NCBI GenBank assembly: GCA_014238535.1
Contig: JABAAW010000006.1
Location: 1-55,489, forward strand
Length of the DNA stretch: 55,489 bases
From: Alphaproteobacteria bacterium
GTDB lineage: Bacteria > Pseudomonadota > Alphaproteobacteria > JABAAW01
Reading direction: 5' to 3'
Numbering within the stretch: the stretch's first letter is position 1; each line of letters begins with the position of its first letter. Shown here in pieces: positions 1 to 55,489 of this stretch. Position numbers and translations under genes: made by a program. The notes under the pieces are model-generated. The model saw only the letters and a list, made by a program, of their open reading frames with translations. It made no database searches and was not told the DNA's origin.

Positions 1-74
1 ACGGGAAGAAGAAGATCGCCTAAGAAAATCACTTAGATTGATCCTAGATTAGTCTTTACGAACTAATTTCTACA

Positions 75-108
75 GCACCGCCGAGTGCCCTAGTGTACTC
101 GGCGGTGC
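75..108 (+). terminator. Strong hairpin, likely rho-independent terminator of the upstream gene
   Basis: A perfect 12-bp GC-rich inverted repeat (75-86 pairing with 97-108) has a 10-nt loop and is followed by a T-rich run. It lies just after the possible end of an open frame at the left edge (stop codons at about 25-50), so it probably ends transcription of a gene that enters from outside the window. Confidence 0.75.
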
Positions 109-120
109 ATTTATTATTTG

Positions 121-148
121 TTGATTATTTTGTATATTTTTCTATATT
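121..148 (+). promoter_or_regulatory. Putative sigma-70 promoter for argE
   Basis: TTGATT (121-126) and TATATT (143-148) are 16 nt apart. They lie between the terminator at 75-108 and the argE start, in an AT-rich stretch. The match to the consensus is seen; activity is inferred. AT-rich DNA yields such matches by chance. Confidence 0.35.
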
Positions 149-207
149 GTTTTTTTGTTTAGATTTTAGGCTAAACTGAAGATATTTAAGCCTATTGAGA
201 GAAGAGC

Positions 208-1416
208 ATGTCAGAGCATAGATCGAATTTAGACGAGGATAGTTTGAGCGTTGCGCTGGAGATATTGTCGCGCTTGGTTTCATTTCCGACGGTATCGAGT
301 TCTGGCAACCTTGCGCTTATTGAGTGGATAGGCTCGTATTTGTCGCGTTATTCTGTGCCCTACCGTATACAGGCGGCTGCGGATCAGGAAGACAAGGAGA
401 ACCCTAAGGCGAACCTTATAGCGAGCATTGGTCCTCAGACGGCGGGTGGAGTTATTCTTTCTGCGCATACGGATGTTGTTCCTGTTTCTTCTCAAGATTG
501 GGATAGCGATCCGTTTACGATGGTTGAGCGCGAAGGTCGGCTTTATGGTCGAGGTACTTGTGACATGAAGGGGTTTATAGCGAGCGTCTTGAGTCAGGTT
601 CCGCGCATGGTAGAGGCGAGTGAGGCTGGTCGCTTGCGCTATCCGTTGTATTTAGTATTCACCTACGATGAGGAGGTTGGCTGCCTAGGAGCGCCGCATG
701 CGATAAGGCTTTTGCGTTCGGACTTTGCGCCTGCACGCTGCGTTATTGTTGGCGAGCCGAGTAGCATGCGTCCGATTTCTGGTCACAAGTCGATCGACAT
801 ATACGAGACGAAGGTTACGGGTTTTTCGGGACACTCGAGCGATCCTCGTTTAGGGGTAAGCGCGGTGCTGGCGGCTTCTCGTTTAGTTTCGCATTTAGGG
901 GATATGCAGGATGAGTTACGCACGACGGAGAAGGACGAGCGATTTTCACCACCATGGGCGAGCGTACATGTTGGAGTTATTGAAGGGGGAACGGCAGTTA
1001 ATATTATTGCGCCGAGTTGTCACTTTGTCTGGGATGTGCGAGCGTTGCCTGAGGGTGATACGCAAGAGCTTCCGCGTTCTTTTAAGATTTGGCATGACAA
1101 GGTTATTTTACCGCCGATGCGTGCGCTACACGATGGCTGTTCGATTGAGACGAAGTCGCGCGCGTCGGTTATCTACCTTCGTCCTGAAATAGATTCGGCT
1201 GCGGAACGTTTAGTGCGCAAGATTACGGGAGACAATCAGCATCGCTATGTTGCGTATGTTACTGAGGCAGGTCAATTTCAGCAAGCAGGTATCGCGTCGA
1301 TAGTCTGCGGTCCTGGTTCGATAGAGCAAGCGCACAAGGCGAACGAGTTTTTAGAGAAGGAACAGTTATCTCTTTCGTGCGCTTTTATTGAAAAAATTAT
1401 CACTGAGTGTTGCTAG
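208..1416 (+). CDS. argE: Acetylornithine deacetylase (M20 metallopeptidase family)
   Basis: This 402-residue protein belongs to the ArgE/DapE M20 family of dinuclear zinc hydrolases. ArgE removes the acetyl group from N2-acetylornithine in arginine synthesis in the cytoplasm. Visible family motifs are the HTD segment (His87, Asp89), the GRGTCDMKG segment with zinc ligand Asp119, the general-base Glu pair 155-156, the GEP motif (Glu183) and a C-terminal AHKANE histidine. Asp-Met-Lys-Gly after GRG is typical of ArgE rather than of plain carboxypeptidases. A purine-rich stretch (gagaagag) precedes the ATG. The gene stands alone between a terminator and a weak hairpin, with no other arginine gene nearby. 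A related M20 deacylase cannot be excluded. Confidence 0.85.
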   Translation: MSEHRSNLDEDSLSVALEILSRLVSFPTVSSSGNLALIEWIGSYLSRYSVPYRIQAAADQEDKENPKANLIASIGPQTAGGVILSAHTDVVPVSSQDWDSDPFTMVEREGRLYGRGTCDMKGFIASVLSQVPRMVEASEAGRLRYPLYLVFTYDEEVGCLGAPHAIRLLRSDFAPARCVIVGEPSSMRPISGHKSIDIYETKVTGFSGHSSDPRLGVSAVLAASRLVSHLGDMQDELRTTEKDERFSPPWASVHVGVIEGGTAVNIIAPSCHFVWDVRALPEGDTQELPRSFKIWHDKVILPPMRALHDGCSIETKSRASVIYLRPEIDSAAERLVRKITGDNQHRYVAYVTEAGQFQQAGIASIVCGPGSIEQAHKANEFLEKEQLSLSCAFIEKIITECC

Positions 1417-1434
1417 TATCACATTTTTGTGATA
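1417..1434 (+). terminator. Weak AT-rich hairpin after argE
   Basis: A 7-bp inverted repeat (1417-1423 with 1428-1434) around a TTTT loop directly follows the argE stop codon. It is AT-rich and has no clear T-tract after it, so it may be a weak terminator or an mRNA 3' stabiliser. Confidence 0.3.
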
Positions 1435-1540
1435 GGTTAGTATTTACATTTGGGGGGAAGCGTATATTTGGCGATTTTTTATTTTTCGTTGATATGAAGG
1501 GGGATTATATATTGAACAAAATTTATAGGAGACTTGGAGA

Positions 1541-2149
1541 GTGTCTTTGATGTCAAAAATTTCTGCCACGGTATCTGGCGTGGCACCTGGTTGCGAAGTT
1601 AGTGAAGTTGCTTCGACGCCGACGGTTGTGGCTTCTGCGGTTAATTCTGAAGTTCTGGATAGTGTTTTCACTGAGGGTGACTACCTAGTGCATCCAGCGC
1701 ATGGAGTTGGTTATGTTAAGGGTGTTGAGGCCCAAGAGGTAGCAGGAGTGCGCCTTGATATGATAGCGATCAGTTTTGAGCAGGAGCGAATGGTTGTTCG
1801 CGTTCCGACGCAGGAATATGCGAGTTGTGGCTTACGCGCGGTTAGTTCTCCTAAGGCGATGGAGACGGTTTATGATGCGTTGCGCACGAAGAGTCGTGCA
1901 CGCAAGGCTATGTGGGGTCGTCGTGCGCAGGAGTATGACAACAAGATTCGCTCGGGCAACCCACTGCACTTGGCGCAGGTTGTGCGCGAGTTGTATCGTG
2001 GTGAGGAGCAACCGAGTCCATCGTATAGCGAGCGTCAATACTACCAGTTAGCGTTGGAGCGTTTGTCGCGCGAGGTCGCAGTTATCGAGAGCATCGAGGA
2101 GAACACGGCAGTCGAGAGACTGGAAACGATATTAGCCGAAGCCGCCTGA
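1541..2149 (+). CDS. CarD/CdnL-family transcriptional regulator
   Basis: This 202-residue protein carries a CarD_CdnL_TRCF domain. Such proteins bind the RNA polymerase beta subunit and stabilise open promoter complexes, often at rRNA and growth genes. The Tudor-like RNAP-interacting part begins near residue 44 with the motif GDYLVHPAHGVG. A helical DNA-facing domain covers roughly 105-195. The first 43 residues are low-complexity (Ser, Val, Thr) and unlike the family core. Two starts are plausible: GTG at 1541 with AGGAG eight bases upstream, or ATG at 1550 with GGAG ten bases upstream. The gene is monocistronic, facing the convergent FecR-domain gene. Confidence 0.85.
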   Translation: MSLMSKISATVSGVAPGCEVSEVASTPTVVASAVNSEVLDSVFTEGDYLVHPAHGVGYVKGVEAQEVAGVRLDMIAISFEQERMVVRVPTQEYASCGLRAVSSPKAMETVYDALRTKSRARKAMWGRRAQEYDNKIRSGNPLHLAQVVRELYRGEEQPSPSYSERQYYQLALERLSREVAVIESIEENTAVERLETILAEAA

Positions 2150-2171
2150 AAATCACGAATTGGTTACACAG

Positions 2172-2244
2172 CCGCGGGCTGATCACCACGGGCTTGTCGC
2201 CACGGGGCTGGTAGCCACGGATTGTTGCAACCATAGATTGTTAC
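2172..2244. repeat. Imperfect ~15-bp tandem repeats between convergent genes
   Basis: Within the 209-bp gap between the CarD gene and the convergent FecR-domain gene, about five degenerate units of 13-16 bp follow each other, each built around CACGG(G)CT or CAcGGATTGTT. A further small hairpin (GTGG-TGAAG-CCAC) lies near 2321-2333. No known structured RNA was recognised: RNase P, tmRNA and SRP RNA signature sequences are absent. Confidence 0.45.
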
Positions 2245-2358
2245 TTACGCGAAATGGAAATGGTCTAGTGGTAGTCGAACCGAGAGTATACTTGCTACAA
2301 CATCTAGCCCCGCACGCGAGGTGGTGAAGCCACTGCTAATATATCAGAAGTTTTGCTA

Positions 2359-3342
2359 CTACTGCGAGTAGCTTGGCATAAGCAGTAGTTGAGCGCCCTC
2401 GACATCTATATCGTGTATTGAGAAGGCGATTGATTCCGATTTTTCTGTATCTATTAGCGATGAGTTTTTATCATCGAAGAATTCTTCTAGGGCTTTTTCG
2501 TCGCCGCCGAAGAGTGATTCGGAGAATCTATCGATGGTTTCAGCGCGCGAAGGTTTGCTTTTATCGATGTGCTCCCACCCGACTTTCATCTTTGCGGTAT
2601 CGAATGTCTCGGAGAGTATTACGCTATCGCCCCTATCGCTATCTACCTGAATTTGCCCTTGCAGCAGAGTAACGACGCATGTTCCTTCGGGGTAATCGGA
2701 TAGCCCCAAGAGTTTTGTACCGCGAATTCCTAATGTACCCAATGCGGTTTTTATGGTTACGGCTTCTGGGTCGACTTGCGCTAGCAAACCGCTTTGATAT
2801 GCGAAAGCGCCTTTTATTGCGGAGAGGCTTTGCAAGCCTGTTGAGGCGGCTTGATTGAAGACGAACTCGTTTATCAAGAGTTTTGCATCACTACCGAGAG
2901 TAAACTCCATTCCGTCAGTGAACTCGATTCGCAACATTGATCGCGCGCTAGTCGAGATTGTGTCGTGAGCGAGTATATCGTCTCCGCGTTCGAGGCTAGA
3001 TTGCTCTCCTTTACGCAAGACGGAAGCACTACCGTTTAGAAGTTCGACCTGCCCGACGACGGCGAACATGTCGTCATGCTGGTGTTCGGGCGAGAAGAAC
3101 AAATCGTGTAACCAATCGTATGCACTCTCGAGGCTCAATGCTGCTAACAGAGGGGTTTCACTAGTTACGCTAGAGATTATATGAGTTTCTTCTAGGTTAC
3201 TTCTGCTATCGTCGGTTGATGAGTTGGCTATTTGCAAATCAACCTGTGCGTCTACTAGATTAGATTCTTCCAGATTAGCGTCTACCAGATTGGCATTTTC
3301 GCCAACGCTTTTTTGCTCGAAATGTTCTGCCAGCTGTTGCAT
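2359..3342 (-). CDS. FecR-domain protein with acidic repetitive N-terminus
   Basis: The 327-residue product has a FecR-type domain over about residues 93-250. Its hallmark is the segment ending in GIRGT (205-209), followed by a strand-rich stretch. FecR domains occur in anti-sigma/signalling proteins and as N-terminal modules of secreted or surface proteins. Here there is no signal peptide, transmembrane helix or partner sigma factor, so the role is unknown. Residues 17-50 are Asn/Glu/Asp-rich with an imperfect repeat around NLVDA. The ATG at 3342 is preferred because GGGGA lies seven bases upstream. An in-frame ATG at 3414 lacks an evident Shine-Dalgarno. The gene diverges from rplU across about 260 bp without another gene. 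Confidence 0.7.
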   Translation of the reverse strand: MQQLAEHFEQKSVGENANLVDANLEESNLVDAQVDLQIANSSTDDSRSNLEETHIISSVTSETPLLAALSLESAYDWLHDLFFSPEHQHDDMFAVVGQVELLNGSASVLRKGEQSSLERGDDILAHDTISTSARSMLRIEFTDGMEFTLGSDAKLLINEFVFNQAASTGLQSLSAIKGAFAYQSGLLAQVDPEAVTIKTALGTLGIRGTKLLGLSDYPEGTCVVTLLQGQIQVDSDRGDSVILSETFDTAKMKVGWEHIDKSKPSRAETIDRFSESLFGGDEKALEEFFDDKNSSLIDTEKSESIAFSIHDIDVEGAQLLLMPSYSQ

Positions 3343-3604
3343 AGTATAGTCCCCACTTACAAAAAGGTTTCCACGAAAAAGCCCTTCCACTTCTGTGTCT
3401 GCCACTACTAGCATGGCTTTTGCGATAAAGCAAGTAATTAAAGTGGCGAGGTTAGCTTTATGTGCGTCTTTATGTGCGCCTAATTATTTGAGTTATTGCA
3501 TTGCCAAGCGCATTTTTTTTTGTTATTTTGTGTTTTTTTGCGTTCGAGAATTTAGACTAGGCTCACCTAGGATTATACGAGGGTTATTACGAGGGTTATA
3601 TAGC

Positions 3605-3919
3605 GTGTTTGCGGTTGTAGAAAGTGGTGGTAAGCAGTATCGTGTTTCGCGAGGTTCGCGTGTGACATTGGAGCGTTTGACGGCGGAAGTTGGCGAGAGC
3701 GTTACCTTTGATGATGTATTGTTGCTTGCTGATGGAGATAAGGCGACGGTGTATGAGGCTTCTGCGCTTGCGAATGTGAAGGTTTTAGGCAAGGTAGTTT
3801 CGCAGCATCGTGGTGAGAAGTTGTTGATTTTTAAGAAGCGTCGGCGAAAGAATTCGCGACGTAAGAATGGACATCGTCAGTATCTTACTGAGGTTGAGAT
3901 AACCTCGATTGAGAAGTGA
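3605..3919 (+). CDS. rplU: 50S ribosomal protein L21
   Basis: L21 binds 23S rRNA in the large ribosomal subunit. The 104-residue length matches the family. The N-terminus FAVVESGGKQYRV and the lysine/arginine-rich core KKRRRKNSRRKNGHRQ are diagnostic. The open frame extends 70 codons upstream, but homologs start with M(Y/F)AV, which places the start at the GTG at 3605, with AGG about ten bases upstream. It is followed by rpmA after 39 bp and then obgE, the standard bacterial L21-L27-Obg order, so the three are likely co-transcribed. Confidence 0.95.
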   Translation: MFAVVESGGKQYRVSRGSRVTLERLTAEVGESVTFDDVLLLADGDKATVYEASALANVKVLGKVVSQHRGEKLLIFKKRRRKNSRRKNGHRQYLTEVEITSIEK

Positions 3920-3958
3920 TTGATTAGTATAGCATTTATATCGTAGAGGTTATTTTTA

Positions 3959-4216
3959 ATGGCACACAAGAAAGCGGGAGGTTCGTCTCGCAATGGTCGT
4001 GACTCGGCTGGTCGTCGTTTGGGGGTTAAGCGTTATGGGGGCGAGCGAGTTAGTGCTGGAATGATAATCGTTCGCCAGCGCGGTACGAAGTTTCATGCGG
4101 GTGAAGATGTTGGTATGGGAAAGGATCATACGCTTTTTGCGTTGAGCGATGGCTATGTTCTTTTTAGGAAGCGTAGAACGCGTCCTTCTGTTTCGGTTAT
4201 TTCTGATCGCGTATAG
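3959..4216 (+). CDS. rpmA: 50S ribosomal protein L27
   Basis: This 85-residue protein has the conserved L27 N-terminus [16 protein letters not shown], whose flexible tail reaches the peptidyl-transferase centre. It also has the [17 protein letters not shown] block seen throughout the family. Length is normal for L27, with no N-terminal extension needing proteolytic removal. It is the second gene of the rplU-rpmA-obgE unit. GAGG about 12 bases before the ATG may serve as the ribosome binding site. Confidence 0.97.
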
Positions 4217-4247
4217 TTTTAGGTATGTATGATGGGGTAGCCGCGCG

Positions 4248-5336
4248 ATGCGGTTTCACGACCAAGCAAGAATAGAGCTTATAGCGGGTGATGGAGGAGA
4301 TGGTTGCGTAGCGTTTAGACGCGAGAAGTTTATTGCCCGCGGAGGTCCGAACGGTGGCAATGGGGGTCGCGGAGGGGATATTTATGCGCGAGCGATAGCG
4401 GGCTTGAATACGCTACTGGACTATCGCTATCGACGGCGTATTGCGAGCGAACGCGGGGGCGGTGGTCAAGGTAAGATGCGAAGCGGTCGTAGTGGAGCGC
4501 CGATAGTTTTAGACTTACCGCAAGGCACGCAGATTTACGATGAGCGAGATGGTGGTTTGCTAGCGGATTTGGTTTCGCTTGAAGAGCGCATATTACTGTG
4601 TAAGGGAGGTCGTGGCGGCTATGGTAACGCGCACTTTCGCAGTTCGACGAACCGCTCGCCGCGCATGGCGCAGAAGGGGGATATTGGTGAGCATCGCAGC
4701 ATAGTTTTGCGTTTGAAGGTTTTAGCGGATGTTGGTCTTGCGGGCTTGCCGAATGCTGGCAAATCATCATTGCTTCGTAAGATTAGCGGTTCGCGTACGA
4801 AGGTAGCGGATTACGCTTATACGACCTTGCACCCGCACTTGGGATTAGTTTCGCGTAATTACGAAGAGGCGGTTTTTGCGGACTTACCGGGCTTGATAGA
4901 GGGAGCGAGTTCGGGTGCGGGATTGGGACACCGTTTTTTGGCGCATATGGAGCGCTGTTCGATTTTGCTGCATTTAGTCGAGATAGCGAGCGATGCGACT
5001 AGTTTAGCTGAGATTGTCGAGCGAGCGCTTACGGACTTCCGCGTTGTTGAGAAAGAGTTATCGTTCTATGGCTGTGGCTTGTTGGGTAAGCGAAGGCTGT
5101 TGCTGTTGACCAAGAGCGATCTTCTTGCTGGTATTTTGGATGGTATTTCTGATGAGGATTTGTGCGCTGAGTTATGCACGCGAGTAAGGGACGAGTTGCA
5201 ACGAGGTAGAGATGCAACCTTACCTGAAGGCGATAGGTTAGTTGAGGGTGTTTTTCTCACGTCGAGTTTGACGGGTTTTGGCGTTCCAGCTTTACTGGAT
5301 CGAGTATTTGCGCTTTTATTGGAGGAGCGAGAATGA
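4248..5336 (+). CDS. obgE: Obg-family GTPase involved in ribosome assembly
   Basis: ObgE/CgtA is an essential GTPase that binds the 50S subunit and links ribosome assembly to stress signalling. The 362-residue protein starts with the glycine-rich Obg fold (1-160, including GGPNGGNGGRGGD). The G domain follows with G1 GLPNAGKS (166-173), the TTL segment of G2 near 192-194, G3 DLPG (212-215) and G4 TKSD (288-291). G4 deviates from the usual NKxD by having Thr instead of Asn. There is no C-terminal acidic extension. It lies 31 bp after rpmA. Confidence 0.95.
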   Translation: MRFHDQARIELIAGDGGDGCVAFRREKFIARGGPNGGNGGRGGDIYARAIAGLNTLLDYRYRRRIASERGGGGQGKMRSGRSGAPIVLDLPQGTQIYDERDGGLLADLVSLEERILLCKGGRGGYGNAHFRSSTNRSPRMAQKGDIGEHRSIVLRLKVLADVGLAGLPNAGKSSLLRKISGSRTKVADYAYTTLHPHLGLVSRNYEEAVFADLPGLIEGASSGAGLGHRFLAHMERCSILLHLVEIASDATSLAEIVERALTDFRVVEKELSFYGCGLLGKRRLLLLTKSDLLAGILDGISDEDLCAELCTRVRDELQRGRDATLPEGDRLVEGVFLTSSLTGFGVPALLDRVFALLLEERE

Positions 5337-5362
5337 AATAAGGCTTATACTTCAACTTATTT
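5336..5362 (+). terminator. Weak hairpin after obgE
   Basis: A 7-bp AT-rich stem (5336-5342 with 5356-5362), overlapping the last base of obgE, is followed by a short T-run. It may terminate the rplU-rpmA-obgE transcript, but stability is low. Confidence 0.35.
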
Positions 5363-5420
5363 TTTGGATTTATTTTTTGCGTATTGTTTATGATTTTTAT
5401 GTAGTATTGGTTTTTTGTGC

Positions 5421-5502
5421 GGAGGGATGTCCGAGTGGTTAAAGGAGACGGGCTGTAAACCCGTTGGCTATGCCTACGCAGGTTCGAATCCTGCTCCCTC
5501 CA
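5421..5502 (+). tRNA. tRNA-Tyr (GTA)
   Basis: The acceptor stem 5421-5427 pairs fully with 5495-5501, with discriminator A at 5502. The anticodon arm (ACGGG/CCCGT) shows anticodon GTA at 5455-5457. A long variable arm makes it a class II tRNA, and the T-arm contains GGTTCGAATCC. The 3' CCA is not encoded and would be added by CCA transferase. Confidence 0.96.
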
Positions 5503-5625
5503 TGCTTTTACGCATTTTTTACGCAGAGTCTTTAAAGGCTACCAATCCTAGACCGTGCACTCTGCTACACCACGTCCACGCATGACTAGTCCCTACGGGA
5601 TGAATCCCCCCGCACCCCCTTGCTG

Positions 5626-6175
5626 GCATGTTAATATGTTTCACTGTGCCTATGCTCGCGCGCCCGCAAGGAAGCGCAAGCGGGCATAGGCGCGAAACGC
5701 AAAGCTATCTAACCTGACGCAACCTCTTTAATAAACTATGAGAGAAAAGAAACTATATTATTTAAAGTATTACCTTTTTTGCGCATTGCGAGCAATAGCT
5801 CTTGGGGTAATAAGCGTGCGCTTTAGCACACGCTCCGCTGACGAAAGCTCTTCGCAGGGAGACTCGGTCTCCATGGGACTCATCCCCCCACACCACCCTT
5901 GCATGTTAATATATCTCACTGTGCCTATGCTCGCGCGCCCGCAAGGTAGCGCAAGCGGGTATAGGCGCGAAACGCAAAGCTATCTAACCTTCCTCAACCC
6001 TTTTAATAAACTATGAGAGAAAAGAAACTATATTATTTAAAGTAATGTTTTTTTTGCGCATTGCAAGCAATAGCTCTTGGGGTAATAAGCGTGCGCTTTA
6101 GCACACGCTCCGCTAACGAAAGCTCTTCGCAGGGAGACTCGGTCTCCATGGGACTCATCCCCCCACACCCCCCCT
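5626..6175. repeat. Two tandem copies of a 275-bp palindrome-rich repeat
   Basis: Copy 1 (5626-5900) and copy 2 (5901-6175) are nearly identical. Each holds three potential hairpins. In copy 1 these are 5648-5691, with arms GCCTATG/CATAGGC and an inner CCCGC/GCGGG; 5813-5834, a near-perfect palindrome around GCGCTTTAGC; and 5858-5872, GGAGAC-TCG-GTCTCC. In copy 2 one arm of the first hairpin changes C to T but still pairs by wobble, which hints that structure is kept. The unit has the look of a REP/BIME- or MITE-like element. Confidence 0.8.
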
Positions 6176-6224
6176 TTATGTTTGGATAGATAATACACTT
6201 GAGAACTTACAACTTAATCTACTT

Positions 6225-6269
6225 CGCCTATGCTCGCGCGCCCGCTAGGAAGCGCAAGCGGGTATAGGC
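6225..6269. repeat. Third, partial copy of the hairpin from the 275-bp repeat
   Basis: Only the first hairpin of the 275-bp unit is present, again with CCCGC/GCGGG and GCCTATG/TATAGGC arms. The surrounding sequence differs from the two full copies, so this is a separate or decayed insertion. Confidence 0.6.
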
Positions 6270-6334
6270 GCGATTAAATTACGCGCCCGATGTGTTACTT
6301 TTATACGCCCCTCAAGCAATATATCTACGCCAAC

Positions 6335-6838
6335 TCAGGCTAAAGCCCAAGGTTCAGCCCATAGGGAATAGCGTGTGCGTCCTCCGACTTTAGCGGCACG
6401 CAGTATTTGATGACGCGGCGTGGAGTTTTCACGCGCCAAGCCTATATGTATCCACCCGCCCCTTGGCTCGTCTTCGATAAAGAACTCACCTATTATCTGA
6501 TCGATGGGCAAGTCCCTGCTTAACACACGAGGAGCTATTTGCAAGAACGCCTCGTAGTTTCCGACGGGCAGATTATCTAGGTCTGCGGCGAGTCCTAGTT
6601 TATGCATCGAGCGCTTTGCACCACCCTGCCCGTCATTGACTTTTCCCTTACGCAGACCACTTGATACGAATATGGATTTTCCGCCCAAGATATCTCGTAC
6701 CTGTTCTAGAGTTTCGCACACGCGCACTAGGTTTTGGCGTTGTTTTGCGGTTGGTTGATTGTCGAGTCCCATGCGCGTTGCGTATGAGGATCTGATCATT
6801 TCTTGCAGACTAAAATGTTCGGTAAGGTATTGCGCCAC
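6335..6838 (-). CDS. M15-family zinc peptidase, endolysin-like
   Basis: The 167-residue protein matches the Peptidase_M15_3 type of D-Ala-D-Ala carboxypeptidase/endolysin, which cuts peptidoglycan stem peptides. Likely zinc ligands are His79 and Asp86 (SMHKLGLAAD) and His131 (WIHIGL). The SSGLR segment (59-63) precedes them, as in the family. There is no signal peptide, as expected for an endolysin released by a holin. The start is GTG at 6838 with AGGGG upstream at good spacing. It lies 106 bp downstream of a small membrane protein on the same strand, a typical holin-endolysin order. A housekeeping or gene-transfer-agent role is as possible as a phage remnant. Confidence 0.75.
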   Translation of the reverse strand: MAQYLTEHFSLQEMIRSSYATRMGLDNQPTAKQRQNLVRVCETLEQVRDILGGKSIFVSSGLRKGKVNDGQGGAKRSMHKLGLAADLDNLPVGNYEAFLQIAPRVLSRDLPIDQIIGEFFIEDEPRGGWIHIGLARENSTPRHQILRAAKVGGRTRYSLWAEPWALA

Positions 6839-6944
6839 GGTTCCCCTATTTGAGATAAACGTTCAAGAATTACTTACGCTGGCTTTTTGCCACAGCACGA
6901 CGATGCTAGAGCCAACGCGTTTGTTTTTGAGATTACTGAGTTGT

Positions 6945-7223
6945 TTATTTTTTACGCTTGCGCCCGCGAGGGTTTTTAGCTTTTTCGACAGCGAGCTCGC
7001 CCATTCGCTTCATGAAGTCTGATTTTAGAAAAGCGAGTAATAGCCCGACGGTAAAGACGATGTAGAACATAGTTTCGTCTACTGCTTTGGGGTTATTGAC
7101 GCGGAAGTATAGAACGATTGCGCACAGCCCGCCGCCGAATATCGTACTTCTTTCTTTACTTCTTGCCCCTGCGTAGTTAGCGGTTGCACCGACAGCTTTT
7201 CCGACTACTGAGAATATTCCCAT
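6945..7223 (-). CDS. Small membrane protein, possible holin
   Basis: The 92-residue protein starts at the ATG at 7223, where AGGAGG lies a few bases upstream; an upstream in-frame start at 7253 lacks such a site. It has a glycine/alanine-rich N-terminus, two hydrophobic segments at about residues 28-40 and 51-66, and a very basic C-terminus (NPRGRKRKK). Size, two membrane segments and charged tail fit holins, and the next gene downstream is an M15 endolysin-like peptidase. No specific holin family was recognised, so the function rests on context. Confidence 0.6.
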   Translation of the reverse strand: MGIFSVVGKAVGATANYAGARSKERSTIFGGGLCAIVLYFRVNNPKAVDETMFYIVFTVGLLLAFLKSDFMKRMGELAVEKAKNPRGRKRKK

Positions 7224-7312
7224 GTTTCCTCCTGATTTTTTAGATGATAACAAATTAGATGATACTAAATTAGACTAATACAACTGAACTTTTTAGTCAA
7301 TAGGAGTTTATT

Positions 7313-7444
7313 ATGATTTATGAGCGATTAGATTATAAGGGGAAGCATTGCTGTATTTATATTGTTGTTGTGATTATGATTATGATATTTTTGTGCGCAT
7401 TTTTTATTGAGTTGCTATACTATTTTCTAGTTATGCGGGTGTAG
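7313..7444 (+). CDS. Possible 43-residue single-pass membrane peptide
   Basis: An ATG at 7313 is preceded by AGGAG with six-base spacing. The frame encodes a charged start (MIYERLDYKGK), then a strongly hydrophobic stretch of about 25 residues, and stops at 7444. It runs ten bases into the tRNA-Gly gene and over its likely promoter, which argues against it. Ribosome site and membrane segment are seen; expression is unproven. Confidence 0.25.
   Translation: MIYERLDYKGKHCCIYIVVVIMIMIFLCAFFIELLYYFLVMRV
7391..7421 (+). promoter_or_regulatory. Putative promoter of the tRNA-Gly/tRNA-Trp/tpiA unit
   Basis: TATACT at 7416-7421 lies 13 bases before the tRNA-Gly gene, a usual distance for a start of transcription just ahead of the tRNA. 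The best -35 candidate, TTGTGC at 7391-7396, gives a long 19-nt spacer. Confidence 0.3.
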
Positions 7445-7505
7445 CTCAACGGTAGAGTCCCAGCCTTCCAAGCTGGTGGTGTGGGTTCGATTCCCATCAC
7501 CCGCT
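7435..7505 (+). tRNA. tRNA-Gly (TCC)
   Basis: The acceptor stem GCGGGTG (7435-7441) pairs with 7498-7504, with discriminator T at 7505. The D-arm is GTAGCTCAACGGTAGAGTC. The anticodon stem CCAGC/GCTGG flanks anticodon TCC at 7467-7469, and the T-loop is GGTTCGATTCC. CCA is not encoded. Confidence 0.95.
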
Positions 7506-7511
7506 TATTAT

Positions 7512-7583
7512 AGGAGTGTAGCTCAACGGTAGAGCACCGGTCTCCAAAACCGGGGGCTGTGGGTTCGAATCCCTCCACTCCTG
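7512..7583 (+). tRNA. tRNA-Trp (CCA)
   Basis: The acceptor stem AGGAGTG (7512-7518) pairs with 7576-7582, with discriminator G at 7583. The anticodon stem CCGGT/ACCGG carries anticodon CCA at 7544-7546. It begins six bases after tRNA-Gly, so both are likely cut from one transcript. In many proteobacteria tRNA-Trp precedes secE; here tpiA follows instead. Confidence 0.95.
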
Positions 7584-7641
7584 CATCTTTAGATTTTGCA
7601 TCTTTAGATTCTGCATTTTTAGATTCTGTGTATTTGATTTT
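7582..7641 (+). repeat. 15-bp tandem repeat, four copies, between tRNA-Trp and tpiA
   Basis: The unit TGCATCTTTAGATTT occurs at 7582-7596, 7597-7611 and 7612-7626 with one or two changes, and more loosely at 7627-7641. It starts on the last bases of the tRNA and ends 14 bases before the tpiA ATG, forming most of the tpiA leader. Confidence 0.75.
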
Positions 7642-7655
7642 TTGCGACAATAGTT

Positions 7656-8432
7656 ATGACGAAAGAGATTATCGGCAATTGGAAGATGAACGGCTTGTTG
7701 AGTTGCGAGGCGACTTTTTGCGAGATAATGTCTGGCTATGCGGAGTATGATTCGCTTTCTGCTTCTGCTGATAGTGATTGTGAAGGAGCGCGTTTGACTA
7801 TTTGCCCGCCGTCGACTTTGCTTTATAGGTTTTCGAGCCTTGCACGCGAGCGTGATTCGCGAGTTTTGCTAGGTGGTCAGTCTTGTCACCACGCTGCTGA
7901 AGGCAGTTTTACGGGGGATATTTCGGCTAGTATGCTGCACGATTGCGGAGCGCATAGAACGCTTTTAGGTCATGCTGAGAGGCGAGCTTCTGGCGAGAAC
8001 GATGGTATGATTTCGCGTCAGTTGCTAGCAGCCCTGCACTCGGGGCTTACGCCTATATTGTGCGTTGGCGAGGATATGGACGAGCGCAGTTCTGGTCGCA
8101 CGCGTATACGCCTTGAGGAACAGTTAGCGGGAGCGTTGCTTTTAGTGCGCGAGATGGGTATTAGTATGCCTTCGCTATTGATTGCCTACGAACCTTTGTG
8201 GGCTATAGGTAGCGGCGAGTTACCTAGCGTTGATGAGATTTCACAAGCTTTAGAGTGTATTATGGCTAGCGTTTATGATTTTTCAGAAGTTAGCGTTTTG
8301 TATGGCGGTTCTGTTACTAGTAAGAATGCGGCGGCGATTTTGGATTGTAGCGATGGTCTTCTGATTGGCAAGGCTAGTTTAGATTCGGACGAGCTGCTTT
8401 CGATAGTTGGCTTGTGTTATGATTCTGTTTAG
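7656..8432 (+). CDS. tpiA: Triosephosphate isomerase
   Basis: TpiA interconverts dihydroxyacetone phosphate and glyceraldehyde 3-phosphate in glycolysis and gluconeogenesis. The 258-residue length is normal. Catalytic residues are in place: Asn8 and Lys10 in GNWKMNG, His106 in GHAERR, and Glu179 in AYEPLWAIGSG. The phosphate-binding YGGSV and the GLLIGKASL end are also seen. Usual forms have Ser in GHSERR and Thr in AIGTG; both changes are mild. It follows two tRNA genes, and the XRE-cupin gene starts eight bases after its stop, suggesting co-transcription. Confidence 0.95.
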   Translation: MTKEIIGNWKMNGLLSCEATFCEIMSGYAEYDSLSASADSDCEGARLTICPPSTLLYRFSSLARERDSRVLLGGQSCHHAAEGSFTGDISASMLHDCGAHRTLLGHAERRASGENDGMISRQLLAALHSGLTPILCVGEDMDERSSGRTRIRLEEQLAGALLLVREMGISMPSLLIAYEPLWAIGSGELPSVDEISQALECIMASVYDFSEVSVLYGGSVTSKNAAAILDCSDGLLIGKASLDSDELLSIVGLCYDSV

Positions 8433-8440
8433 GTTTATCG

Positions 8441-9130
8441 ATGATTGAGAAGGCTTTACGCGTTGAATCTGCTTCGGTTAAGGATTTAGCGATGGAGTTG
8501 AGCGATAGTTTGCCTGAGGGTCCCTCGCTATCGTGTGCGCCGCGCAGCACTGAGTTTAGTTCATTAGAATCGTCTATCGGTCGTCAAGTTCGCTTGTTGC
8601 GTAAGGAGCGAGGATTGACGACGACCGAGTTATCGAAGCAAGTTAGCATTTCTGCGAGCATGCTTTCGCGCATTGAGAATGGCAATGGAGCGCCCTCGCT
8701 CGGCAGCTTACATTCTTTAGCTGCGGCATTGAATGTTCCGATTTCGCATTTTTTTTATAATTTTGAGCGCTCGTGGGATGTTTCGCATGTTAAGTCTGGC
8801 AAAGGAATGTTGGTTGAGCGTCGAGGCACGAAGGCGGGACACCTCTACCAGTTGCTTGGACACCAGATAGGTGATGATGTTGTAGTTGAGCCATTTTTGA
8901 TTACGATGACGACTGATTCGGAGCCGTTTCCGATATTCCAACACGCGGGCACGGAGTTTTTGTATATTTTGCGTGGTCAGTTAGTCTACAGACACGGTGA
9001 TAAGCGATTTTTGTTGAAGCGAGGCGATTCGCTTTTTTTCGATGCGAACGCGCCGCACGGGCCGCTAGAGCTGCGAGGTTTGCCACTACGCTTCCTTTCA
9101 GTTATTTCTTATCGTAAAGAATTGGAATGA
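8441..9130 (+). CDS. XRE-family regulator with C-terminal cupin domain
   Basis: The 229-residue protein joins a helix-turn-helix of the XRE/Cro type (about residues 46-105, with QVRLLRKERGLTTTELS and SISASMLSRIENG) to a cupin sensor domain (about 145-225, with HAGTEFLYILRGQLVY and GDSLFFDANAPH). Such regulators usually repress or activate transport and catabolic genes in response to a small ligand bound by the cupin barrel. A 45-residue acidic/serine-rich N-terminal extension precedes the HTH. It starts eight bases after tpiA, so they are probably co-expressed. The target genes cannot be told from sequence. Confidence 0.85.
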   Translation: MIEKALRVESASVKDLAMELSDSLPEGPSLSCAPRSTEFSSLESSIGRQVRLLRKERGLTTTELSKQVSISASMLSRIENGNGAPSLGSLHSLAAALNVPISHFFYNFERSWDVSHVKSGKGMLVERRGTKAGHLYQLLGHQIGDDVVVEPFLITMTTDSEPFPIFQHAGTEFLYILRGQLVYRHGDKRFLLKRGDSLFFDANAPHGPLELRGLPLRFLSVISYRKELE

Positions 9131-9156
9131 GAACAACATACGACTAGATAGCGAAT

Positions 9157-10422
9157 ATGAAGAAAGGATTGAATAGCGAGCAAGGAATAGAAGTCGTCCC
9201 GAAGGGTCAGAGGTTACTGGTCATCACGACGCAGAATATTTTCAGCGAGAACGGCGCCCGCAGCCTTATGCGAGGCAAGGCACGCGCGCTTTCAGAACAG
9301 GGTGTTTCGGTTAAGTTTTTCTGCCTGCGCTTTGGTGGAGTTAGTAGTAAGCAGCGTGCTGCGGCTGGCGTTGAGGTTGCGGGAACAGGCACGAGCGAGG
9401 GCTGGCTTTTGCGCTTGGGAGTTCTTTCTGATATTCGTGCTACGCTACGCACCTACCGTCCTGATTGGGTATTGGTATCGGGAGCGTGGCTATACCTATG
9501 GGGTGACAAGCTTGGTAGGGCTATCTCGTTGAGCGGTGCCTGCATTGCGGTTGACCTACAGGGACCTGTTGATGAGATAGCGGAGTATCAACGAGTGCTT
9601 GGCTCGCGCTTTCTTGCGCGTTTATTGAGCCGCTGGCTAGGATGGGCTGAGCATCGTTTTTTATCGCGTTGGACGCACCTTGTTGAGACGATGTCTGGCA
9701 ACGCTGTTCGCTATTTGAGTAGACATCGCCCGCGCTACGATGGCTCTGTGTGTTTAGTAAAATGTGGCTTTAGCGAAGCCTTTACGGATGCGCGTTATGC
9801 TAGTGAACGAGTTGCTTGGCGCAAGAAGTTAGGCATAGGAGCAGATAAGCGAGCGGTTGTTTTTGCGGGCACTTTGAGCGGTTGGCAGAATAAGGAAGCG
9901 CTGTTTGCGTTTGCGAAGAAGCATAGTAGTAGCGCAGACAAGACGGAGGTGCACTTTTTTGTTCCGCGTGCGCACCACGCGGAGGTAGCGGCGTTGGGTT
10001 TGCATAACACACGCACGGGCTTTTTACCTAGCGCACAGCTACAATCTGCGTTATGCGCGTTTGACTACGGCTTGCTACCGCGCGAGGAGACGATGACGAA
10101 CTATTTTGCGTTTCCGCTCAAGGTAAGCGAGTATGCGAACGCGCGTTTAGGTATTTTGGTAACCTATCGAGAAATGGGTTGGATGGAGGGCTTGCTCGCG
10201 CGAACATGCATCGACATAGATGCCTTTCCGCTTAGCGAAAAGAAGCTAGCGAGCGCTCGCTTGCGCTACGAAGATTTACGCGAATTGGAGTTTTCGCACA
10301 TGGTAGTCGGATTAATAAAGTTATATGGGAAGATAAGAAGAGATTTAGTTTCGAGCAAGATGGAGGTACTGGCTCGAGGTACGCGTGGAGCGTTTCAGCA
10401 TGCTATCGATATTCGCCGATAA
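9157..10422 (+). CDS. Probable GT-B glycosyltransferase
   Basis: The 421-residue protein has the two-domain look of GT-B enzymes related to family GT4. The N-terminal Rossmann-like half contains LLVITTQNIFSENGA and the segment VAVDLQGP-like AVDLQGPVDE. The second half begins near residue 230 with AVVFAGTLSGWQNKEAL, followed by a donor-domain region ending in FPLKVSEYANA, similar to the (F/L)P-x-K-x-x-E-Y signature of GT4 enzymes. Sugar donor and acceptor are unknown. It immediately precedes pseB, whose ATG lies inside its 3' end. A role in handling pseudaminic acid or a linked glycan on flagellin or surface polysaccharide is therefore plausible, but inferred from position only. Confidence 0.65.
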   Translation: MKKGLNSEQGIEVVPKGQRLLVITTQNIFSENGARSLMRGKARALSEQGVSVKFFCLRFGGVSSKQRAAAGVEVAGTGTSEGWLLRLGVLSDIRATLRTYRPDWVLVSGAWLYLWGDKLGRAISLSGACIAVDLQGPVDEIAEYQRVLGSRFLARLLSRWLGWAEHRFLSRWTHLVETMSGNAVRYLSRHRPRYDGSVCLVKCGFSEAFTDARYASERVAWRKKLGIGADKRAVVFAGTLSGWQNKEALFAFAKKHSSSADKTEVHFFVPRAHHAEVAALGLHNTRTGFLPSAQLQSALCAFDYGLLPREETMTNYFAFPLKVSEYANARLGILVTYREMGWMEGLLARTCIDIDAFPLSEKKLASARLRYEDLRELEFSHMVVGLIKLYGKIRRDLVSSKMEVLARGTRGAFQHAIDIRR

Positions 10423-11434
10423 GCAGATATTGATAACTGGCGGTAGCGGCTCTTTTGGGCATGCGTTTTTGCGCTATGTTCTAGCTGGAGGTCAGGCTAA
10501 GCGCGTGGTTATTTTTTCGCGCGATGAGTATAAGCAATTTTTGATGCAGCGTGAGTTTAGCGATAATCGTCTGCGATTTTTTCTAGGAGATGTGCGTGAT
10601 CATGATCGATTGAAGCGTGCGTTTAGGAATATAGACATAGTTATCCATGCGGCGGCTTTGAAGCAGGTTACGGCTGCGGAATATAACCCTGGCGAGTGTA
10701 TTTTGACGAATGTTACTGGTGCGGACAATGTTATCAAGGCAGCGCTTGATTGCGGAGTTGATCGAGTTCTTGCGCTTTCGACGGACAAGGCGGTTAATCC
10801 TATTAACCTTTATGGAGCTGCGAAGTTATGCGCGGACAAGCTTTTTGTTGCGGCGAATAACTTGAGCGGAGCACGAGGCACGCGATTTTCGATAGTTCGT
10901 TATGGCAATGTAGTAGGTTCTCGCGGTAGCGTGGTGCCGTATTTTATCGAGCAGTCTCGTAGCGGTAGCATACCGATTACGGACGAGCGCATGACTCGCT
11001 TTTGGATTTCGCTAGACGATAGCGTAAGTTTTGTTGCGCGTTGCCTATGTGATATGCGCGGAGGCGAGATATATGTCCCGAAGATTCCGTCGATGCGCAT
11101 AGTAGACTTGGCGCGCGCGATAGCACCTGAAGCGAAGTTGCGAATAATTGGCGTTAGGGCTGGGGAGAAGATACACGAGGTGCTGGTGCCGAATGAGGAG
11201 GCACGCGATACGCTTTCCTTTAGCGATTACTATATTATAGGTCCGCGCGTGTTGGAATCGACTAGCGATGGGCGACAGGATTCGTTGTCGCTTGTGACAC
11301 GAGGTAGTGCTAGCGGAGAGTCTGGAGTTCAACCTAGTAAGGTAGATGAGGACTTTGAATATTCGAGTGCGAACAACGAGGAATGGCTTAGCGAGTCTAG
11401 ACTGCGCGAGATAATAGATACGAGCGGGGGTTAG
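10400..11434 (+). CDS. pseB: UDP-N-acetylglucosamine 4,6-dehydratase (inverting), pseudaminic acid pathway
   Basis: PseB performs the first step of CMP-pseudaminic acid synthesis, turning UDP-GlcNAc into the 4-keto-6-deoxy-L-arabino sugar. The 344-residue protein is an extended SDR. Visible features are the NAD(P) motif GGSGSFG (14-20), the active-site pair Asp130-Lys131 in STDKAVNP, and the catalytic Tyr139-x3-Lys143 in LYGAAK. The ATG at 10400 fits homolog starts and overlaps the glycosyltransferase gene by 23 bases; a GTG at 10385 is also in frame. pseC follows after 28 bp. The C-terminal 60 residues are acidic and serine-rich, beyond the usual core. Confidence 0.9.
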   Translation: MLSIFADKQILITGGSGSFGHAFLRYVLAGGQAKRVVIFSRDEYKQFLMQREFSDNRLRFFLGDVRDHDRLKRAFRNIDIVIHAAALKQVTAAEYNPGECILTNVTGADNVIKAALDCGVDRVLALSTDKAVNPINLYGAAKLCADKLFVAANNLSGARGTRFSIVRYGNVVGSRGSVVPYFIEQSRSGSIPITDERMTRFWISLDDSVSFVARCLCDMRGGEIYVPKIPSMRIVDLARAIAPEAKLRIIGVRAGEKIHEVLVPNEEARDTLSFSDYYIIGPRVLESTSDGRQDSLSLVTRGSASGESGVQPSKVDEDFEYSSANNEEWLSESRLREIIDTSGG

Positions 11435-11462
11435 GCAAGCTATAACATTATGCTAAAAAATT

Positions 11463-12785
11463 ATGGAAGACATCCCTGAAGTTATTCCGTATGCGCGCCA
11501 TAGTTTGCACGATGATGATATGCGAGCGGTTATGGAGGTGTTGAGAGAGGATTCTGCGAGCCAACGCTTGACGCAAGGGTTTAGAACCTCGCGACTAGAA
11601 GTTCTTATTAGGGAGTATACGACAGCCGAGCACGCGGTCGCCTGTTCGAGCGGTACGGCGGGTTTGCACGCGAGTCTATTTGCGTTAGGAGTTAGCACGA
11701 ATGATATAGTTATCACTTCTGGCATCAGTTTTTGTTCGACGGCGAATGTTGTGCGTCATTGCGGAGGCGTGCCGCTATTTGCGGACATAGACGAGGATGC
11801 GCTTGGTCTGTGTCCGCGCTCGGTACGCGAGGCTTTAGAATGGGCGAAGGAGAATGGCAAGCGTGTTAAGGCTGTGATAGTGGTTTCTATGGGCGGGGTT
11901 GCGCATGCGAGTGCGGAGTTGCGTGATTTATGCAAGGCGTATGGTTGTAGAATAGTCGAGGATGCGGCGCACACGCTTGGTGGTCGTTATGCAGACGGAA
12001 GAGCGGTTGGTTGTGGCGAGTATGCGGACATCACGGTTTTTTCGCTGCATGCGATTAAACCTATAACGAGTGGCGAGGGGGGGGTTGCTACTACCAACGA
12101 TGAAGAGCTTGCGCGAAGGATGCGTTTGTTTTGCAACCATGGTATCGAGCGCGATGTTAGGAGGTTTAAGGACGATGTTGCCCTGAGTGCTCGTGAAATG
12201 GCAGCGCAGAAGATGACGTACGGCTATCAGCACTATCAGATGCAGGTATTAGGTTTGAACTACCGCATGTCTGAGTTGCACGCGGCGTTGGGATGCTCGC
12301 AGATGCGGCGTATAGATAGCAAGCGAGATAGAAGGAAGGAGCTAGCTGAGCGCTACGATAGGTTGCTTGATGATATACTTATCGATGATGTTAATCCTCT
12401 ATCTAGCATTATAAAGCCGTTGCAGCGGAACTATCGAGAACGTTCGGCGCACCATCTGTATGTGACAACGATAGATTGGCATAGGCTTGCTATAAATCGT
12501 AAGAGATTCATGCAAACGCTTGCGAATACGGGTAAGGATGGCTACGGGATTTGTACGCAAGTCCACTACATTCCGATTTACGAACACCCATATTATCGTG
12601 AAGCGGCAAAGTTTACCGAACGAGCTTTATTTGAAGCCGTTAAGCTTCCTCGTAGTGCTGAATATGCTAAGCGTGCGCTTTCGCTACCGTTATTTACGGA
12701 CATGCCACTATCGGCGGTTGAGCGAGTAGTCGATGCGCTTAAGGAGCTCGTGGATAATTGCCTCAAGAGAGATTTTAAACTTTAA
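11463..12785 (+). CDS. pseC: UDP-4-amino-4,6-dideoxy-AltNAc transaminase
   Basis: PseC is the PLP-dependent aminotransferase of the DegT/DnrJ/EryC1/StrS family that acts on the PseB product. The 440-residue protein shows the phosphate-binding SSGTAGLHA (62-70), Asp167 in VEDAAHTLGG pairing with the PLP nitrogen, and the Schiff-base Lys199 in SLHAIKPITSGEGG. QVHYIPIY and YYREAA near the C-terminus are typical of PseC. It is slightly longer than the usual ~380-400 residues. Position directly after pseB supports the assignment. The rest of the pathway resumes only at 14640, after a repeat-flanked insertion. Confidence 0.92.
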   Translation: MEDIPEVIPYARHSLHDDDMRAVMEVLREDSASQRLTQGFRTSRLEVLIREYTTAEHAVACSSGTAGLHASLFALGVSTNDIVITSGISFCSTANVVRHCGGVPLFADIDEDALGLCPRSVREALEWAKENGKRVKAVIVVSMGGVAHASAELRDLCKAYGCRIVEDAAHTLGGRYADGRAVGCGEYADITVFSLHAIKPITSGEGGVATTNDEELARRMRLFCNHGIERDVRRFKDDVALSAREMAAQKMTYGYQHYQMQVLGLNYRMSELHAALGCSQMRRIDSKRDRRKELAERYDRLLDDILIDDVNPLSSIIKPLQRNYRERSAHHLYVTTIDWHRLAINRKRFMQTLANTGKDGYGICTQVHYIPIYEHPYYREAAKFTERALFEAVKLPRSAEYAKRALSLPLFTDMPLSAVERVVDALKELVDNCLKRDFKL

Positions 12786-12905
12786 GTCAGGCTAGGTACT
12801 TTAGTCAATTTGCGTCTATGGCTATCTTAAAAGGGGCATGGGGCATATTGCCACGCACGAATGGGAAAGCTCGGTCTGCGTCTATGATTATTTAAAGGGG
12901 GGCGT

Positions 12906-12923
12906 GGGGGGATGAATCCCCCC
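12906..12923. repeat. Perfect G/C hairpin, member of the dispersed repeat family
   Basis: GGGGGGA-TGAA-TCCCCCC forms a 7-bp stem with a 4-nt loop, followed on the plus strand by GC and an A-run. The same core occurs near 5597-5613 and in altered form near 13786-13806 and 14069-14089. It lies 120 bp after pseC. On the plus strand it has no T-tract, so it is not a classical terminator of pseC. Confidence 0.65.
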
Positions 12924-13047
12924 GCAAAAAAAGAAAAATCTTTAGGCAATAAACGAACTATTAGCATGTGTTGCGCGTAGCGTATCTTTTTTTGCATAAG
13001 CGCAAGGTAAATTACTATTAAATGAAAATACAACTATTTTATTTTTA

Positions 13048-13060
13048 TGCTAAAATAGCA
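13048..13060 (+). promoter_or_regulatory. TGCTAAAATAGCA palindrome overlapping an extended -10 motif
   Basis: A 13-bp inverted repeat (TGCTA-AAA-TAGCA) sits two bases before the ATG at 13063. It contains TGC-TAAAAT, which reads as an extended -10 box at 13048-13056. Initiation seven bases downstream would fall on the start codon, and no Shine-Dalgarno is visible, so a leaderless transcript with an operator over the -10 is possible. No good -35 is seen. Confidence 0.3.
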
Positions 13061-13062
13061 AT

Positions 13063-13671
13063 ATGAGTGAAGTAACCTTCGATAGTATTTTTGCAGAGAT
13101 TGAAGAACATGCAAAAGATATTCGCATAAAAGAATTAAAGGAAAATGAAGACAGAAAAATAGCATGGCGGGATAGTGACTTACGCTGGATAAAGGACATT
13201 AGCTCGCCAAAGCAGCTGAGTAAAATCCTTCGGTCATTCCTACTGAAGATGATAGTAAAGGGGAATTTCCAATCCATAGAGGAAAAAACACAATCCAGGA
13301 AACATATTATATTAATCAACGATATAAATTTTCAGATAAAAACGTCTACAATTTGGCAAGGAGAGAAAAAAAGGCACTATAAATTTCAACAAATAAGAAA
13401 AAACAATTACGAAATACTTATTTGCTTTGGCTTGTCACCTTATGAAGCGCATTGTTGGGTTATCAAAAAAGACTGCATTATCGACGATGACAAAGAATGG
13501 ATAGATGATAGAACCATAGGACAACACGGTAAAAATTCGCGATGGCTTATAATAGACCCAGACGCAGTCGCAGATTGGCTACAGCCGCTCGGTGGTGATT
13601 TGCATGAAGCCTTGGCGGTACTGAAAGAAGCTATTCTTACTAGCGATAGTAAGCACGGAATGTTCACATAG
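13063..13671 (+). CDS. Orphan protein, possibly a PD-(D/E)XK-type nuclease
   Basis: I do not recognise this 202-residue protein with certainty. Residues 84-97 (LINDINFQIKTSTIW), the FQQIR segment (108-112), the YEILICFGLSP strand and GQHG (153-156) resemble solitary restriction-endonuclease-like proteins of the PD-(D/E)XK fold. Asp87 and Q91-x-K93 would be the active site, with Gln in place of the usual Glu/Asp. No methyltransferase or other restriction gene is adjacent. The gene is clearly more AT-rich than pseC and uses A-ending codons unlike its neighbours. It is flanked by repeat-rich DNA on both sides, which suggests transfer. It interrupts the pseudaminic acid cluster. The nuclease call is tentative. 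Confidence 0.45.
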   Translation: MSEVTFDSIFAEIEEHAKDIRIKELKENEDRKIAWRDSDLRWIKDISSPKQLSKILRSFLLKMIVKGNFQSIEEKTQSRKHIILINDINFQIKTSTIWQGEKKRHYKFQQIRKNNYEILICFGLSPYEAHCWVIKKDCIIDDDKEWIDDRTIGQHGKNSRWLIIDPDAVADWLQPLGGDLHEALAVLKEAILTSDSKHGMFT

Positions 13672-13735
13672 CTTACGCATGGAGTTAGCGAGGACTCCTC
13701 CCTTGTGCGGAGACTCGTCTCTCGTGCTTTTTCAA

Positions 13736-14530
13736 CGCAAACGAGCCACCAAGCGTCCAAGCCTAAAACTCTTCTTTGTTTTTGCGGGGGGATTCTCCCC
13801 CCACTCCCCCCTATGTGAAAAAGATGCGCTTCGCGCAGTGCCTGCTAAAGATTATTTACCATCGAAAGATGCTTTCTTCTTTTTTGCGAGGGACGAGTCC
13901 CGTGAGACGAGTCTCCGCGCTCCCTTTATGTAGACTAACCAAAGTCTAACAGACTCTCCTTGCTACCTTGTGCTTGTGGCGAGAGGCGTCCGCCAGGCAA
14001 CGCAAACGAGCCACCAAGCACCCAAGCAACCAAGCAACCAAGACTAAAATTCTTCTTTGTTTTTGCGGGGGGATTCTCCCCCCACTCCCCCCTATGTGAA
14101 AAAGATGCGCTTCGCGCAACGCATGCTAAAGATTATCTAACATCGAAAGATTTTTCTTTTTTGCGAGGGACTCGTCCCTCGCACTCCCTTTAAATTAGTT
14201 AATCGTAACTAATAGAGTCTCTGTTTTTTTACGAAGGTTTAGTCCCTCACTCTCCCTTTATGTAGACTACCAAAGTCTAACAGACTCTCCTTACTACCTT
14301 GCTATTACCTCGCGTGCTTGTGGCGAGTGCGTCCGCCAGGCAACGCAAACGAGCAAACAAGCACCAAGCACCAAGCACCAAGCACCAAGCACCAAGCACC
14401 CAAGCCTAATTTTTTTGTTTTTCTTTTTTTTTGCGAGGACGAGTCTCCGCGCTCCCTTTAAATTAGTTAATCGTAACCAATAGAGTCTCTGTTTTTTACG
14501 AAAGATTAGTCTCTCGCGCTCCCTTTAAGT
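13736..14530. repeat. Three-copy complex repeat array with nested palindromes
   Basis: Units begin with CGCAAACGAG at 13736, 14001 and 14344. Each contains an A/C-rich run (ACCAAGC-type), and the first two share GCGGGGGGATTCTCCCCCC, followed by GAAAAAGATGCGCTTCGCGC. All have GACGAG/GACTCG-type small palindromes and CGCTCCCTTTA-type ends. AGACTAAC-CAAAGTCT-type hairpins occur after the first two units. The spacing of 265 and 343 bp shows the units are not perfectly tandem. The hairpins resemble those of the 5.6-6.2 kb repeat. Confidence 0.75.
14359..14400. repeat. Heptanucleotide microsatellite (AAGCACC)6
   Basis: Six perfect copies of AAGCACC run from 14359 to 14400 inside the third repeat unit. 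The two earlier units have only degenerate ACCAAGC runs at the same place, so this tract looks expanded by slippage. Confidence 0.9.
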
Positions 14531-14639
14531 TCTTTCACTGCAATTACAAGCGCATTATGTAACAATAGAATTCTACCATGTGCATGACAATTTGCTAGCA
14601 ATATAAACCTAGAACAGCAAGACACAAACATAGGCAACT

Positions 14640-15722
14640 ATGAGCAAACAAGCTAAACTACATATCGATTTTTTTGCAGACCTACAAATAGCAAGCAAAT
14701 CTAACCCAACCGCAATAGGATTAGGTCACGCACGGCGCATTCTAATCCTAGCAGAAAGCCTACAGCAAAACAATAGCCAGACAACCGAACTACGCTGCTT
14801 TTTTGACGAACCAAACCATGCAAGGCGGTTATTTCCACACACACAACTGCCATTTTTACATTGGTACGACACGAGTAGTAAGCACACCCCCCGCGATTTA
14901 CTGGTAGTAGATTCCTACCGCCTCACCGAGTTGCCCGCCCCTATTCGCAATAGCTATCGTCACATCGCTTGTTTTCACGATGACAAGAGCGCACCGTCCT
15001 ATGCGACAATTGCGATTTGCCCGAATGTCTCTGCACCGCCACCTTCGACCGATACACGCGGAGTGCATCACCTTACAGGAGCGATGTATTTTCCTTTTGA
15101 CCTTAGCCTAACCGATGAAGCATTATCACCGCGTGCGCAGGCGAGGGATGCGTTTCGCGTTATGCTCTGGCTTGGAGGAGATGAGGATGGCAGTAATGTT
15201 GCCCCTTTATTGAACGTTTTACTATCGTCGCCAGTCTTGTCGAATTTTGTGTTTGAGGTTATCCTCTCGCCGCTACTTACCTGTGATCGTGATATTTCGA
15301 GCGATTTGCGCTTGCACTTATCGTCTCCGCAAGTGCGCCTGCATCGAGATATTACTGCGATGTCGCGCTTATTTTCGTTTTGTGGCACCTATGTTGGAGG
15401 CGCAGGAGTTTCGAGTTGCGAGGCTGCGTTGCTTGGCTTGCGCTTGGTTCTTTGTGCGCTTGCAGACAACCAACGAGGCAATGCTAATTCTCTTGCACGA
15501 GCGGGTGCGATTTTATTTGACATTTCGCACCCACAGAGCCTATTGCTTGCATTTTTCTCGCTCCTTGAGGAGAGTCAAGATAGGCAACCTCTTAACTCTA
15601 CAGCACTTGCCTCTACGGCACTTGCCTCTACGGAGCGTGCCTCTAAGGCGGTTAGAGAATTGGGTTTTGACCGTCATGGTGCGTCTCGCCTCGCGAGCGC
15701 GCTTTTGCGTATTATCACCTGA
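14640..15722 (+). CDS. pseG: UDP-2,4-diacetamido-2,4,6-trideoxy-L-altrose hydrolase
   Basis: PseG removes UDP to release the free sugar that PseI condenses. The 360-residue protein is a GT-B-like hydrolase. It shows GLGHARR (27-33) with the catalytic His30 of the family's GxGH motif, and GGAGVSSCEAALLGL in the UDP-binding domain. It is longer than typical PseG (about 275-330), partly from a direct repeat around ALAST near residues 320-335. No GNAT domain is fused, so it is not a PseG-PseH hybrid. The first ~450 bases are A/C-rich on the plus strand, unlike the G/T-rich remainder. Its TGA overlaps the pseI ATG by one base, giving likely translational coupling. Confidence 0.85.
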   Translation: MSKQAKLHIDFFADLQIASKSNPTAIGLGHARRILILAESLQQNNSQTTELRCFFDEPNHARRLFPHTQLPFLHWYDTSSKHTPRDLLVVDSYRLTELPAPIRNSYRHIACFHDDKSAPSYATIAICPNVSAPPPSTDTRGVHHLTGAMYFPFDLSLTDEALSPRAQARDAFRVMLWLGGDEDGSNVAPLLNVLLSSPVLSNFVFEVILSPLLTCDRDISSDLRLHLSSPQVRLHRDITAMSRLFSFCGTYVGGAGVSSCEAALLGLRLVLCALADNQRGNANSLARAGAILFDISHPQSLLLAFFSLLEESQDRQPLNSTALASTALASTERASKAVRELGFDRHGASRLASALLRIIT

Positions 15723-16810
15723 TGTCAGATTTTTTTAGCGAGCGTTTATGTTCGAGCAGCGGTCGTCCTATCGTTGTTGCGGAGGTTTCGACGAACCACC
15801 GAGGCTCGTTATCTGAGGCGTGCGCGTTGATCTGCGCTGCTGCGCGAGCTGGAGCGGACGCGGTTAAGTTTCAGAGTTATGCTGCGCTCGACCTCACGCT
15901 TCGTTCTTCTCGTAAGGAGTTTATGCTTGAGCACCCTTTGTGGCGAGGTCGCAGTTTATTTTCGCTTTACAGCGAGGGCAGCCTTCCGTTGAGTTGGCAC
16001 GAGCGTTTATGGAGCGAGGCTTCTCGTTGCGGTATAGCGATATTTGCGTCGGTTTTTTCGCCTGAGCGCCTTGCGTTACTTGAATCGTTAATAGTATCGC
16101 CAGCCTACAAGATTGCTTCAGCCGAGTTAGTTGACTTGGAGTTGATCGGTTCGGTTGCGCGCACGGGTCGGGCGGTTATTATATCGACTGGCATGGGTAG
16201 TCACGAAGAGATAGAGCGAGCTGTTTCGGCGGTGCGAGCGGCGGGTAACGATCGCCTTGTGCTACTGCATTGCTTGAGTGCCTATCCGGCGCATAGCGAT
16301 GCGATGAACCTGCGTGCGCTTACGACTTTGGCGCGCGAGTTTGGCTGTGCGGTAGGCTTATCGGACCACACGCGAGATGCGGATGCGGCGCGACTTGCGG
16401 TTGCGCTTGGGGCGAGCGTGATTGAGAAGCACTTCACGCTTGAGCGGCGCGAGGGCGACTTGGACGCGGCTTTTTCGCTTACCGAGACTGAGTTTTCTGC
16501 TTTCAGTAGGGCGATCAGGGATGCGTGGTGCGCTATGGGTGATGGCGAGTTGGAGGTTGGAGATAGCGAGCGCGCCTCGCTACCTTTCAGACGGAGTTTA
16601 TATGTTGTCAAGGCTATGCGCGAGGGCGATGCTTTCACGGGCGAGAACATCCGCTCTATCCGCCCGAGCGCGGGTCTTGCGCCTTATCACTATCGGCGAG
16701 TTTTACGCGCCTGTGCGGCTTGTGACATTTCAGCGGGCGTGCCGCTAGAGGAGTCGATGCTGGACGAGTCACGAGCGCGAGTAAGTAGCCAGCAGGATTC
16801 AAGCCGATAA
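15722..16810 (+). CDS. pseI: Pseudaminic acid synthase (NeuB family)
   Basis: PseI condenses 2,4-diacetamido-2,4,6-trideoxy-L-altrose with phosphoenolpyruvate to make pseudaminic acid. The 362-residue protein has the NeuB TIM barrel (about 15-275). Motifs are AEVSTNHRG near the start, KFQSY (49-53), STGMGSHEEI, GLSDHT and the metal-binding EKHFTL near residue 240. A C-terminal SAF (antifreeze-like) domain carries RRSLYVVKAM and SIRPSAGLAPYHY. The SIRPSAGLAP end is closer to PseI than to sialic acid synthases. It is coupled by one-base overlaps to pseG upstream and pseF downstream. Confidence 0.92.
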   Translation: MSDFFSERLCSSSGRPIVVAEVSTNHRGSLSEACALICAAARAGADAVKFQSYAALDLTLRSSRKEFMLEHPLWRGRSLFSLYSEGSLPLSWHERLWSEASRCGIAIFASVFSPERLALLESLIVSPAYKIASAELVDLELIGSVARTGRAVIISTGMGSHEEIERAVSAVRAAGNDRLVLLHCLSAYPAHSDAMNLRALTTLAREFGCAVGLSDHTRDADAARLAVALGASVIEKHFTLERREGDLDAAFSLTETEFSAFSRAIRDAWCAMGDGELEVGDSERASLPFRRSLYVVKAMREGDAFTGENIRSIRPSAGLAPYHYRRVLRACAACDISAGVPLEESMLDESRARVSSQQDSSR

Positions 16811-17628
16811 TGCCTAGTGAGGATTTTGCGTGCGCTGTGCGTATGAGTTCTGAGTTCCGCGAGCTTGGAGCGAGTATGGATTTTAGCGCTACTGAGTTTC
16901 GTTGTTTGGCGGTAATCCTTGCGCGAGGAGGTAGCGAGCGCATCAGGGATAAGAACATAGTTGATTTTTTTGGCAAGCCGTTATTGGGTTATTCGCTTGA
17001 GCTTGCGGATGCGGCGGATATTTTCACGCGTGTGCATGTATCGACTGATTGCGAGCGTATCGCGAGCGTTGCGCGAGCCTTTGGTCATGCGACGGACTTT
17101 GCGCGTCCTAGTGGTCTTAGCGATGCTCGAACTGGTGTCTGGTCGGTCGTGCGTTCGGTATTGGCTGAGTATAGCAGGCGTGGAGAGGAGTTTGACTATG
17201 TGTGCTTGCTATCGGCTTGTGCGCCGTTGTTGCGTCGGGAGGACTTACGCGGTGGAATGGCATATTTCTTATCGTATTTTAGGCGAGGTGAATGTATCCA
17301 GCTCATGGCTTGTTGCGAGTATCTAGCCTCGCCTTTGCGTGCGCTTGGCTTCAGCGAGACTGGAATGCTCGAGCCGTTGGACGCGTCGTCTTTTGCTGAG
17401 TCTCGCTCGCAGGATTTACGCGCTTATGTTATGGATACGGGCGCCTTTGCCTATCGTGCGAGTAGTGACTTGTTGAGCGGTGAGTATGTTGCTACGAATG
17501 GCGAGGTTGCGATGTCGCGCTTGGCGCGTGCTTACATTTTACCGCGTGCGCGGGCTGTAGACATCAACGAGCCCAGCGATTTAGAGTTCGCTAAGCTATT
17601 GTATCGGGCGCAAGAAATACGGGAGTAA
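16810..17628 (+). CDS. pseF: Pseudaminic acid cytidylyltransferase
   Basis: PseF activates pseudaminic acid with CTP to give CMP-pseudaminic acid, the glycosyltransferase donor. The 272-residue protein belongs to the CMP-sugar (NeuA/KdsB-like) nucleotidyltransferases. The nucleotide-binding loop ARGGSERIRDKN (38-49), PLLGYSLELA and the DTGAFAYRA stretch near residue 210 support this. The ATG at 16810 overlaps the pseI stop by one base, but residues 1-30 precede the family core, and Met23 is an alternative start. It ends the pseudaminic operon and is convergent with the membrane-protein gene that follows. Confidence 0.88.
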   Translation: MPSEDFACAVRMSSEFRELGASMDFSATEFRCLAVILARGGSERIRDKNIVDFFGKPLLGYSLELADAADIFTRVHVSTDCERIASVARAFGHATDFARPSGLSDARTGVWSVVRSVLAEYSRRGEEFDYVCLLSACAPLLRREDLRGGMAYFLSYFRRGECIQLMACCEYLASPLRALGFSETGMLEPLDASSFAESRSQDLRAYVMDTGAFAYRASSDLLSGEYVATNGEVAMSRLARAYILPRARAVDINEPSDLEFAKLLYRAQEIRE

Positions 17629-17648
17629 ACTGCAAAACGCATCCCACC

Positions 17649-18722
17649 TTACAAGCCCCCTTCTTGCCTCTTGCTCGAGCTGATCACCGCAGCGAGTGCC
17701 TTTTCGACAAGGTTGTCGCTAGCCCTACCCTCTTTAACGAAACCACTCGGCTGATGGTCGGTCGCAACATCGAGGATTTTTTGCAGTAGCACTTGCCTAT
17801 CTTGCTCCGTTGTAGCCGCCTTGCTTAAGTTTTCGTATGACTCTAGCGTGATCGCACGCTGGTCGCAGACGATAGCATTATGATTATTGACAGCGTAGAA
17901 ACGCAAGCCACTAAAGAATGTAGCGAGCAGGGTTATCGATAGTAGCGTGTTGACAGAAAATATGGTTTCCAATGCTAGATGAAAATACAGATAATCCCTA
18001 ATAGGTATATGTGGCACCATCGTAGTACTTCCTCGCTGACAATAAGCTAAAAAAGCTAATGAAATCACGATAGCCAACGAGCATGCTAAAAAAGCATAAG
18101 AAGTTTTTTTATAACCTTTTGATTTGTTTCTAAAAGTAACTGCCTGTTCATTTAAATTTCCTACCGTTTTCTTTTTACTCTTTATCCGCTCTTCGATTTC
18201 AGTAAAAAAACTTACTGCATCATCTATTCTGTATATTAACCTTCCAAGAAAATTAATTTTCACCTCCTCAGGCATATTATCTACCGCTACAGATATATTT
18301 ATCTGCAGCTGCTCTAAAAATCCATGTATTTTAATGTTTATTAAAAATAATTCCGCCTGATTGATTTCTTTATAAATAATTGAATCTGTGTTACCTACTG
18401 TTTCTCTAATGAATTCAATAAACTTACGCAAATCATTTTCTGCTTTTACGAATAATTTTTTATTATTTGGATTACTGGTAATAACAGTAATAACATTTGG
18501 CTTAATAACGCATATAAATTTTATTCTATATTCTAATTTTCTTAAATTATTAAAGAATTTAATAGCAGTATCAAATCCATCAAGTGCATTTGTATAATCG
18601 TGCTGTTGTTTTGCTACTGTTTTAGAAGCGTAATCAGCAATTATTTTATCGGCAGCCTGTATGCCACTAGCTGGTTGCACCACCTCTTCAGATTCTTTAG
18701 AAGTTTTTTCGTCTTCAGCCAT
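17649..18722 (-). CDS. Two-transmembrane coiled-coil protein, paralog 1 of 3
   Basis: I do not recognise the function. The 357-residue protein starts with a short acidic segment (MAEDEKTSKE) and GIQAADKIIADY. A predicted helical, charged middle (40-200) follows, then membrane segments at about 208-227 and 250-275 and a conserved tail (RFYA..HNAIVCDQRA, then QKILDVATDHQPSGF). Both ends are probably cytoplasmic. It shares both ends with the genes at 18875 and 20043, while the middle diverges and is much more AT-rich. The layout resembles two-helix membrane effectors of bacterial conflict systems such as SLATT-like proteins, but I cannot confirm that. A CTCCTCC-complementary ribosome site precedes the ATG. 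Confidence 0.75.
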   Translation of the reverse strand: MAEDEKTSKESEEVVQPASGIQAADKIIADYASKTVAKQQHDYTNALDGFDTAIKFFNNLRKLEYRIKFICVIKPNVITVITSNPNNKKLFVKAENDLRKFIEFIRETVGNTDSIIYKEINQAELFLINIKIHGFLEQLQINISVAVDNMPEEVKINFLGRLIYRIDDAVSFFTEIEERIKSKKKTVGNLNEQAVTFRNKSKGYKKTSYAFLACSLAIVISLAFLAYCQRGSTTMVPHIPIRDYLYFHLALETIFSVNTLLSITLLATFFSGLRFYAVNNHNAIVCDQRAITLESYENLSKAATTEQDRQVLLQKILDVATDHQPSGFVKEGRASDNLVEKALAAVISSSKRQEGGL

Positions 18723-18874
18723 CGTTCCCTCTCCTCCTAGCCGTTTACGCTCACGGGCTTACTAGCATGTAATACAAACTCATACAAATTCATGCAACCA
18801 AATACCATTATGGTTCACCTAGACTATGTAAGTTATAGACTAGGATTCATCAACCCAAAAACAAGGAATAGCGA

Positions 18875-19939
18875 CTAACGAGGTTTACCTCTAAGCAATA
18901 TGACTAGCTCTGCCAATGACTTACCTATAAGGCTATCGCCATCCTTATCTTCTTTAGAGAAACCGCTCGGCTGATGGTCGGTCGCCGCATCGAGGATTTT
19001 TTGCAATACCAACAGCCTTTCTTCGCCCGCCGTAGCCGAGTTGCGTAAGGCTTTATAAGATTTTAGCGTATTGGCGCGTTGGTCGCAGACGACGGCGTTA
19101 TGCTTGTTCGCCGCATAGAAGCGGATAGAGGCAAATAGTATGACCAGCAGACTTACGGACAGCAACACCCTAAGAGAAAATATAGTCTTCAGCGCGATGT
19201 AGAAGTAGATATATTCCTTCGCCTCCTTCGCTTCGCTAAGCGGAACTTCAGAGAAGTAATTTGTTAATACAAAGATTGCGCAAACAAATAGGAGAAAAAT
19301 TCCACCCGCTCCTACTAAAAACCAGACTGCATTCTTTTTATATTTTTTTGAAGCAGCTGTAAAATTTTTTGCCTGCGCATCTAAATTACCTACCGTTTCT
19401 ACTTCTTTTAGCCTTTCTTTAATTGCTCCAATTATCTGCGCTATAGATGTATTCGTTAGATTAATATGCTCCTCTAATTTTTCAGCATCAGTTTCTTTAG
19501 CTTCATTTTTTTTAAATTTTATATTTTTTTGCAATAGTTGCAAGAAAGTATCTATTAGACTTTGTGTCCTTGCTAATTCATCTTTATTTGCTTTACTATA
19601 AAAAATTGCCTTTTCATGTAATTCTACTTCGAAAAATGCAATTAATCTTATCAAAAAATTCTTTGTGGTTGCATATATTTCTACTCTCCCACTAGCCGCA
19701 GTTAGGATATTATGATTGAAGGCGCATATAAATTTTATTTGGTAGTTTATTTTTTTACGGTCGTCAAAATTTTTAATCTTATCATTGACATTATCGAGCG
19801 TTGCAGCAAATTTATTTTGTTGCTGAATTGCCCTATTGTTATAACCAAAGTCATCAATTATTTCATCGACAGCCAGCATGCCACGAGTTGTTTTTGCCTC
19901 TGGCTCAGCGTCTTTAGAAGTTTCTTTCTCTTCAGCCAT
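18875..19939 (-). CDS. Two-transmembrane coiled-coil protein, paralog 2 of 3
   Basis: The 354-residue product repeats the plan of its neighbours. It has an acidic start with Lys (MAEEKETSKD), a GMLAVDEIIDDF helix, a charged helical middle (45-195), membrane segments at about 203-225 and 248-276, and a tail with NKHNAVVCDQRANTLKSY and DAATDHQPSGFSKED. The tail is closest to paralog 3. Middle-region residues are Lys/Asn/Glu/Ile-rich, as expected from the AT-rich DNA. GAGGAG lies eight bases before the ATG. The upstream 90 bp nearly match those of paralog 3. Separate promoters, rather than one operon, are likely since the leader is repeated before each gene. Confidence 0.75.
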   Translation of the reverse strand: MAEEKETSKDAEPEAKTTRGMLAVDEIIDDFGYNNRAIQQQNKFAATLDNVNDKIKNFDDRKKINYQIKFICAFNHNILTAASGRVEIYATTKNFLIRLIAFFEVELHEKAIFYSKANKDELARTQSLIDTFLQLLQKNIKFKKNEAKETDAEKLEEHINLTNTSIAQIIGAIKERLKEVETVGNLDAQAKNFTAASKKYKKNAVWFLVGAGGIFLLFVCAIFVLTNYFSEVPLSEAKEAKEYIYFYIALKTIFSLRVLLSVSLLVILFASIRFYAANKHNAVVCDQRANTLKSYKALRNSATAGEERLLVLQKILDAATDHQPSGFSKEDKDGDSLIGKSLAELVILLRGKPR

Positions 19940-20029
19940 CGTCTGCTCTCCTCGTAGTCACGCCCTGCATCTAGGATTTGATAGCAGATAACGCAGTCTT
20001 ATACAAGTTTATGCAACCAAATACCATTA
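19940..20029 (-). repeat. Duplicated leader/promoter region upstream of paralog 2
   Basis: These ~90 bp match 21096-21185 almost base for base, and the corresponding stretch before paralog 1 (18723-18810) more loosely. Read on the minus strand, the leader contains TTGCATAAACTTGTATAAGA, in which TATAAG could be a -10, and ends in GAGGAG before the ATG. Confidence 0.6.
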
Positions 20030-20042
20030 ATGCACCAAGCCG

Positions 20043-21095
20043 CTACTTATTGCTAACGCTAATCAAAGTGGCTAATGCCTTTTCTATAGGGCTATCGCCC
20101 ACCTTATCCTCTTTGGTGAAACCACTAGGCTGATGGTCGGTCGCCGCGTCGAGGATTTTTTGTAACACTAGATGCTTTTCGGTATCGGTCGTAGCCGCAT
20201 TACGCAAGGATTGGTATGACCTAAGCGTATTGGCACGCTGGTCGCAGACGACGGCGTTATGGTAGCTCGAGGCGTAAAAACGAATAGAGGCAAATAGCAT
20301 GACGAGTAAGGTCACTGATAGTAGCGTCCTTGCAGAAAATATAGTTTTTAGCGCGATGTAGAAGTAGATATACTCCTTTGCCTTTTCCACTTCAGTAATT
20401 GTAGCATCAAAGTAGAAGTATGGAAGACAAGCGATTACAGCGACGATAATGACCGTACCTGCCAAGAAGCATCGCGCATTATATTTATATTTTTTTGAAT
20501 TTTTTTCAGAAAAATCTGCCTGCTCATTTAAATCCCCGACCGTTTCTTGCTCTTTTTCTCTTCTGATTTCTTTTTCTCTTATTCTTTTTCTAACGTCACG
20601 AAATATAATTTCTATAACATCTTTTGTTCTATCGGTATTTGATTGTAATTCTTCAGCATTTCCTCTCCCATATTCTATATTATCTTCTAATAGTTGTAAT
20701 AAAAAATTTATTTTTTCGCGTATTTTTGATAATTCATCATAATCTATTTCTTTATAAAAATTCGGTCTTTCATGGATTACATCACGAAAAAAATCAATTA
20801 ACCTACTAAACTTATATTGGGCGTCTGCATATCGTCCTTTAGTAATACTGACTGCGGCAAGGACATCGGGTTTGATAGCGCATATAAATTTTATTCTATA
20901 TTGTATTTTTTCATTTTCTTTTAGATGTTTAATTAACCCATCGATATGAGCTAGCGTTTCAGCAAATTTATTTTTCTGCTTAATTGCCCTATTGATAGAT
21001 TCGAAGTCAGCGATTATTTTATCGACCGCCTGCATGCCGACAGCTGTTTTTGCCTCTGCTTCAGTCTCTTTAGAAGTTTTTTCGTCTTCAGCCAT
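20043..21095 (-). CDS. Two-transmembrane coiled-coil protein, paralog 3 of 3
   Basis: The 350-residue product has the same architecture as the two preceding entries. It has an acidic start (MAEDEKTSKETEAE), GMQAVDKIIADF, a Lys/Glu-rich helical middle that includes a heptad-like RIREKEIRREKEQE stretch, membrane segments at about 203-225 and 244-274, and the shared tail YHNAVVCDQRANTLRSY then DAATDHQPSGFTKED. Conserved Cys-Asp-Gln-Arg and His-Gln-Pro-Ser-Gly-Phe are invariant in all three copies and may mark the functional part. The gene diverges from an unrecognised soluble-protein gene at 21302, so the two could share regulation. Confidence 0.75.
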   Translation of the reverse strand: MAEDEKTSKETEAEAKTAVGMQAVDKIIADFESINRAIKQKNKFAETLAHIDGLIKHLKENEKIQYRIKFICAIKPDVLAAVSITKGRYADAQYKFSRLIDFFRDVIHERPNFYKEIDYDELSKIREKINFLLQLLEDNIEYGRGNAEELQSNTDRTKDVIEIIFRDVRKRIREKEIRREKEQETVGDLNEQADFSEKNSKKYKYNARCFLAGTVIIVAVIACLPYFYFDATITEVEKAKEYIYFYIALKTIFSARTLLSVTLLVMLFASIRFYASSYHNAVVCDQRANTLRSYQSLRNAATTDTEKHLVLQKILDAATDHQPSGFTKEDKVGDSPIEKALATLISVSNK

Positions 21096-21185
21096 CGTCT
21101 GCTCTCCTCATAGCCATTCACGCCCTGCGTCTAGGATTTGATAGCAGATAACGCAGTCTTATACAAGTTTATGCAACCAAATAGC
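21096..21185 (-). repeat. Duplicated leader/promoter region upstream of paralog 3
   Basis: Near-identical to 19940-20029, with the same minus-strand TATAAG element and GAGGAG ribosome site. The match stops at about the CAACCAAATA stretch, which defines the duplicated block as leader plus coding start. Confidence 0.6.
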
Positions 21186-21301
21186 ATCAACCATAGTCTG
21201 CACTTGACCGCTTTAGTAAAGCGTTTTACAATCGCTTGCCAAATCTAGTAAACACGCTAACGAGTAGCCAAGAACGAGTAAAACAAGGCGACTATAGGTT
21301 A

Positions 21302-22165
21302 ATGAGCAACACGAAGAATAGCTGGCAGCAGCTTGGGGCGGTCTCGCCGGTTGAGCTACAAGATACCCGCCTATACCTGCAGTATGCGCTACAATGGGTG
21401 CATCGCGCGGCGCTATGCACGCCGCCAGCCGAGCAGCAGGCGAGCACGGAAGAGATGGAGGAGACGCACGCACCGCTCTATTGGGATGCCGAGGCGATCG
21501 GTTTTTTCAGCAAACCCTATAAGGATGGTAAGCGCGTAGGGCTGACGCTAGACGAAGGCGTAGCGATGCTCACCTTTGGCGCGGCGAAGGCGGCGAGTGG
21601 CGGCGAACAACAACAGCAGCTATTCGAGCTTGATGGGCATACAGACGCTGAGGCGCGCCTATGGGTACGCGAGCAGATCGAAGATAGTGCATACGATACG
21701 ACAGAGTACAACGACCCCTCCGAACTACCCGCGCACCCCTTGGCTGAGGGCGCACGCTACAAGCTGAGCGAGTTAGGAGGTAGCATAACCGAGATAGCAC
21801 GCTGGCTATCGAACGCGCACCTATTGCTCGAAGACCTACGCCAAGCGCACGAACGGCTACTATGCACGCTCGAATACTTCGACCTCAGGCTCTACCACGC
21901 GCGTACAAAATCCGACAGCAGACGCCTACTACTAGGCATGTCGCTAGGCGATAGCTTGCACCCGCAACCTTACTTTTATGTGCTCGCGCAACCAGAATGG
22001 CAAGAAGTGCCGACTTTTGCAAACAACCTCTGTGGCTTGCACAAGAAGCAACCTACGACCATAATCCTTTTGAGCGAGAAGATAGTAAACCTAGTGCACC
22101 AGCACAGCCTCACACACGACTTTTTACAGCAAGCGATAAAACTACCGCTTGGGGGGACGAGGTAG
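21302..22165 (+). CDS. Unrecognised soluble protein
   Basis: No confident family. From the ATG at 21302 the product has 287 residues; an in-frame TTG at 21236 would add 22. It has no signal peptide or membrane segment. Features are an N-terminal helical stretch with LQDTRLYLQYALQWVHRAA, a Glu-rich loop, RVGLTLDEGVAMLTF, a QQQQLFELDGHTDAEARLW segment and a C-terminal part with PYFYVLAQPEW. The composition of the plus strand is A/C-rich, opposite to most of the window, and codon endings differ (C/A-ending). It lies between the membrane paralogs (divergent) and flhB (convergent), so context gives no function. Confidence 0.6.
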   Translation: MSNTKNSWQQLGAVSPVELQDTRLYLQYALQWVHRAALCTPPAEQQASTEEMEETHAPLYWDAEAIGFFSKPYKDGKRVGLTLDEGVAMLTFGAAKAASGGEQQQQLFELDGHTDAEARLWVREQIEDSAYDTTEYNDPSELPAHPLAEGARYKLSELGGSITEIARWLSNAHLLLEDLRQAHERLLCTLEYFDLRLYHARTKSDSRRLLLGMSLGDSLHPQPYFYVLAQPEWQEVPTFANNLCGLHKKQPTTIILLSEKIVNLVHQHSLTHDFLQQAIKLPLGGTR

Positions 22166-22177
22166 GAGATTAGTTAA

Positions 22178-23290
22178 TTACGCAGCCCTGCTATCGCTCG
22201 CGCCGAAATTTGCATTATTGCCATCTGGATTTGGCTTTTTACCTTTAAGACGCCAGACATAGCTGATTATTTCTGCGACCGCTTGGTAGTGTTCGGGTAG
22301 CACTTCCTCGCCGATATCGCAAGCAGCGTATATTGTACGCGCGAGCGCTGGGTTTGCGACCAACGGGATATTTGCATTGCGCGCAAGGCGTATTATTTCT
22401 TCGGCTAGGTAATCGACCCCCTTTGCGATTACCTTTGGTGCTTCCATTTGCCCGTCGTCATATTTTATGGCGACGGCATAGTGGGTTGGGTTTGTAATGA
22501 CGACATCGGCTTCTGGGATTGCCTGCACGATGCGCATCCTTGCGCGTTCGCTACGAATTTTTCTTATGCGTGCTTTTATTTGCGGATCGCCTTCGATTTG
22601 CTTGAACTCGTCTAGCACCTCCTGCCTTGTCATGCGCAACCTTTTTCTATGGCGCGCGCGCTGGAAGAATAGGTCTAGCACAGCGATGATGGCAAGCACG
22701 GCTAGTATCGACGCCATCATACCGACGAGTAGACTTTGCGTTTGCGTTAGCACTAGGTTTATGCTTGTCAGCATAAAATCCTCGATGTTTGGCAGTTGCG
22801 CTATCAGGAAGATAGCGCCGACGCCGCCGACGAGTATCAGTTTGATGATACCCTTGGTAAACTCGACGATACTCTCAAGCGAGAACAACCTCTTGAAGCC
22901 GGCTAGTGGCGAGATTTTATTGAGTTTTGGCTGAATTTTTTTAGGTGTGAATACGGGACCTATCTGTACGAACGATGCGACGATTGCGATTACGAAGATA
23001 GCGATAGCGGGTACTAGCAAGGTAACGCCTAACCCGCGCAGCACTTGCGCGAACAGGATTCCTAGTTCTTTTTCTGCAAAGACTATGTGTCCTGCTTTTT
23101 CAAGCAGCCCTTGCAACAGAGCTGTCATGCCGCGTGCTATAGAGCTACCGCCGGCGGCGATGATAATTGTTATCGTAAGTAGCAATAGGAAATGGTTGAC
23201 CTCGCGCGATAGTGGTACTTGTCCTTCGCCTTCTGCGTCCCTTAATCGTTTCGGAGTCGGTTCTTCGGTTTTTTGTGCGTCGTCAGCCAT
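22178..23290 (-). CDS. flhB: Flagellar type III export switch protein FlhB
   Basis: FlhB is a membrane component of the flagellar export gate and switches export from rod-hook to filament substrates by self-cleavage. The 370-residue protein starts with the typical QKTEEPTPKRLRDAEGEGQ segment, has four membrane helices (about 33-50, 88-110, 148-168, 185-208), and carries the autocleavage site Asn267-Pro-Thr-His270 in VVITNPTHYAVAI. The C-terminal cytoplasmic domain is complete. It starts three bases after the fliR stop, so fliQ-fliR-flhB form one minus-strand unit. Confidence 0.96.
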   Translation of the reverse strand: MADDAQKTEEPTPKRLRDAEGEGQVPLSREVNHFLLLLTITIIIAAGGSSIARGMTALLQGLLEKAGHIVFAEKELGILFAQVLRGLGVTLLVPAIAIFVIAIVASFVQIGPVFTPKKIQPKLNKISPLAGFKRLFSLESIVEFTKGIIKLILVGGVGAIFLIAQLPNIEDFMLTSINLVLTQTQSLLVGMMASILAVLAIIAVLDLFFQRARHRKRLRMTRQEVLDEFKQIEGDPQIKARIRKIRSERARMRIVQAIPEADVVITNPTHYAVAIKYDDGQMEAPKVIAKGVDYLAEEIIRLARNANIPLVANPALARTIYAACDIGEEVLPEHYQAVAEIISYVWRLKGKKPNPDGNNANFGASDSRAA

Positions 23291-23293
23291 ACA

Positions 23294-24061
23294 TCAAGTA
23301 TTACTCAAGAAGGTTGTCATAAGTTCTTGAAAATGTTGTAGAAAGATTTTCACCATCAGACTAATACTTATTGCCAACAACAGGAACCCCAAGATTAATT
23401 GTAACGGTAGCGCAATGAAAAAAACCTGCATTTGCGGCATCAACCTAGCCAACACACCCATCAATGCGTAGAATAGCACGGATATGATAAAAAATGGCGC
23501 GGCAATTTGAAATCCGAGTGCGAAGCTTTTGGTAAAAATATCTAACACGACTTGAGAAAAATCACCGGCAGGAAATGGTAAATCGCCTGGCACGAATATA
23601 GTATAGCTGTCTGCTAGTGCCAAAAATATAATATGATGTAGATCGGTTACAAAAAGTGCAGTTACGGATAATAGGTTTAGGAAGATTGCGGGTAAAACGC
23701 TTTGTTGCGCTTGTAACGGATTGAATAGTGCTGCGTTCGACATACCTACCAATAGCGCGAAAAAAGAACCTGTATATATAAAAGCTGAAGATGCAAAGCG
23801 TGCGACGGTTCCGATGAGAACGCCTATCAAGGCTTCATTAATAACCATTAAGAACAGGCGATCAAAGTTTTCTGGTTGCGGAGGTAGTTTATCTCCGATG
23901 ACAGGCAGTAAAATTAATACGATAAAGAAGGCGAGCAAGAACCGAATTCTAGGTAGCACGAAGCTCTGCCCGATATTTGGGAAAAGGGAAACCATCACCG
24001 AGATTCGCACGAAGAGCAGTGCAAAACGCCATGTTTCTTGCGGAAGTATTTCGCCGAGCAT
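23294..24061 (-). CDS. fliR: Flagellar biosynthetic protein FliR
   Basis: FliR forms the export-gate core with FliP and FliQ. The 255-residue, strongly hydrophobic protein has about six membrane segments and the family features RISVMVSLFPNIG near the N-terminus, NEALIGVLIGTVARF (about 95-109) and PLQLILGFLLLAISI near the C-terminus. Length is normal. It lies 21 bp downstream of fliQ and directly before flhB. fliP is not in the window. Confidence 0.94.
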   Translation of the reverse strand: MLGEILPQETWRFALLFVRISVMVSLFPNIGQSFVLPRIRFLLAFFIVLILLPVIGDKLPPQPENFDRLFLMVINEALIGVLIGTVARFASSAFIYTGSFFALLVGMSNAALFNPLQAQQSVLPAIFLNLLSVTALFVTDLHHIIFLALADSYTIFVPGDLPFPAGDFSQVVLDIFTKSFALGFQIAAPFFIISVLFYALMGVLARLMPQMQVFFIALPLQLILGFLLLAISISLMVKIFLQHFQELMTTFLSNT

Positions 24062-24082
24062 TCCGCTTTAAAGGCTACTATG

Positions 24083-24349
24083 CTAGCCGGTTGCGATGAT
24101 GCGGTCAGCGATCAGCTGCATGAAATCGAATATGCGGCGCATCATAAATGGCATCAGTAGCAGTAGCGATAGGAAGACGGCTATGATTTTCGGAACAAAA
24201 GTCAGAGTAACCTCTTGGATTTGTGTTAAGGCTTGGAACAAAGCGATCAACAATCCGACTATTAAACTTACCAATAAAATAGGTAAGCTGATCTCTAAAA
24301 GTAAAAAGATGCTTTCGCGTGCGAAAAGTAAAAGGTCTTCCTCTGTCAT
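24083..24349 (-). CDS. fliQ: Flagellar biosynthetic protein FliQ
   Basis: The 88-residue protein has two membrane helices (about 15-36 and 52-72). Between them is the conserved LIVGLLIALFQALTQIQEVTLTFVPK block characteristic of FliQ, a four-copy component of the flagellar export gate. Length is the family norm. It is the first flagellar gene of this minus-strand unit and follows the LysM-protein gene by about 20 bp, so it is likely co-transcribed with it. Confidence 0.95.
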   Translation of the reverse strand: MTEEDLLLFARESIFLLLEISLPILLVSLIVGLLIALFQALTQIQEVTLTFVPKIIAVFLSLLLLMPFMMRRIFDFMQLIADRIIATG

Positions 24350-24369
24350 ATATTAGTAGTTGCGAAAAA

Positions 24370-25527
24370 TTATTTAGAATTTTTATTTATTTTTAGCAAC
24401 TGTTGTGCTTGCTTGTGTCCATCTTTATTTGGCTTTTCTGGAATAAATAGAATTTGCCCTGGTCTTATTAGATCAGGATTTTCTATTTGCGCCTTATTAG
24501 CTTCGTACAAGATTGTATGCAAATTACCAGTTCCGAAAACATTTCTAGCTATATGCCATAGGCTCACACCTGGTGTTACGACAAAATATTCGTCTTCGCC
24601 TTCGCGCACCAAAGGATTCCAAGAAACTGGTAGTGCTCTACGCTGTACGACCTTATTATTTTCGATCAGGTCTATGCGTAACACCTGCCCTGATAGGTTT
24701 GCGTCAGACTTTGGTAAAATTGCTGATATTTGCCAATCAGTGGGCACGGCGCCCTGCCCTTGATATCTACGACGAGCGATGAGTTTATTGTTTCGGTATA
24801 CTAGCATTTCGACTTTTTCGCCGCGCAAGCGTCCTGATAGCAACAGGAATCCGTTTTCGCCATAATCGAGTGTATCGATTATGAAGTCTGTCCCGGTTGC
24901 GGTTTTGTCGCCTAGGAATCGTTGCGATAGTATGCGCGAAGCTCCTCCACTGCCGTTAGGCAAAACGACGATAAGCGGCTGTGCTTCTTCTTGTTCGAAG
25001 GAGTGCTTTGGTATCACGGCGAGCAGAGTTTCGATTCCATAGACGATTTCGCGCTCGGCGATCTGTGTCTCGAGGCTCATAATGTACTGCCCTGGATCGA
25101 ATGACTGTTGCGATAGGAATAGCCATTCACCGTGGTCATCTACTAGAACGGCGCCGAACAATTCACCATCGAGAAACAAAGCAAGCCTTGAGAGTGGAGG
25201 CGCATAACCGCCAACCATAATCTGCCCTTCTTCGTTGACACGCGCTAGATTGAATCCTAACTCATTGCTACGCGCAGGTCTTTGTTCGAGACCATTGCGT
25301 TCGACTGAATCGTTGATATTTTTTTGCCAAAGCAGGATTTTTGCAGAGTTGCCTCCTTCTTCTTGCGCTTTGTCTAGCGCAAGCATTTGCATCAACAAGA
25401 CAGCACAAAAGATAAGAAGCAAGCCAGAACCAATACCGACAAGATACGAACGTTGGGCACTAGAAAAAGCACGCAACCGTTTCAAATAGCGTGGGTAGCG
25501 AATATTTGTGAAAAAAAAATTGCGCAC
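24370..25527 (-). CDS. Membrane-anchored LysM-domain protein
   Basis: The 385-residue protein has a basic N-terminus, one membrane helix at about 27-50 and a periplasmic part. A region resembling an Ig-like/bacterial surface repeat (GGYAPPLSRLALFLDGE, about 107-123) comes first. The C-terminal LysM domain (about 318-368, VVTPGVSLWHIARNVFG to IRPGQILFIP) binds glycan chains of peptidoglycan. Such LysM proteins next to ubiA occur in alphaproteobacteria as far as I recall, with no settled function. The fliQ gene follows closely, so a role near the flagellar basal body or wall remodelling can be considered, but only by context. Confidence 0.75.
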   Translation of the reverse strand: MRNFFFTNIRYPRYLKRLRAFSSAQRSYLVGIGSGLLLIFCAVLLMQMLALDKAQEEGGNSAKILLWQKNINDSVERNGLEQRPARSNELGFNLARVNEEGQIMVGGYAPPLSRLALFLDGELFGAVLVDDHGEWLFLSQQSFDPGQYIMSLETQIAEREIVYGIETLLAVIPKHSFEQEEAQPLIVVLPNGSGGASRILSQRFLGDKTATGTDFIIDTLDYGENGFLLLSGRLRGEKVEMLVYRNNKLIARRRYQGQGAVPTDWQISAILPKSDANLSGQVLRIDLIENNKVVQRRALPVSWNPLVREGEDEYFVVTPGVSLWHIARNVFGTGNLHTILYEANKAQIENPDLIRPGQILFIPEKPNKDGHKQAQQLLKINKNSK

Positions 25528-25577
25528 GACCAGCAGTGTAGCACGAAAACTGGATTATTTGAAATTATCTAATCTGT

Positions 25578-26576
25578 TTAGAGCACAGCCCCTAGAACTA
25601 AAATACATAGCATCCCCCCCCCGCCTCGCCAGCATTCGTGGCGGAAGAACTTCATACAACAAACGCCATCGACAAGCCTTACACGCCGTATATCGTGCAA
25701 AAATGATATTCCGATTCCAATCGCGACACAACTGGGAGCTAGAAGCTCTAATCCAAAATCGCTATCAGCACCACCTGCCACCCATAGCGAGAGAAGTCCT
25801 GCGAGTAGAAAACAGCCATAAAGAAGGCACAAGATATTCTTCGCATGGCGTCCTTGTAACAAGAATGTCAAAGACTTCATGCCTGTGCGCTCGTCATCTG
25901 CTATATCTTGAAATGCATATACCGTATCATAAACTACGGTCCAACAAATCGCACCTAAAAAAAGAACAAACGCGCTAAGAGCGAATTTTGCTTGTACGGC
26001 AGCGAATCCGCAAAAGATTCCCCAATTGAAGACACAACCCAAGAACACTTGTGGGAAATAAGTAAATCTCTTGGCAAACGGATACAAAGCAGCTAACGGT
26101 ACTGCTGCGAGCGCGAAATATAGTAACAATAGACCATCAGATAGGAAAACTAGCAGCAATAAAATCCCGCCCCCACAAGCTGCGGTTATGAAAATAAATC
26201 CAATTGCCTGGCACTTAGACAAAGCCTGCGAAGCCAAAGGGCGTAGGCGTGTGCGTTCAGTCAATGCGTCAATTTTTCTATCGATTAAATCGTTCCAAGC
26301 ACAGCCACAAGCGCGCATTGATAACGCGCCTAAGGTAAAGAGCAACAGAAACAATATACTGCGTGTAAAGTTTATATCGTTCATTCTATCTAGAATCCCG
26401 CCTGTATTATGGGCGTAAGCCAAGACGCCCCCCCACCAACAGGGAATAACCAAATACCACGCCCCACTCAGACTATGAAATCGCCCGAGCGAGTAGTATA
26501 GAGGATAGTAAAGAGAGTAATATGCCGATATCTTATTACTGATCGCAGAGAAAGGACGCATAGAGCTTCTACCCAA
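25578..26576 (-). CDS. ubiA: 4-hydroxybenzoate polyprenyltransferase
   Basis: UbiA attaches the polyprenyl tail to 4-hydroxybenzoate in ubiquinone synthesis at the inner membrane. The 332-residue protein has multiple membrane helices. Both aspartate motifs are present: NDLIDRKID (95-103) followed by RTRLRP, and DTVYAFQDIADDERTGMKS in the second half. The N-terminal 30 residues are Tyr/Ser-rich and atypical. The coding strand has a run of nine G near the 3' end (25614-25622) encoding Gly residues, a potential slippage site; the tail after it still resembles the UbiA C-terminus. It diverges from rsmE. Confidence 0.92.
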   Translation of the reverse strand: MGRSSMRPFSAISNKISAYYSLYYPLYYSLGRFHSLSGAWYLVIPCWWGGVLAYAHNTGGILDRMNDINFTRSILFLLLFTLGALSMRACGCAWNDLIDRKIDALTERTRLRPLASQALSKCQAIGFIFITAACGGGILLLLVFLSDGLLLLYFALAAVPLAALYPFAKRFTYFPQVFLGCVFNWGIFCGFAAVQAKFALSAFVLFLGAICWTVVYDTVYAFQDIADDERTGMKSLTFLLQGRHAKNILCLLYGCFLLAGLLSLWVAGGADSDFGLELLAPSCVAIGIGISFLHDIRRVRLVDGVCCMKFFRHECWRGGGGMLCILVLGAVL

Positions 26577-26751
26577 AAGTTTTTCTATAATATTGTCGAA
26601 CTATTCCTAGTGCTTGCCTATTGCCCGCGTACTGCTAGGATGCGAGCAGTTAAGGCAACGTACGACCGAAGGATTGAACATTTGCGTACACGATTAGTAG
26701 CGCAACCGATAGTGTTTGGTCACCATAATTCGCTGAAGAGATAGCATTCTA

Positions 26752-27486
26752 ATGCCTAGCACCCCGAGACTATGGCAACAGTGTTTGTTGCGGCTACGAG
26801 AGCCTATCCTGCTTTCGAGCGCGGCGACCCACCACGCCCGAAATGTATTGCGCTTGCAGATAGGTTCTCGCTTTAGTGTATTTAACGAGCAACATGGTGA
26901 ATGGCTAGCGGAGGTAGTAAGTTGGCAAGGGAGCGAGGGAGAAGCGATCTGCTTGGAACGTCTACGCGCTCCGAACGCGCCCGAGCCTGATGCAGTTGCC
27001 CCGCGCTTGTATTTCTCTGCGATTCGAGCGCATCGTCTGAAGTTACTCATAGCCGGAGCGGTTGAGTTGGGCGTCTCCTCGCTTATCCCCTACCGCAGTG
27101 CCTATACTAACGCACGCTTTTCGCCTGAACGAGTTAGTCGCATGATAGTATCCTCTGTTGAACAGAGCAATCGGTTAAGCTGCCCTGAACTAAAATCGGA
27201 GCAACAGTTAAGTGAAAGCATCATAGCACAAGAGAAGGCACTGTTGTTTTGCGCTGAGAGCGGAGCTGCGCGAAAATTGCGAGATGCTATATCTGGACTT
27301 GCCCCTGATGTTAAAAGTATAGCGATTATGATAGGTCCTGAGGGAGGTTTTTCGGAGGTAGAACATGCTATGTTGCGCGCCAACCCCAAGGTTATACCTG
27401 TATCTTTAGGGAAACGCGTTTTACGCTGCGAAACTGCGGCACTAGCCGCTATAGCATGTTGGCAGGCTATGGCAGGAGATTGGTAA
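26752..27486 (+). CDS. rsmE: 16S rRNA (uracil1498-N3)-methyltransferase
   Basis: RsmE methylates U1498 of 16S rRNA in the 30S subunit. The 244-residue protein has an N-terminal PUA-like part and a SPOUT knot at the C-terminus. The segments IMIGPEGGFSEVEHAML and SLGKRVLRCETAALAAI are diagnostic of this family, and HHARNVLRLQIG near residue 30 fits the N-terminal domain. Length is normal. It is followed by gshA after about 50 bp, an arrangement common in alphaproteobacteria. Confidence 0.95.
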   Translation: MPSTPRLWQQCLLRLREPILLSSAATHHARNVLRLQIGSRFSVFNEQHGEWLAEVVSWQGSEGEAICLERLRAPNAPEPDAVAPRLYFSAIRAHRLKLLIAGAVELGVSSLIPYRSAYTNARFSPERVSRMIVSSVEQSNRLSCPELKSEQQLSESIIAQEKALLFCAESGAARKLRDAISGLAPDVKSIAIMIGPEGGFSEVEHAMLRANPKVIPVSLGKRVLRCETAALAAIACWQAMAGDW

Positions 27487-27535
27487 TATGGTTATAAAAA
27501 TGCTAGCAAATAGTATTTACAACTTGTGAGGTATT

Positions 27536-28918
27536 ATGGCTGACATTACCGCTATGGAAATTCCAGACCGCGATTTTCTGACCACTTGGTTTACGAAAGG
27601 AGCAACCTCTGATTTACGCATTGGTGCTGAGCACGAGAAATTGCTATTCCACAAGGAAAGTTTGTGCCCCCCGCGCTACGAAACGATTCGCGAGCTGCTA
27701 GAAGACCTACAGATACGCACGAATGGCGTGATGCAAAATGAAAATGGACAGCCTATCGGTTTAACAATCCCAGACTTGCGTAATTCGGTTTCGCTAGAGC
27801 CAGCGGGTCAGTTAGAGTTTGCAGGTGCCCCTCTACAATCTGTGCACGATATATGCACTGAGCTGAAAGAGCACCTATCTACCTTACGTCCGTTACTGGA
27901 GCAACGTTCTTTAGGAATGTGCGCTATCGGTGCTCGCCCCCGCGAAAAGAACGAAGACCTCCCTTGGATGCCCAAAGAGCGCTATGACATAATGCGACGC
28001 TATTTATCTAAGAGTGGCAAGCGTGGCGTTGCCATGATGGGTCGCACTGCGACGGTGCAGGCGAATCTCGACTTCACGGATGAATTGGACATGGTAAAGA
28101 AGATGCGCATAGCTACTGCCTTACAGCCGGTGGTGACGGCTTTATTTGCGCACTCGCCTTATTGTGAAGGCGAGGCGAACGGCATCCTCTCGAACCGCGC
28201 GCATTACTGGCTTGATAGCGATCAGCAACGTTGCGGGCTTCCTTTATTTGTATTTAGGGAGGATTTCAGTTTTGCGAAATGGCGTGATTATGCTTTGAAC
28301 ATTCCGCTATATTGTATCGTGCGCGATGGCAAGTATGTAGACATGTTGCAGCACACGTTTGCCGATTACCTAGATGGAGCGAACGGAGCAGAATTACGCC
28401 GAAAGCATGGTAGTGCGCGTTTAGAAGATTGGGAGAACCATATGCGTATGATTTTTCCTGAAGCACGCTTGAAGCATGTTATTGAAATGCGAGGAGCGGA
28501 TAGTGGTGATTCTGCTATGCTGTGCGCTCTGCCTGCATTGTGGGCTGGATTGCTGTATGACGAACAAGCGCAAGAGCAAGCCTTACTACTTGCGAGAGAA
28601 TTAGTAGCACCCGATGGTGAAAACGAGGAAGGAGAATCCCTTATTGCAGCTCACCGCCTTGTGCCGCGTTTAGGTTTGCATGCACGCTGTTGCTCGCGTA
28701 CTCTTAACTCTATTGCGAAGGATGTGATCGCCATCGCTAGTTTAGGACTCAAGCACCGTAGCGATAATTTTTCTATCACCGATGAAAGACCATTCCTAGA
28801 GCCATTGGAACAGATAGTGCAAGAGCAACGCACGCCCGCGGAACGCTTACTAGCCATATTCCCGCAACCACAAAGTATGCATGACTGGCGTTCTCTATAT
28901 GACCACTGCGCCTATTGA
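27536..28918 (+). CDS. gshA: Glutamate-cysteine ligase (plant/alphaproteobacterial type)
   Basis: This enzyme joins glutamate and cysteine with ATP as the first step of glutathione synthesis. The 460-residue protein belongs to the group shared by alphaproteobacteria and plants. Seen are RIGAEHEKLLFH near the N-terminus, SLEPAGQLEFAGAP (about 83-96), MMGRTATVQANLDF (about 165-178) and VIEMRGADSGD (about 314-324). It lacks the layout of the E. coli-type enzyme. It is convergent with the coq10-like gene, with only 15 bp between their stops. Confidence 0.95.
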   Translation: MADITAMEIPDRDFLTTWFTKGATSDLRIGAEHEKLLFHKESLCPPRYETIRELLEDLQIRTNGVMQNENGQPIGLTIPDLRNSVSLEPAGQLEFAGAPLQSVHDICTELKEHLSTLRPLLEQRSLGMCAIGARPREKNEDLPWMPKERYDIMRRYLSKSGKRGVAMMGRTATVQANLDFTDELDMVKKMRIATALQPVVTALFAHSPYCEGEANGILSNRAHYWLDSDQQRCGLPLFVFREDFSFAKWRDYALNIPLYCIVRDGKYVDMLQHTFADYLDGANGAELRRKHGSARLEDWENHMRMIFPEARLKHVIEMRGADSGDSAMLCALPALWAGLLYDEQAQEQALLLARELVAPDGENEEGESLIAAHRLVPRLGLHARCCSRTLNSIAKDVIAIASLGLKHRSDNFSITDERPFLEPLEQIVQEQRTPAERLLAIFPQPQSMHDWRSLYDHCAY

Positions 28919-28933
28919 GCGCATTAGATGAAG

Positions 28934-29395
28934 CTATGTATCTATCTTGATAGGCGCGATATCGTCTGCGCGTTTTTCGAAAGCCTCGACCATGCGTTCA
29001 GCTGCGTTGCGAAACAATCGCTCGAAGATAAAACCGAAGTGGTTATGATGTAGTTCGAAGTTTATGAAGAAGTTCACTCGTGTGGCGGATGATTTTCTAT
29101 TAGAGCTATCTTGTAAGATACTCCACTGGCTTTCAAAATGTGAGAATATGCTATTATCTGCTTGCATATCGACTGTTCCTTTGGTTTTGTCGAATTTAAC
29201 ATAGCTACGAAATGTACGGCTGGCAACCCCATACCCAACACGCATATCACCAATCAAAGAAGATTCTCTGCGTGTCCGCACTTTTGCCTCGAGACACCAC
29301 GGCAAGAACTGCGGGTATTGTTCTATCGCCAATACTATTTCGAATAACAACTCTGGGCTATGATGCAGATGTCGCAGTTTATGGAATCTAGGCAT
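28934..29395 (-). CDS. Coq10/RatA-type START-domain protein
   Basis: This 153-residue protein has a SRPBCC/START fold like mitochondrial Coq10, a ubiquinone-binding factor needed for respiration, and bacterial RatA. Diagnostic segments are the N-terminal HHSPELLFEIVLAIEQYPQFLPWC (about residues 10-33) and the C-terminal helix AAERMVEAFEKRA. The ATG at 29395 is chosen because it matches family starts; a TTG six codons upstream is also in frame. It is the last gene of the long minus-strand run, after lipA. In alphaproteobacteria Coq10-like genes commonly follow lipA. The quinone role is by homology. Confidence 0.88.
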   Translation of the reverse strand: MPRFHKLRHLHHSPELLFEIVLAIEQYPQFLPWCLEAKVRTRRESSLIGDMRVGYGVASRTFRSYVKFDKTKGTVDMQADNSIFSHFESQWSILQDSSNRKSSATRVNFFINFELHHNHFGFIFERLFRNAAERMVEAFEKRADDIAPIKIDT

Positions 29396-29446
29396 TCTAT
29401 GACCTGAAAGCAATCACGGCAAGTTGGCACTTGTACGATCTCGCAC

Positions 29447-30385
29447 TTATGCTTGTGTTTTTTCGCGTGCGAGTTTTAGCGCACGAAAGTCATCGCCTGC
29501 GTGGTATGAGGAGCGCGTCATGGGCGATGATGCGACCATTAAGAAACCTTTTGCCTTTGCTATTACGGCGAAGCGCTTAAACTCGTCAGGCGTTGCATAG
29601 CGTTTTAAAGTAGCGTGCCTAGGCGTTGGTTGCAAGTACTGACCTATGGTAATAAAGTCTACGTTTGCGGCTCGCAAATCATCCATCACTTGCAATACTT
29701 CCTCGTTGCTTTCCCCCAGCCCTAGCATTAGCCCTGACTTGGTGAAGCAGGTATGGTGTCGGCGTTTTATTTGTGCGAGCAATTCGAGGCTGGTGAAGTA
29801 TCTAGCGCCTGGGCGAATTTTTGCATATAAGCGTGGGACTGTTTCTATGTTGTGATTGAATACGTCGGGTGGGGTATGCGACAAAATATCGAGCACGCCT
29901 TGCTTATTGCGAAAATCTGGTGTTAAAATTTCTATTGTTGCCTCTGGGGAGGTTTTACGAATAGCTATTATGGTTTCGCGAAATTGTTTTGCCCCTCCAT
30001 CATCGAGATCGTCGCGATCGACCGATGTGATTACGACATGCGTTAATTCCATTTCTTTGACTGCGCTGGCGATTCTGCGAGGTTCTCCCAAATCTACACT
30101 TTTAGGCTTGCCCGTTATGACATTGCAAAAAGCACAAGCCCGAGTGCAAACTGCTCCGAGTATCATAAAGGTTGCGTGTTTTTTTGCCCAACACTCGCCG
30201 ATGTTAGGACAAGCGGCCTCCTCGCATACGGTTGTTAGTTTCCGATTACGCAGAACGGACCGCGTTTCCTCGTATGCTTTGCTAGGAGCTTTGCCGCGTA
30301 TCCAAGCTGGTCGCTTAAGTGTAGGTGCGACGAGCACATGACGCTTTTCAGGATGGCGTATTGATGCGGATGTAAGCTGGTTCAT
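29447..30385 (-). CDS. lipA: Lipoyl synthase
   Basis: LipA inserts two sulfur atoms into protein-bound octanoyl groups of 2-oxoacid dehydrogenases, using radical SAM chemistry and two 4Fe-4S clusters. The 312-residue protein has both cysteine sets: auxiliary Cys54, Cys59, Cys65 ([12 protein letters not shown]) and radical-SAM Cys80, Cys84, Cys87 (CTRACAFC). The conserved C-terminal RSSYHAGD, whose serine ligates the auxiliary cluster, is present. It lies 70 bp after ftsZ on the same strand, where lpxC is more often found in proteobacterial dcw clusters. Confidence 0.97.
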
Positions 30386-30455
30386 AGTATATGTTTATAA
30401 CGCCTATAGCTCGAAAAGCCAACCCACGAGCACTAATCCCACCGAGCCTTTTTCT

Positions 30456-32126
30456 TTAATTTTTTTGCCTTCGCAAGAAAGCAGGGATTGCCATTGGTTG
30501 CCCATTCGGTTGAGCGCTGTGCTGCCCGTTACTATTTCTAGAGTGCGGAGTGTTAGATTGTTTAGCACTCTGATATGCGTTTTGCGTATCGATAGACTGT
30601 TCGAATGGTAGCGAACTCGTTTCTGCCTCATATCGAGGTAGGTAGACTGGCGCGCTAGGAGGTAGGCTATCGCCTTTGATTCCTAGGAAGTTTTTCATAA
30701 CTTCTAGTATACTCTGTGCGCCACCTATATTTTTATGACTAGGCTTTTTTCTCTCTTTAGCACCGCTATTTCCTACGGAATTTGAAGCGTCTTGCCTTCC
30801 GCGGAGCGCGGTTTGCGTTTCTTCTGCATTTTTCACCAAGATTTGCCCGCTCATACGGTTATTGAGTTCATTGCGAAAAGCGCTGTTTTCCCGCCGCGAG
30901 ATTATGGGAGTATTTCTATTGGCTTTACCATTACCCTTGCTAGCGACTTTGTCGTCTACACTTGTTTTTTGCCTACTATTTTCTTCTTGTTCGAGCCTCA
31001 TATTACTATGCCTTTCGACATTGTTTTCGAACCCGCCTTGCATTTGTTCTTCTTCGCTAGCATTTTCGTGTTCTTTACGCCGTGCTCGCTGATGTGTATC
31101 GAACCACATAGCGGCTCTACCATCATCTCTGGCTGCGTCATTTTTTTCTTCGTCTGGATTTTCGATACCTGTTGCGACGACGGAGACTCGCAAGCGCCCT
31201 ACGAGTTCTTTATCGAGGGAGTATCCGAATGCTACCGAATGGTCCCCTTCGATGGATTGTCCTATACGATCTACGATTTCCTGCACCTCGAAGAGTTTTA
31301 AGTCTTCGGAGCCGACGACTTGTATCAGAAGTTTCTGCGCGGTGGCGATATCGACTTTTTCTAATAGAGGATTTAGCACTACGGCTTCAGCGGCTCTTTC
31401 TGCGCGTCCTTCGCCTTCGGTTTCGACGGTTGAGATTAGCGCACGTCCGCCATTAGCCATTACCGTCCGCACATCTGCGAAGTCGCTATTGATGACTCCT
31501 GGTCGAGTTACCAAGTCTGTGATGCTGCGCACGCTAGAAGCGAGTACTTCGTCTGCTGTTGCGAATGCTTCTTGCATTTTTGTGCTGTCGGAGGAGATAC
31601 GAAATAGATTTTGGTTATTGATGACGGAAATAGTATCGACGATTCCCTCTAGTTCCATAACCCCGCATTCGGCGAGTTGCCTTCGTTGCTTGCCTTCAAA
31701 GGCGAAAGGAGTAGTAACTACGGCTACGGTTAGTATTCCTAGTTCTTTTGCGATTCTAGCGATGACTGGGCTGGAACCTGTTCCTGTTCCACCTCCCATC
31801 CCTGCTGCGAGGAAGACCATTTGCGCGTCTTGCAAGAATGCGCGAATTTCGTCTTGGTTTTCCTCTGCGGCTTTTCTTCCGATTTGCGGTGAACTGCCTG
31901 CGCCTAAGCCTTTAGTTTCTTCCTCGCCTAGTTGCAATCGATGCTCGCACACAGACTTTAGCAAAGCTTGTGCGTCGGTATTACAAATCAGAAACTCGAC
32001 TCCGCTCATTCCATTTCCAATCATATTATCGATAGCGTTTCCGCCTGCGCCGCCTACACCTAGCACTTTTATACGCGGTAAGTTTTCTTCGACGTCTCGT
32101 CCGGGCACGGATAGATTTTTAAGCAT
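30456..32126 (-). CDS. ftsZ: Cell division GTPase FtsZ
   Basis: FtsZ is the tubulin-like GTPase that polymerises at midcell and recruits the divisome. The 556-residue protein has GGAGGNA near the start, the tubulin signature GGGTGTG (111-117) and the T7 synergy loop Asn213-x-Asp215-x-x-Asp218. After the globular part (to about 325) comes a long hydrophilic linker of some 215 residues rich in Asn, Glu and Arg. It ends in IPAFLRRQKN, the conserved peptide that binds FtsA. Long linkers are usual in alphaproteobacteria. It starts 14 bases after the ftsA stop. Confidence 0.98.
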   Translation of the reverse strand: MLKNLSVPGRDVEENLPRIKVLGVGGAGGNAIDNMIGNGMSGVEFLICNTDAQALLKSVCEHRLQLGEEETKGLGAGSSPQIGRKAAEENQDEIRAFLQDAQMVFLAAGMGGGTGTGSSPVIARIAKELGILTVAVVTTPFAFEGKQRRQLAECGVMELEGIVDTISVINNQNLFRISSDSTKMQEAFATADEVLASSVRSITDLVTRPGVINSDFADVRTVMANGGRALISTVETEGEGRAERAAEAVVLNPLLEKVDIATAQKLLIQVVGSEDLKLFEVQEIVDRIGQSIEGDHSVAFGYSLDKELVGRLRVSVVATGIENPDEEKNDAARDDGRAAMWFDTHQRARRKEHENASEEEQMQGGFENNVERHSNMRLEQEENSRQKTSVDDKVASKGNGKANRNTPIISRRENSAFRNELNNRMSGQILVKNAEETQTALRGRQDASNSVGNSGAKERKKPSHKNIGGAQSILEVMKNFLGIKGDSLPPSAPVYLPRYEAETSSLPFEQSIDTQNAYQSAKQSNTPHSRNSNGQHSAQPNGQPMAIPAFLRRQKN

Positions 32127-32140
32127 ATTTCTTCTCCTTA

Positions 32141-33469
32141 TTAGTTTGTGGCGAGGATTTCATTTTTAGCAATTGTTGTTTGTGAAAGTTTGAACTGTTT
32201 TGTTGAGTATTCGTGCGCATTATGATTTTTGTTTTCGTAAGCGTTATTTTGCCTAGATTGACTAGCAAGCAAGAACAGAGCGGCGATGGCACTTATACTC
32301 TCTGTATGCCTTCGGTCGGATATTCCCTCGATGCGCGGTAGTATTGCTGGAAAGACGCACCGCTGTAGTATGTTTGTAGCGAGCGTCTGTGCTCCTGGTA
32401 TATTGGCACCGCCGCCGTACATATACACTGGTGCATCTTTTGGGAATCGCGGAGCGATACGGTTTATTTGACTTGCGACCTCTTGCATCGCGATAGAATA
32501 TATGGGAGTGATAATTTGTTCTACTCCTTGCTTTCCAAGGTGTTGTGATAGCATAGTGTTTTGCAACGAGCTAGCGATGCGTTGGGGAAAGTGGCGTTTT
32601 ATTTCTATTACTTTGCTATATTTCTCTTTGTGCTTTTCTCTTTCGATTCCAAGGTATGACGCGATAGTTTCTTCGGAGAAGCGCATTGAGTGTAATAGCT
32701 GCTCGGCATTTTTGCTCGTTATCTGCAAGGTATCGGCTAAAGCGTTGTTTAGTTTGCGCGTACCAAAGTCGATGGTAGAAAATGCACGAACTGCTTTATC
32801 GTTGATTGCGCTAGAAGTTTTGTTGTGCGTCCTATTGAGGCTTTCGTGTGGTATTTTCTGATACATTCCGTATGGTAGTCCATCTTCGAACAATGCGATG
32901 CTAACCTTGTGCGCGCCAATATCGAGCACGATGAAACTATTTGCATTTTTATGCTTTGGCATTTGCGTTAGCAGGCAGTATCCCATAGCGATTGTTGGGA
33001 AGACGAACCCTATGATTTTGACTCCTGCATAGTCAGCGATACGGTTATATGCTTGCCATTTTTTTTCTTCCATTGCATAGAAAGCAAGCGGTCGCTTGTT
33101 GTGATCTACGACGATAGCATTCAGCCTTCGCAACCCATTTTTTCTATAATCTTGGTCGCTATGCGAGATTGCCTGCAGAGAAGATTCTGCTGCTAGGAGC
33201 AGAACTCTACGCACCTTTTGTTGAGCTTTTTGTTCCGCGCGAATGCGTATGCGACGCAATGCTTCACCGCGTTGGATTTCCTGCTTGCTTGTAGGTGCTG
33301 TTTGCAAGTCTATATGAAGGTTTTCGAAAGCCATCGCTTTGCAAAAAATTTGGCTATTTACATAGTTTCCCGCGACCGAGTTTTGCTCTCTGTTTGCCTC
33401 TCTTGGCACTGTGACTGCTACCTTTGCGTGCCCTAAGTCTATGATTGCGTCGGCGACAGACTTTCTCAT
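32141..33469 (-). CDS. ftsA: Cell division protein FtsA (divergent)
   Basis: FtsA is the actin-like ATPase that anchors FtsZ to the membrane. The 442-residue protein keeps the actin-like layout: phosphate-1-like IIDLGHAKVAVTV at the N-terminus, phosphate-2-like VLDIGAHKVSIAL near residue 175, and the adenosine motif YGGGANIPG. Usual FtsA has DIGTSK in the first and DIGGGTT or similar in the second, so both nucleotide loops are altered here. The N-terminal part lacks some usual spacing, and the C-terminal tail is Asn/Gln/Lys-rich without an obvious amphipathic helix. Position between ftsQ (four-base overlap) and ftsZ secures the identity. Confidence 0.9.
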   Translation of the reverse strand: MRKSVADAIIDLGHAKVAVTVPREANREQNSVAGNYVNSQIFCKAMAFENLHIDLQTAPTSKQEIQRGEALRRIRIRAEQKAQQKVRRVLLLAAESSLQAISHSDQDYRKNGLRRLNAIVVDHNKRPLAFYAMEEKKWQAYNRIADYAGVKIIGFVFPTIAMGYCLLTQMPKHKNANSFIVLDIGAHKVSIALFEDGLPYGMYQKIPHESLNRTHNKTSSAINDKAVRAFSTIDFGTRKLNNALADTLQITSKNAEQLLHSMRFSEETIASYLGIEREKHKEKYSKVIEIKRHFPQRIASSLQNTMLSQHLGKQGVEQIITPIYSIAMQEVASQINRIAPRFPKDAPVYMYGGGANIPGAQTLATNILQRCVFPAILPRIEGISDRRHTESISAIAALFLLASQSRQNNAYENKNHNAHEYSTKQFKLSQTTIAKNEILATN

Positions 33470-34224
33470 CGCTCGTTCCTCATTTTCATTACCAATTCTT
33501 TTGCATCATTGGATATTGCGCGAACGCTAGCGCGATCATTTGCACGCAGGTCTATGATCATCGGTGGAGCTTCGAGTATTCCAAAGTGTCTCTCTAGGCG
33601 TAAGAGTTGCACGATGTTTCGCACCAAAGGGTCTGGCGCCAGCAAGATTTTTGTTCCTGTTCGTAATGTAATGTTCCAAGTGTTTTGTGGACTTAAATTA
33701 GCTTGCGTTATATGCGTTCGTAATTCTTGCCAATGATCTATTACCTGTAATAGTTCCTCTAGCCGAGCTGGAGCCTCTTCGCCGGATATATGGAATAGGT
33801 TTTCGAAAGGAGTGAAACCGTCGGTCACGATAGGTGTCCCGTCGATACTTATAGGCACTAGAGTTTGTCCGTTTTGCCACAGAGCTGCGGGGTTGTGCTC
33901 TTGTAGTTCGACTACGAGCAGCCCAGCCCAGTAGCGCTGTACGCTAGCATCGTCGACCCATCGCAAAGTTAGTAGGCGCTCTCGTAATTTGCTTGGCGAT
34001 ATTGCTGCCAAGCTCATCCCGATATCTAGATTCAAGCTATCGAGCACCTCTTGCTTGTCGCTACGCTCTCGATCATAGATTCGTATTTCACGCAAAACGA
34101 AGCCAGACTTTTTACTTAAGGAGTTAAGCATTAGCTCATAACCGAGGATGATAGGCAAAGTTAGCGCTCCTAACAAGATAGCGCGCAGAACCCATTTCAT
34201 AATTATTCTAGTTTGCGGCTTCAT
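33466..34224 (-). CDS. ftsQ: Cell division protein FtsQ
   Basis: FtsQ links early and late divisome proteins and scaffolds FtsL/FtsB. The 252-residue protein has one membrane helix (about 10-30), then a POTRA domain (about 40-115: VLREIRIYDRERSDKQEVLD to VVELQEHNPAALW) and the FtsQ beta domain. WVDDASVQRYWAGLLVVELQE is the family pattern. It overlaps the end of ddl by 17 bases and ftsA by four. Two starts are possible, ATG at 34224 (AAGGG eight bases before) or ATG at 34200; the first is chosen. Confidence 0.92.
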   Translation of the reverse strand: MKPQTRIIMKWVLRAILLGALTLPIILGYELMLNSLSKKSGFVLREIRIYDRERSDKQEVLDSLNLDIGMSLAAISPSKLRERLLTLRWVDDASVQRYWAGLLVVELQEHNPAALWQNGQTLVPISIDGTPIVTDGFTPFENLFHISGEEAPARLEELLQVIDHWQELRTHITQANLSPQNTWNITLRTGTKILLAPDPLVRNIVQLLRLERHFGILEAPPMIIDLRANDRASVRAISNDAKELVMKMRNER

Positions 34225-35200
34225 ACCTTTTACCCTTGTGTTCTTTTTTCTGCCACGCGTCGAGCACGAGAGTTTCTATTATCTCTTCGAACTCTATGCC
34301 TACCCCTCGCGCTTGTTCTGGAACTAGCGACATGCCTGTCATACCTGGGTGCGTATTTATTTCTAACATATAGAGGTTTTTTTCTTCTGGTTCTTGTGGA
34401 TTGTATCGAAAGTCGCATCGGCTGATTACGCGACAGCCTAAATTTTTATGCGCGAGTTCTGCCCATTTGCATATTTTAGTAGCCAATTTATGTTCTATTT
34501 TAGCTGGGAAGACATGGCTTGCGGCCATTTCTTCGTTGTATTTAGCTTTATAATCGTAGAATTCGCCTTGCCTAGCGATGACTTCTGTAATTCCTAATGC
34601 TGTACCTTTGAAAACGCCGACAGTAAACTCGCGCCCGTGAATATACCGCTCGATCATCAATGGGAACTGTCTACTGCTTGGCAAAGGTTTTCCTTTCTCG
34701 AGATTTCGCACGACCCCGATGCTTGAGCCTTGCGCGATTGGTTTGATTACATAGGGTACGGGAATAGGAGATTCCTGCCTTTCGTTGCCTACCGCGACTT
34801 CTAGTTTCATGCTTTCAGGGAAGCGGATTCCGCTTTGCTCTAGCAGCTGTTTAGTCATCAACTTATCCATTGCGATAGCGGATGCGAGAGTTGCGGAATG
34901 GGTTGTAGGGATTGCGCAACACTCCATTAATCCGTATAGGCAACCATCTTCGCCGCAAGTTCCATGCAGCGCGTTGAACGCGACATCGGGTGTAGGAGTT
35001 GTTATGGCTTGCAACAGCTGTGTTGCTTCGCGTTTTTGCCAATCGAAAACCCGAACCTTGTATCCGCGCTTGTTTAGCGCATCTACGCATGCCTGCCCTG
35101 TTTGTAGAGATACCTCACGCTCAGACGATACTCCACCGAGGATGACCAGAATATTTTCCGGTTTAGCTCTGTTTTTATTTTCAGACTGCTTTACGCTCAC
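34208..35200 (-). CDS. ddl: D-alanine-D-alanine ligase
   Basis: Ddl makes the D-Ala-D-Ala dipeptide used by MurF. It is an ATP-grasp enzyme; visible features are ILVILGGVSSEREVSL at the start, FNALHGTCGEDG, PYVIKPIAQGSSIGV (ATP-binding lysine), SRCDFRY and the LEINTHPGMTG end. The start is taken as GTG at 35200, because its GTGA overlaps the murB stop by four bases and CGAGG lies about nine bases before it. That gives 330 residues, close to the family length. Upstream in-frame starts at 35236 or 35275 would overlap murB more and add a non-conserved extension. Confidence 0.93.
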   Translation of the reverse strand: MSVKQSENKNRAKPENILVILGGVSSEREVSLQTGQACVDALNKRGYKVRVFDWQKREATQLLQAITTPTPDVAFNALHGTCGEDGCLYGLMECCAIPTTHSATLASAIAMDKLMTKQLLEQSGIRFPESMKLEVAVGNERQESPIPVPYVIKPIAQGSSIGVVRNLEKGKPLPSSRQFPLMIERYIHGREFTVGVFKGTALGITEVIARQGEFYDYKAKYNEEMAASHVFPAKIEHKLATKICKWAELAHKNLGCRVISRCDFRYNPQEPEEKNLYMLEINTHPGMTGMSLVPEQARGVGIEFEEIIETLVLDAWQKKEHKGKRYEAAN

Positions 35201-36276
35201 GCTATTATCCTCGTGCTTGTTTTTTCTGCATACCATCCCAAGCGCACTATTTCCCACTCGAGTTGTACGCCGCACATGCTTTTCACGCGTGCGCGTACTT
35301 TTTTTGCGAGCGCCATGATATCGTTTGCGCTTGCGTGATCATGGTTTATCAGGAAGTTGCAATGCTTTTCCGAGACCTTTGCGCCCCCGATGCGAGCACC
35401 TCGCATTCCTGCGCGTTCTATCAAGAGCCAAGCTTTATCGCCGAGCGGGTTTTTGAATGTTGAACCGCCTGTTTTCTGATCGATGGGTTGCGTGCGTTTT
35501 CTTTTAGCCTTGATTTCGGCTATTTTTCTAGCGATTTCCTCACGCTTGCCAGTTTTTGTTTCGAAGCGTGCGCTCAAGACGATCATATCCCTACCTATTG
35601 CTGAGGCTCGGTATGCGAATTGTAACTCTTGATTGGATATGGTTATCACTTTAGGCGTATCTGTGCGCAAGTCGCAGATACGAGCATCGAGTAGACGATC
35701 TTTGGTTTCGACACCTTCTGCACCTGCATTCATGCGTACGGCGCCTCCGATGGTACCTGGTATGCCTGCGTAGAATTCCAACCCTGAGCGTTCGTTTGCT
35801 TGCGCGAATCGAGCAAGTGCGCCGTCGCCTAGAGCCGCGCCTGCGGTTATGCGTCCATCCTCGTCGATACTTTTATGAGTGAAGTTATGCGATAATATTA
35901 CGACAAGCCCTCGTATTCCGCTGTCAGAAATAAGCACATTTGAGCCTGCGCCTAGCACTGTTATCGGTATTTTTGGCGCATTATTTAGGAATGTTATCAG
36001 GTCGTCTTCGTCTTTTGGCTCGAACAAGATATCGGCTTTTCCTGCGCATTTGAACCATACGCGCTTTGCTAGTTCTGCATTGCGCGTGATCTTGCCGCGG
36101 CATGGAGAAAGCGTCATGCTTGCGAGTTTCTCTGTATCTATATACGTACGGTTATTTGCATGCGTATGCGTATGCGTACAGGTATCTGTATGCGTATTTT
36201 TTTCTGCGTGAGAGTGTGTAGAAATATTATCAGCCATAGTTTCGCTAATGGATATGTTTTTTTGTGTCTGCGTCAT
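35197..36276 (-). CDS. murB: UDP-N-acetylenolpyruvoylglucosamine reductase
   Basis: MurB reduces UDP-GlcNAc-enolpyruvate to UDP-MurNAc with NADPH and FAD. The 359-residue protein has the FAD-binding core (about 75-215) with VLGAGSNVLISDSGIRG and GLEFYAGIPGTIGGAVRMNAGA, and the C-terminal MurB domain with GSTFKNP and the catalytic region GAKVSEKHCNFLIN. The first ~55 residues are an unusual Thr/His-rich extension (THTDTCTHTHTHANN) encoded by an ACGCAT-like hexamer repeat. The ribosome site AAAAAAGG lies within the end of murC. It joins ddl by a GTGA overlap. Confidence 0.96.
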   Translation of the reverse strand: MTQTQKNISISETMADNISTHSHAEKNTHTDTCTHTHTHANNRTYIDTEKLASMTLSPCRGKITRNAELAKRVWFKCAGKADILFEPKDEDDLITFLNNAPKIPITVLGAGSNVLISDSGIRGLVVILSHNFTHKSIDEDGRITAGAALGDGALARFAQANERSGLEFYAGIPGTIGGAVRMNAGAEGVETKDRLLDARICDLRTDTPKVITISNQELQFAYRASAIGRDMIVLSARFETKTGKREEIARKIAEIKAKRKRTQPIDQKTGGSTFKNPLGDKAWLLIERAGMRGARIGGAKVSEKHCNFLINHDHASANDIMALAKKVRARVKSMCGVQLEWEIVRLGWYAEKTSTRIIA

Positions 36277-36280
36277 GGGG

Positions 36281-37792
36281 TTAGCCTTTTTTATTTTTTG
36301 CTACGAATTCTTTTGCACATTCTTGCGCCCATTGCGTTATCGAGCCTGCGCCCAAGAAGACGATATAGTCTCCACATTTAGCTTGTTCTATAAGTTTTTT
36401 ATTCACCTCTTCGCAGGATTCGATATAGTTTGCATCGCGATGTCCGCAGGTTTTTATTCCTTCGACTAGGCTTTGGCTATCGGCGCCTTGTATTGGATTT
36501 TCTTCGGCAGCGAAGACGGGAGCGACGAAAAGTTTATCGGCATCATTGAAGCAGCGGCGAAAATCTTCGAACAATCTAGATAGTCTAGAATATCGATGTG
36601 GCTGGTATACGACGATTAGGCGAGCGCCTTGCTTGATGAGAGGTCTTGCGGCTTTTAGGACGGCGGTGATTTCTACAGGATGATGCCCGTAGTCGTCGAT
36701 GATGGTCACCCCGTTAGTTTTTCCTACTTGAGTGAATCGTCTTCTTACGCCTTTGAAATTTTCTAAAGATTGAGCGATTGCGTTTGCTTTTAGGTTTAGG
36801 CGCAGAGCGACGGTAGCAGCTGCGAGCGCGTTAGCGACATTATGTTCGCCAAACATGGGTAAGGTTATGTTTTCTATGACGCATTTTTGGTTTTTATCTT
36901 CGACCTTTATTGAGAATTGCATACCGATATCGGGCTTTAGCCGAACATCGACGGCACGGTATAGAGCCTGCGGGCTAAAGCCGTATGTTAGTACACGCCT
37001 GTCGTCTATCTCGCCGACCAGTTTTTGTACGCTGGGATGGTCGACGCAGAGAACTGCGAATCCGTAGAATGGAATACTCTGTACGAACGAGCGGAAGCTT
37101 TGCCGCAAATGTTCGAAGTTATCATAATTTTCTAAGTGCTCTGGATCGATATTTGTAACGATTGCGATAGTTGGTCGCAAGTGCAGGAATGAGCCGTCAG
37201 ATTCGTCGGCCTCGACGACCATCCACGCACTCTCGCCCTTACGCGCATTGGAGCCGAAGGCATTGATGATTCCACCATTTATGACGGTTGGGTCGAGTCC
37301 GCAGTTTTCGAGCATTGTTGCGACTATCGATGTTGTCGTTGTTTTTCCATGAGTTCCTGCGACGGCGATGGTTGTTTTGAAGCGCATCAGTTCTGCTAGG
37401 ATTTCTGCGCGGCGCACGATGGGTATCCTTAGAGCGCGAGCGTGGCATAGTTCAACATGGTCTTCGCGTACTGCAGATGAGTATACCAATACTGCGGCAC
37501 ACTCGACTGCCTTTAGGTTTTCGCCGATGTTGATTTTTATTCCTAATTCTTGTAGCCTTTTGATGTTTGCATTATGGGAGCGGTCGCTGCCTTGCACGCT
37601 GAATCCTAGGTTGTGCATAGTTTCAGCGATTCCCGACATCCCGATACCTCCGATGCCGGTAAAATGAATGATCCCATGTGGTGCTAGTCCTTTGTCAAAG
37701 GATAGTCCTTGCTCGATGAGTATAGCGTCTGGCTTCTCGCGGGCATCTAGGCGAGTTTTTTTTGCTAGTTCATTTTTGTGCAATGGCTTCAT
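36281..37792 (-). CDS. murC: UDP-N-acetylmuramate-L-alanine ligase
   Basis: MurC adds L-alanine to UDP-MurNAc. The 503-residue protein has the Rossmann motif FTGIGGIGMSGIAE (44-57) and the ATP-binding loop AGTHGKTTTTS (145-155), then the DYGHHPVE substrate-binding motif and YQPHRYSR. A 35-residue N-terminal extension precedes the usual start. The ATG at 37792 is supported by its four-base ATGA overlap with murG. It is one of four related Mur ligases in this cluster (C, D, E, F). Confidence 0.97.
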   Translation of the reverse strand: MKPLHKNELAKKTRLDAREKPDAILIEQGLSFDKGLAPHGIIHFTGIGGIGMSGIAETMHNLGFSVQGSDRSHNANIKRLQELGIKINIGENLKAVECAAVLVYSSAVREDHVELCHARALRIPIVRRAEILAELMRFKTTIAVAGTHGKTTTTSIVATMLENCGLDPTVINGGIINAFGSNARKGESAWMVVEADESDGSFLHLRPTIAIVTNIDPEHLENYDNFEHLRQSFRSFVQSIPFYGFAVLCVDHPSVQKLVGEIDDRRVLTYGFSPQALYRAVDVRLKPDIGMQFSIKVEDKNQKCVIENITLPMFGEHNVANALAAATVALRLNLKANAIAQSLENFKGVRRRFTQVGKTNGVTIIDDYGHHPVEITAVLKAARPLIKQGARLIVVYQPHRYSRLSRLFEDFRRCFNDADKLFVAPVFAAEENPIQGADSQSLVEGIKTCGHRDANYIESCEEVNKKLIEQAKCGDYIVFLGAGSITQWAQECAKEFVAKNKKG

Positions 37793-38952
37793 GCGAGTAT
37801 CTGCCCCTTGCTGGCTTTGTTTTCGTTATCGACTAGGTCGCGCACGACGGCGACGAGTTTTTTTTCGGCATTTTTATGAGCTAGTTTTCGAGCGCATTTT
37901 GCGGCGATGGTTAAGAACTCGTTATGCTCTAGTAGCCCTGCTATTTTTCTAGATAGTATCTCTGGAGTTAATGTATCTTCGGGTATCATCCATCCAGCAC
38001 CTGCGCGAACGATCCGTAGGGCGTTTTCGCGTTGATGGTCGTCGATGGCATGAGGGTATGGTATTAGCACAGCGGGTCGTCCGACAGTGACGATTTCGGC
38101 TAGCGTTGTAGCGCCTGCGCGGCATACGATTAGATGAGCTGCGTCCATTCGTGCAGCGATATCGGCGAAGAAATGATTAGTCTGTGCTTTTATTCTGTAG
38201 CGTTTGTAGAATTGGCGTACGGATTGGATTTGGTCTTTGCGCACCTGTTGGCAAAGTTGTATGCGCTCGCGCAAGTTTTGTGGTAGCAAAGCGATTGCTT
38301 GAGGAACGCAAGAGCCAAAGACGCGAGCACCTTGGCTTCCACCCAATACGAGTAACCTTATAGTATCATTTTTGCTATTGATAGTTTGATATGATTTTTG
38401 TGTTAGTCGTTGGAATGAAGATCGCACTGGATTTCCTGTCCAGACGGCGAGCCCTTTACTGATTGATCCTTCGATGAATCGAGTTTGTCGGAAAGATAAA
38501 GCAACTCGATCGGCACCTGGTAGTAGCAACCTATTAGCGCGTCCTAGCACTGCGTTCTGCTCGTGCAATACGGTTGGCACGCGAGTTATGTTAGCGGCGA
38601 GCATCGGCGGTAATGCGGCGTATCCGCCAAACCCTATGACGACTGCGGGACGAGTTTTACGCAATAAGTATAGCGATTGCAGGAAACCTATAGCGAGTAT
38701 AGTTATAGCTAGCAGGAATCCCAATCGAGATCGTCCGCTAATTCCTTCAGCTGATATGCGATGGAATTCGATTTTTTTCAGTGCTCCGTTTAGCGGAAGT
38801 ATGCGCTTGTCGCCAAGCAAGACTAGTCTGTAATTGGTTATTTTTTGCAAGGTTTCGACGAAGGCTTGTGCTGGGAAGATGTGCCCTCCTGTACCGCCTG
38901 CTGCGATCATCACTAGTTTTTGCTGTTTGCTATCGTTATGCTTTTTTTTCAC
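37789..38952 (-). CDS. murG: Lipid II synthase MurG
   Basis: MurG transfers GlcNAc to lipid I on the inner face of the membrane to make lipid II. The 387-residue GT28 enzyme has GGTGGH (19-24), GFGGYAALPPMLA and the UDP-GlcNAc binding region with GGSQGARVF and CRAGATTLAEI. A hydrophobic stretch around residues 75-95 may help membrane contact. The GTG start at 38952 overlaps the ftsW stop (GTGA). Confidence 0.97.
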   Translation of the reverse strand: MKKKHNDSKQQKLVMIAAGGTGGHIFPAQAFVETLQKITNYRLVLLGDKRILPLNGALKKIEFHRISAEGISGRSRLGFLLAITILAIGFLQSLYLLRKTRPAVVIGFGGYAALPPMLAANITRVPTVLHEQNAVLGRANRLLLPGADRVALSFRQTRFIEGSISKGLAVWTGNPVRSSFQRLTQKSYQTINSKNDTIRLLVLGGSQGARVFGSCVPQAIALLPQNLRERIQLCQQVRKDQIQSVRQFYKRYRIKAQTNHFFADIAARMDAAHLIVCRAGATTLAEIVTVGRPAVLIPYPHAIDDHQRENALRIVRAGAGWMIPEDTLTPEILSRKIAGLLEHNEFLTIAAKCARKLAHKNAEKKLVAVVRDLVDNENKASKGQILA

Positions 38953-40136
38953 ACGAGCGCCCTCTCGTTATTGTATCGCGTCAAGCACAACAATGAACCT
39001 AGGGTTATCCCTAAAGCCAACAATGAGGAGCCACCTGCGGATATCCAAGGCAAAGTAGTACCTTTAGGAGGTATCATAGCCAGAGTTGAGGCGATGTTAA
39101 TTGCTGCTTGGCATACTATCTGCGTCAGCAATCCTGTGGTAGCGAGCAGAGTAAAGGGAAGATTTATGGAGTGCACGCGCATGATGACACGCCATACGAT
39201 GCAGGCATATAGTATCACGACGACGAGAGCTATTACTATTCCTAGTTGTTCTCCGATTGCGATGAAGACGAAATCGCTTTGCGGGTCGAACATTCTTCGC
39301 GCGGCCTTACCGATACCCAATCCCTTACCGAACATTCCGCCTTGGCGTAGTAGTTCTAGTCCCATGTGTACTTGGTCGCCGTGTACTGCTTCTGATTGTG
39401 ATGCGGTTTTTATGAATGCATCCAACCGCCCTGCGACATGCGGTAGTGTTTTATAGAGCATTATTGCGGCTAATGGTACGGCTGCGAGCCAGGCTAGCAT
39501 TACGAAAAAGGACATTCCTGCGACGAACCACATGCTGAGTAGGCTAAAGGTTATCAAGAGCAGTTGCCCGATATCTGGCTGTAGGAATAGCAGTGTAGCG
39601 AGTATAGCGTATAGGGCGATTAGCGCGAGTAACCACATATTATTGCGGTCTGCTTGCAAGTAGCGCGCGAACATTGCAGCTGCGATCAATGTAAAAGCGG
39701 GTTTCATAAACTCTGATGGCTGTATTGTGAATAGCCCGAATGATAACCACCGTCGTGCGCCATAATATGGCTCTGCGGTAAGTAGAATCACTATCGTTGT
39801 TATGCCTGCCAGCAATAGCAAGAATCCTGCATAGCGCACCAATATTGAGCGATTCGAGCCTGCGATTACGAGAGCGATTACCAAGCTCACGCTTAGGAAC
39901 AGAGTATGCTTTGCAGCGAATGTATATGGAGCTAGAGAGAATTTTTTACCCAGTATTGGACTTATCCCGAATTGTATGAGCAAGCCTAATAGAGCGAGTA
40001 CTAGAACGTATGCAAGCAACCACCTATCGATGCTTGCCCACCATCGCGCGATGCCAACGGCTATGGTTTGCGATTCAACGCGCACCTCACCTCTAGAGTT
40101 TGCTTTCGCGAGATGATTTATTTGATGCTCTGTCAT
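38949..40136 (-). CDS. ftsW: Septal peptidoglycan glycosyltransferase FtsW
   Basis: FtsW is a SEDS-family polymerase that works with FtsI to make septal wall. The 395-residue protein has about ten membrane helices and the SEDS motifs GARRWLSFG, QPSEFMKP and FLQPDIGQ, whose Asp is the likely catalytic residue. The C-terminal PPKGTTLPWISAGGSS is also present. A 30-residue hydrophilic N-terminal tail precedes the first helix. It lies four bases after the murD stop and overlaps murG by four bases. Confidence 0.96.
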   Translation of the reverse strand: MTEHQINHLAKANSRGEVRVESQTIAVGIARWWASIDRWLLAYVLVLALLGLLIQFGISPILGKKFSLAPYTFAAKHTLFLSVSLVIALVIAGSNRSILVRYAGFLLLLAGITTIVILLTAEPYYGARRWLSFGLFTIQPSEFMKPAFTLIAAAMFARYLQADRNNMWLLALIALYAILATLLFLQPDIGQLLLITFSLLSMWFVAGMSFFVMLAWLAAVPLAAIMLYKTLPHVAGRLDAFIKTASQSEAVHGDQVHMGLELLRQGGMFGKGLGIGKAARRMFDPQSDFVFIAIGEQLGIVIALVVVILYACIVWRVIMRVHSINLPFTLLATTGLLTQIVCQAAINIASTLAMIPPKGTTLPWISAGGSSLLALGITLGSLLCLTRYNNERALV

Positions 40137-40140
40137 GTCT

Positions 40141-41661
40141 CTATATTTGTGCTACTTGGTTTTTACTTATGGAGATAGCATCAGCTTCAAATGTTTTGAC
40201 TAAAAGTTCGAAACACTTACCGCGCTCGGCGTGGTTTGCGAATTGATCAAAGGAGGCACAAGATGGTGATAATAGTATTATCGGCTGCCTATTTGCTTTC
40301 CTTGCGCCTTTTTCTCCTACTGCATCCTCTTTTTCGACCTGTTTACGCGCGGCGTTGATAGCGGCGTTGAAAGCCTCTTTTAGCGTTGCTACGCTTGTGC
40401 ATGGGAATTTATTTACGAAGCAACTGGTGAAAATATCTCTCGCTTCACCAAAGAAGAAACCTTCTTGCACGAGCGGTTTTGTAGCGAGTAGTTCGACAAT
40501 TTCTTGTAGCCAAGTAGCCCCACCTTTCATCCTACCACCAGCGAGCCAAAATATATTGCTATCGGAGCAAGCTGCTATGGCGTGCTTTGTTGCGTGTGGG
40601 TTTGTTGCTTTTGAATCGTTGATGAAGAGTATTCCTGCGCGCGTTCCTAAATCGAGCATTCGATGCTCTAGACCTTTAAAGCTTTTCAGACTTTCGATGA
40701 TATTTTGCGGAGTTATCCTTTGATAGCATTTGGCAGCAGTGTATGCGGCGGCTATGTTTTGCGCGTTATGCATGCCGCGCAGATATTTGTTTTCGGGAAT
40801 ATCATATACTTTTGTTGCCCCTTGCGTATCGTCGTATAGCCTACCGCCTATGACCCATACCCCACTTGGAGCCTCGTTTTTTGCGGATATTGGTAATGTT
40901 TTCAACCCCTGGTTGCTAAATGCTAAGAACAAGCGTTGCGACCATTCGTCGTCGATTCCGCATATTAGTATATCTTTGCCTTTTGTGTTTCGAGCGATGC
41001 GTGTTTTAGCTGCTATGTATGCGTCCATGGACTCGTATCGCTCGAGATGATCTGGAGCGATATTCAGCAGGATTCCGACCTCGAAACGCGCCTTTTTGAT
41101 CAAGTCTAGTTGGAAGGATGAGAGTTCCAATACCAACTCTACACCCTCGCTTGAGTTTGCTGTATCGAGTTCGAGGATCGGTCGTCCGATATTTCCTCCG
41201 ACCTGCACCCTGCACCCGCATTTTTCGAATATGTGTCCTAGCAGAGCAGTAGTAGTAGACTTCCCGTTAGTGCCGGTAATAGCAAGCACCTTTATATTTG
41301 GGTTTGCCCGCCATGCTAGTTCTATATCGCCTATTATCTCCTTACCCCAGAGCCTAGCGTTATTTGCGATTGGATGCTCTAGAGGTATGCCTGGAGCGAG
41401 CACGAGGAAGCTACAATCTCGCATCGGCTGTTCTAGATTTAGATCGCCGAGCGGTATGCCTATTTCTGCTGCGCGCGCGCGCGCGTCTTTGCTATCATCC
41501 CATGCGTGCAGTATGGCTCCACCCTGTATCAATGCTTTTGCGCATGCTAGTCCCGACTTTCCTAAGCCGAACAATCCTACCTCTAGATTGCGGAAGCATA
41601 ATGGAGCCTCTTTAGCCTTATTGGCATCATCGTGCTGTGAATTTTGAGGTTTTGTTTTCAT
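40141..41661 (-). CDS. murD: UDP-N-acetylmuramoylalanine-D-glutamate ligase
   Basis: MurD adds D-glutamate to UDP-MurNAc-L-Ala. From the ATG at 41661 the product has 506 residues with an N-terminal Rossmann motif GLFGLGKSG (29-37), the ATP loop ITGTNGKSTTT (128-138), LELSSFQL and FINDSKATNPHAT. The open frame continues 142 codons further upstream, but that part lies inside mraY and shows no protein features. The 41661 ATG forms a four-base ATGA overlap with the mraY stop. The C-terminal part is longer than in E. coli by some 60 residues. Confidence 0.96.
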   Translation of the reverse strand: MKTKPQNSQHDDANKAKEAPLCFRNLEVGLFGLGKSGLACAKALIQGGAILHAWDDSKDARARAAEIGIPLGDLNLEQPMRDCSFLVLAPGIPLEHPIANNARLWGKEIIGDIELAWRANPNIKVLAITGTNGKSTTTALLGHIFEKCGCRVQVGGNIGRPILELDTANSSEGVELVLELSSFQLDLIKKARFEVGILLNIAPDHLERYESMDAYIAAKTRIARNTKGKDILICGIDDEWSQRLFLAFSNQGLKTLPISAKNEAPSGVWVIGGRLYDDTQGATKVYDIPENKYLRGMHNAQNIAAAYTAAKCYQRITPQNIIESLKSFKGLEHRMLDLGTRAGILFINDSKATNPHATKHAIAACSDSNIFWLAGGRMKGGATWLQEIVELLATKPLVQEGFFFGEARDIFTSCFVNKFPCTSVATLKEAFNAAINAARKQVEKEDAVGEKGARKANRQPIILLSPSCASFDQFANHAERGKCFELLVKTFEADAISISKNQVAQI

Positions 41662-42737
41662 CGTATTTTTAGTGTTGCCAACGCTAGTAGAGCGAATATG
41701 ATTGATATTATCCAAAAGCGTATTACGATGGTTGCTTCTGCCCATCCTCGTTTTTCGAAATGATGGTGTAGTGGAGCGATTGCGAATATTCTCTTGCCAA
41801 ACAACTGGAATGAGGCGATCTGCAAGAGAACCGAAACGGTTTCGATTACGAACAATCCGCCGACGATTCCAAGAACTATCTCGTGCTTTGTTATTACTGC
41901 GATGCTTGCCAATGCGGCGCCCATGGATAGCGAGCCAGTGTCGCCCATGAAGATTCGTGCTGGCGGTGCATTGAACCATAGGAATCCGAGGCAAGAACCG
42001 ACTAGAGCGGCGCAAATTACCCCTAGTTCGCCAGCCTCTGGAATGTATAGTATCTGTAGATGCTGTGCGTAGATTGCGTTTCCGCAAATGTATGCGATTA
42101 ATCCGAAGCAGCCTAGTGCGGCGGTTAATGGTCCTGTTGCCAAACCATCCAAGCCGTCGGTGATGTTTACGGCGTTTGCGCTAGAAACTATCATCACTAT
42201 TGCTAGCATTATGTAGAAGTAGTTTAATTCTATTAGCGCATTTTTGAAAAAAGGAAACGGCAGGCTTGTAGCGAATCCCAAGTCTGTATAGTGCAGGTAT
42301 AAGAAGCAGCCTATTGCTGCGAGAGATACTTCCATGATGATACGCGAGCGAACTGATATGCCTTTTGATTTGTGTCGAATTTTACGCATGTCATCAAGGA
42401 ATCCTACGACAGCGAAACCCCAGAATATTCCCAAGACGATCCATACATTTACTACTCGTAGATCGGTCCAAAGCAGAATTGCGACTGAAGAGGAAGCGAG
42501 CATTAGCAATCCGCCCATAGTAGGAGTTCCATGCTTTGCCAGATGCGTATCTGGCACATATTCGCGCACGGTGGTCGCCCCCCGCTGCATTGCTTTCAGT
42601 TTTGCGATCAACCAATTTCCAAAGAATAGGCTTAGCAATAAAGATGTTGCGAGCGCCCCCCCACCTCGAAAGCTTAGATATCGGAATAGGTTGAATAGGA
42701 TCGATAGGTCCGTGTATGTTGCAAGATAAGTAACCAT
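41658..42737 (-). CDS. mraY: Phospho-N-acetylmuramoyl-pentapeptide transferase
   Basis: MraY moves phospho-MurNAc-pentapeptide from UDP to undecaprenyl phosphate, making lipid I. The 359-residue protein has about ten membrane helices. Family motifs are KHGTPTMGGLLML (about 69-81), FLDDMRKI with the aspartates of the active site, NAVNITDGLDGLATG, and the cytoplasmic MGDTGSLSMG and APLHHHFEKRGW. It lies between murF (about 60 bp) and murD (four-base overlap). Confidence 0.97.
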   Translation of the reverse strand: MVTYLATYTDLSILFNLFRYLSFRGGGALATSLLLSLFFGNWLIAKLKAMQRGATTVREYVPDTHLAKHGTPTMGGLLMLASSSVAILLWTDLRVVNVWIVLGIFWGFAVVGFLDDMRKIRHKSKGISVRSRIIMEVSLAAIGCFLYLHYTDLGFATSLPFPFFKNALIELNYFYIMLAIVMIVSSANAVNITDGLDGLATGPLTAALGCFGLIAYICGNAIYAQHLQILYIPEAGELGVICAALVGSCLGFLWFNAPPARIFMGDTGSLSMGAALASIAVITKHEIVLGIVGGLFVIETVSVLLQIASFQLFGKRIFAIAPLHHHFEKRGWAEATIVIRFWIISIIFALLALATLKIR

Positions 42738-42799
42738 AGTATTTACCTATTTCCTTCTGCCCTATTTTTCACGGCTTTATGAACTTGTTTAGCCATGTT

Positions 42800-44227
42800 T
42801 TATGCTGTCGCGTGCTGGTTGAGTTCTTCTAGCAAAATCTGCATACCACTACCGAGCGAACCTTTAACGAGCAGAGTATCGCCATGCTTTAGATGCGCTA
42901 ACAAAGGCTTTGCTAGTTCCTGCGCTTCGTCCCTATGCGCTCCGCGTTTGCTGCGTGGTAGATTTCGGTATAGTTTCTGCATCAAATTTCCACAAGTGAA
43001 GACTGCATCGCAACTGCGCGCTGCGTCGGCGGCGAGTTCTGAGTGCATTTCGATTTCATGCTTACCCAGTTCGAGCATGTCGCCTAGGGCTGCGATCCTG
43101 CGTGGATTTAGGGATGCTAATGTTGCAAGGGCTGTGCGTAATGCGACAGGGGAAGAGTTATAGCTTTCGTCGATGACGCGAATTCGCCGATGAAAGCTCT
43201 TGGCTGGAGAAGCGAGATTTATCTCGCTGATAGCTCCTCTTCCCTGCAGAGGGAATTGGTTTTGCAGTTTTTTTGCGATACTCGCTACATCTAGATTTAG
43301 TTCATTGCAAATGGCTAGCGCGCCGAGACTGCCTAATACGCGCGCGGCACCGTATCCACCGATACGCCATTGGTGTTCTATACCTTTCTCCCCTTGATGT
43401 TGCTCCTCTTGCTCGCTACCTTTAGATTTACTTGGAAAGATAGCACGCACTTCTGTTGAGTCATTGCGAGTAGTGTATTGGCATAATCGATAGTTGCTTT
43501 TTTCATCGCTACCGAATGTTGCGACCTTTGGAACATTTACGGCGTGCGCGTATAGTCGCTCTCGATACTTTTCGTTTGCGGGGAATAGAGCGCATTGTGA
43601 AACATTTGCGAAGATTTCGGCTTTAGCGTCGCATATTTCGTCCTCGCTTTCGAAGAACATTAGATGTGCTGGAGCGATAGCGGTAATTATGGCGAAGTGC
43701 GGACGTACGATAGCCGATAGGTTAGCGATTTCGCCTTGTTTGCTCATCCCTAGTTCGAAGACACCGTATTGGCTTTCGCGAGGCATGCGCGCGAGTGATA
43801 GGGGAACTCCGATATGATTATTGAGATTTCCTAAGCTAGCAGCGACGGCACCTGGCAAGATATTTTGTAGCAACGCACGCAAGCTTGTTTTTCCGACACT
43901 TCCTGTAATAGCGATGATACGCGCTGATGTACGGCTACGCGCGTATGACGCTAGACGCGTGAGGGTTTTCAAGGTGTCATCTACCTTTAGCACACGCGCG
44001 CCATCGATTTTCTGTTGTTTTTTATACTCGCCAGCGATGATTGCATAAGCTACCCCGCGAGCGAAGGCTTGTTCTAGGAAGTCTATCCCATCGAACTTTG
44101 GCCCCTTCAAGGCGAAGAACAGGTCTCCTTTTTCTGCGCTGCGTGAATCTATGGATACTCCGCTGACTGCGGGCGTTGAGCTAGATATACCTAAAGCTTG
44201 AGCGAGTTCGTCTTGTTTGTATAGCAT
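42800..44227 (-). CDS. murF: UDP-N-acetylmuramoyl-tripeptide-D-alanyl-D-alanine ligase
   Basis: MurF adds the D-Ala-D-Ala made by Ddl to the UDP-MurNAc-tripeptide. The 475-residue protein has DSRSAEKGDLFFAL near the start, the ATP loop ITGSVGKTS (107-115) and RVIDESYNSSP. The ATG at 44227 (LYKQDELAQALG) matches usual MurF starts. A GTG at 44242, overlapping the murE stop as GTGA, is an alternative that adds five residues. A Lys/Glu/Gln-rich insertion of about 20 residues (SKGSEQEEQHQGEKG) lies in the middle domain. Confidence 0.95.
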   Translation of the reverse strand: MLYKQDELAQALGISSSTPAVSGVSIDSRSAEKGDLFFALKGPKFDGIDFLEQAFARGVAYAIIAGEYKKQQKIDGARVLKVDDTLKTLTRLASYARSRTSARIIAITGSVGKTSLRALLQNILPGAVAASLGNLNNHIGVPLSLARMPRESQYGVFELGMSKQGEIANLSAIVRPHFAIITAIAPAHLMFFESEDEICDAKAEIFANVSQCALFPANEKYRERLYAHAVNVPKVATFGSDEKSNYRLCQYTTRNDSTEVRAIFPSKSKGSEQEEQHQGEKGIEHQWRIGGYGAARVLGSLGALAICNELNLDVASIAKKLQNQFPLQGRGAISEINLASPAKSFHRRIRVIDESYNSSPVALRTALATLASLNPRRIAALGDMLELGKHEIEMHSELAADAARSCDAVFTCGNLMQKLYRNLPRSKRGAHRDEAQELAKPLLAHLKHGDTLLVKGSLGSGMQILLEELNQHATA

Positions 44228-44238
44228 TGTATTTTGTC

Positions 44239-45972
44239 TCACCCCTTTGCTATGGCATTTAGAGCGTCGCGCACGACCATAGCGTCGTCGAATGTACGCA
44301 CTTCGCTTCCGATTATTTGCCCGCTTTCGTGCCCTTTGCCGGCGATGATTAGGACGTCGCGCGGTTGCATATCGCTTATAGCGAGTTTGATTGCGACCTT
44401 GCGATCATCTATTTCGTAATAGGGAGCATTTTTAGAGTTATCTGACGATGATTTCGATGCGTCCTGCAACGGCTGCAGTATTGCTTTGCGTATTCCAGCT
44501 GCTTTTTCGCCCCTAGGGTTATCGTCTGTTATGTATATTCTATCTGCTAGTTCTGCGGCGATGGCGCCCATTTTAGGTCGTTTTTCGCGATCACGATCGC
44601 CGCCACAACCGAAGAGACATAGCACGCGCCCGCTTACTTTTTCAGTATGACTAGCCTTGACTAGCCGCCTAGCTTCTTTTAGCACGACTTCTAGTGCTTG
44701 GGGAGTATGCGCGAAGTCTACATATACGCTTGCCTGCATTAGCGGATGGGTGAAACGCTGCATGCGCCCGCGCACTGCATGCAATCGCGTTAAGATAGCA
44801 GGCAGGGATGCAATCATAGTAGCGAAGGCTGGCTCTACGCTTGCGCTGGTGTTTCTCGTAGCCTTGATGTGGCTATGCGCGTTCTGCTTCTGCATAGCGA
44901 GAGCGATGAAGGCGGTTATAGCTCCTAACAGGTTATTGATTTGGAATCGCTCGACGAACGGCACTTCGACTTGCTCTAGTATGATGTCTTTTGGAGTGTT
45001 GCTTGTTGATATTTGAGATTGCCCAATAAAATCTTTGGTAGCGAAGCGTAAAGAAAGTCTAGTCGAGCCTTTTTTTTCGTCTATTTTTGCATTGAATGCG
45101 CTTATGGATGCGCGCTTGTCGTCTGTATCACCGAGATGCGTTTTCAGTATGCTTATGGGGTTTTGAGCGGCTGCGATTTTTTTTTCAATTGCTTGTGCGA
45201 ATGGTTCTGCGAGCGGTAATACGACTGAGGCATTGGCTGCCAGCAATTCGTTAAACAACCGTTGTTTTGCGGAGCGGTAGTTTTCCCAAGTTTTATGGTA
45301 ATCGAGATGGTCTTGCGACAGGTTTGTTAGAATTGCAGCGTTGAAGAGTAGCCCATCTAGACGATATTGCGCCAAACCGTGGCTCGAAGCCTCTAATGCG
45401 CAATGCGTGACTCCGTTGTTTGCGAGCTGCGCGAGCAATTCGTGTAGAAGAATGGGGTCTGGTGTCGTTAGGCTTGCGTGTTGCGCTGAAGCATTTTTTG
45501 CGTCTTTCGAGGATATGCCAGATGTATATTCTGCCTCTTCGTTTTTTTGCCGCAAGCCTAATGTTCCGATGGAAGCGCAAGTTATACCTGATGCGTGCCA
45601 TAGCTGCTGCAGGAATACGACACTGGAAGTTTTTCCATTAGTGCCGGTTACGGCGACGACATTCTGAGGTTTTTCGGCATGGTATAGGCTTGCGAGTTGC
45701 GCTAGTTTTCGGCGTGGTTCAGGTGCTTCGATCCATATAGTATCTGCTGGCATTTGCGGTGGCTTTTTACAACCGACCTGCGCGAGCACGGCTTTTGCGC
45801 CGCGCTTTAGTGCATCCTCTATATAGTCTCTACCGTCGAGTCTATCGCCTGTTAGAGCGGCGAACAACCAACCTTTTCGGACTCTGCGGCTATCGGAAGT
45901 CATGCCGAGCAGGTTTGCGACGATGTTAGCGTCAGGGTTTAGCATCGGTTTTGCTTCAGAGAGGTTTTTCAT
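44239..45972 (-). CDS. murE: UDP-N-acetylmuramoyl-tripeptide synthetase (meso-DAP type)
   Basis: MurE adds the third stem-peptide residue. The 577-residue protein has TSDSRRVRKGWLFAAL at the start, the ATP loop TGTNGKTSS (109-117) and the DDNPRGE segment. DNPR is the signature for meso-diaminopimelate, so a Gram-negative-type wall is expected. It is longer than the ~490-residue norm owing to several Lys/Ser/Asn-rich insertions (for example near 285-305 and 360-385). The ATG overlaps the ftsI stop (ATGA), with AGGAG six bases upstream. Confidence 0.96.
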   Translation of the reverse strand: MKNLSEAKPMLNPDANIVANLLGMTSDSRRVRKGWLFAALTGDRLDGRDYIEDALKRGAKAVLAQVGCKKPPQMPADTIWIEAPEPRRKLAQLASLYHAEKPQNVVAVTGTNGKTSSVVFLQQLWHASGITCASIGTLGLRQKNEEAEYTSGISSKDAKNASAQHASLTTPDPILLHELLAQLANNGVTHCALEASSHGLAQYRLDGLLFNAAILTNLSQDHLDYHKTWENYRSAKQRLFNELLAANASVVLPLAEPFAQAIEKKIAAAQNPISILKTHLGDTDDKRASISAFNAKIDEKKGSTRLSLRFATKDFIGQSQISTSNTPKDIILEQVEVPFVERFQINNLLGAITAFIALAMQKQNAHSHIKATRNTSASVEPAFATMIASLPAILTRLHAVRGRMQRFTHPLMQASVYVDFAHTPQALEVVLKEARRLVKASHTEKVSGRVLCLFGCGGDRDREKRPKMGAIAAELADRIYITDDNPRGEKAAGIRKAILQPLQDASKSSSDNSKNAPYYEIDDRKVAIKLAISDMQPRDVLIIAGKGHESGQIIGSEVRTFDDAMVVRDALNAIAKG

Positions 45973-47765
45973 GGTAGCTCCTGAAACGTGCGATTTTGCG
46001 TTTCTAGCTGCTCGAGCGATTTTTTGTTACCCGCAACGGATTTAGAATTTTTTCTGGTAGCCTTTTTTTTATGCAGAATATTTTTACTATTCCCGAGCGC
46101 GGTATGGAATTCTTCGGACTTTTGGTCGCTACGCTTTATTCCACGAGCTACGATCATGTGTTGGAAGATGTTTGCGACTGCGGTGCTCAAGACTCGACTT
46201 GCATTTATGGCGCCCAAATCGCTACTTTGAGGGGATGGTTCGTCGAGCATCGTGAATATCACATATCGCGGCTTATCTATCGGCAGGACTCCGATGAATG
46301 AAGCGACGACTTTGTCATCTGCGTATCGTATTCCTTCTTGGTTGCGAATTGGTTTTTCGGCGGTTCCAGTCTTCCCGCCTAATGCGTAGCCTTTGATGGC
46401 GGTACGCGCGCCTGTTCCACTTTGAATATTCAACCACAGCAATCTTCGCAAGGATTGGACTGTTTCTTCTGAGATTACACGCGAGTGTAAGTTTTTTTCA
46501 CTTTTTTCGCGCTTGACGATGCTTGGAGCGCGCACGATTCCGTCTGTCACCAACCCTGCGACGGTTGTAACGAGGTGTAGAGGACTAACGGCGATGCCGT
46601 GTCCGAATCCGATAGTCATTGCGCGTAGATCATCGGCACCTGACGATAGTAGCGGTCGGCTTTTTCCCTCGAACGCTACGGGCAAGACTTCGAGCATGCG
46701 GAAGTCGTATAGGAAATTTTGTTGCAGGTCTGGTCCTAGGTCTCGCGAGATCATAGCAGCGCCGATGTTAGAAGAATGTATAAATACTTCCTCGAAGCTG
46801 AGGGGTCTTTCGCTCTGTTTGATATCGGATATTTTTTTGTTAGAAAAGACGATAGGTTCGCGCACGTCGTATATGCTTTCGAAGTTTGCGACTTCGCTTT
46901 CTAGAGCCATCGCCATGGTTAGTATTTTGAATATGGAACCTAGTTCATAATTTCCCTGAACTACGCAGTTGAAGTATTGCGCGGGTGTAATTTTAGCAGG
47001 CAGATGGGGATCGAAGGTAGGTAGAGAGACCAAAGCGAGTATTTCGGCACTGTTAGCCTCGAGAATGACTCCGCATGCGGCGCGAGCGTTGTATTTTTCG
47101 TAAGCTTGCTGGAGATATTTTCTGAGTATATGCTGTAGCAACTCATCTAAGGTTAGTTTTATGGGGCTATGATCTCGTTGCAGGCGCGAGTTTAGACTCA
47201 GCTCGATACCGCTCTGCCCGACATTATCGATATTGACGAACCCGACGGCGTGTGCGAATAGGTCTCCGTGCGGGTATAGCCTTGTTGGTCTAGCGATGAG
47301 ATGTATTCCTGGTATGCCCAAACTACGCACTGCGAAAGCTTCTTTAGGCAGTATTCGTTGCATTATAGGGAATCGTCCGCCGCGCTCTAGTCGTGTGAGT
47401 AGTTTTTCTTCGTTTATTTGTGGTATGCTTTCGGCGAGCCTGCGTGCGGCGGATTTTAGGTCGACACCCGCACGATGCATTAGCGGCACGTCTGCATTTA
47501 GACTAGATACCGGCAGGTCTGAGGCGAGCAGTACTCCGTTGCGCTCGATGATATCTGCGCGCGCTTGAAAGAGATCAGATGAAGATTGGCTATTACTATT
47601 TAGCGCCGACCTCTGCTCTAAGAATGGCGTTCTTAGCAGTCGTACGCTCAAGATTGCTAATAGCAATAGCATAGCGACTCCTAGCACGTACAGCCTAGCC
47701 CTGCTTTCGCGTATGCGGCGCCAATAGCGTTGCTCTCTGCTTTCTTGGCTATTGTTTAGGATCAT
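45969..47765 (-). CDS. ftsI: Septal penicillin-binding protein FtsI (PBP3)
   Basis: FtsI is the divisome transpeptidase that crosslinks septal peptidoglycan. The 598-residue protein has a membrane anchor at about 24-44, the pedestal/dimerisation domain and the transpeptidase domain. The active-site motifs are Ser277-x-x-Lys280 (SIFK), Ser331-x-Asn333 (SSN) and Lys465-Thr-Gly467. The C-terminal 60 residues are Lys/Ser/Asn-rich and outside the family core. It follows ftsL after 13 bp. Confidence 0.97.
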   Translation of the reverse strand: MILNNSQESREQRYWRRIRESRARLYVLGVAMLLLLAILSVRLLRTPFLEQRSALNSNSQSSSDLFQARADIIERNGVLLASDLPVSSLNADVPLMHRAGVDLKSAARRLAESIPQINEEKLLTRLERGGRFPIMQRILPKEAFAVRSLGIPGIHLIARPTRLYPHGDLFAHAVGFVNIDNVGQSGIELSLNSRLQRDHSPIKLTLDELLQHILRKYLQQAYEKYNARAACGVILEANSAEILALVSLPTFDPHLPAKITPAQYFNCVVQGNYELGSIFKILTMAMALESEVANFESIYDVREPIVFSNKKISDIKQSERPLSFEEVFIHSSNIGAAMISRDLGPDLQQNFLYDFRMLEVLPVAFEGKSRPLLSSGADDLRAMTIGFGHGIAVSPLHLVTTVAGLVTDGIVRAPSIVKREKSEKNLHSRVISEETVQSLRRLLWLNIQSGTGARTAIKGYALGGKTGTAEKPIRNQEGIRYADDKVVASFIGVLPIDKPRYVIFTMLDEPSPQSSDLGAINASRVLSTAVANIFQHMIVARGIKRSDQKSEEFHTALGNSKNILHKKKATRKNSKSVAGNKKSLEQLETQNRTFQELP

Positions 47766-47778
47766 GGGTATAGAAGAG

Positions 47779-48135
47779 TTACTGGTTTTGCCTTATTGCT
47801 TCGTAGTTTAGAGCCTGCGGTTTTTCTACTTTAGGCTTTTCAGCGGCGCGTATTTCTTCTTCTACATTTTGCGCCTCGATGACGCGCACTTGTTGAGTTT
47901 TTGCTTTACGCAGGTGTGGCAATAGGTTTTTGGTAAGTTTTTCTAACCGTTCGATTCGCGTTATGTTTGCGTAATCGACGCGCAAGACAGCGATACGGGA
48001 TCGTTCGCTTTCAATTTTCTGCTCCAAGCGAGCGACCTCGGCGCGTAATTCACGCAGACTAGTGTTGTTCTGTAGCGCGAATGTTAGCGTTAGCAGTAGA
48101 GCGATCAAAGCGAGCAATGTTGCGGTGCGTCTCAT
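47779..48135 (-). CDS. ftsL: Cell division protein FtsL
   Basis: The 118-residue protein has a membrane helix at residues 5-22 and then a leucine-rich coiled coil (about 27-75, with heptad-like LRELRAEVARLEQKIESE), the architecture of FtsL in the FtsQLB complex. Sequence identity to other FtsL is always low, so the call rests on size, topology and its place between rsmH (four-base overlap) and ftsI. The C-terminal 40 residues are Glu/Lys/Pro-rich. Confidence 0.88.
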   Translation of the reverse strand: MRRTATLLALIALLLTLTFALQNNTSLRELRAEVARLEQKIESERSRIAVLRVDYANITRIERLEKLTKNLLPHLRKAKTQQVRVIEAQNVEEEIRAAEKPKVEKPQALNYEAIRQNQ

Positions 48136-49292
48136 TTTACGCTTCCTATCCTTTTATCATCTTTGTATGCGCGTGTATGTTTTTCGACGGCGCGTAGTTT
48201 TGCGCTGCGTGAGCGGGGGTTTGCGGAGCGCTCGCGCAAGCTTGGTCGCAACAAGCGTTCGGAGATGTATCGATAGCGAGGCTGTTTTGCTAATAGCTGC
48301 GCCTGCATACTTGGGCTCGCATCGGCGAGAGTATTTTTTTTACTACTGCTTATACTATGAGCGATATCTTCTAAGCTTGCACGATGGCGCGAAGTTGTAG
48401 ATTGGCTTGAACGCCGCCCTGTCCAGGCTGCGAATTGTTGCTTGACGATTCGATCTTCGAGCGAATGGAAAGATATAGCGGCGATTCGTCCGCCCTCATT
48501 CAACATAGCGTCGGCTTGCCGCAAGCCCTCTGCGATTTGCTCTAGTTCGTTGTTTACGGCGATTCGTATAGCCATAAAAGTTAGAGTTGCGCTGTCGCGC
48601 TGCGCCCGCGTTTGATTTTTTCTGAAGTTGTATGAAGGTCTTTTAGTAATTTTTCTAGGTATATTAGCGCGCACCAATTCTGCGAGTTGTTGCGTATTGT
48701 GCGGTAGTTTTTTTTCTGCTCTTGCTTGTATGATTGCGCGTGTTATTCGCCTTGCGTGTTGCTCGCCGCAAGCGCGTAGATTTTCTAATAAGCCTTGTTC
48801 TGTTACGCTTTGCAGGAATTCTTGTGCGGTTGCGCCTTGTTGTGCTATTCGCATATCGAGAGGTCCATTTTTTTGGAATGAGAATCCGCGCTCGGCATCA
48901 TCTAGCTGAGTGGATGAAATTCCGTAATCGAACAGGACGCCGTCGAGGGCGTTGATGTCGTGTTGAGCCAACAGTTTATTTGCGCTTGCGAAAGGTCCTT
49001 GAGTTATTGCGAAGCGTTTGTCGTGCTTGCGGAAGAATGGCTGTTTTAGTGCGTATTCGACGGCTTCTTTGTCGCAATCGATTGCAAAGACGCTGCAGGA
49101 TGTCTGGTTTAGTATTGCGCGCGAATGCCCTCCGCGCCCGAAAGTTGCATCGAGTATCAGCCCATTTCCTAACGGAGCAAATATTTCGAGCACCTCCTCC
49201 AGCATAACGCTATCGTGCGTCATGGCTTTGCGCTTGCTTGCAGGAAGTTCTACAGCTTCATTCGCTTTAGCTTGTGCTTGTTTGTTTTGCAT
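48132..49292 (-). CDS. rsmH: 16S rRNA (cytosine1402-N4)-methyltransferase
   Basis: RsmH (MraW) methylates C1402 of 16S rRNA. The 386-residue protein has the SAM motif LDATFGRGGHSRAIL (47-61), FDYGISSTQLDDAERGFSF, the insertion domain with RRITRAI, and ISFHSLEDRIVKQQF. Usual forms read DLGVSSPQLD, so DYGISS is a mild variant. The N-terminus has a 23-residue hydrophilic extension before MTHDSVML. Starting at 49223 is the alternative. It lies 34 bp after mraZ and is also longer than usual at the basic C-terminus. Confidence 0.96.
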   Translation of the reverse strand: MQNKQAQAKANEAVELPASKRKAMTHDSVMLEEVLEIFAPLGNGLILDATFGRGGHSRAILNQTSCSVFAIDCDKEAVEYALKQPFFRKHDKRFAITQGPFASANKLLAQHDINALDGVLFDYGISSTQLDDAERGFSFQKNGPLDMRIAQQGATAQEFLQSVTEQGLLENLRACGEQHARRITRAIIQARAEKKLPHNTQQLAELVRANIPRKITKRPSYNFRKNQTRAQRDSATLTFMAIRIAVNNELEQIAEGLRQADAMLNEGGRIAAISFHSLEDRIVKQQFAAWTGRRSSQSTTSRHRASLEDIAHSISSSKKNTLADASPSMQAQLLAKQPRYRYISERLLRPSLRERSANPRSRSAKLRAVEKHTRAYKDDKRIGSVK

Positions 49293-49326
49293 TTTTTCTC
49301 TTACCCTTTTTTTCGCATTTTCTTTT

Positions 49327-49839
49327 TCAGTTTGGCGATGTTGGAATATTAAAAGGTGCGATACTTTTACGGGAACGCTCTTTGTGCCAACGCTGGTGGC
49401 TGCTTTCTGAGAATATCACGAAGCGCCTAGCGAAGCCGACGAAGACGGCGACGCTCGATAAGGATATTTCGTCGAGGAACTCTTTAGGTAGCAATATTCG
49501 TCCATTTCCGTCGAATGCGATTCTGCGAGCGGCGGCGACTATTTGCGCCATTATGCTATCTTCTTCGTCTGAGAACATTGCGGTTGAGTTTTCAATATCT
49601 CTGCATATGTGCTGAAAGTGTATTGGCGATAGAGCTTCCAACCGCCCCCCACGCGGCGATGGGAATGCGTATATTGCTTTATCGTTCTGCCCTTCGCCGC
49701 ATAGGGATTGTCGAAACTCTGCGGGTATTGAAACTCGCCCTTTTGGGTCGAGTCGATTTTTGTATGTACCACTGAAGACTGGCTGCGTCAGCTTTTCTTC
49801 TTCTGTGTTTACCGAAGCAATTTCTGTAGATGTTTCCAT
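49327..49839 (-). CDS. mraZ: MraZ transcriptional regulator
   Basis: MraZ is an AbrB-fold DNA-binding repressor that controls its own dcw operon in E. coli. The 170-residue protein has two SpoVT-AbrB-like repeats: the first at about 25-65 (TYKNRLDPKGRVSIPAEFR) and the second at about 95-140 (RIAFDGNGRILLPKEFL). The first 20 residues are a variable tail. It is the first gene of the dcw run, so the operon's main promoter probably lies in the upstream gap. Confidence 0.94.
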   Translation of the reverse strand: METSTEIASVNTEEEKLTQPVFSGTYKNRLDPKGRVSIPAEFRQSLCGEGQNDKAIYAFPSPRGGRLEALSPIHFQHICRDIENSTAMFSDEEDSIMAQIVAAARRIAFDGNGRILLPKEFLDEISLSSVAVFVGFARRFVIFSESSHQRWHKERSRKSIAPFNIPTSPN

Positions 49840-49875
49840 TACTTTTCATGGAGCCTGCGTTCGTCTTACGATTTA

Positions 49876-49893
49876 GGACACTTTTTCACACTT
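49876..49893 (-). promoter_or_regulatory. Possible MraZ-type operator: 10-bp-spaced direct repeat
   Basis: Upstream of mraZ, read on the minus strand, AAGTGTG and AAGTGTC occur one helical turn (10 bp) apart, with a further AAGTGG near 49919-49924. Known MraZ boxes are short GTGGG-type repeats spaced by ten bases ahead of mraZ. The layout fits, but the core sequence differs, so this is tentative. Confidence 0.3.
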
Positions 49894-50092
49894 TATACCT
49901 TATTATGGGATTGCATACCACTTTTGTGCCTTAAGGTCAAGAAGCGATACGATACTGCCGATAATTCCGAAGATGTTTTTGCAGACGAGCGCATAAGGTT
50001 ATAGACTGAATAGCTAGTTCGCTATGATATGTTTCCCTATGGCGGGGTCGTATGAGTAATAGTTTATCTATTGATAGCCTTGAGGTGTAGAA

Positions 50093-50182
50093 ATGAGAAG
50101 TTTTGCCTTTGTCCTTATTTTGCTAATTCTCTCTGCGCTTGCGCTTTATTGGACATTTTTTCCACCGGTTTTTCCCACTTGA
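50093..50182 (+). CDS. Possible 29-residue single-pass membrane peptide
   Basis: An ATG at 50093 with GAGG about eight bases upstream opens a 29-codon frame that is almost wholly hydrophobic: a short MRSF start, a Leu/Ile/Ala helix of about 18 residues, then WTFFPPVFPT. It stops seven bases before the trpF start, so it could couple translation of trpF or be a leader peptide. No Trp-codon cluster typical of trp attenuation exists (one Trp only). Confidence 0.45.
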   Translation: MRSFAFVLILLILSALALYWTFFPPVFPT

Positions 50183-50188
50183 AAGCGC

Positions 50189-50872
50189 GTGGAAGTTAAG
50201 ATATGTGGCATCACGAATGCGGAGGATGCGAGGAATAGTGTTGCGTTGGGAGCGACGATGCTTGGCATTGTTTTCGCGAAGGGTTCTGCGCGCTACCTTC
50301 CTGTTGCGCGAGCGCGCGAGCTAGTATCCGAGTGCCCGCGCTCCTTCTGCTTTGTTGGAGTTTTTGTCGATGAGGAAGCCTCGCATATACGCGAGGTCGC
50401 CACTAGGGTCGGTCTCAAGAAGATACAACTGCATGGTGTAGAGTCTCCGAGTTTTTGTGGTAGTTTTTCGCTCCCTGTGATCAAAGCCTTTAGAGTCGCC
50501 AATGCTTCTAGTAATTCTTCTAGTAATGCTTCTGAAAATGATTCTTGCGATGATTTGGGACAAGAAGCAGATAGAGCCCCGCGATTTTACACCCGCGTTG
50601 AGTCGCATTTATTCGATAGCAAGAGCGGAGGCAGCGGTAGTAGTTTTGATTGGCAACGGTTGAACTTGCTCGATCGTATTAAGCCGTGGATTCTAGCGGG
50701 TGGCTTAAAGGCGGAGAACATAGCGCGAGCGGTCTCGATTGTGCGGCCGGATGGTGTTGACCTTTCTAGTTCTGTTGCGCGAGACGATGATATTCGGCGC
50801 AAGGATTACACTAAGATAGAGACTTTCATCCGTGCTCTGAGAACAGAGTGCGCTCGCAGCACTACTTGCTAG
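50189..50872 (+). CDS. trpF: Phosphoribosylanthranilate isomerase
   Basis: TrpF isomerises phosphoribosylanthranilate in tryptophan synthesis. The 227-residue barrel enzyme has the catalytic Cys6 in KICGIT, IQLHG, the catalytic Asp143 in LFDSKSGGSGSSFDW, and ILAGGLKAENI near the C-terminus. The end motif reads GVDLSSSV instead of the usual DVSSGVE. Residues 105-129 are an Asn/Ser/Asp-rich insertion not found in the family core, encoded by short TCTAGTAAT-like repeats. The start is GTG at 50189. trpB and trpA, often next to trpF, are absent; mutM follows instead. Confidence 0.93.
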   Translation: MEVKICGITNAEDARNSVALGATMLGIVFAKGSARYLPVARARELVSECPRSFCFVGVFVDEEASHIREVATRVGLKKIQLHGVESPSFCGSFSLPVIKAFRVANASSNSSSNASENDSCDDLGQEADRAPRFYTRVESHLFDSKSGGSGSSFDWQRLNLLDRIKPWILAGGLKAENIARAVSIVRPDGVDLSSSVARDDDIRRKDYTKIETFIRALRTECARSTTC

Positions 50873-50896
50873 AAGCACTTACGGTTGCTATTTGCT

Positions 50897-51766
50897 ATGC
50901 CGGAGTTACCTGAAGTTGAGACCATTCGCCGTTACCTATGCTCCTGTTTAGTAGATCGCTGCATCTCGAGCGTCCGCCTAGCGCGCAAGGATTTGCGTTT
51001 TCCGTTTCCTGCGCGTTTTTGCGAAAGACTTGCTGGTGCGCGTATTACGGCATTGAAACGGCGTGGTAAGTATTTAGCTATTTTTTGCGTTAAGGATGAT
51101 ACGAGTTTCATCTGGCTAGTGCATTTAGGCATGTCTGGACGTCTGCTATGGTTTTCTGAAGGAGCGGATGGTTTAGGTATAGATCATAGACATGTTTGCG
51201 CCGATATGGTTTGTGGAGGAGCGCTATGCTACGATGATGTGCGCCGCTTTGGCTTTATGGATTTATGCGCGGGCACTGATATGGATAATGACTGCGAGCG
51301 CCTGCGTCATCTAGGCATAGAACCACTGTCGAATAGGTTTAACGGGCGTTGGCTATGGGAAGAAGTTTCTAAGAAATCTAAATCCAGCAAGAATAGCGGA
51401 GGCAAGGCTATCAAGGATATTTTAATGGATCAGCGTTATGTTGCGGGTCTTGGCAACATTTATGTAACCGAGTGTTTATGGGATGCTATGGTTCATCCGA
51501 TGCGCAAGATTCATGACTTAACTTTAGATGAGTGCGAGCAAATAGTTAAAGGCGTTAGAAAAGTATTAAGGCTTGCGATCGATGCTGGCGGCAGTTCCCT
51601 TCGCGACTATCGACAGGGTGACGGCTCGTTGGGTTATTTTCAATTGATGCTACGCGCGTATGCGAGAGCTGGCAAGGAGTGCTTGCGCGTGGGGTGCGAT
51701 GGCACAATTAATAAGATTACGATAGGTGGTAGGTCTAGTTTTTTTTGCTCAAAGTTAAAAACATAA
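50897..51766 (+). CDS. mutM: Formamidopyrimidine-DNA glycosylase with incomplete zinc finger
   Basis: MutM (Fpg) removes oxidised purines such as 8-oxoguanine from DNA. The start must be the ATG at 50897, since the enzyme needs Pro2 as nucleophile, here in MPELPEVETIRR. Core motifs are intact: the Lys loop with LKRRGKYL, HLGMSGRL and the helix-two-turn-helix with LMDQRYVAGLGNIYVTE. The C-terminal zinc finger is degenerate: CLRVGC, then IGGRSSFFCSKLKT, so the fourth cysteine of the normal C-x2-C ... C-x2-C is replaced by Leu and the first spacing is four residues. Zinc binding may be weakened. Confidence 0.94.
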   Translation: MPELPEVETIRRYLCSCLVDRCISSVRLARKDLRFPFPARFCERLAGARITALKRRGKYLAIFCVKDDTSFIWLVHLGMSGRLLWFSEGADGLGIDHRHVCADMVCGGALCYDDVRRFGFMDLCAGTDMDNDCERLRHLGIEPLSNRFNGRWLWEEVSKKSKSSKNSGGKAIKDILMDQRYVAGLGNIYVTECLWDAMVHPMRKIHDLTLDECEQIVKGVRKVLRLAIDAGGSSLRDYRQGDGSLGYFQLMLRAYARAGKECLRVGCDGTINKITIGGRSSFFCSKLKT

Positions 51767-51785
51767 TTAAATTATAAAAAATAAG

Positions 51786-51812
51786 AATTAACAGATCAAT
51801 GGATAGTTAATT
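51786..51812. terminator. Weak bidirectional hairpin between mutM and the permease gene
   Basis: AATTAAC (51786-51792) pairs with GTTAATT (51806-51812) around a 13-nt loop in an AT-rich gap between two convergent genes. The position suits a bidirectional terminator, though the stem is short and AT-rich. Confidence 0.35.
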
Positions 51813-51825
51813 ATTTTACCTATTG

Positions 51826-52617
51826 TTATTGTAGAAGTAGAACGATTGCTATCGCCAAGGTTGCGCCGCAGACAAGAAGCCATAGGGCAAAGATAGACAC
51901 GCGTAAGGCAATAAGGCTACCGAATCCTGCGCCAACTATCTGCCCTAGTGCCATCACGATCCAGGCACGCCAGGCGAAGCCAGCGGCGAGCGCAAATATT
52001 AATATTGCTCCGATGTTACTAGACATATTTAGTATCCGCACTAGTGCGATGCTAACTCGCAAACCCACATTCTTAATATCGGTAAGCACCACTAGATAGA
52101 AAGTGCCAGCCCCCGGACCAAAAAGCCCGTCGTAATATGCGATAATATAGAATAGAAAATTAGAGAAGATATTTATTTTTTTTGAAGATTTATTTTTATA
52201 TTTAGATTCAGATTTTTTATTTATATTAATTTTTTGCCGATAAGCATTCAACGCAAAGGATATAGCTGTAAGGATAAGCACGATTGGGATTGCTAACTCC
52301 AAGATGCGTGTATCTATTTTTGTTGCGCAAAAAGCTCCTAGCATACCGCCGATGGCACAGGGTATTGCGTATTTTACCAGCATTTCCCGTAGTGTTATAG
52401 ACGAGTATAACCCTGCCCTAGCGTAGCGAATAGTTGCGACCACCTTTCCGACTGTACTCTGTAGTTTATTTGTAGCCAAAGCCTGAATGGGATTGACGCC
52501 GTATAAGAGCAAAGCTGGCAGACCGATCAAGCCGCCGCCGCCGGCGACTGCATCGATCGCCCCCGCGCAGATTGCGGCTAGGAACAACAGTCCCAGCTCA
52601 AGAGTAAATAAGTCCAT
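51826..52617 (-). CDS. TauE/SafE-family (TSUP) membrane permease
   Basis: The 263-residue protein has about eight membrane segments and the family signature near the start (AGAIDAVAGGGGLIGLPALL, then NPIQALATNKLQSTVG), seen in the TauE/SafE/YfcA group of putative anion or organosulfonate exporters. The middle has a Lys/Ser-rich cytoplasmic loop (INKKSESKYKNKSSKK, about 132-150). FGPGAGTFYL marks the second repeat. Substrate is unknown, and neighbours (mutM, cobD) do not suggest one. Confidence 0.88.
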   Translation of the reverse strand: MDLFTLELGLLFLAAICAGAIDAVAGGGGLIGLPALLLYGVNPIQALATNKLQSTVGKVVATIRYARAGLYSSITLREMLVKYAIPCAIGGMLGAFCATKIDTRILELAIPIVLILTAISFALNAYRQKININKKSESKYKNKSSKKINIFSNFLFYIIAYYDGLFGPGAGTFYLVVLTDIKNVGLRVSIALVRILNMSSNIGAILIFALAAGFAWRAWIVMALGQIVGAGFGSLIALRVSIFALWLLVCGATLAIAIVLLLQ

Positions 52618-52631
52618 CGAAGGTTATAGTT

Positions 52632-53768
52632 TTAAGAGTATAACTCGAAGATTATAGCTATAGTCACTAATAGTGCGCACAAGCATAGCATAGCATAGTT
52701 GATGGTATGCCGCGCACGACTTATGTGATTGGTGCTGCATCTTGCGGAGCCGCCCCCGATCCATCTTCCGACCTTCCAGGTTTCTCCGTTTATTTTATAC
52801 AACCTCTCGCCTGCGAGTTTGATGTTTAGCGCGCCAGCCAATGCTGCTTCGGTATGCGGAGCGTTAGGAGAAGATTGGAAACCGCCCCGTGCCCAAGTTA
52901 TGACGGATGGAGCGAAGATGAGCACCGATTTAATCGCGCGCCAGCCTGAGCCTTTAGGCGTAAGGAATGCGGCGATACATATTCCGAATGCGCTGATACG
53001 CGCGGGCACTATATTTGCGATATCGTCGAGTCTGGCAGCGAAGCGACCGAATTCTGCGTAGCGCTCGAAGCGATAACCGAACTGGCTATCGAGTGTATTT
53101 ACGGCTTTATAGAAGAAGATACCGGGCAACCCGAACAACAAGTAGTAAGATAGAGGAGCGATAGAACCGTCGGAGAAATTTTCAGCTAGGCTTTCCATAG
53201 CGGCTCGCGCTACTGCGTATCGAGATAGACTTTTGGTTTCGCGTCCGACGATATGCGCTAGTTTCCGCCTTGCCCCTACTAGGTCTCGTGCGCGTAGCCG
53301 GCTTTCGATACTTGCGACATGCCTATCGAGAGCTGCGTGTGAGATCAACCATGCGCAAAAGAAGGCGTGCGCGAGCAACAAGAGTATCATCGCTATTATG
53401 GTAGAGTTCAATGGTAGAACTAACGAGGATTGTATCAAGGCTTGTGTTACTGCTTGTATCAGAAGCTCCAGCGCAAGACCTACTATAGCGGCTAGCATGA
53501 CTAGGATTAGGCTCCATGACAAGCCGCGCCAAAAGCGAGATGAGCCGACGAGGATATGCGTTTTTTTTAGCGAAGTATTTAGTAGCCCCTCGCCAAACGC
53601 GGCGAGAGAACCGAATATAGCGACGGGATGTGCGTAGCCAAGTAGGGATTTTTGTAAGGATTTGCTTTGCTCTAATATGCGATCGCCACACAATGCTAGC
53701 AAGCAGACGACTGCGCGTAGCGAGAATATGCAGACGAGTGCGCTCGCTTGGTATAGGCTATCACTCAT
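52632..53768 (-). CDS. cobD: Adenosylcobinamide-phosphate synthase (CbiB/CobD)
   Basis: This inner-membrane enzyme attaches the aminopropanol linker to adenosylcobyric acid in cobalamin synthesis. The 378-residue protein has several membrane segments and family motifs: HPVAIFGSL near residue 46, SLAENFSDGSIAPLSYYLLFGLPG (split around residue 200), ARLDDIANIVPARI, and SPNAPHTEAALAGAL near residue 305. The first Asp of the usual DPxxLPHP-type start is not obvious. It lies 14 bp after the TauE/SafE gene in reading order reversed, so both may share a transcript. No other cobalamin gene is in the window. Confidence 0.9.
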   Translation of the reverse strand: MSDSLYQASALVCIFSLRAVVCLLALCGDRILEQSKSLQKSLLGYAHPVAIFGSLAAFGEGLLNTSLKKTHILVGSSRFWRGLSWSLILVMLAAIVGLALELLIQAVTQALIQSSLVLPLNSTIIAMILLLLAHAFFCAWLISHAALDRHVASIESRLRARDLVGARRKLAHIVGRETKSLSRYAVARAAMESLAENFSDGSIAPLSYYLLFGLPGIFFYKAVNTLDSQFGYRFERYAEFGRFAARLDDIANIVPARISAFGICIAAFLTPKGSGWRAIKSVLIFAPSVITWARGGFQSSPNAPHTEAALAGALNIKLAGERLYKINGETWKVGRWIGGGSARCSTNHISRARHTINYAMLCLCALLVTIAIIFELYS

Positions 53769-53855
53769 GGAAAGGATAGTGCTCGCCTTGTTTTTTTTAT
53801 AATATACATATATTATGTACTCGCATTACGATTCCTGCATTACGATTTCTGCATT

Positions 53856-54329
53856 ATGCTTCTAGACTATAATTTTCAGCCTATGATAGTAGCGATGAGA
53901 CTACGAGAAGGCTTGCAAACGAGCGAACAAGACTTCCTCCTGCAAGAAAGCATGCTAGTATCGACTGGCTCCCCCTCCCGCAGGCAGCCAAATGAGAGGG
54001 CAAATAAGAGGGAAGAGTCTAACGCCTCGCCTGATAGTGATTTACTTTTGAGTGAGCGAGAGAAGGTTGAACCGCCGTCGCAATATAAGGTTTTACTAAT
54101 TAACGATGATTACACGCCGATGGATTTTGTGATAGATATTTTAGAAGATTTATTTAACCTGCCCCGCTTGGAGGCGATTGATATTATGCTACAAGTTCAT
54201 AATAAAGGCATAGGGGTTTGCGGTTTATTTCCCTATGAGATAGCGGAGACGAAGGCAAGGCAAGTTATGATTTTAGCTCGCAAGAACGAACATCCCCTGC
54301 AATGCGTTGTTGAGAAGGAGAAGGCTTGA
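53856..54329 (+). CDS. clpS: ClpS adaptor of the ClpAP protease
   Basis: ClpS delivers N-end-rule substrates to ClpA. The core (about residues 76-155) is clear: [15 protein letters not shown], then [22 protein letters not shown] and [11 protein letters not shown]. The Asp-Asp-Tyr-Thr and Met-x-x-Val-His pocket residues that bind N-terminal residues are present. At 157 residues it has a long, low-complexity N-terminal part; in-frame ATGs at 53883, 53895 and 53952 would shorten it, and none has a strong ribosome site. A TATAAT at 53798-53803 may be its -10. Its TGA overlaps the clpA ATG. Confidence 0.92.
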
Positions 54330-55489
54330 TGCTTTCGGACTCGCTTGAGAAGACACTGCATCGTGCTATGGAGAACGCACATAAGCGCAAGCACGAGTAT
54401 GCTACGCTAGAACACCTATTGCTTGCCTTGATCGATGATCGAGATGCGAGTGCGGTTATGCGCGCCTGTGGTCTTGATTTAGAACAGCTTGGTCGCGAGT
54501 TGAAGACTTATATTGATGGCGACTTAGGTTTTTTGGTTTCTGCGACCCCGAAGGATACACGCCCGACGGCTGGCTTCCAACGAGTGTTGCAACGCTCTGC
54601 TGTGCATGTGCAGTCGTCTGAGCAAAGCGAGGTAACTGGAGCGAACATTTTGGTAGCGTTATTTTCGGAACGCGAGAGTCATGCGGTCTATTTCCTGCAA
54701 CGCCAAGAGATGACACGTTTAGATGCGATAAACTACATCAGTCACGGCATTGCGAAGGTGCCTGGTATAGGTGATCAGCTGAGCGTAGCGGAGGATGATT
54801 TACGCGAGAAGAGTGCAAATAAGGTAGCGCGCGAGCATCGCTCTGCGCTTTCGTCGTGGTGCATTGATCTGAACGAGAAGGCGCGTAGTGGCAATGTTGA
54901 TCCGCTTATAGGTCGTAGCGAAGAGGTTTCGCGCACGATGCAAGTTTTAGCGCGTAGGACTAAGAACAATCCGCTTTTGGTTGGCGATCCTGGTGTTGGA
55001 AAGACGGCGATAGTCGAGGGTTTAGCGTTGAAGATAGTGAGTAGCGAAAAGGAAGAAGAGTCTTCGAAGGAACGAAGTTGCACTTTATCTGGCAAAAGGA
55101 TTTTTGCTTTGGATATGGGCGCGCTGATAGCGGGCACGCGCTATCGTGGTGATTTTGAGGAACGCCTTAAGAAGATTATCAAGGAGCTAGAGTCTTGCGA
55201 AGACGCGATTCTTTTTATAGACGAGATTCACACGATTGTTGGGGCTGGAGCTACCTCAGGTGGTGCATTGGACGCCTCCAACCTACTGAAGCCTGCGCTT
55301 GCGAGCGCGAGTTTGCGCTGCATAGGGGCGACGACACACAAAGAATATCGTCAAGCATTTGAGAAGGACCGAGCACTATCGCGGCGCTTTCAGAAGGTAG
55401 AGGTTGGCGAGCCTACGAACGAGGAGAGTGTTTTAATCCTACAAGGCTTGAGTAAGCGCTATGAAGATTTTCACAAGTTGCGCTACACG
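54329..55489 (+). CDS. clpA: ATP-dependent Clp protease ATP-binding subunit ClpA (5' part)
   Basis: ClpA is the AAA+ unfoldase that feeds substrates to ClpP. The frame is open from the ATG at 54329 to the window end (387 codons; family about 750-770), so the second ATPase domain lies outside. Present are the N-domain with two Clp repeats (about 1-145), where ClpS docks, and the D1 module with Walker A GDPGVGKT near 217-224 and Walker B LFIDEIH near 293-299, followed by the sensor region [10 protein letters not shown]. The N-domain and the one-base overlap with clpS mark it as ClpA rather than ClpB or ClpC. Confidence 0.96.

What the first reader, a model, noticed from the sequence alone, without database searches (positions are those of the whole stretch)
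12786..14639. AT-rich orphan gene between repeat-rich stretches splits the pseudaminic acid cluster
Seen: pseC and pseG are separated by about 1.85 kb holding one gene with foreign composition and repeat-rich DNA on both sides, with a perfect G/C hairpin before it and a three-unit repeat array after it. The protein has features reminiscent of PD-(D/E)XK nucleases (Asp87, QIK 91-93, FQQIR, GQHG). Inference: a small mobile or selfish module, or a solitary restriction-like nuclease, inserted in an operon.
Basis: partly seen in the sequence, partly recalled or inferred. Interest (0 to 1): 0.55.

Follow-up and report, generated by a model that had tools for sequence, protein, structure and literature searches.

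The report
Stranded restriction enzyme with disabled core
A bacterium carries, inserted in a sugar-making gene cluster, a restriction-enzyme relative that sits apart from the kind of DNA methyltransferase it normally pairs with and whose DNA-cutting residues have been replaced, so it probably still recognises DNA but no longer cuts it.

Summary
A 202-residue AT-rich gene (13063-13671) in repeat-rich DNA separates pseC from pseG; two congeners that carry the locus have pseC and pseG nearly adjacent. The gene is not of unknown type: it matches a Type II restriction-enzyme family (PADLOC PDLC03515, 2e-19) and is predicted to have the PD-(D/E)XK fold (best solved match I-Ssp6803I, Z 11.3). In other genomes and viral contigs, members of this family lie directly behind one particular methyltransferase (PDLC03300). 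The window's genome has that methyltransferase too (57% identical to a linked one), but on another contig, at a place where congeners keep it alone. So this is a solitary restriction enzyme, possibly half of a separated restriction-modification system. Best reading: a nuclease-dead, still-folded restriction enzyme, perhaps kept as a DNA-binding protein. The flanking repeats are dispersed in the genome, not ends of a mobile module. Function untested.

The parts
13063..13671 (+). 202-aa Type II restriction-endonuclease homologue (PDLC03515 family), PD-(D/E)XK fold, active-site acids replaced
   Evidence: PADLOC PDLC03515 E 2.3e-19; AlphaFold pLDDT 75.2, pTM 0.73; Foldseek/VIA best match I-Ssp6803I; residue comparison
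13225..13341 (+). disabled catalytic core, residues 55-93: Arg57, His81/Ile82, Gln91, Lys93 where linked relatives have Glu, Asp, Glu, Lys
   Evidence: 2 of 12 family-invariant core residues kept
13342..13641 (+). retained C-terminal part (FQQIR, SPYEAHCWVI, QHG, WL, DWLQPLGG), probably DNA recognition and dimer contacts (inference)
   Evidence: 16 of 22 family-invariant residues kept
12811..12947 (+). left repeat stretch (two 33-nt copies) with the G/C hairpin 12904-12925; inverted relative of the right-hand repeats
13680..14560 (+). right repeat array: 145-nt unit twice plus a partial third; a repeat dispersed on six other contigs of the genome
11463..12785 (+). pseC, left neighbour
   Evidence: TIGR03588 best match, below cut-off
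14640..15722 (+). pseG, right neighbour
   Evidence: TIGR03590 only match, below cut-off

Best explanation
The gene is a solitary member of a Type II restriction-endonuclease family whose usual partner is a beta-class DNA methyltransferase encoded immediately upstream. Here the restriction gene sits alone in the pse operon, while a methyltransferase of the partner family sits on another contig, in a place it also occupies in congeners. The restriction protein keeps the fold and the C-terminal family motifs but has lost the three acidic residues expected to hold the metal ion. It therefore most likely folds, and may bind the methyltransferase's target site when unmethylated, but does not cut DNA. 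Shown: family, predicted fold, separation, congener empty site, residue replacements, open frame. Inferred: loss of cutting, retained site binding, any present function, and that the C26 enzyme shares its target.
For: Family: PDLC03515 E 2.3e-19; a profile of 7 linked relatives finds it at 1e-35. Fold. Partnership: a gene of this family lies directly behind the PDLC03300-type methyltransferase in 5 of the 75 genome loci (of 80 fetched) with at least 800 nt of downstream sequence; of the other 5, one shows the start of such a gene cut by the contig end and 4 are too short to tell; viral contigs add more. Own methyltransferase on C26: 57% identical to the linked Mariprofundales one, next best of the 10 PF01555 genes 32%; PDLC03300 E 1e-120; present in the 3 congeners listed, between der and a permease gene (names by my reading). 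Disabled core: of 40 columns invariant in 7 linked relatives, own keeps 2 of 12 in the core and 16 of 22 after it (Fisher p 0.0033), while 6 remote relatives that keep the acids hold 6-9 of the 12. Two alignments agree on Glu->Arg57, Glu->Gln91 and Gly->Asp87, and place His81 or Ile82 at the Asp. Frame: in a no-selection simulation 1 of 1500 runs in each of two settings is stop-free once the core is that eroded. A viral homologue, L155, right behind its methyltransferase, shows a similar loss, also with Glu->Arg.
Against: Only one genome carries the gene, so selection on it cannot be measured. Glu->Gln alone need not kill: the SPARDA nuclease uses D41, Q60, K62 (passage of PMC12205087). Alignment in the core is weak (about 30% identity overall), the model is moderate (pLDDT 75) and its coordinates could not be inspected, so an acid from elsewhere (Glu73/74) cannot be excluded. 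The simulation ignores indels and assumes an ancestor with a canonical core. The C26 enzyme's target is unknown, its family is mostly found without a restriction gene (70 of 75), and the genome is 81.6% complete, so another partner could be missing. One linked relative, L117, has Asn at the Asp position, so that position may tolerate change.
Confidence: 0.6

Rival explanations
1. A pseudogene on its way out: a restriction gene that arrived or was stranded, lost activity and is decaying without function.
For: Restriction genes of this family decay elsewhere: L174 is a fragment behind its methyltransferase, and L177 differs from the near-identical L176 by a divergent C-terminus. Own branch is long, 2.19 changes per column. 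No sigma-70-like match on the + strand just upstream.
Against: Full-length open frame with coding-like codon-position composition, and 16 of 22 C-terminal invariants kept, which unselected decay does not give in simulation. L215, with its acids intact, has an equally long branch.
Confidence: 0.2
2. An active separated R-M system: the protein still cuts with an altered active site (QxK plus an acid from elsewhere), and the resident C26 methyltransferase protects the chromosome.
For: QxK is catalytic in the SPARDA nuclease (PMC12205087 passage), which has the same fold and is among the structural matches. A matching methyltransferase is resident. Separated systems are described in PMC3488263.
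Against: No Asp or Glu from residue 75 to 86, where the beta2 acid belongs; Glu->Arg in the core helix; only 2 of 12 core invariants kept.
Confidence: 0.15
3. A small mobile or selfish module bounded by the repeats.
For: Inverted repeat arms of 52 nt at 73% on either side; empty site in two congeners; differing composition.
Against: The same repeats occur on six other contigs, at several of them between ordinary genes; no recombinase or transposase seen between pseC and pseG; one copy of the gene in the genome.
Confidence: 0.04

Closest known systems
Type II restriction endonucleases of PADLOC family PDLC03515 paired with methyltransferases PDLC03300
   Same: Sequence family, predicted fold, length (about 181-202 aa), conserved C-terminal motifs
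   Different: Here unlinked from the methyltransferase, and the active-site acids are replaced
Solitary restriction endonucleases and separated R-M systems (Ershova et al. 2012, PMC3488263; abstract, sections 17 and 20 and passages read)
   Same: Restriction gene without a methyltransferase nearby; related linked pairs elsewhere; solitary matching methyltransferase in the same genome. The paper lists loss of activity through active-site mutation as one explanation
   Different: Here the methyltransferase keeps the same solitary place in congeners, and the loss of the core is seen residue by residue
I-Ssp6803I homing endonuclease (PDB 2ost)
   Same: Best structural match, Z 11.3, rmsd 2.3, 125 residues
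   Different: 11% identity; no intron seen here; no sequence-level match to it among PDB chains
SPARDA DREN nuclease domain (PDB 9qcc and others; PMC12205087, passages read)
   Same: Same fold class; Gln-x-Lys at the third motif
   Different: Keeps the Asp that is lost here; works within a short-Argonaute defence complex

Membership tests
Type II restriction endonuclease, PDLC03515 family | profile match over most of the length | tested here: met
   E 2.3e-19, residues 35-183
Type II restriction endonuclease, PDLC03515 family | PD-(D/E)XK (restriction endonuclease-like) fold | tested here: met
   Predicted model only; Foldseek and VIA best match I-Ssp6803I, then NhoI/Eco15I, SPARDA, Hjc
Type II restriction endonuclease, PDLC03515 family | active-site acids and lysine (Glu, Asp, Glu, Lys of linked members) | tested here: not met
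   Arg57, His81/Ile82, Gln91, Lys93: only the lysine kept
Type II restriction endonuclease, PDLC03515 family | site-specific cleavage of unmethylated DNA | not testable with these tools
   needs protein
Ordinary (linked) Type II R-M system | methyltransferase gene next to the restriction gene | tested here: not met
   No PF01555 or PF00145 match on contig C66; none seen in the ORF list by eye
Separated R-M system (sense of PMC3488263) | full-length solitary restriction gene | tested here: met
   202 aa against 181-187 aa for 6 of the 7 linked members of A5, 198 for L139
Separated R-M system (sense of PMC3488263) | a methyltransferase related to those of linked orthologous systems elsewhere in the same genome | tested here: met
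   C26:11839-12849, 57% identical to the linked Mariprofundales enzyme; homology shown, best reciprocal hits not tested
Separated R-M system (sense of PMC3488263) | shared recognition sequence and activity of both enzymes | not testable with these tools
   no methylome or protein
Mobile element | own recombinase/transposase, private terminal repeats, more than one copy | tested here: not met
   ORF list between pseC and pseG; one copy; repeats shared with six other contigs

The most novel reading that the evidence does not exclude
A restriction enzyme turned into a methylation reader: a nuclease-dead member that binds unmethylated (or half-methylated) copies of the site marked by a conserved solitary methyltransferase, as SeqA reads GATC (recalled comparison). 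Replacement of the core-helix Glu by Arg in both the window protein and the viral L155 protein, which sits directly behind its methyltransferase, would then mark a repeated conversion from cutting to binding.
Probability: 0.12. Interest if true: 0.75.

Novelty: new variant of a known kind. Interest (0 to 1): 0.42.

Why it matters
Solitary restriction genes are usually explained as separated systems or as relics. This case gives a partner family, a residue-level account of what is lost and what is kept, and a second case of similar core loss in a viral contig. It makes one question directly testable: are some 'dead' restriction enzymes kept as sequence- and methylation-specific DNA-binding proteins beside long-lived solitary methyltransferases? 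It also warns that a family profile alone would label this protein an active restriction enzyme.

Tried and rejected
Pfam and NCBIfam gave no usable match for the protein; PDB by sequence gave only weak, unrelated matches. Single-protein scans of viral contigs and genome contigs found no relative, and tblastn found none in phages or plasmids (for relatives of it). The methyltransferase route then did find relatives, so those blanks reflect fast divergence.

Considered and rejected: Asp87 as catalytic (turn position); the NPPFG-type methyltransferase systems of G088, G002 and G004 as the partner family (the window protein fits PDLC03515 far better than PDLC03498, 2.3e-19 against 0.0058; those restriction genes keep their acids). 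The profile hits in congeners G004 and G002 belong with that other type, each beside its own methyltransferase, so I do not count them as orthologues. Methyltransferase identity against restriction identity (own pairs 56% and 28%, other pairs 68% and 52%) was not decisive. MseI as a possible named relative came from memory; one paper search naming it found nothing, and it is not used. A QxK motif in HinP1I is recalled only (one search found no paper); HinP1I (2fkc) is among the structural matches. Searches for dead restriction enzymes in print showed none that I recognised in the listings, but most subscription journals are not held; PMC3488263 itself names active-site mutation as a possibility.

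Rows dropped: of the 12 loci with restriction-type hits I used 9 in alignment A4 (L177 nearly repeats L176; L174 and L088 are fragments). Two further minus-strand hits (L152:4960-5502, L193:484-1044) look like a different restriction-like protein and were left out of the counts. L235 was used only. The fold lists show the top 50 rows only.

Full report
What was checked. The 1,854 bp between pseC and pseG hold one sizeable gene, 13063-13671 (+), 202 aa, GC 0.375 against about 0.50 for its neighbours. The hairpin at 12904-12925 and the repeats at 13680-14560 are real and not chance.

The insertion. Of four congeners, two give matches to both pseC and pseG on one contig (G001:C199, G002:C289). 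There pseG begins, by extrapolation from the matches, within about 100 bp of the end of the pseC frame; here the distance is 1,854 bp. The window protein is found in 1 of 41 genomes searched with the single protein and, with a 10-row profile, as a strong match in 1 of 385 genomes of the class, with weak matches in two more. The two congeners' pse stretches do not hold the two repeat words that I tested. So the gene and the repeat-rich DNA look particular to this lineage.

What the protein is. PADLOC family PDLC03515, a Type II restriction enzyme, matches residues 35-183 at 2.3e-19; a phage family of unknown function, phrog_6927, matches at 1.1e-7. PDLC03515 finds the window gene and one weak match (G088) in 385 genomes of the class, and the window gene and G605 in 398 genomes of the phylum. 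G605's contig has the length of the Mariprofundales MAG record WFOX01000124.1 and holds the same genes; there the restriction gene follows directly on a beta-class DNA methyltransferase. Starting from that methyltransferase I fetched 80 genome loci and 80 viral loci and searched their frames by iterated profile. Restriction genes of this family stand directly behind the methyltransferase in 5 of 75 genome loci with at least 800 nt downstream; of the 5 shorter loci one shows the start of such a gene and four cannot tell. Viral contigs add L176/L177, L193, L155, L215 and the fragment L174. The family and its partner are thus tied by repeated adjacency, although most of these methyltransferases (70 of 75) stand without it.

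The partner in this genome. The genome has 10 PF01555 methyltransferase matches and no PF00145 match. The one on C26 (11839-12849, minus) is 57% identical to the linked G605 enzyme, the next best 32%, and matches PDLC03300 at 1e-120. One search finds it in congeners G001, G003 and G004 at 58-68% identity; G002 was apparently not in that sample, as a search of the same sample did not list a G002 match known. In those three it lies between der and a permease gene, as in the window's genome, without a restriction gene beside it. It is therefore a resident solitary methyltransferase. It lies on another contig, so the two genes are not neighbours; the true distance is unknown.

The active site. In 7 linked relatives 40 alignment columns are invariant. 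The window protein keeps 4 of 6 before the core, 2 of 12 in the core (residues 44-85 of relative L105) and 16 of 22 after it; core against C-terminus, Fisher p 0.0033. As a control, 6 remote relatives with the acids present keep 6, 7, 7, 7, 8 and 9 of the same 12. MAFFT and a profile alignment agree on Glu51->Arg57, Glu83->Gln91, Lys85->Lys93 and Gly79->Asp87; for Asp74 they give Ile82 and His81 respectively. No Asp or Glu occurs from residue 75 to 86. In the predicted model (pLDDT 75.2) strands 80-85 and 88-96 leave residues 86-87 as the turn, as residues 78-79 are in the model of L105 (pLDDT 84.8). Gln-x-Lys itself can be catalytic, as in the SPARDA nuclease with D41, Q60, K62 (passage of PMC12205087), so the decisive losses are the Asp and the helix Glu.

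Decay or retention. Random substitution without selection, started from the L105 gene, needs about 440 substitutions to leave at most 2 of 12 core residues; by then 1 of 1500 runs is free of stops in each of two settings, and the median run keeps 5 of 22 C-terminal invariants. The window gene is open throughout and keeps 16. This argues that the frame and the C-terminal half were held by selection while the core went. It is a rough model: no indels, and an assumed canonical ancestor. The branch is long (2.19), but so is that of L215, whose acids are intact. L155, a viral-contig homologue cut off by the contig end, overlaps its methyltransferase frame slightly and shows a like pattern: 2 of 12 core and 12 of 22 C-terminal invariants (Fisher p 0.066, not significant alone), with Glu->Arg at the same place. 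In the tree the two long branches may meet falsely, so I cannot say whether these losses are independent.

The repeats. A search of the genome with 13680-14560 gives 18 matches, one being itself and one the left flank at 12890-12991; the other 16 lie on six contigs, C54, C21, C27, C11, C34 and C13. Those that I read lie mainly between ordinary genes, though two lie near an HNH restriction-like gene (C11) and a methyltransferase (C34). They are dispersed intergenic repeats and do not define a mobile unit.

How it most likely works. The protein should fold as a restriction-endonuclease-like domain, probably a dimer (inference), and the kept C-terminal motifs probably contact DNA (inference). Without the acids it should not hold the catalytic metal. 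If it binds the same site as the C26 methyltransferase acts on, it would see that site only when unmethylated. Whether such binding serves the cell is unknown; relic, regulator and altered nuclease remain open, with the weights given.

Place among known things. Ershova et al. 2012 (PMC3488263; abstract, sections 17 and 20, and passages read) analysed 272 solitary restriction genes, predicted distant partners for 57, and named active-site mutation as one possible reason why some exist without a partner. This finding is a variant of that kind.

Noticed in passing
own genome G000, 10 PF01555 places: Ten N6/N4 DNA-methyltransferase matches in a 1.39-Mb, 81.6% complete genome, which seems many; one, on C88, looks like CcrM beside an rnhB-like gene (my reading).
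   Followed up: partly
L031:440-1228 (G000:C11): AT-rich (0.36) 262-aa gene close to the same dispersed repeats: HNH endonuclease above the Pfam cut-off and PADLOC Type IV methyl-directed restriction enzyme at 1.4e-7.
   Followed up: partly
L032:139-1293 (G000:C34): NPPFG-type methyltransferase (PDLC03280, 4e-38) at a contig end beside the same repeats; no restriction gene seen before the contig ends, whereas congeners G002 and G004 have one directly behind.
   Followed up: partly
window 17649-21095: Three AT-rich (0.36-0.38) look-alike membrane proteins in a row on the minus strand behind pseF; two were scanned and had no Pfam match above cut-off.
   Followed up: no
window 5626-6173: Two tandem copies of a 275-bp unit, 94% matches, shortly after tRNA-Tyr.
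   Followed up: no
L152:4960-5502 and L193:484-1044: A second restriction-like frame (with a GE...VEVKTW or VDVKTW core) on the opposite strand near the methyltransferase/restriction pair in two unrelated loci.
   Followed up: no
L117:4385-4936: Linked restriction gene with Asn at the catalytic Asp position, otherwise intact core.
   Followed up: no
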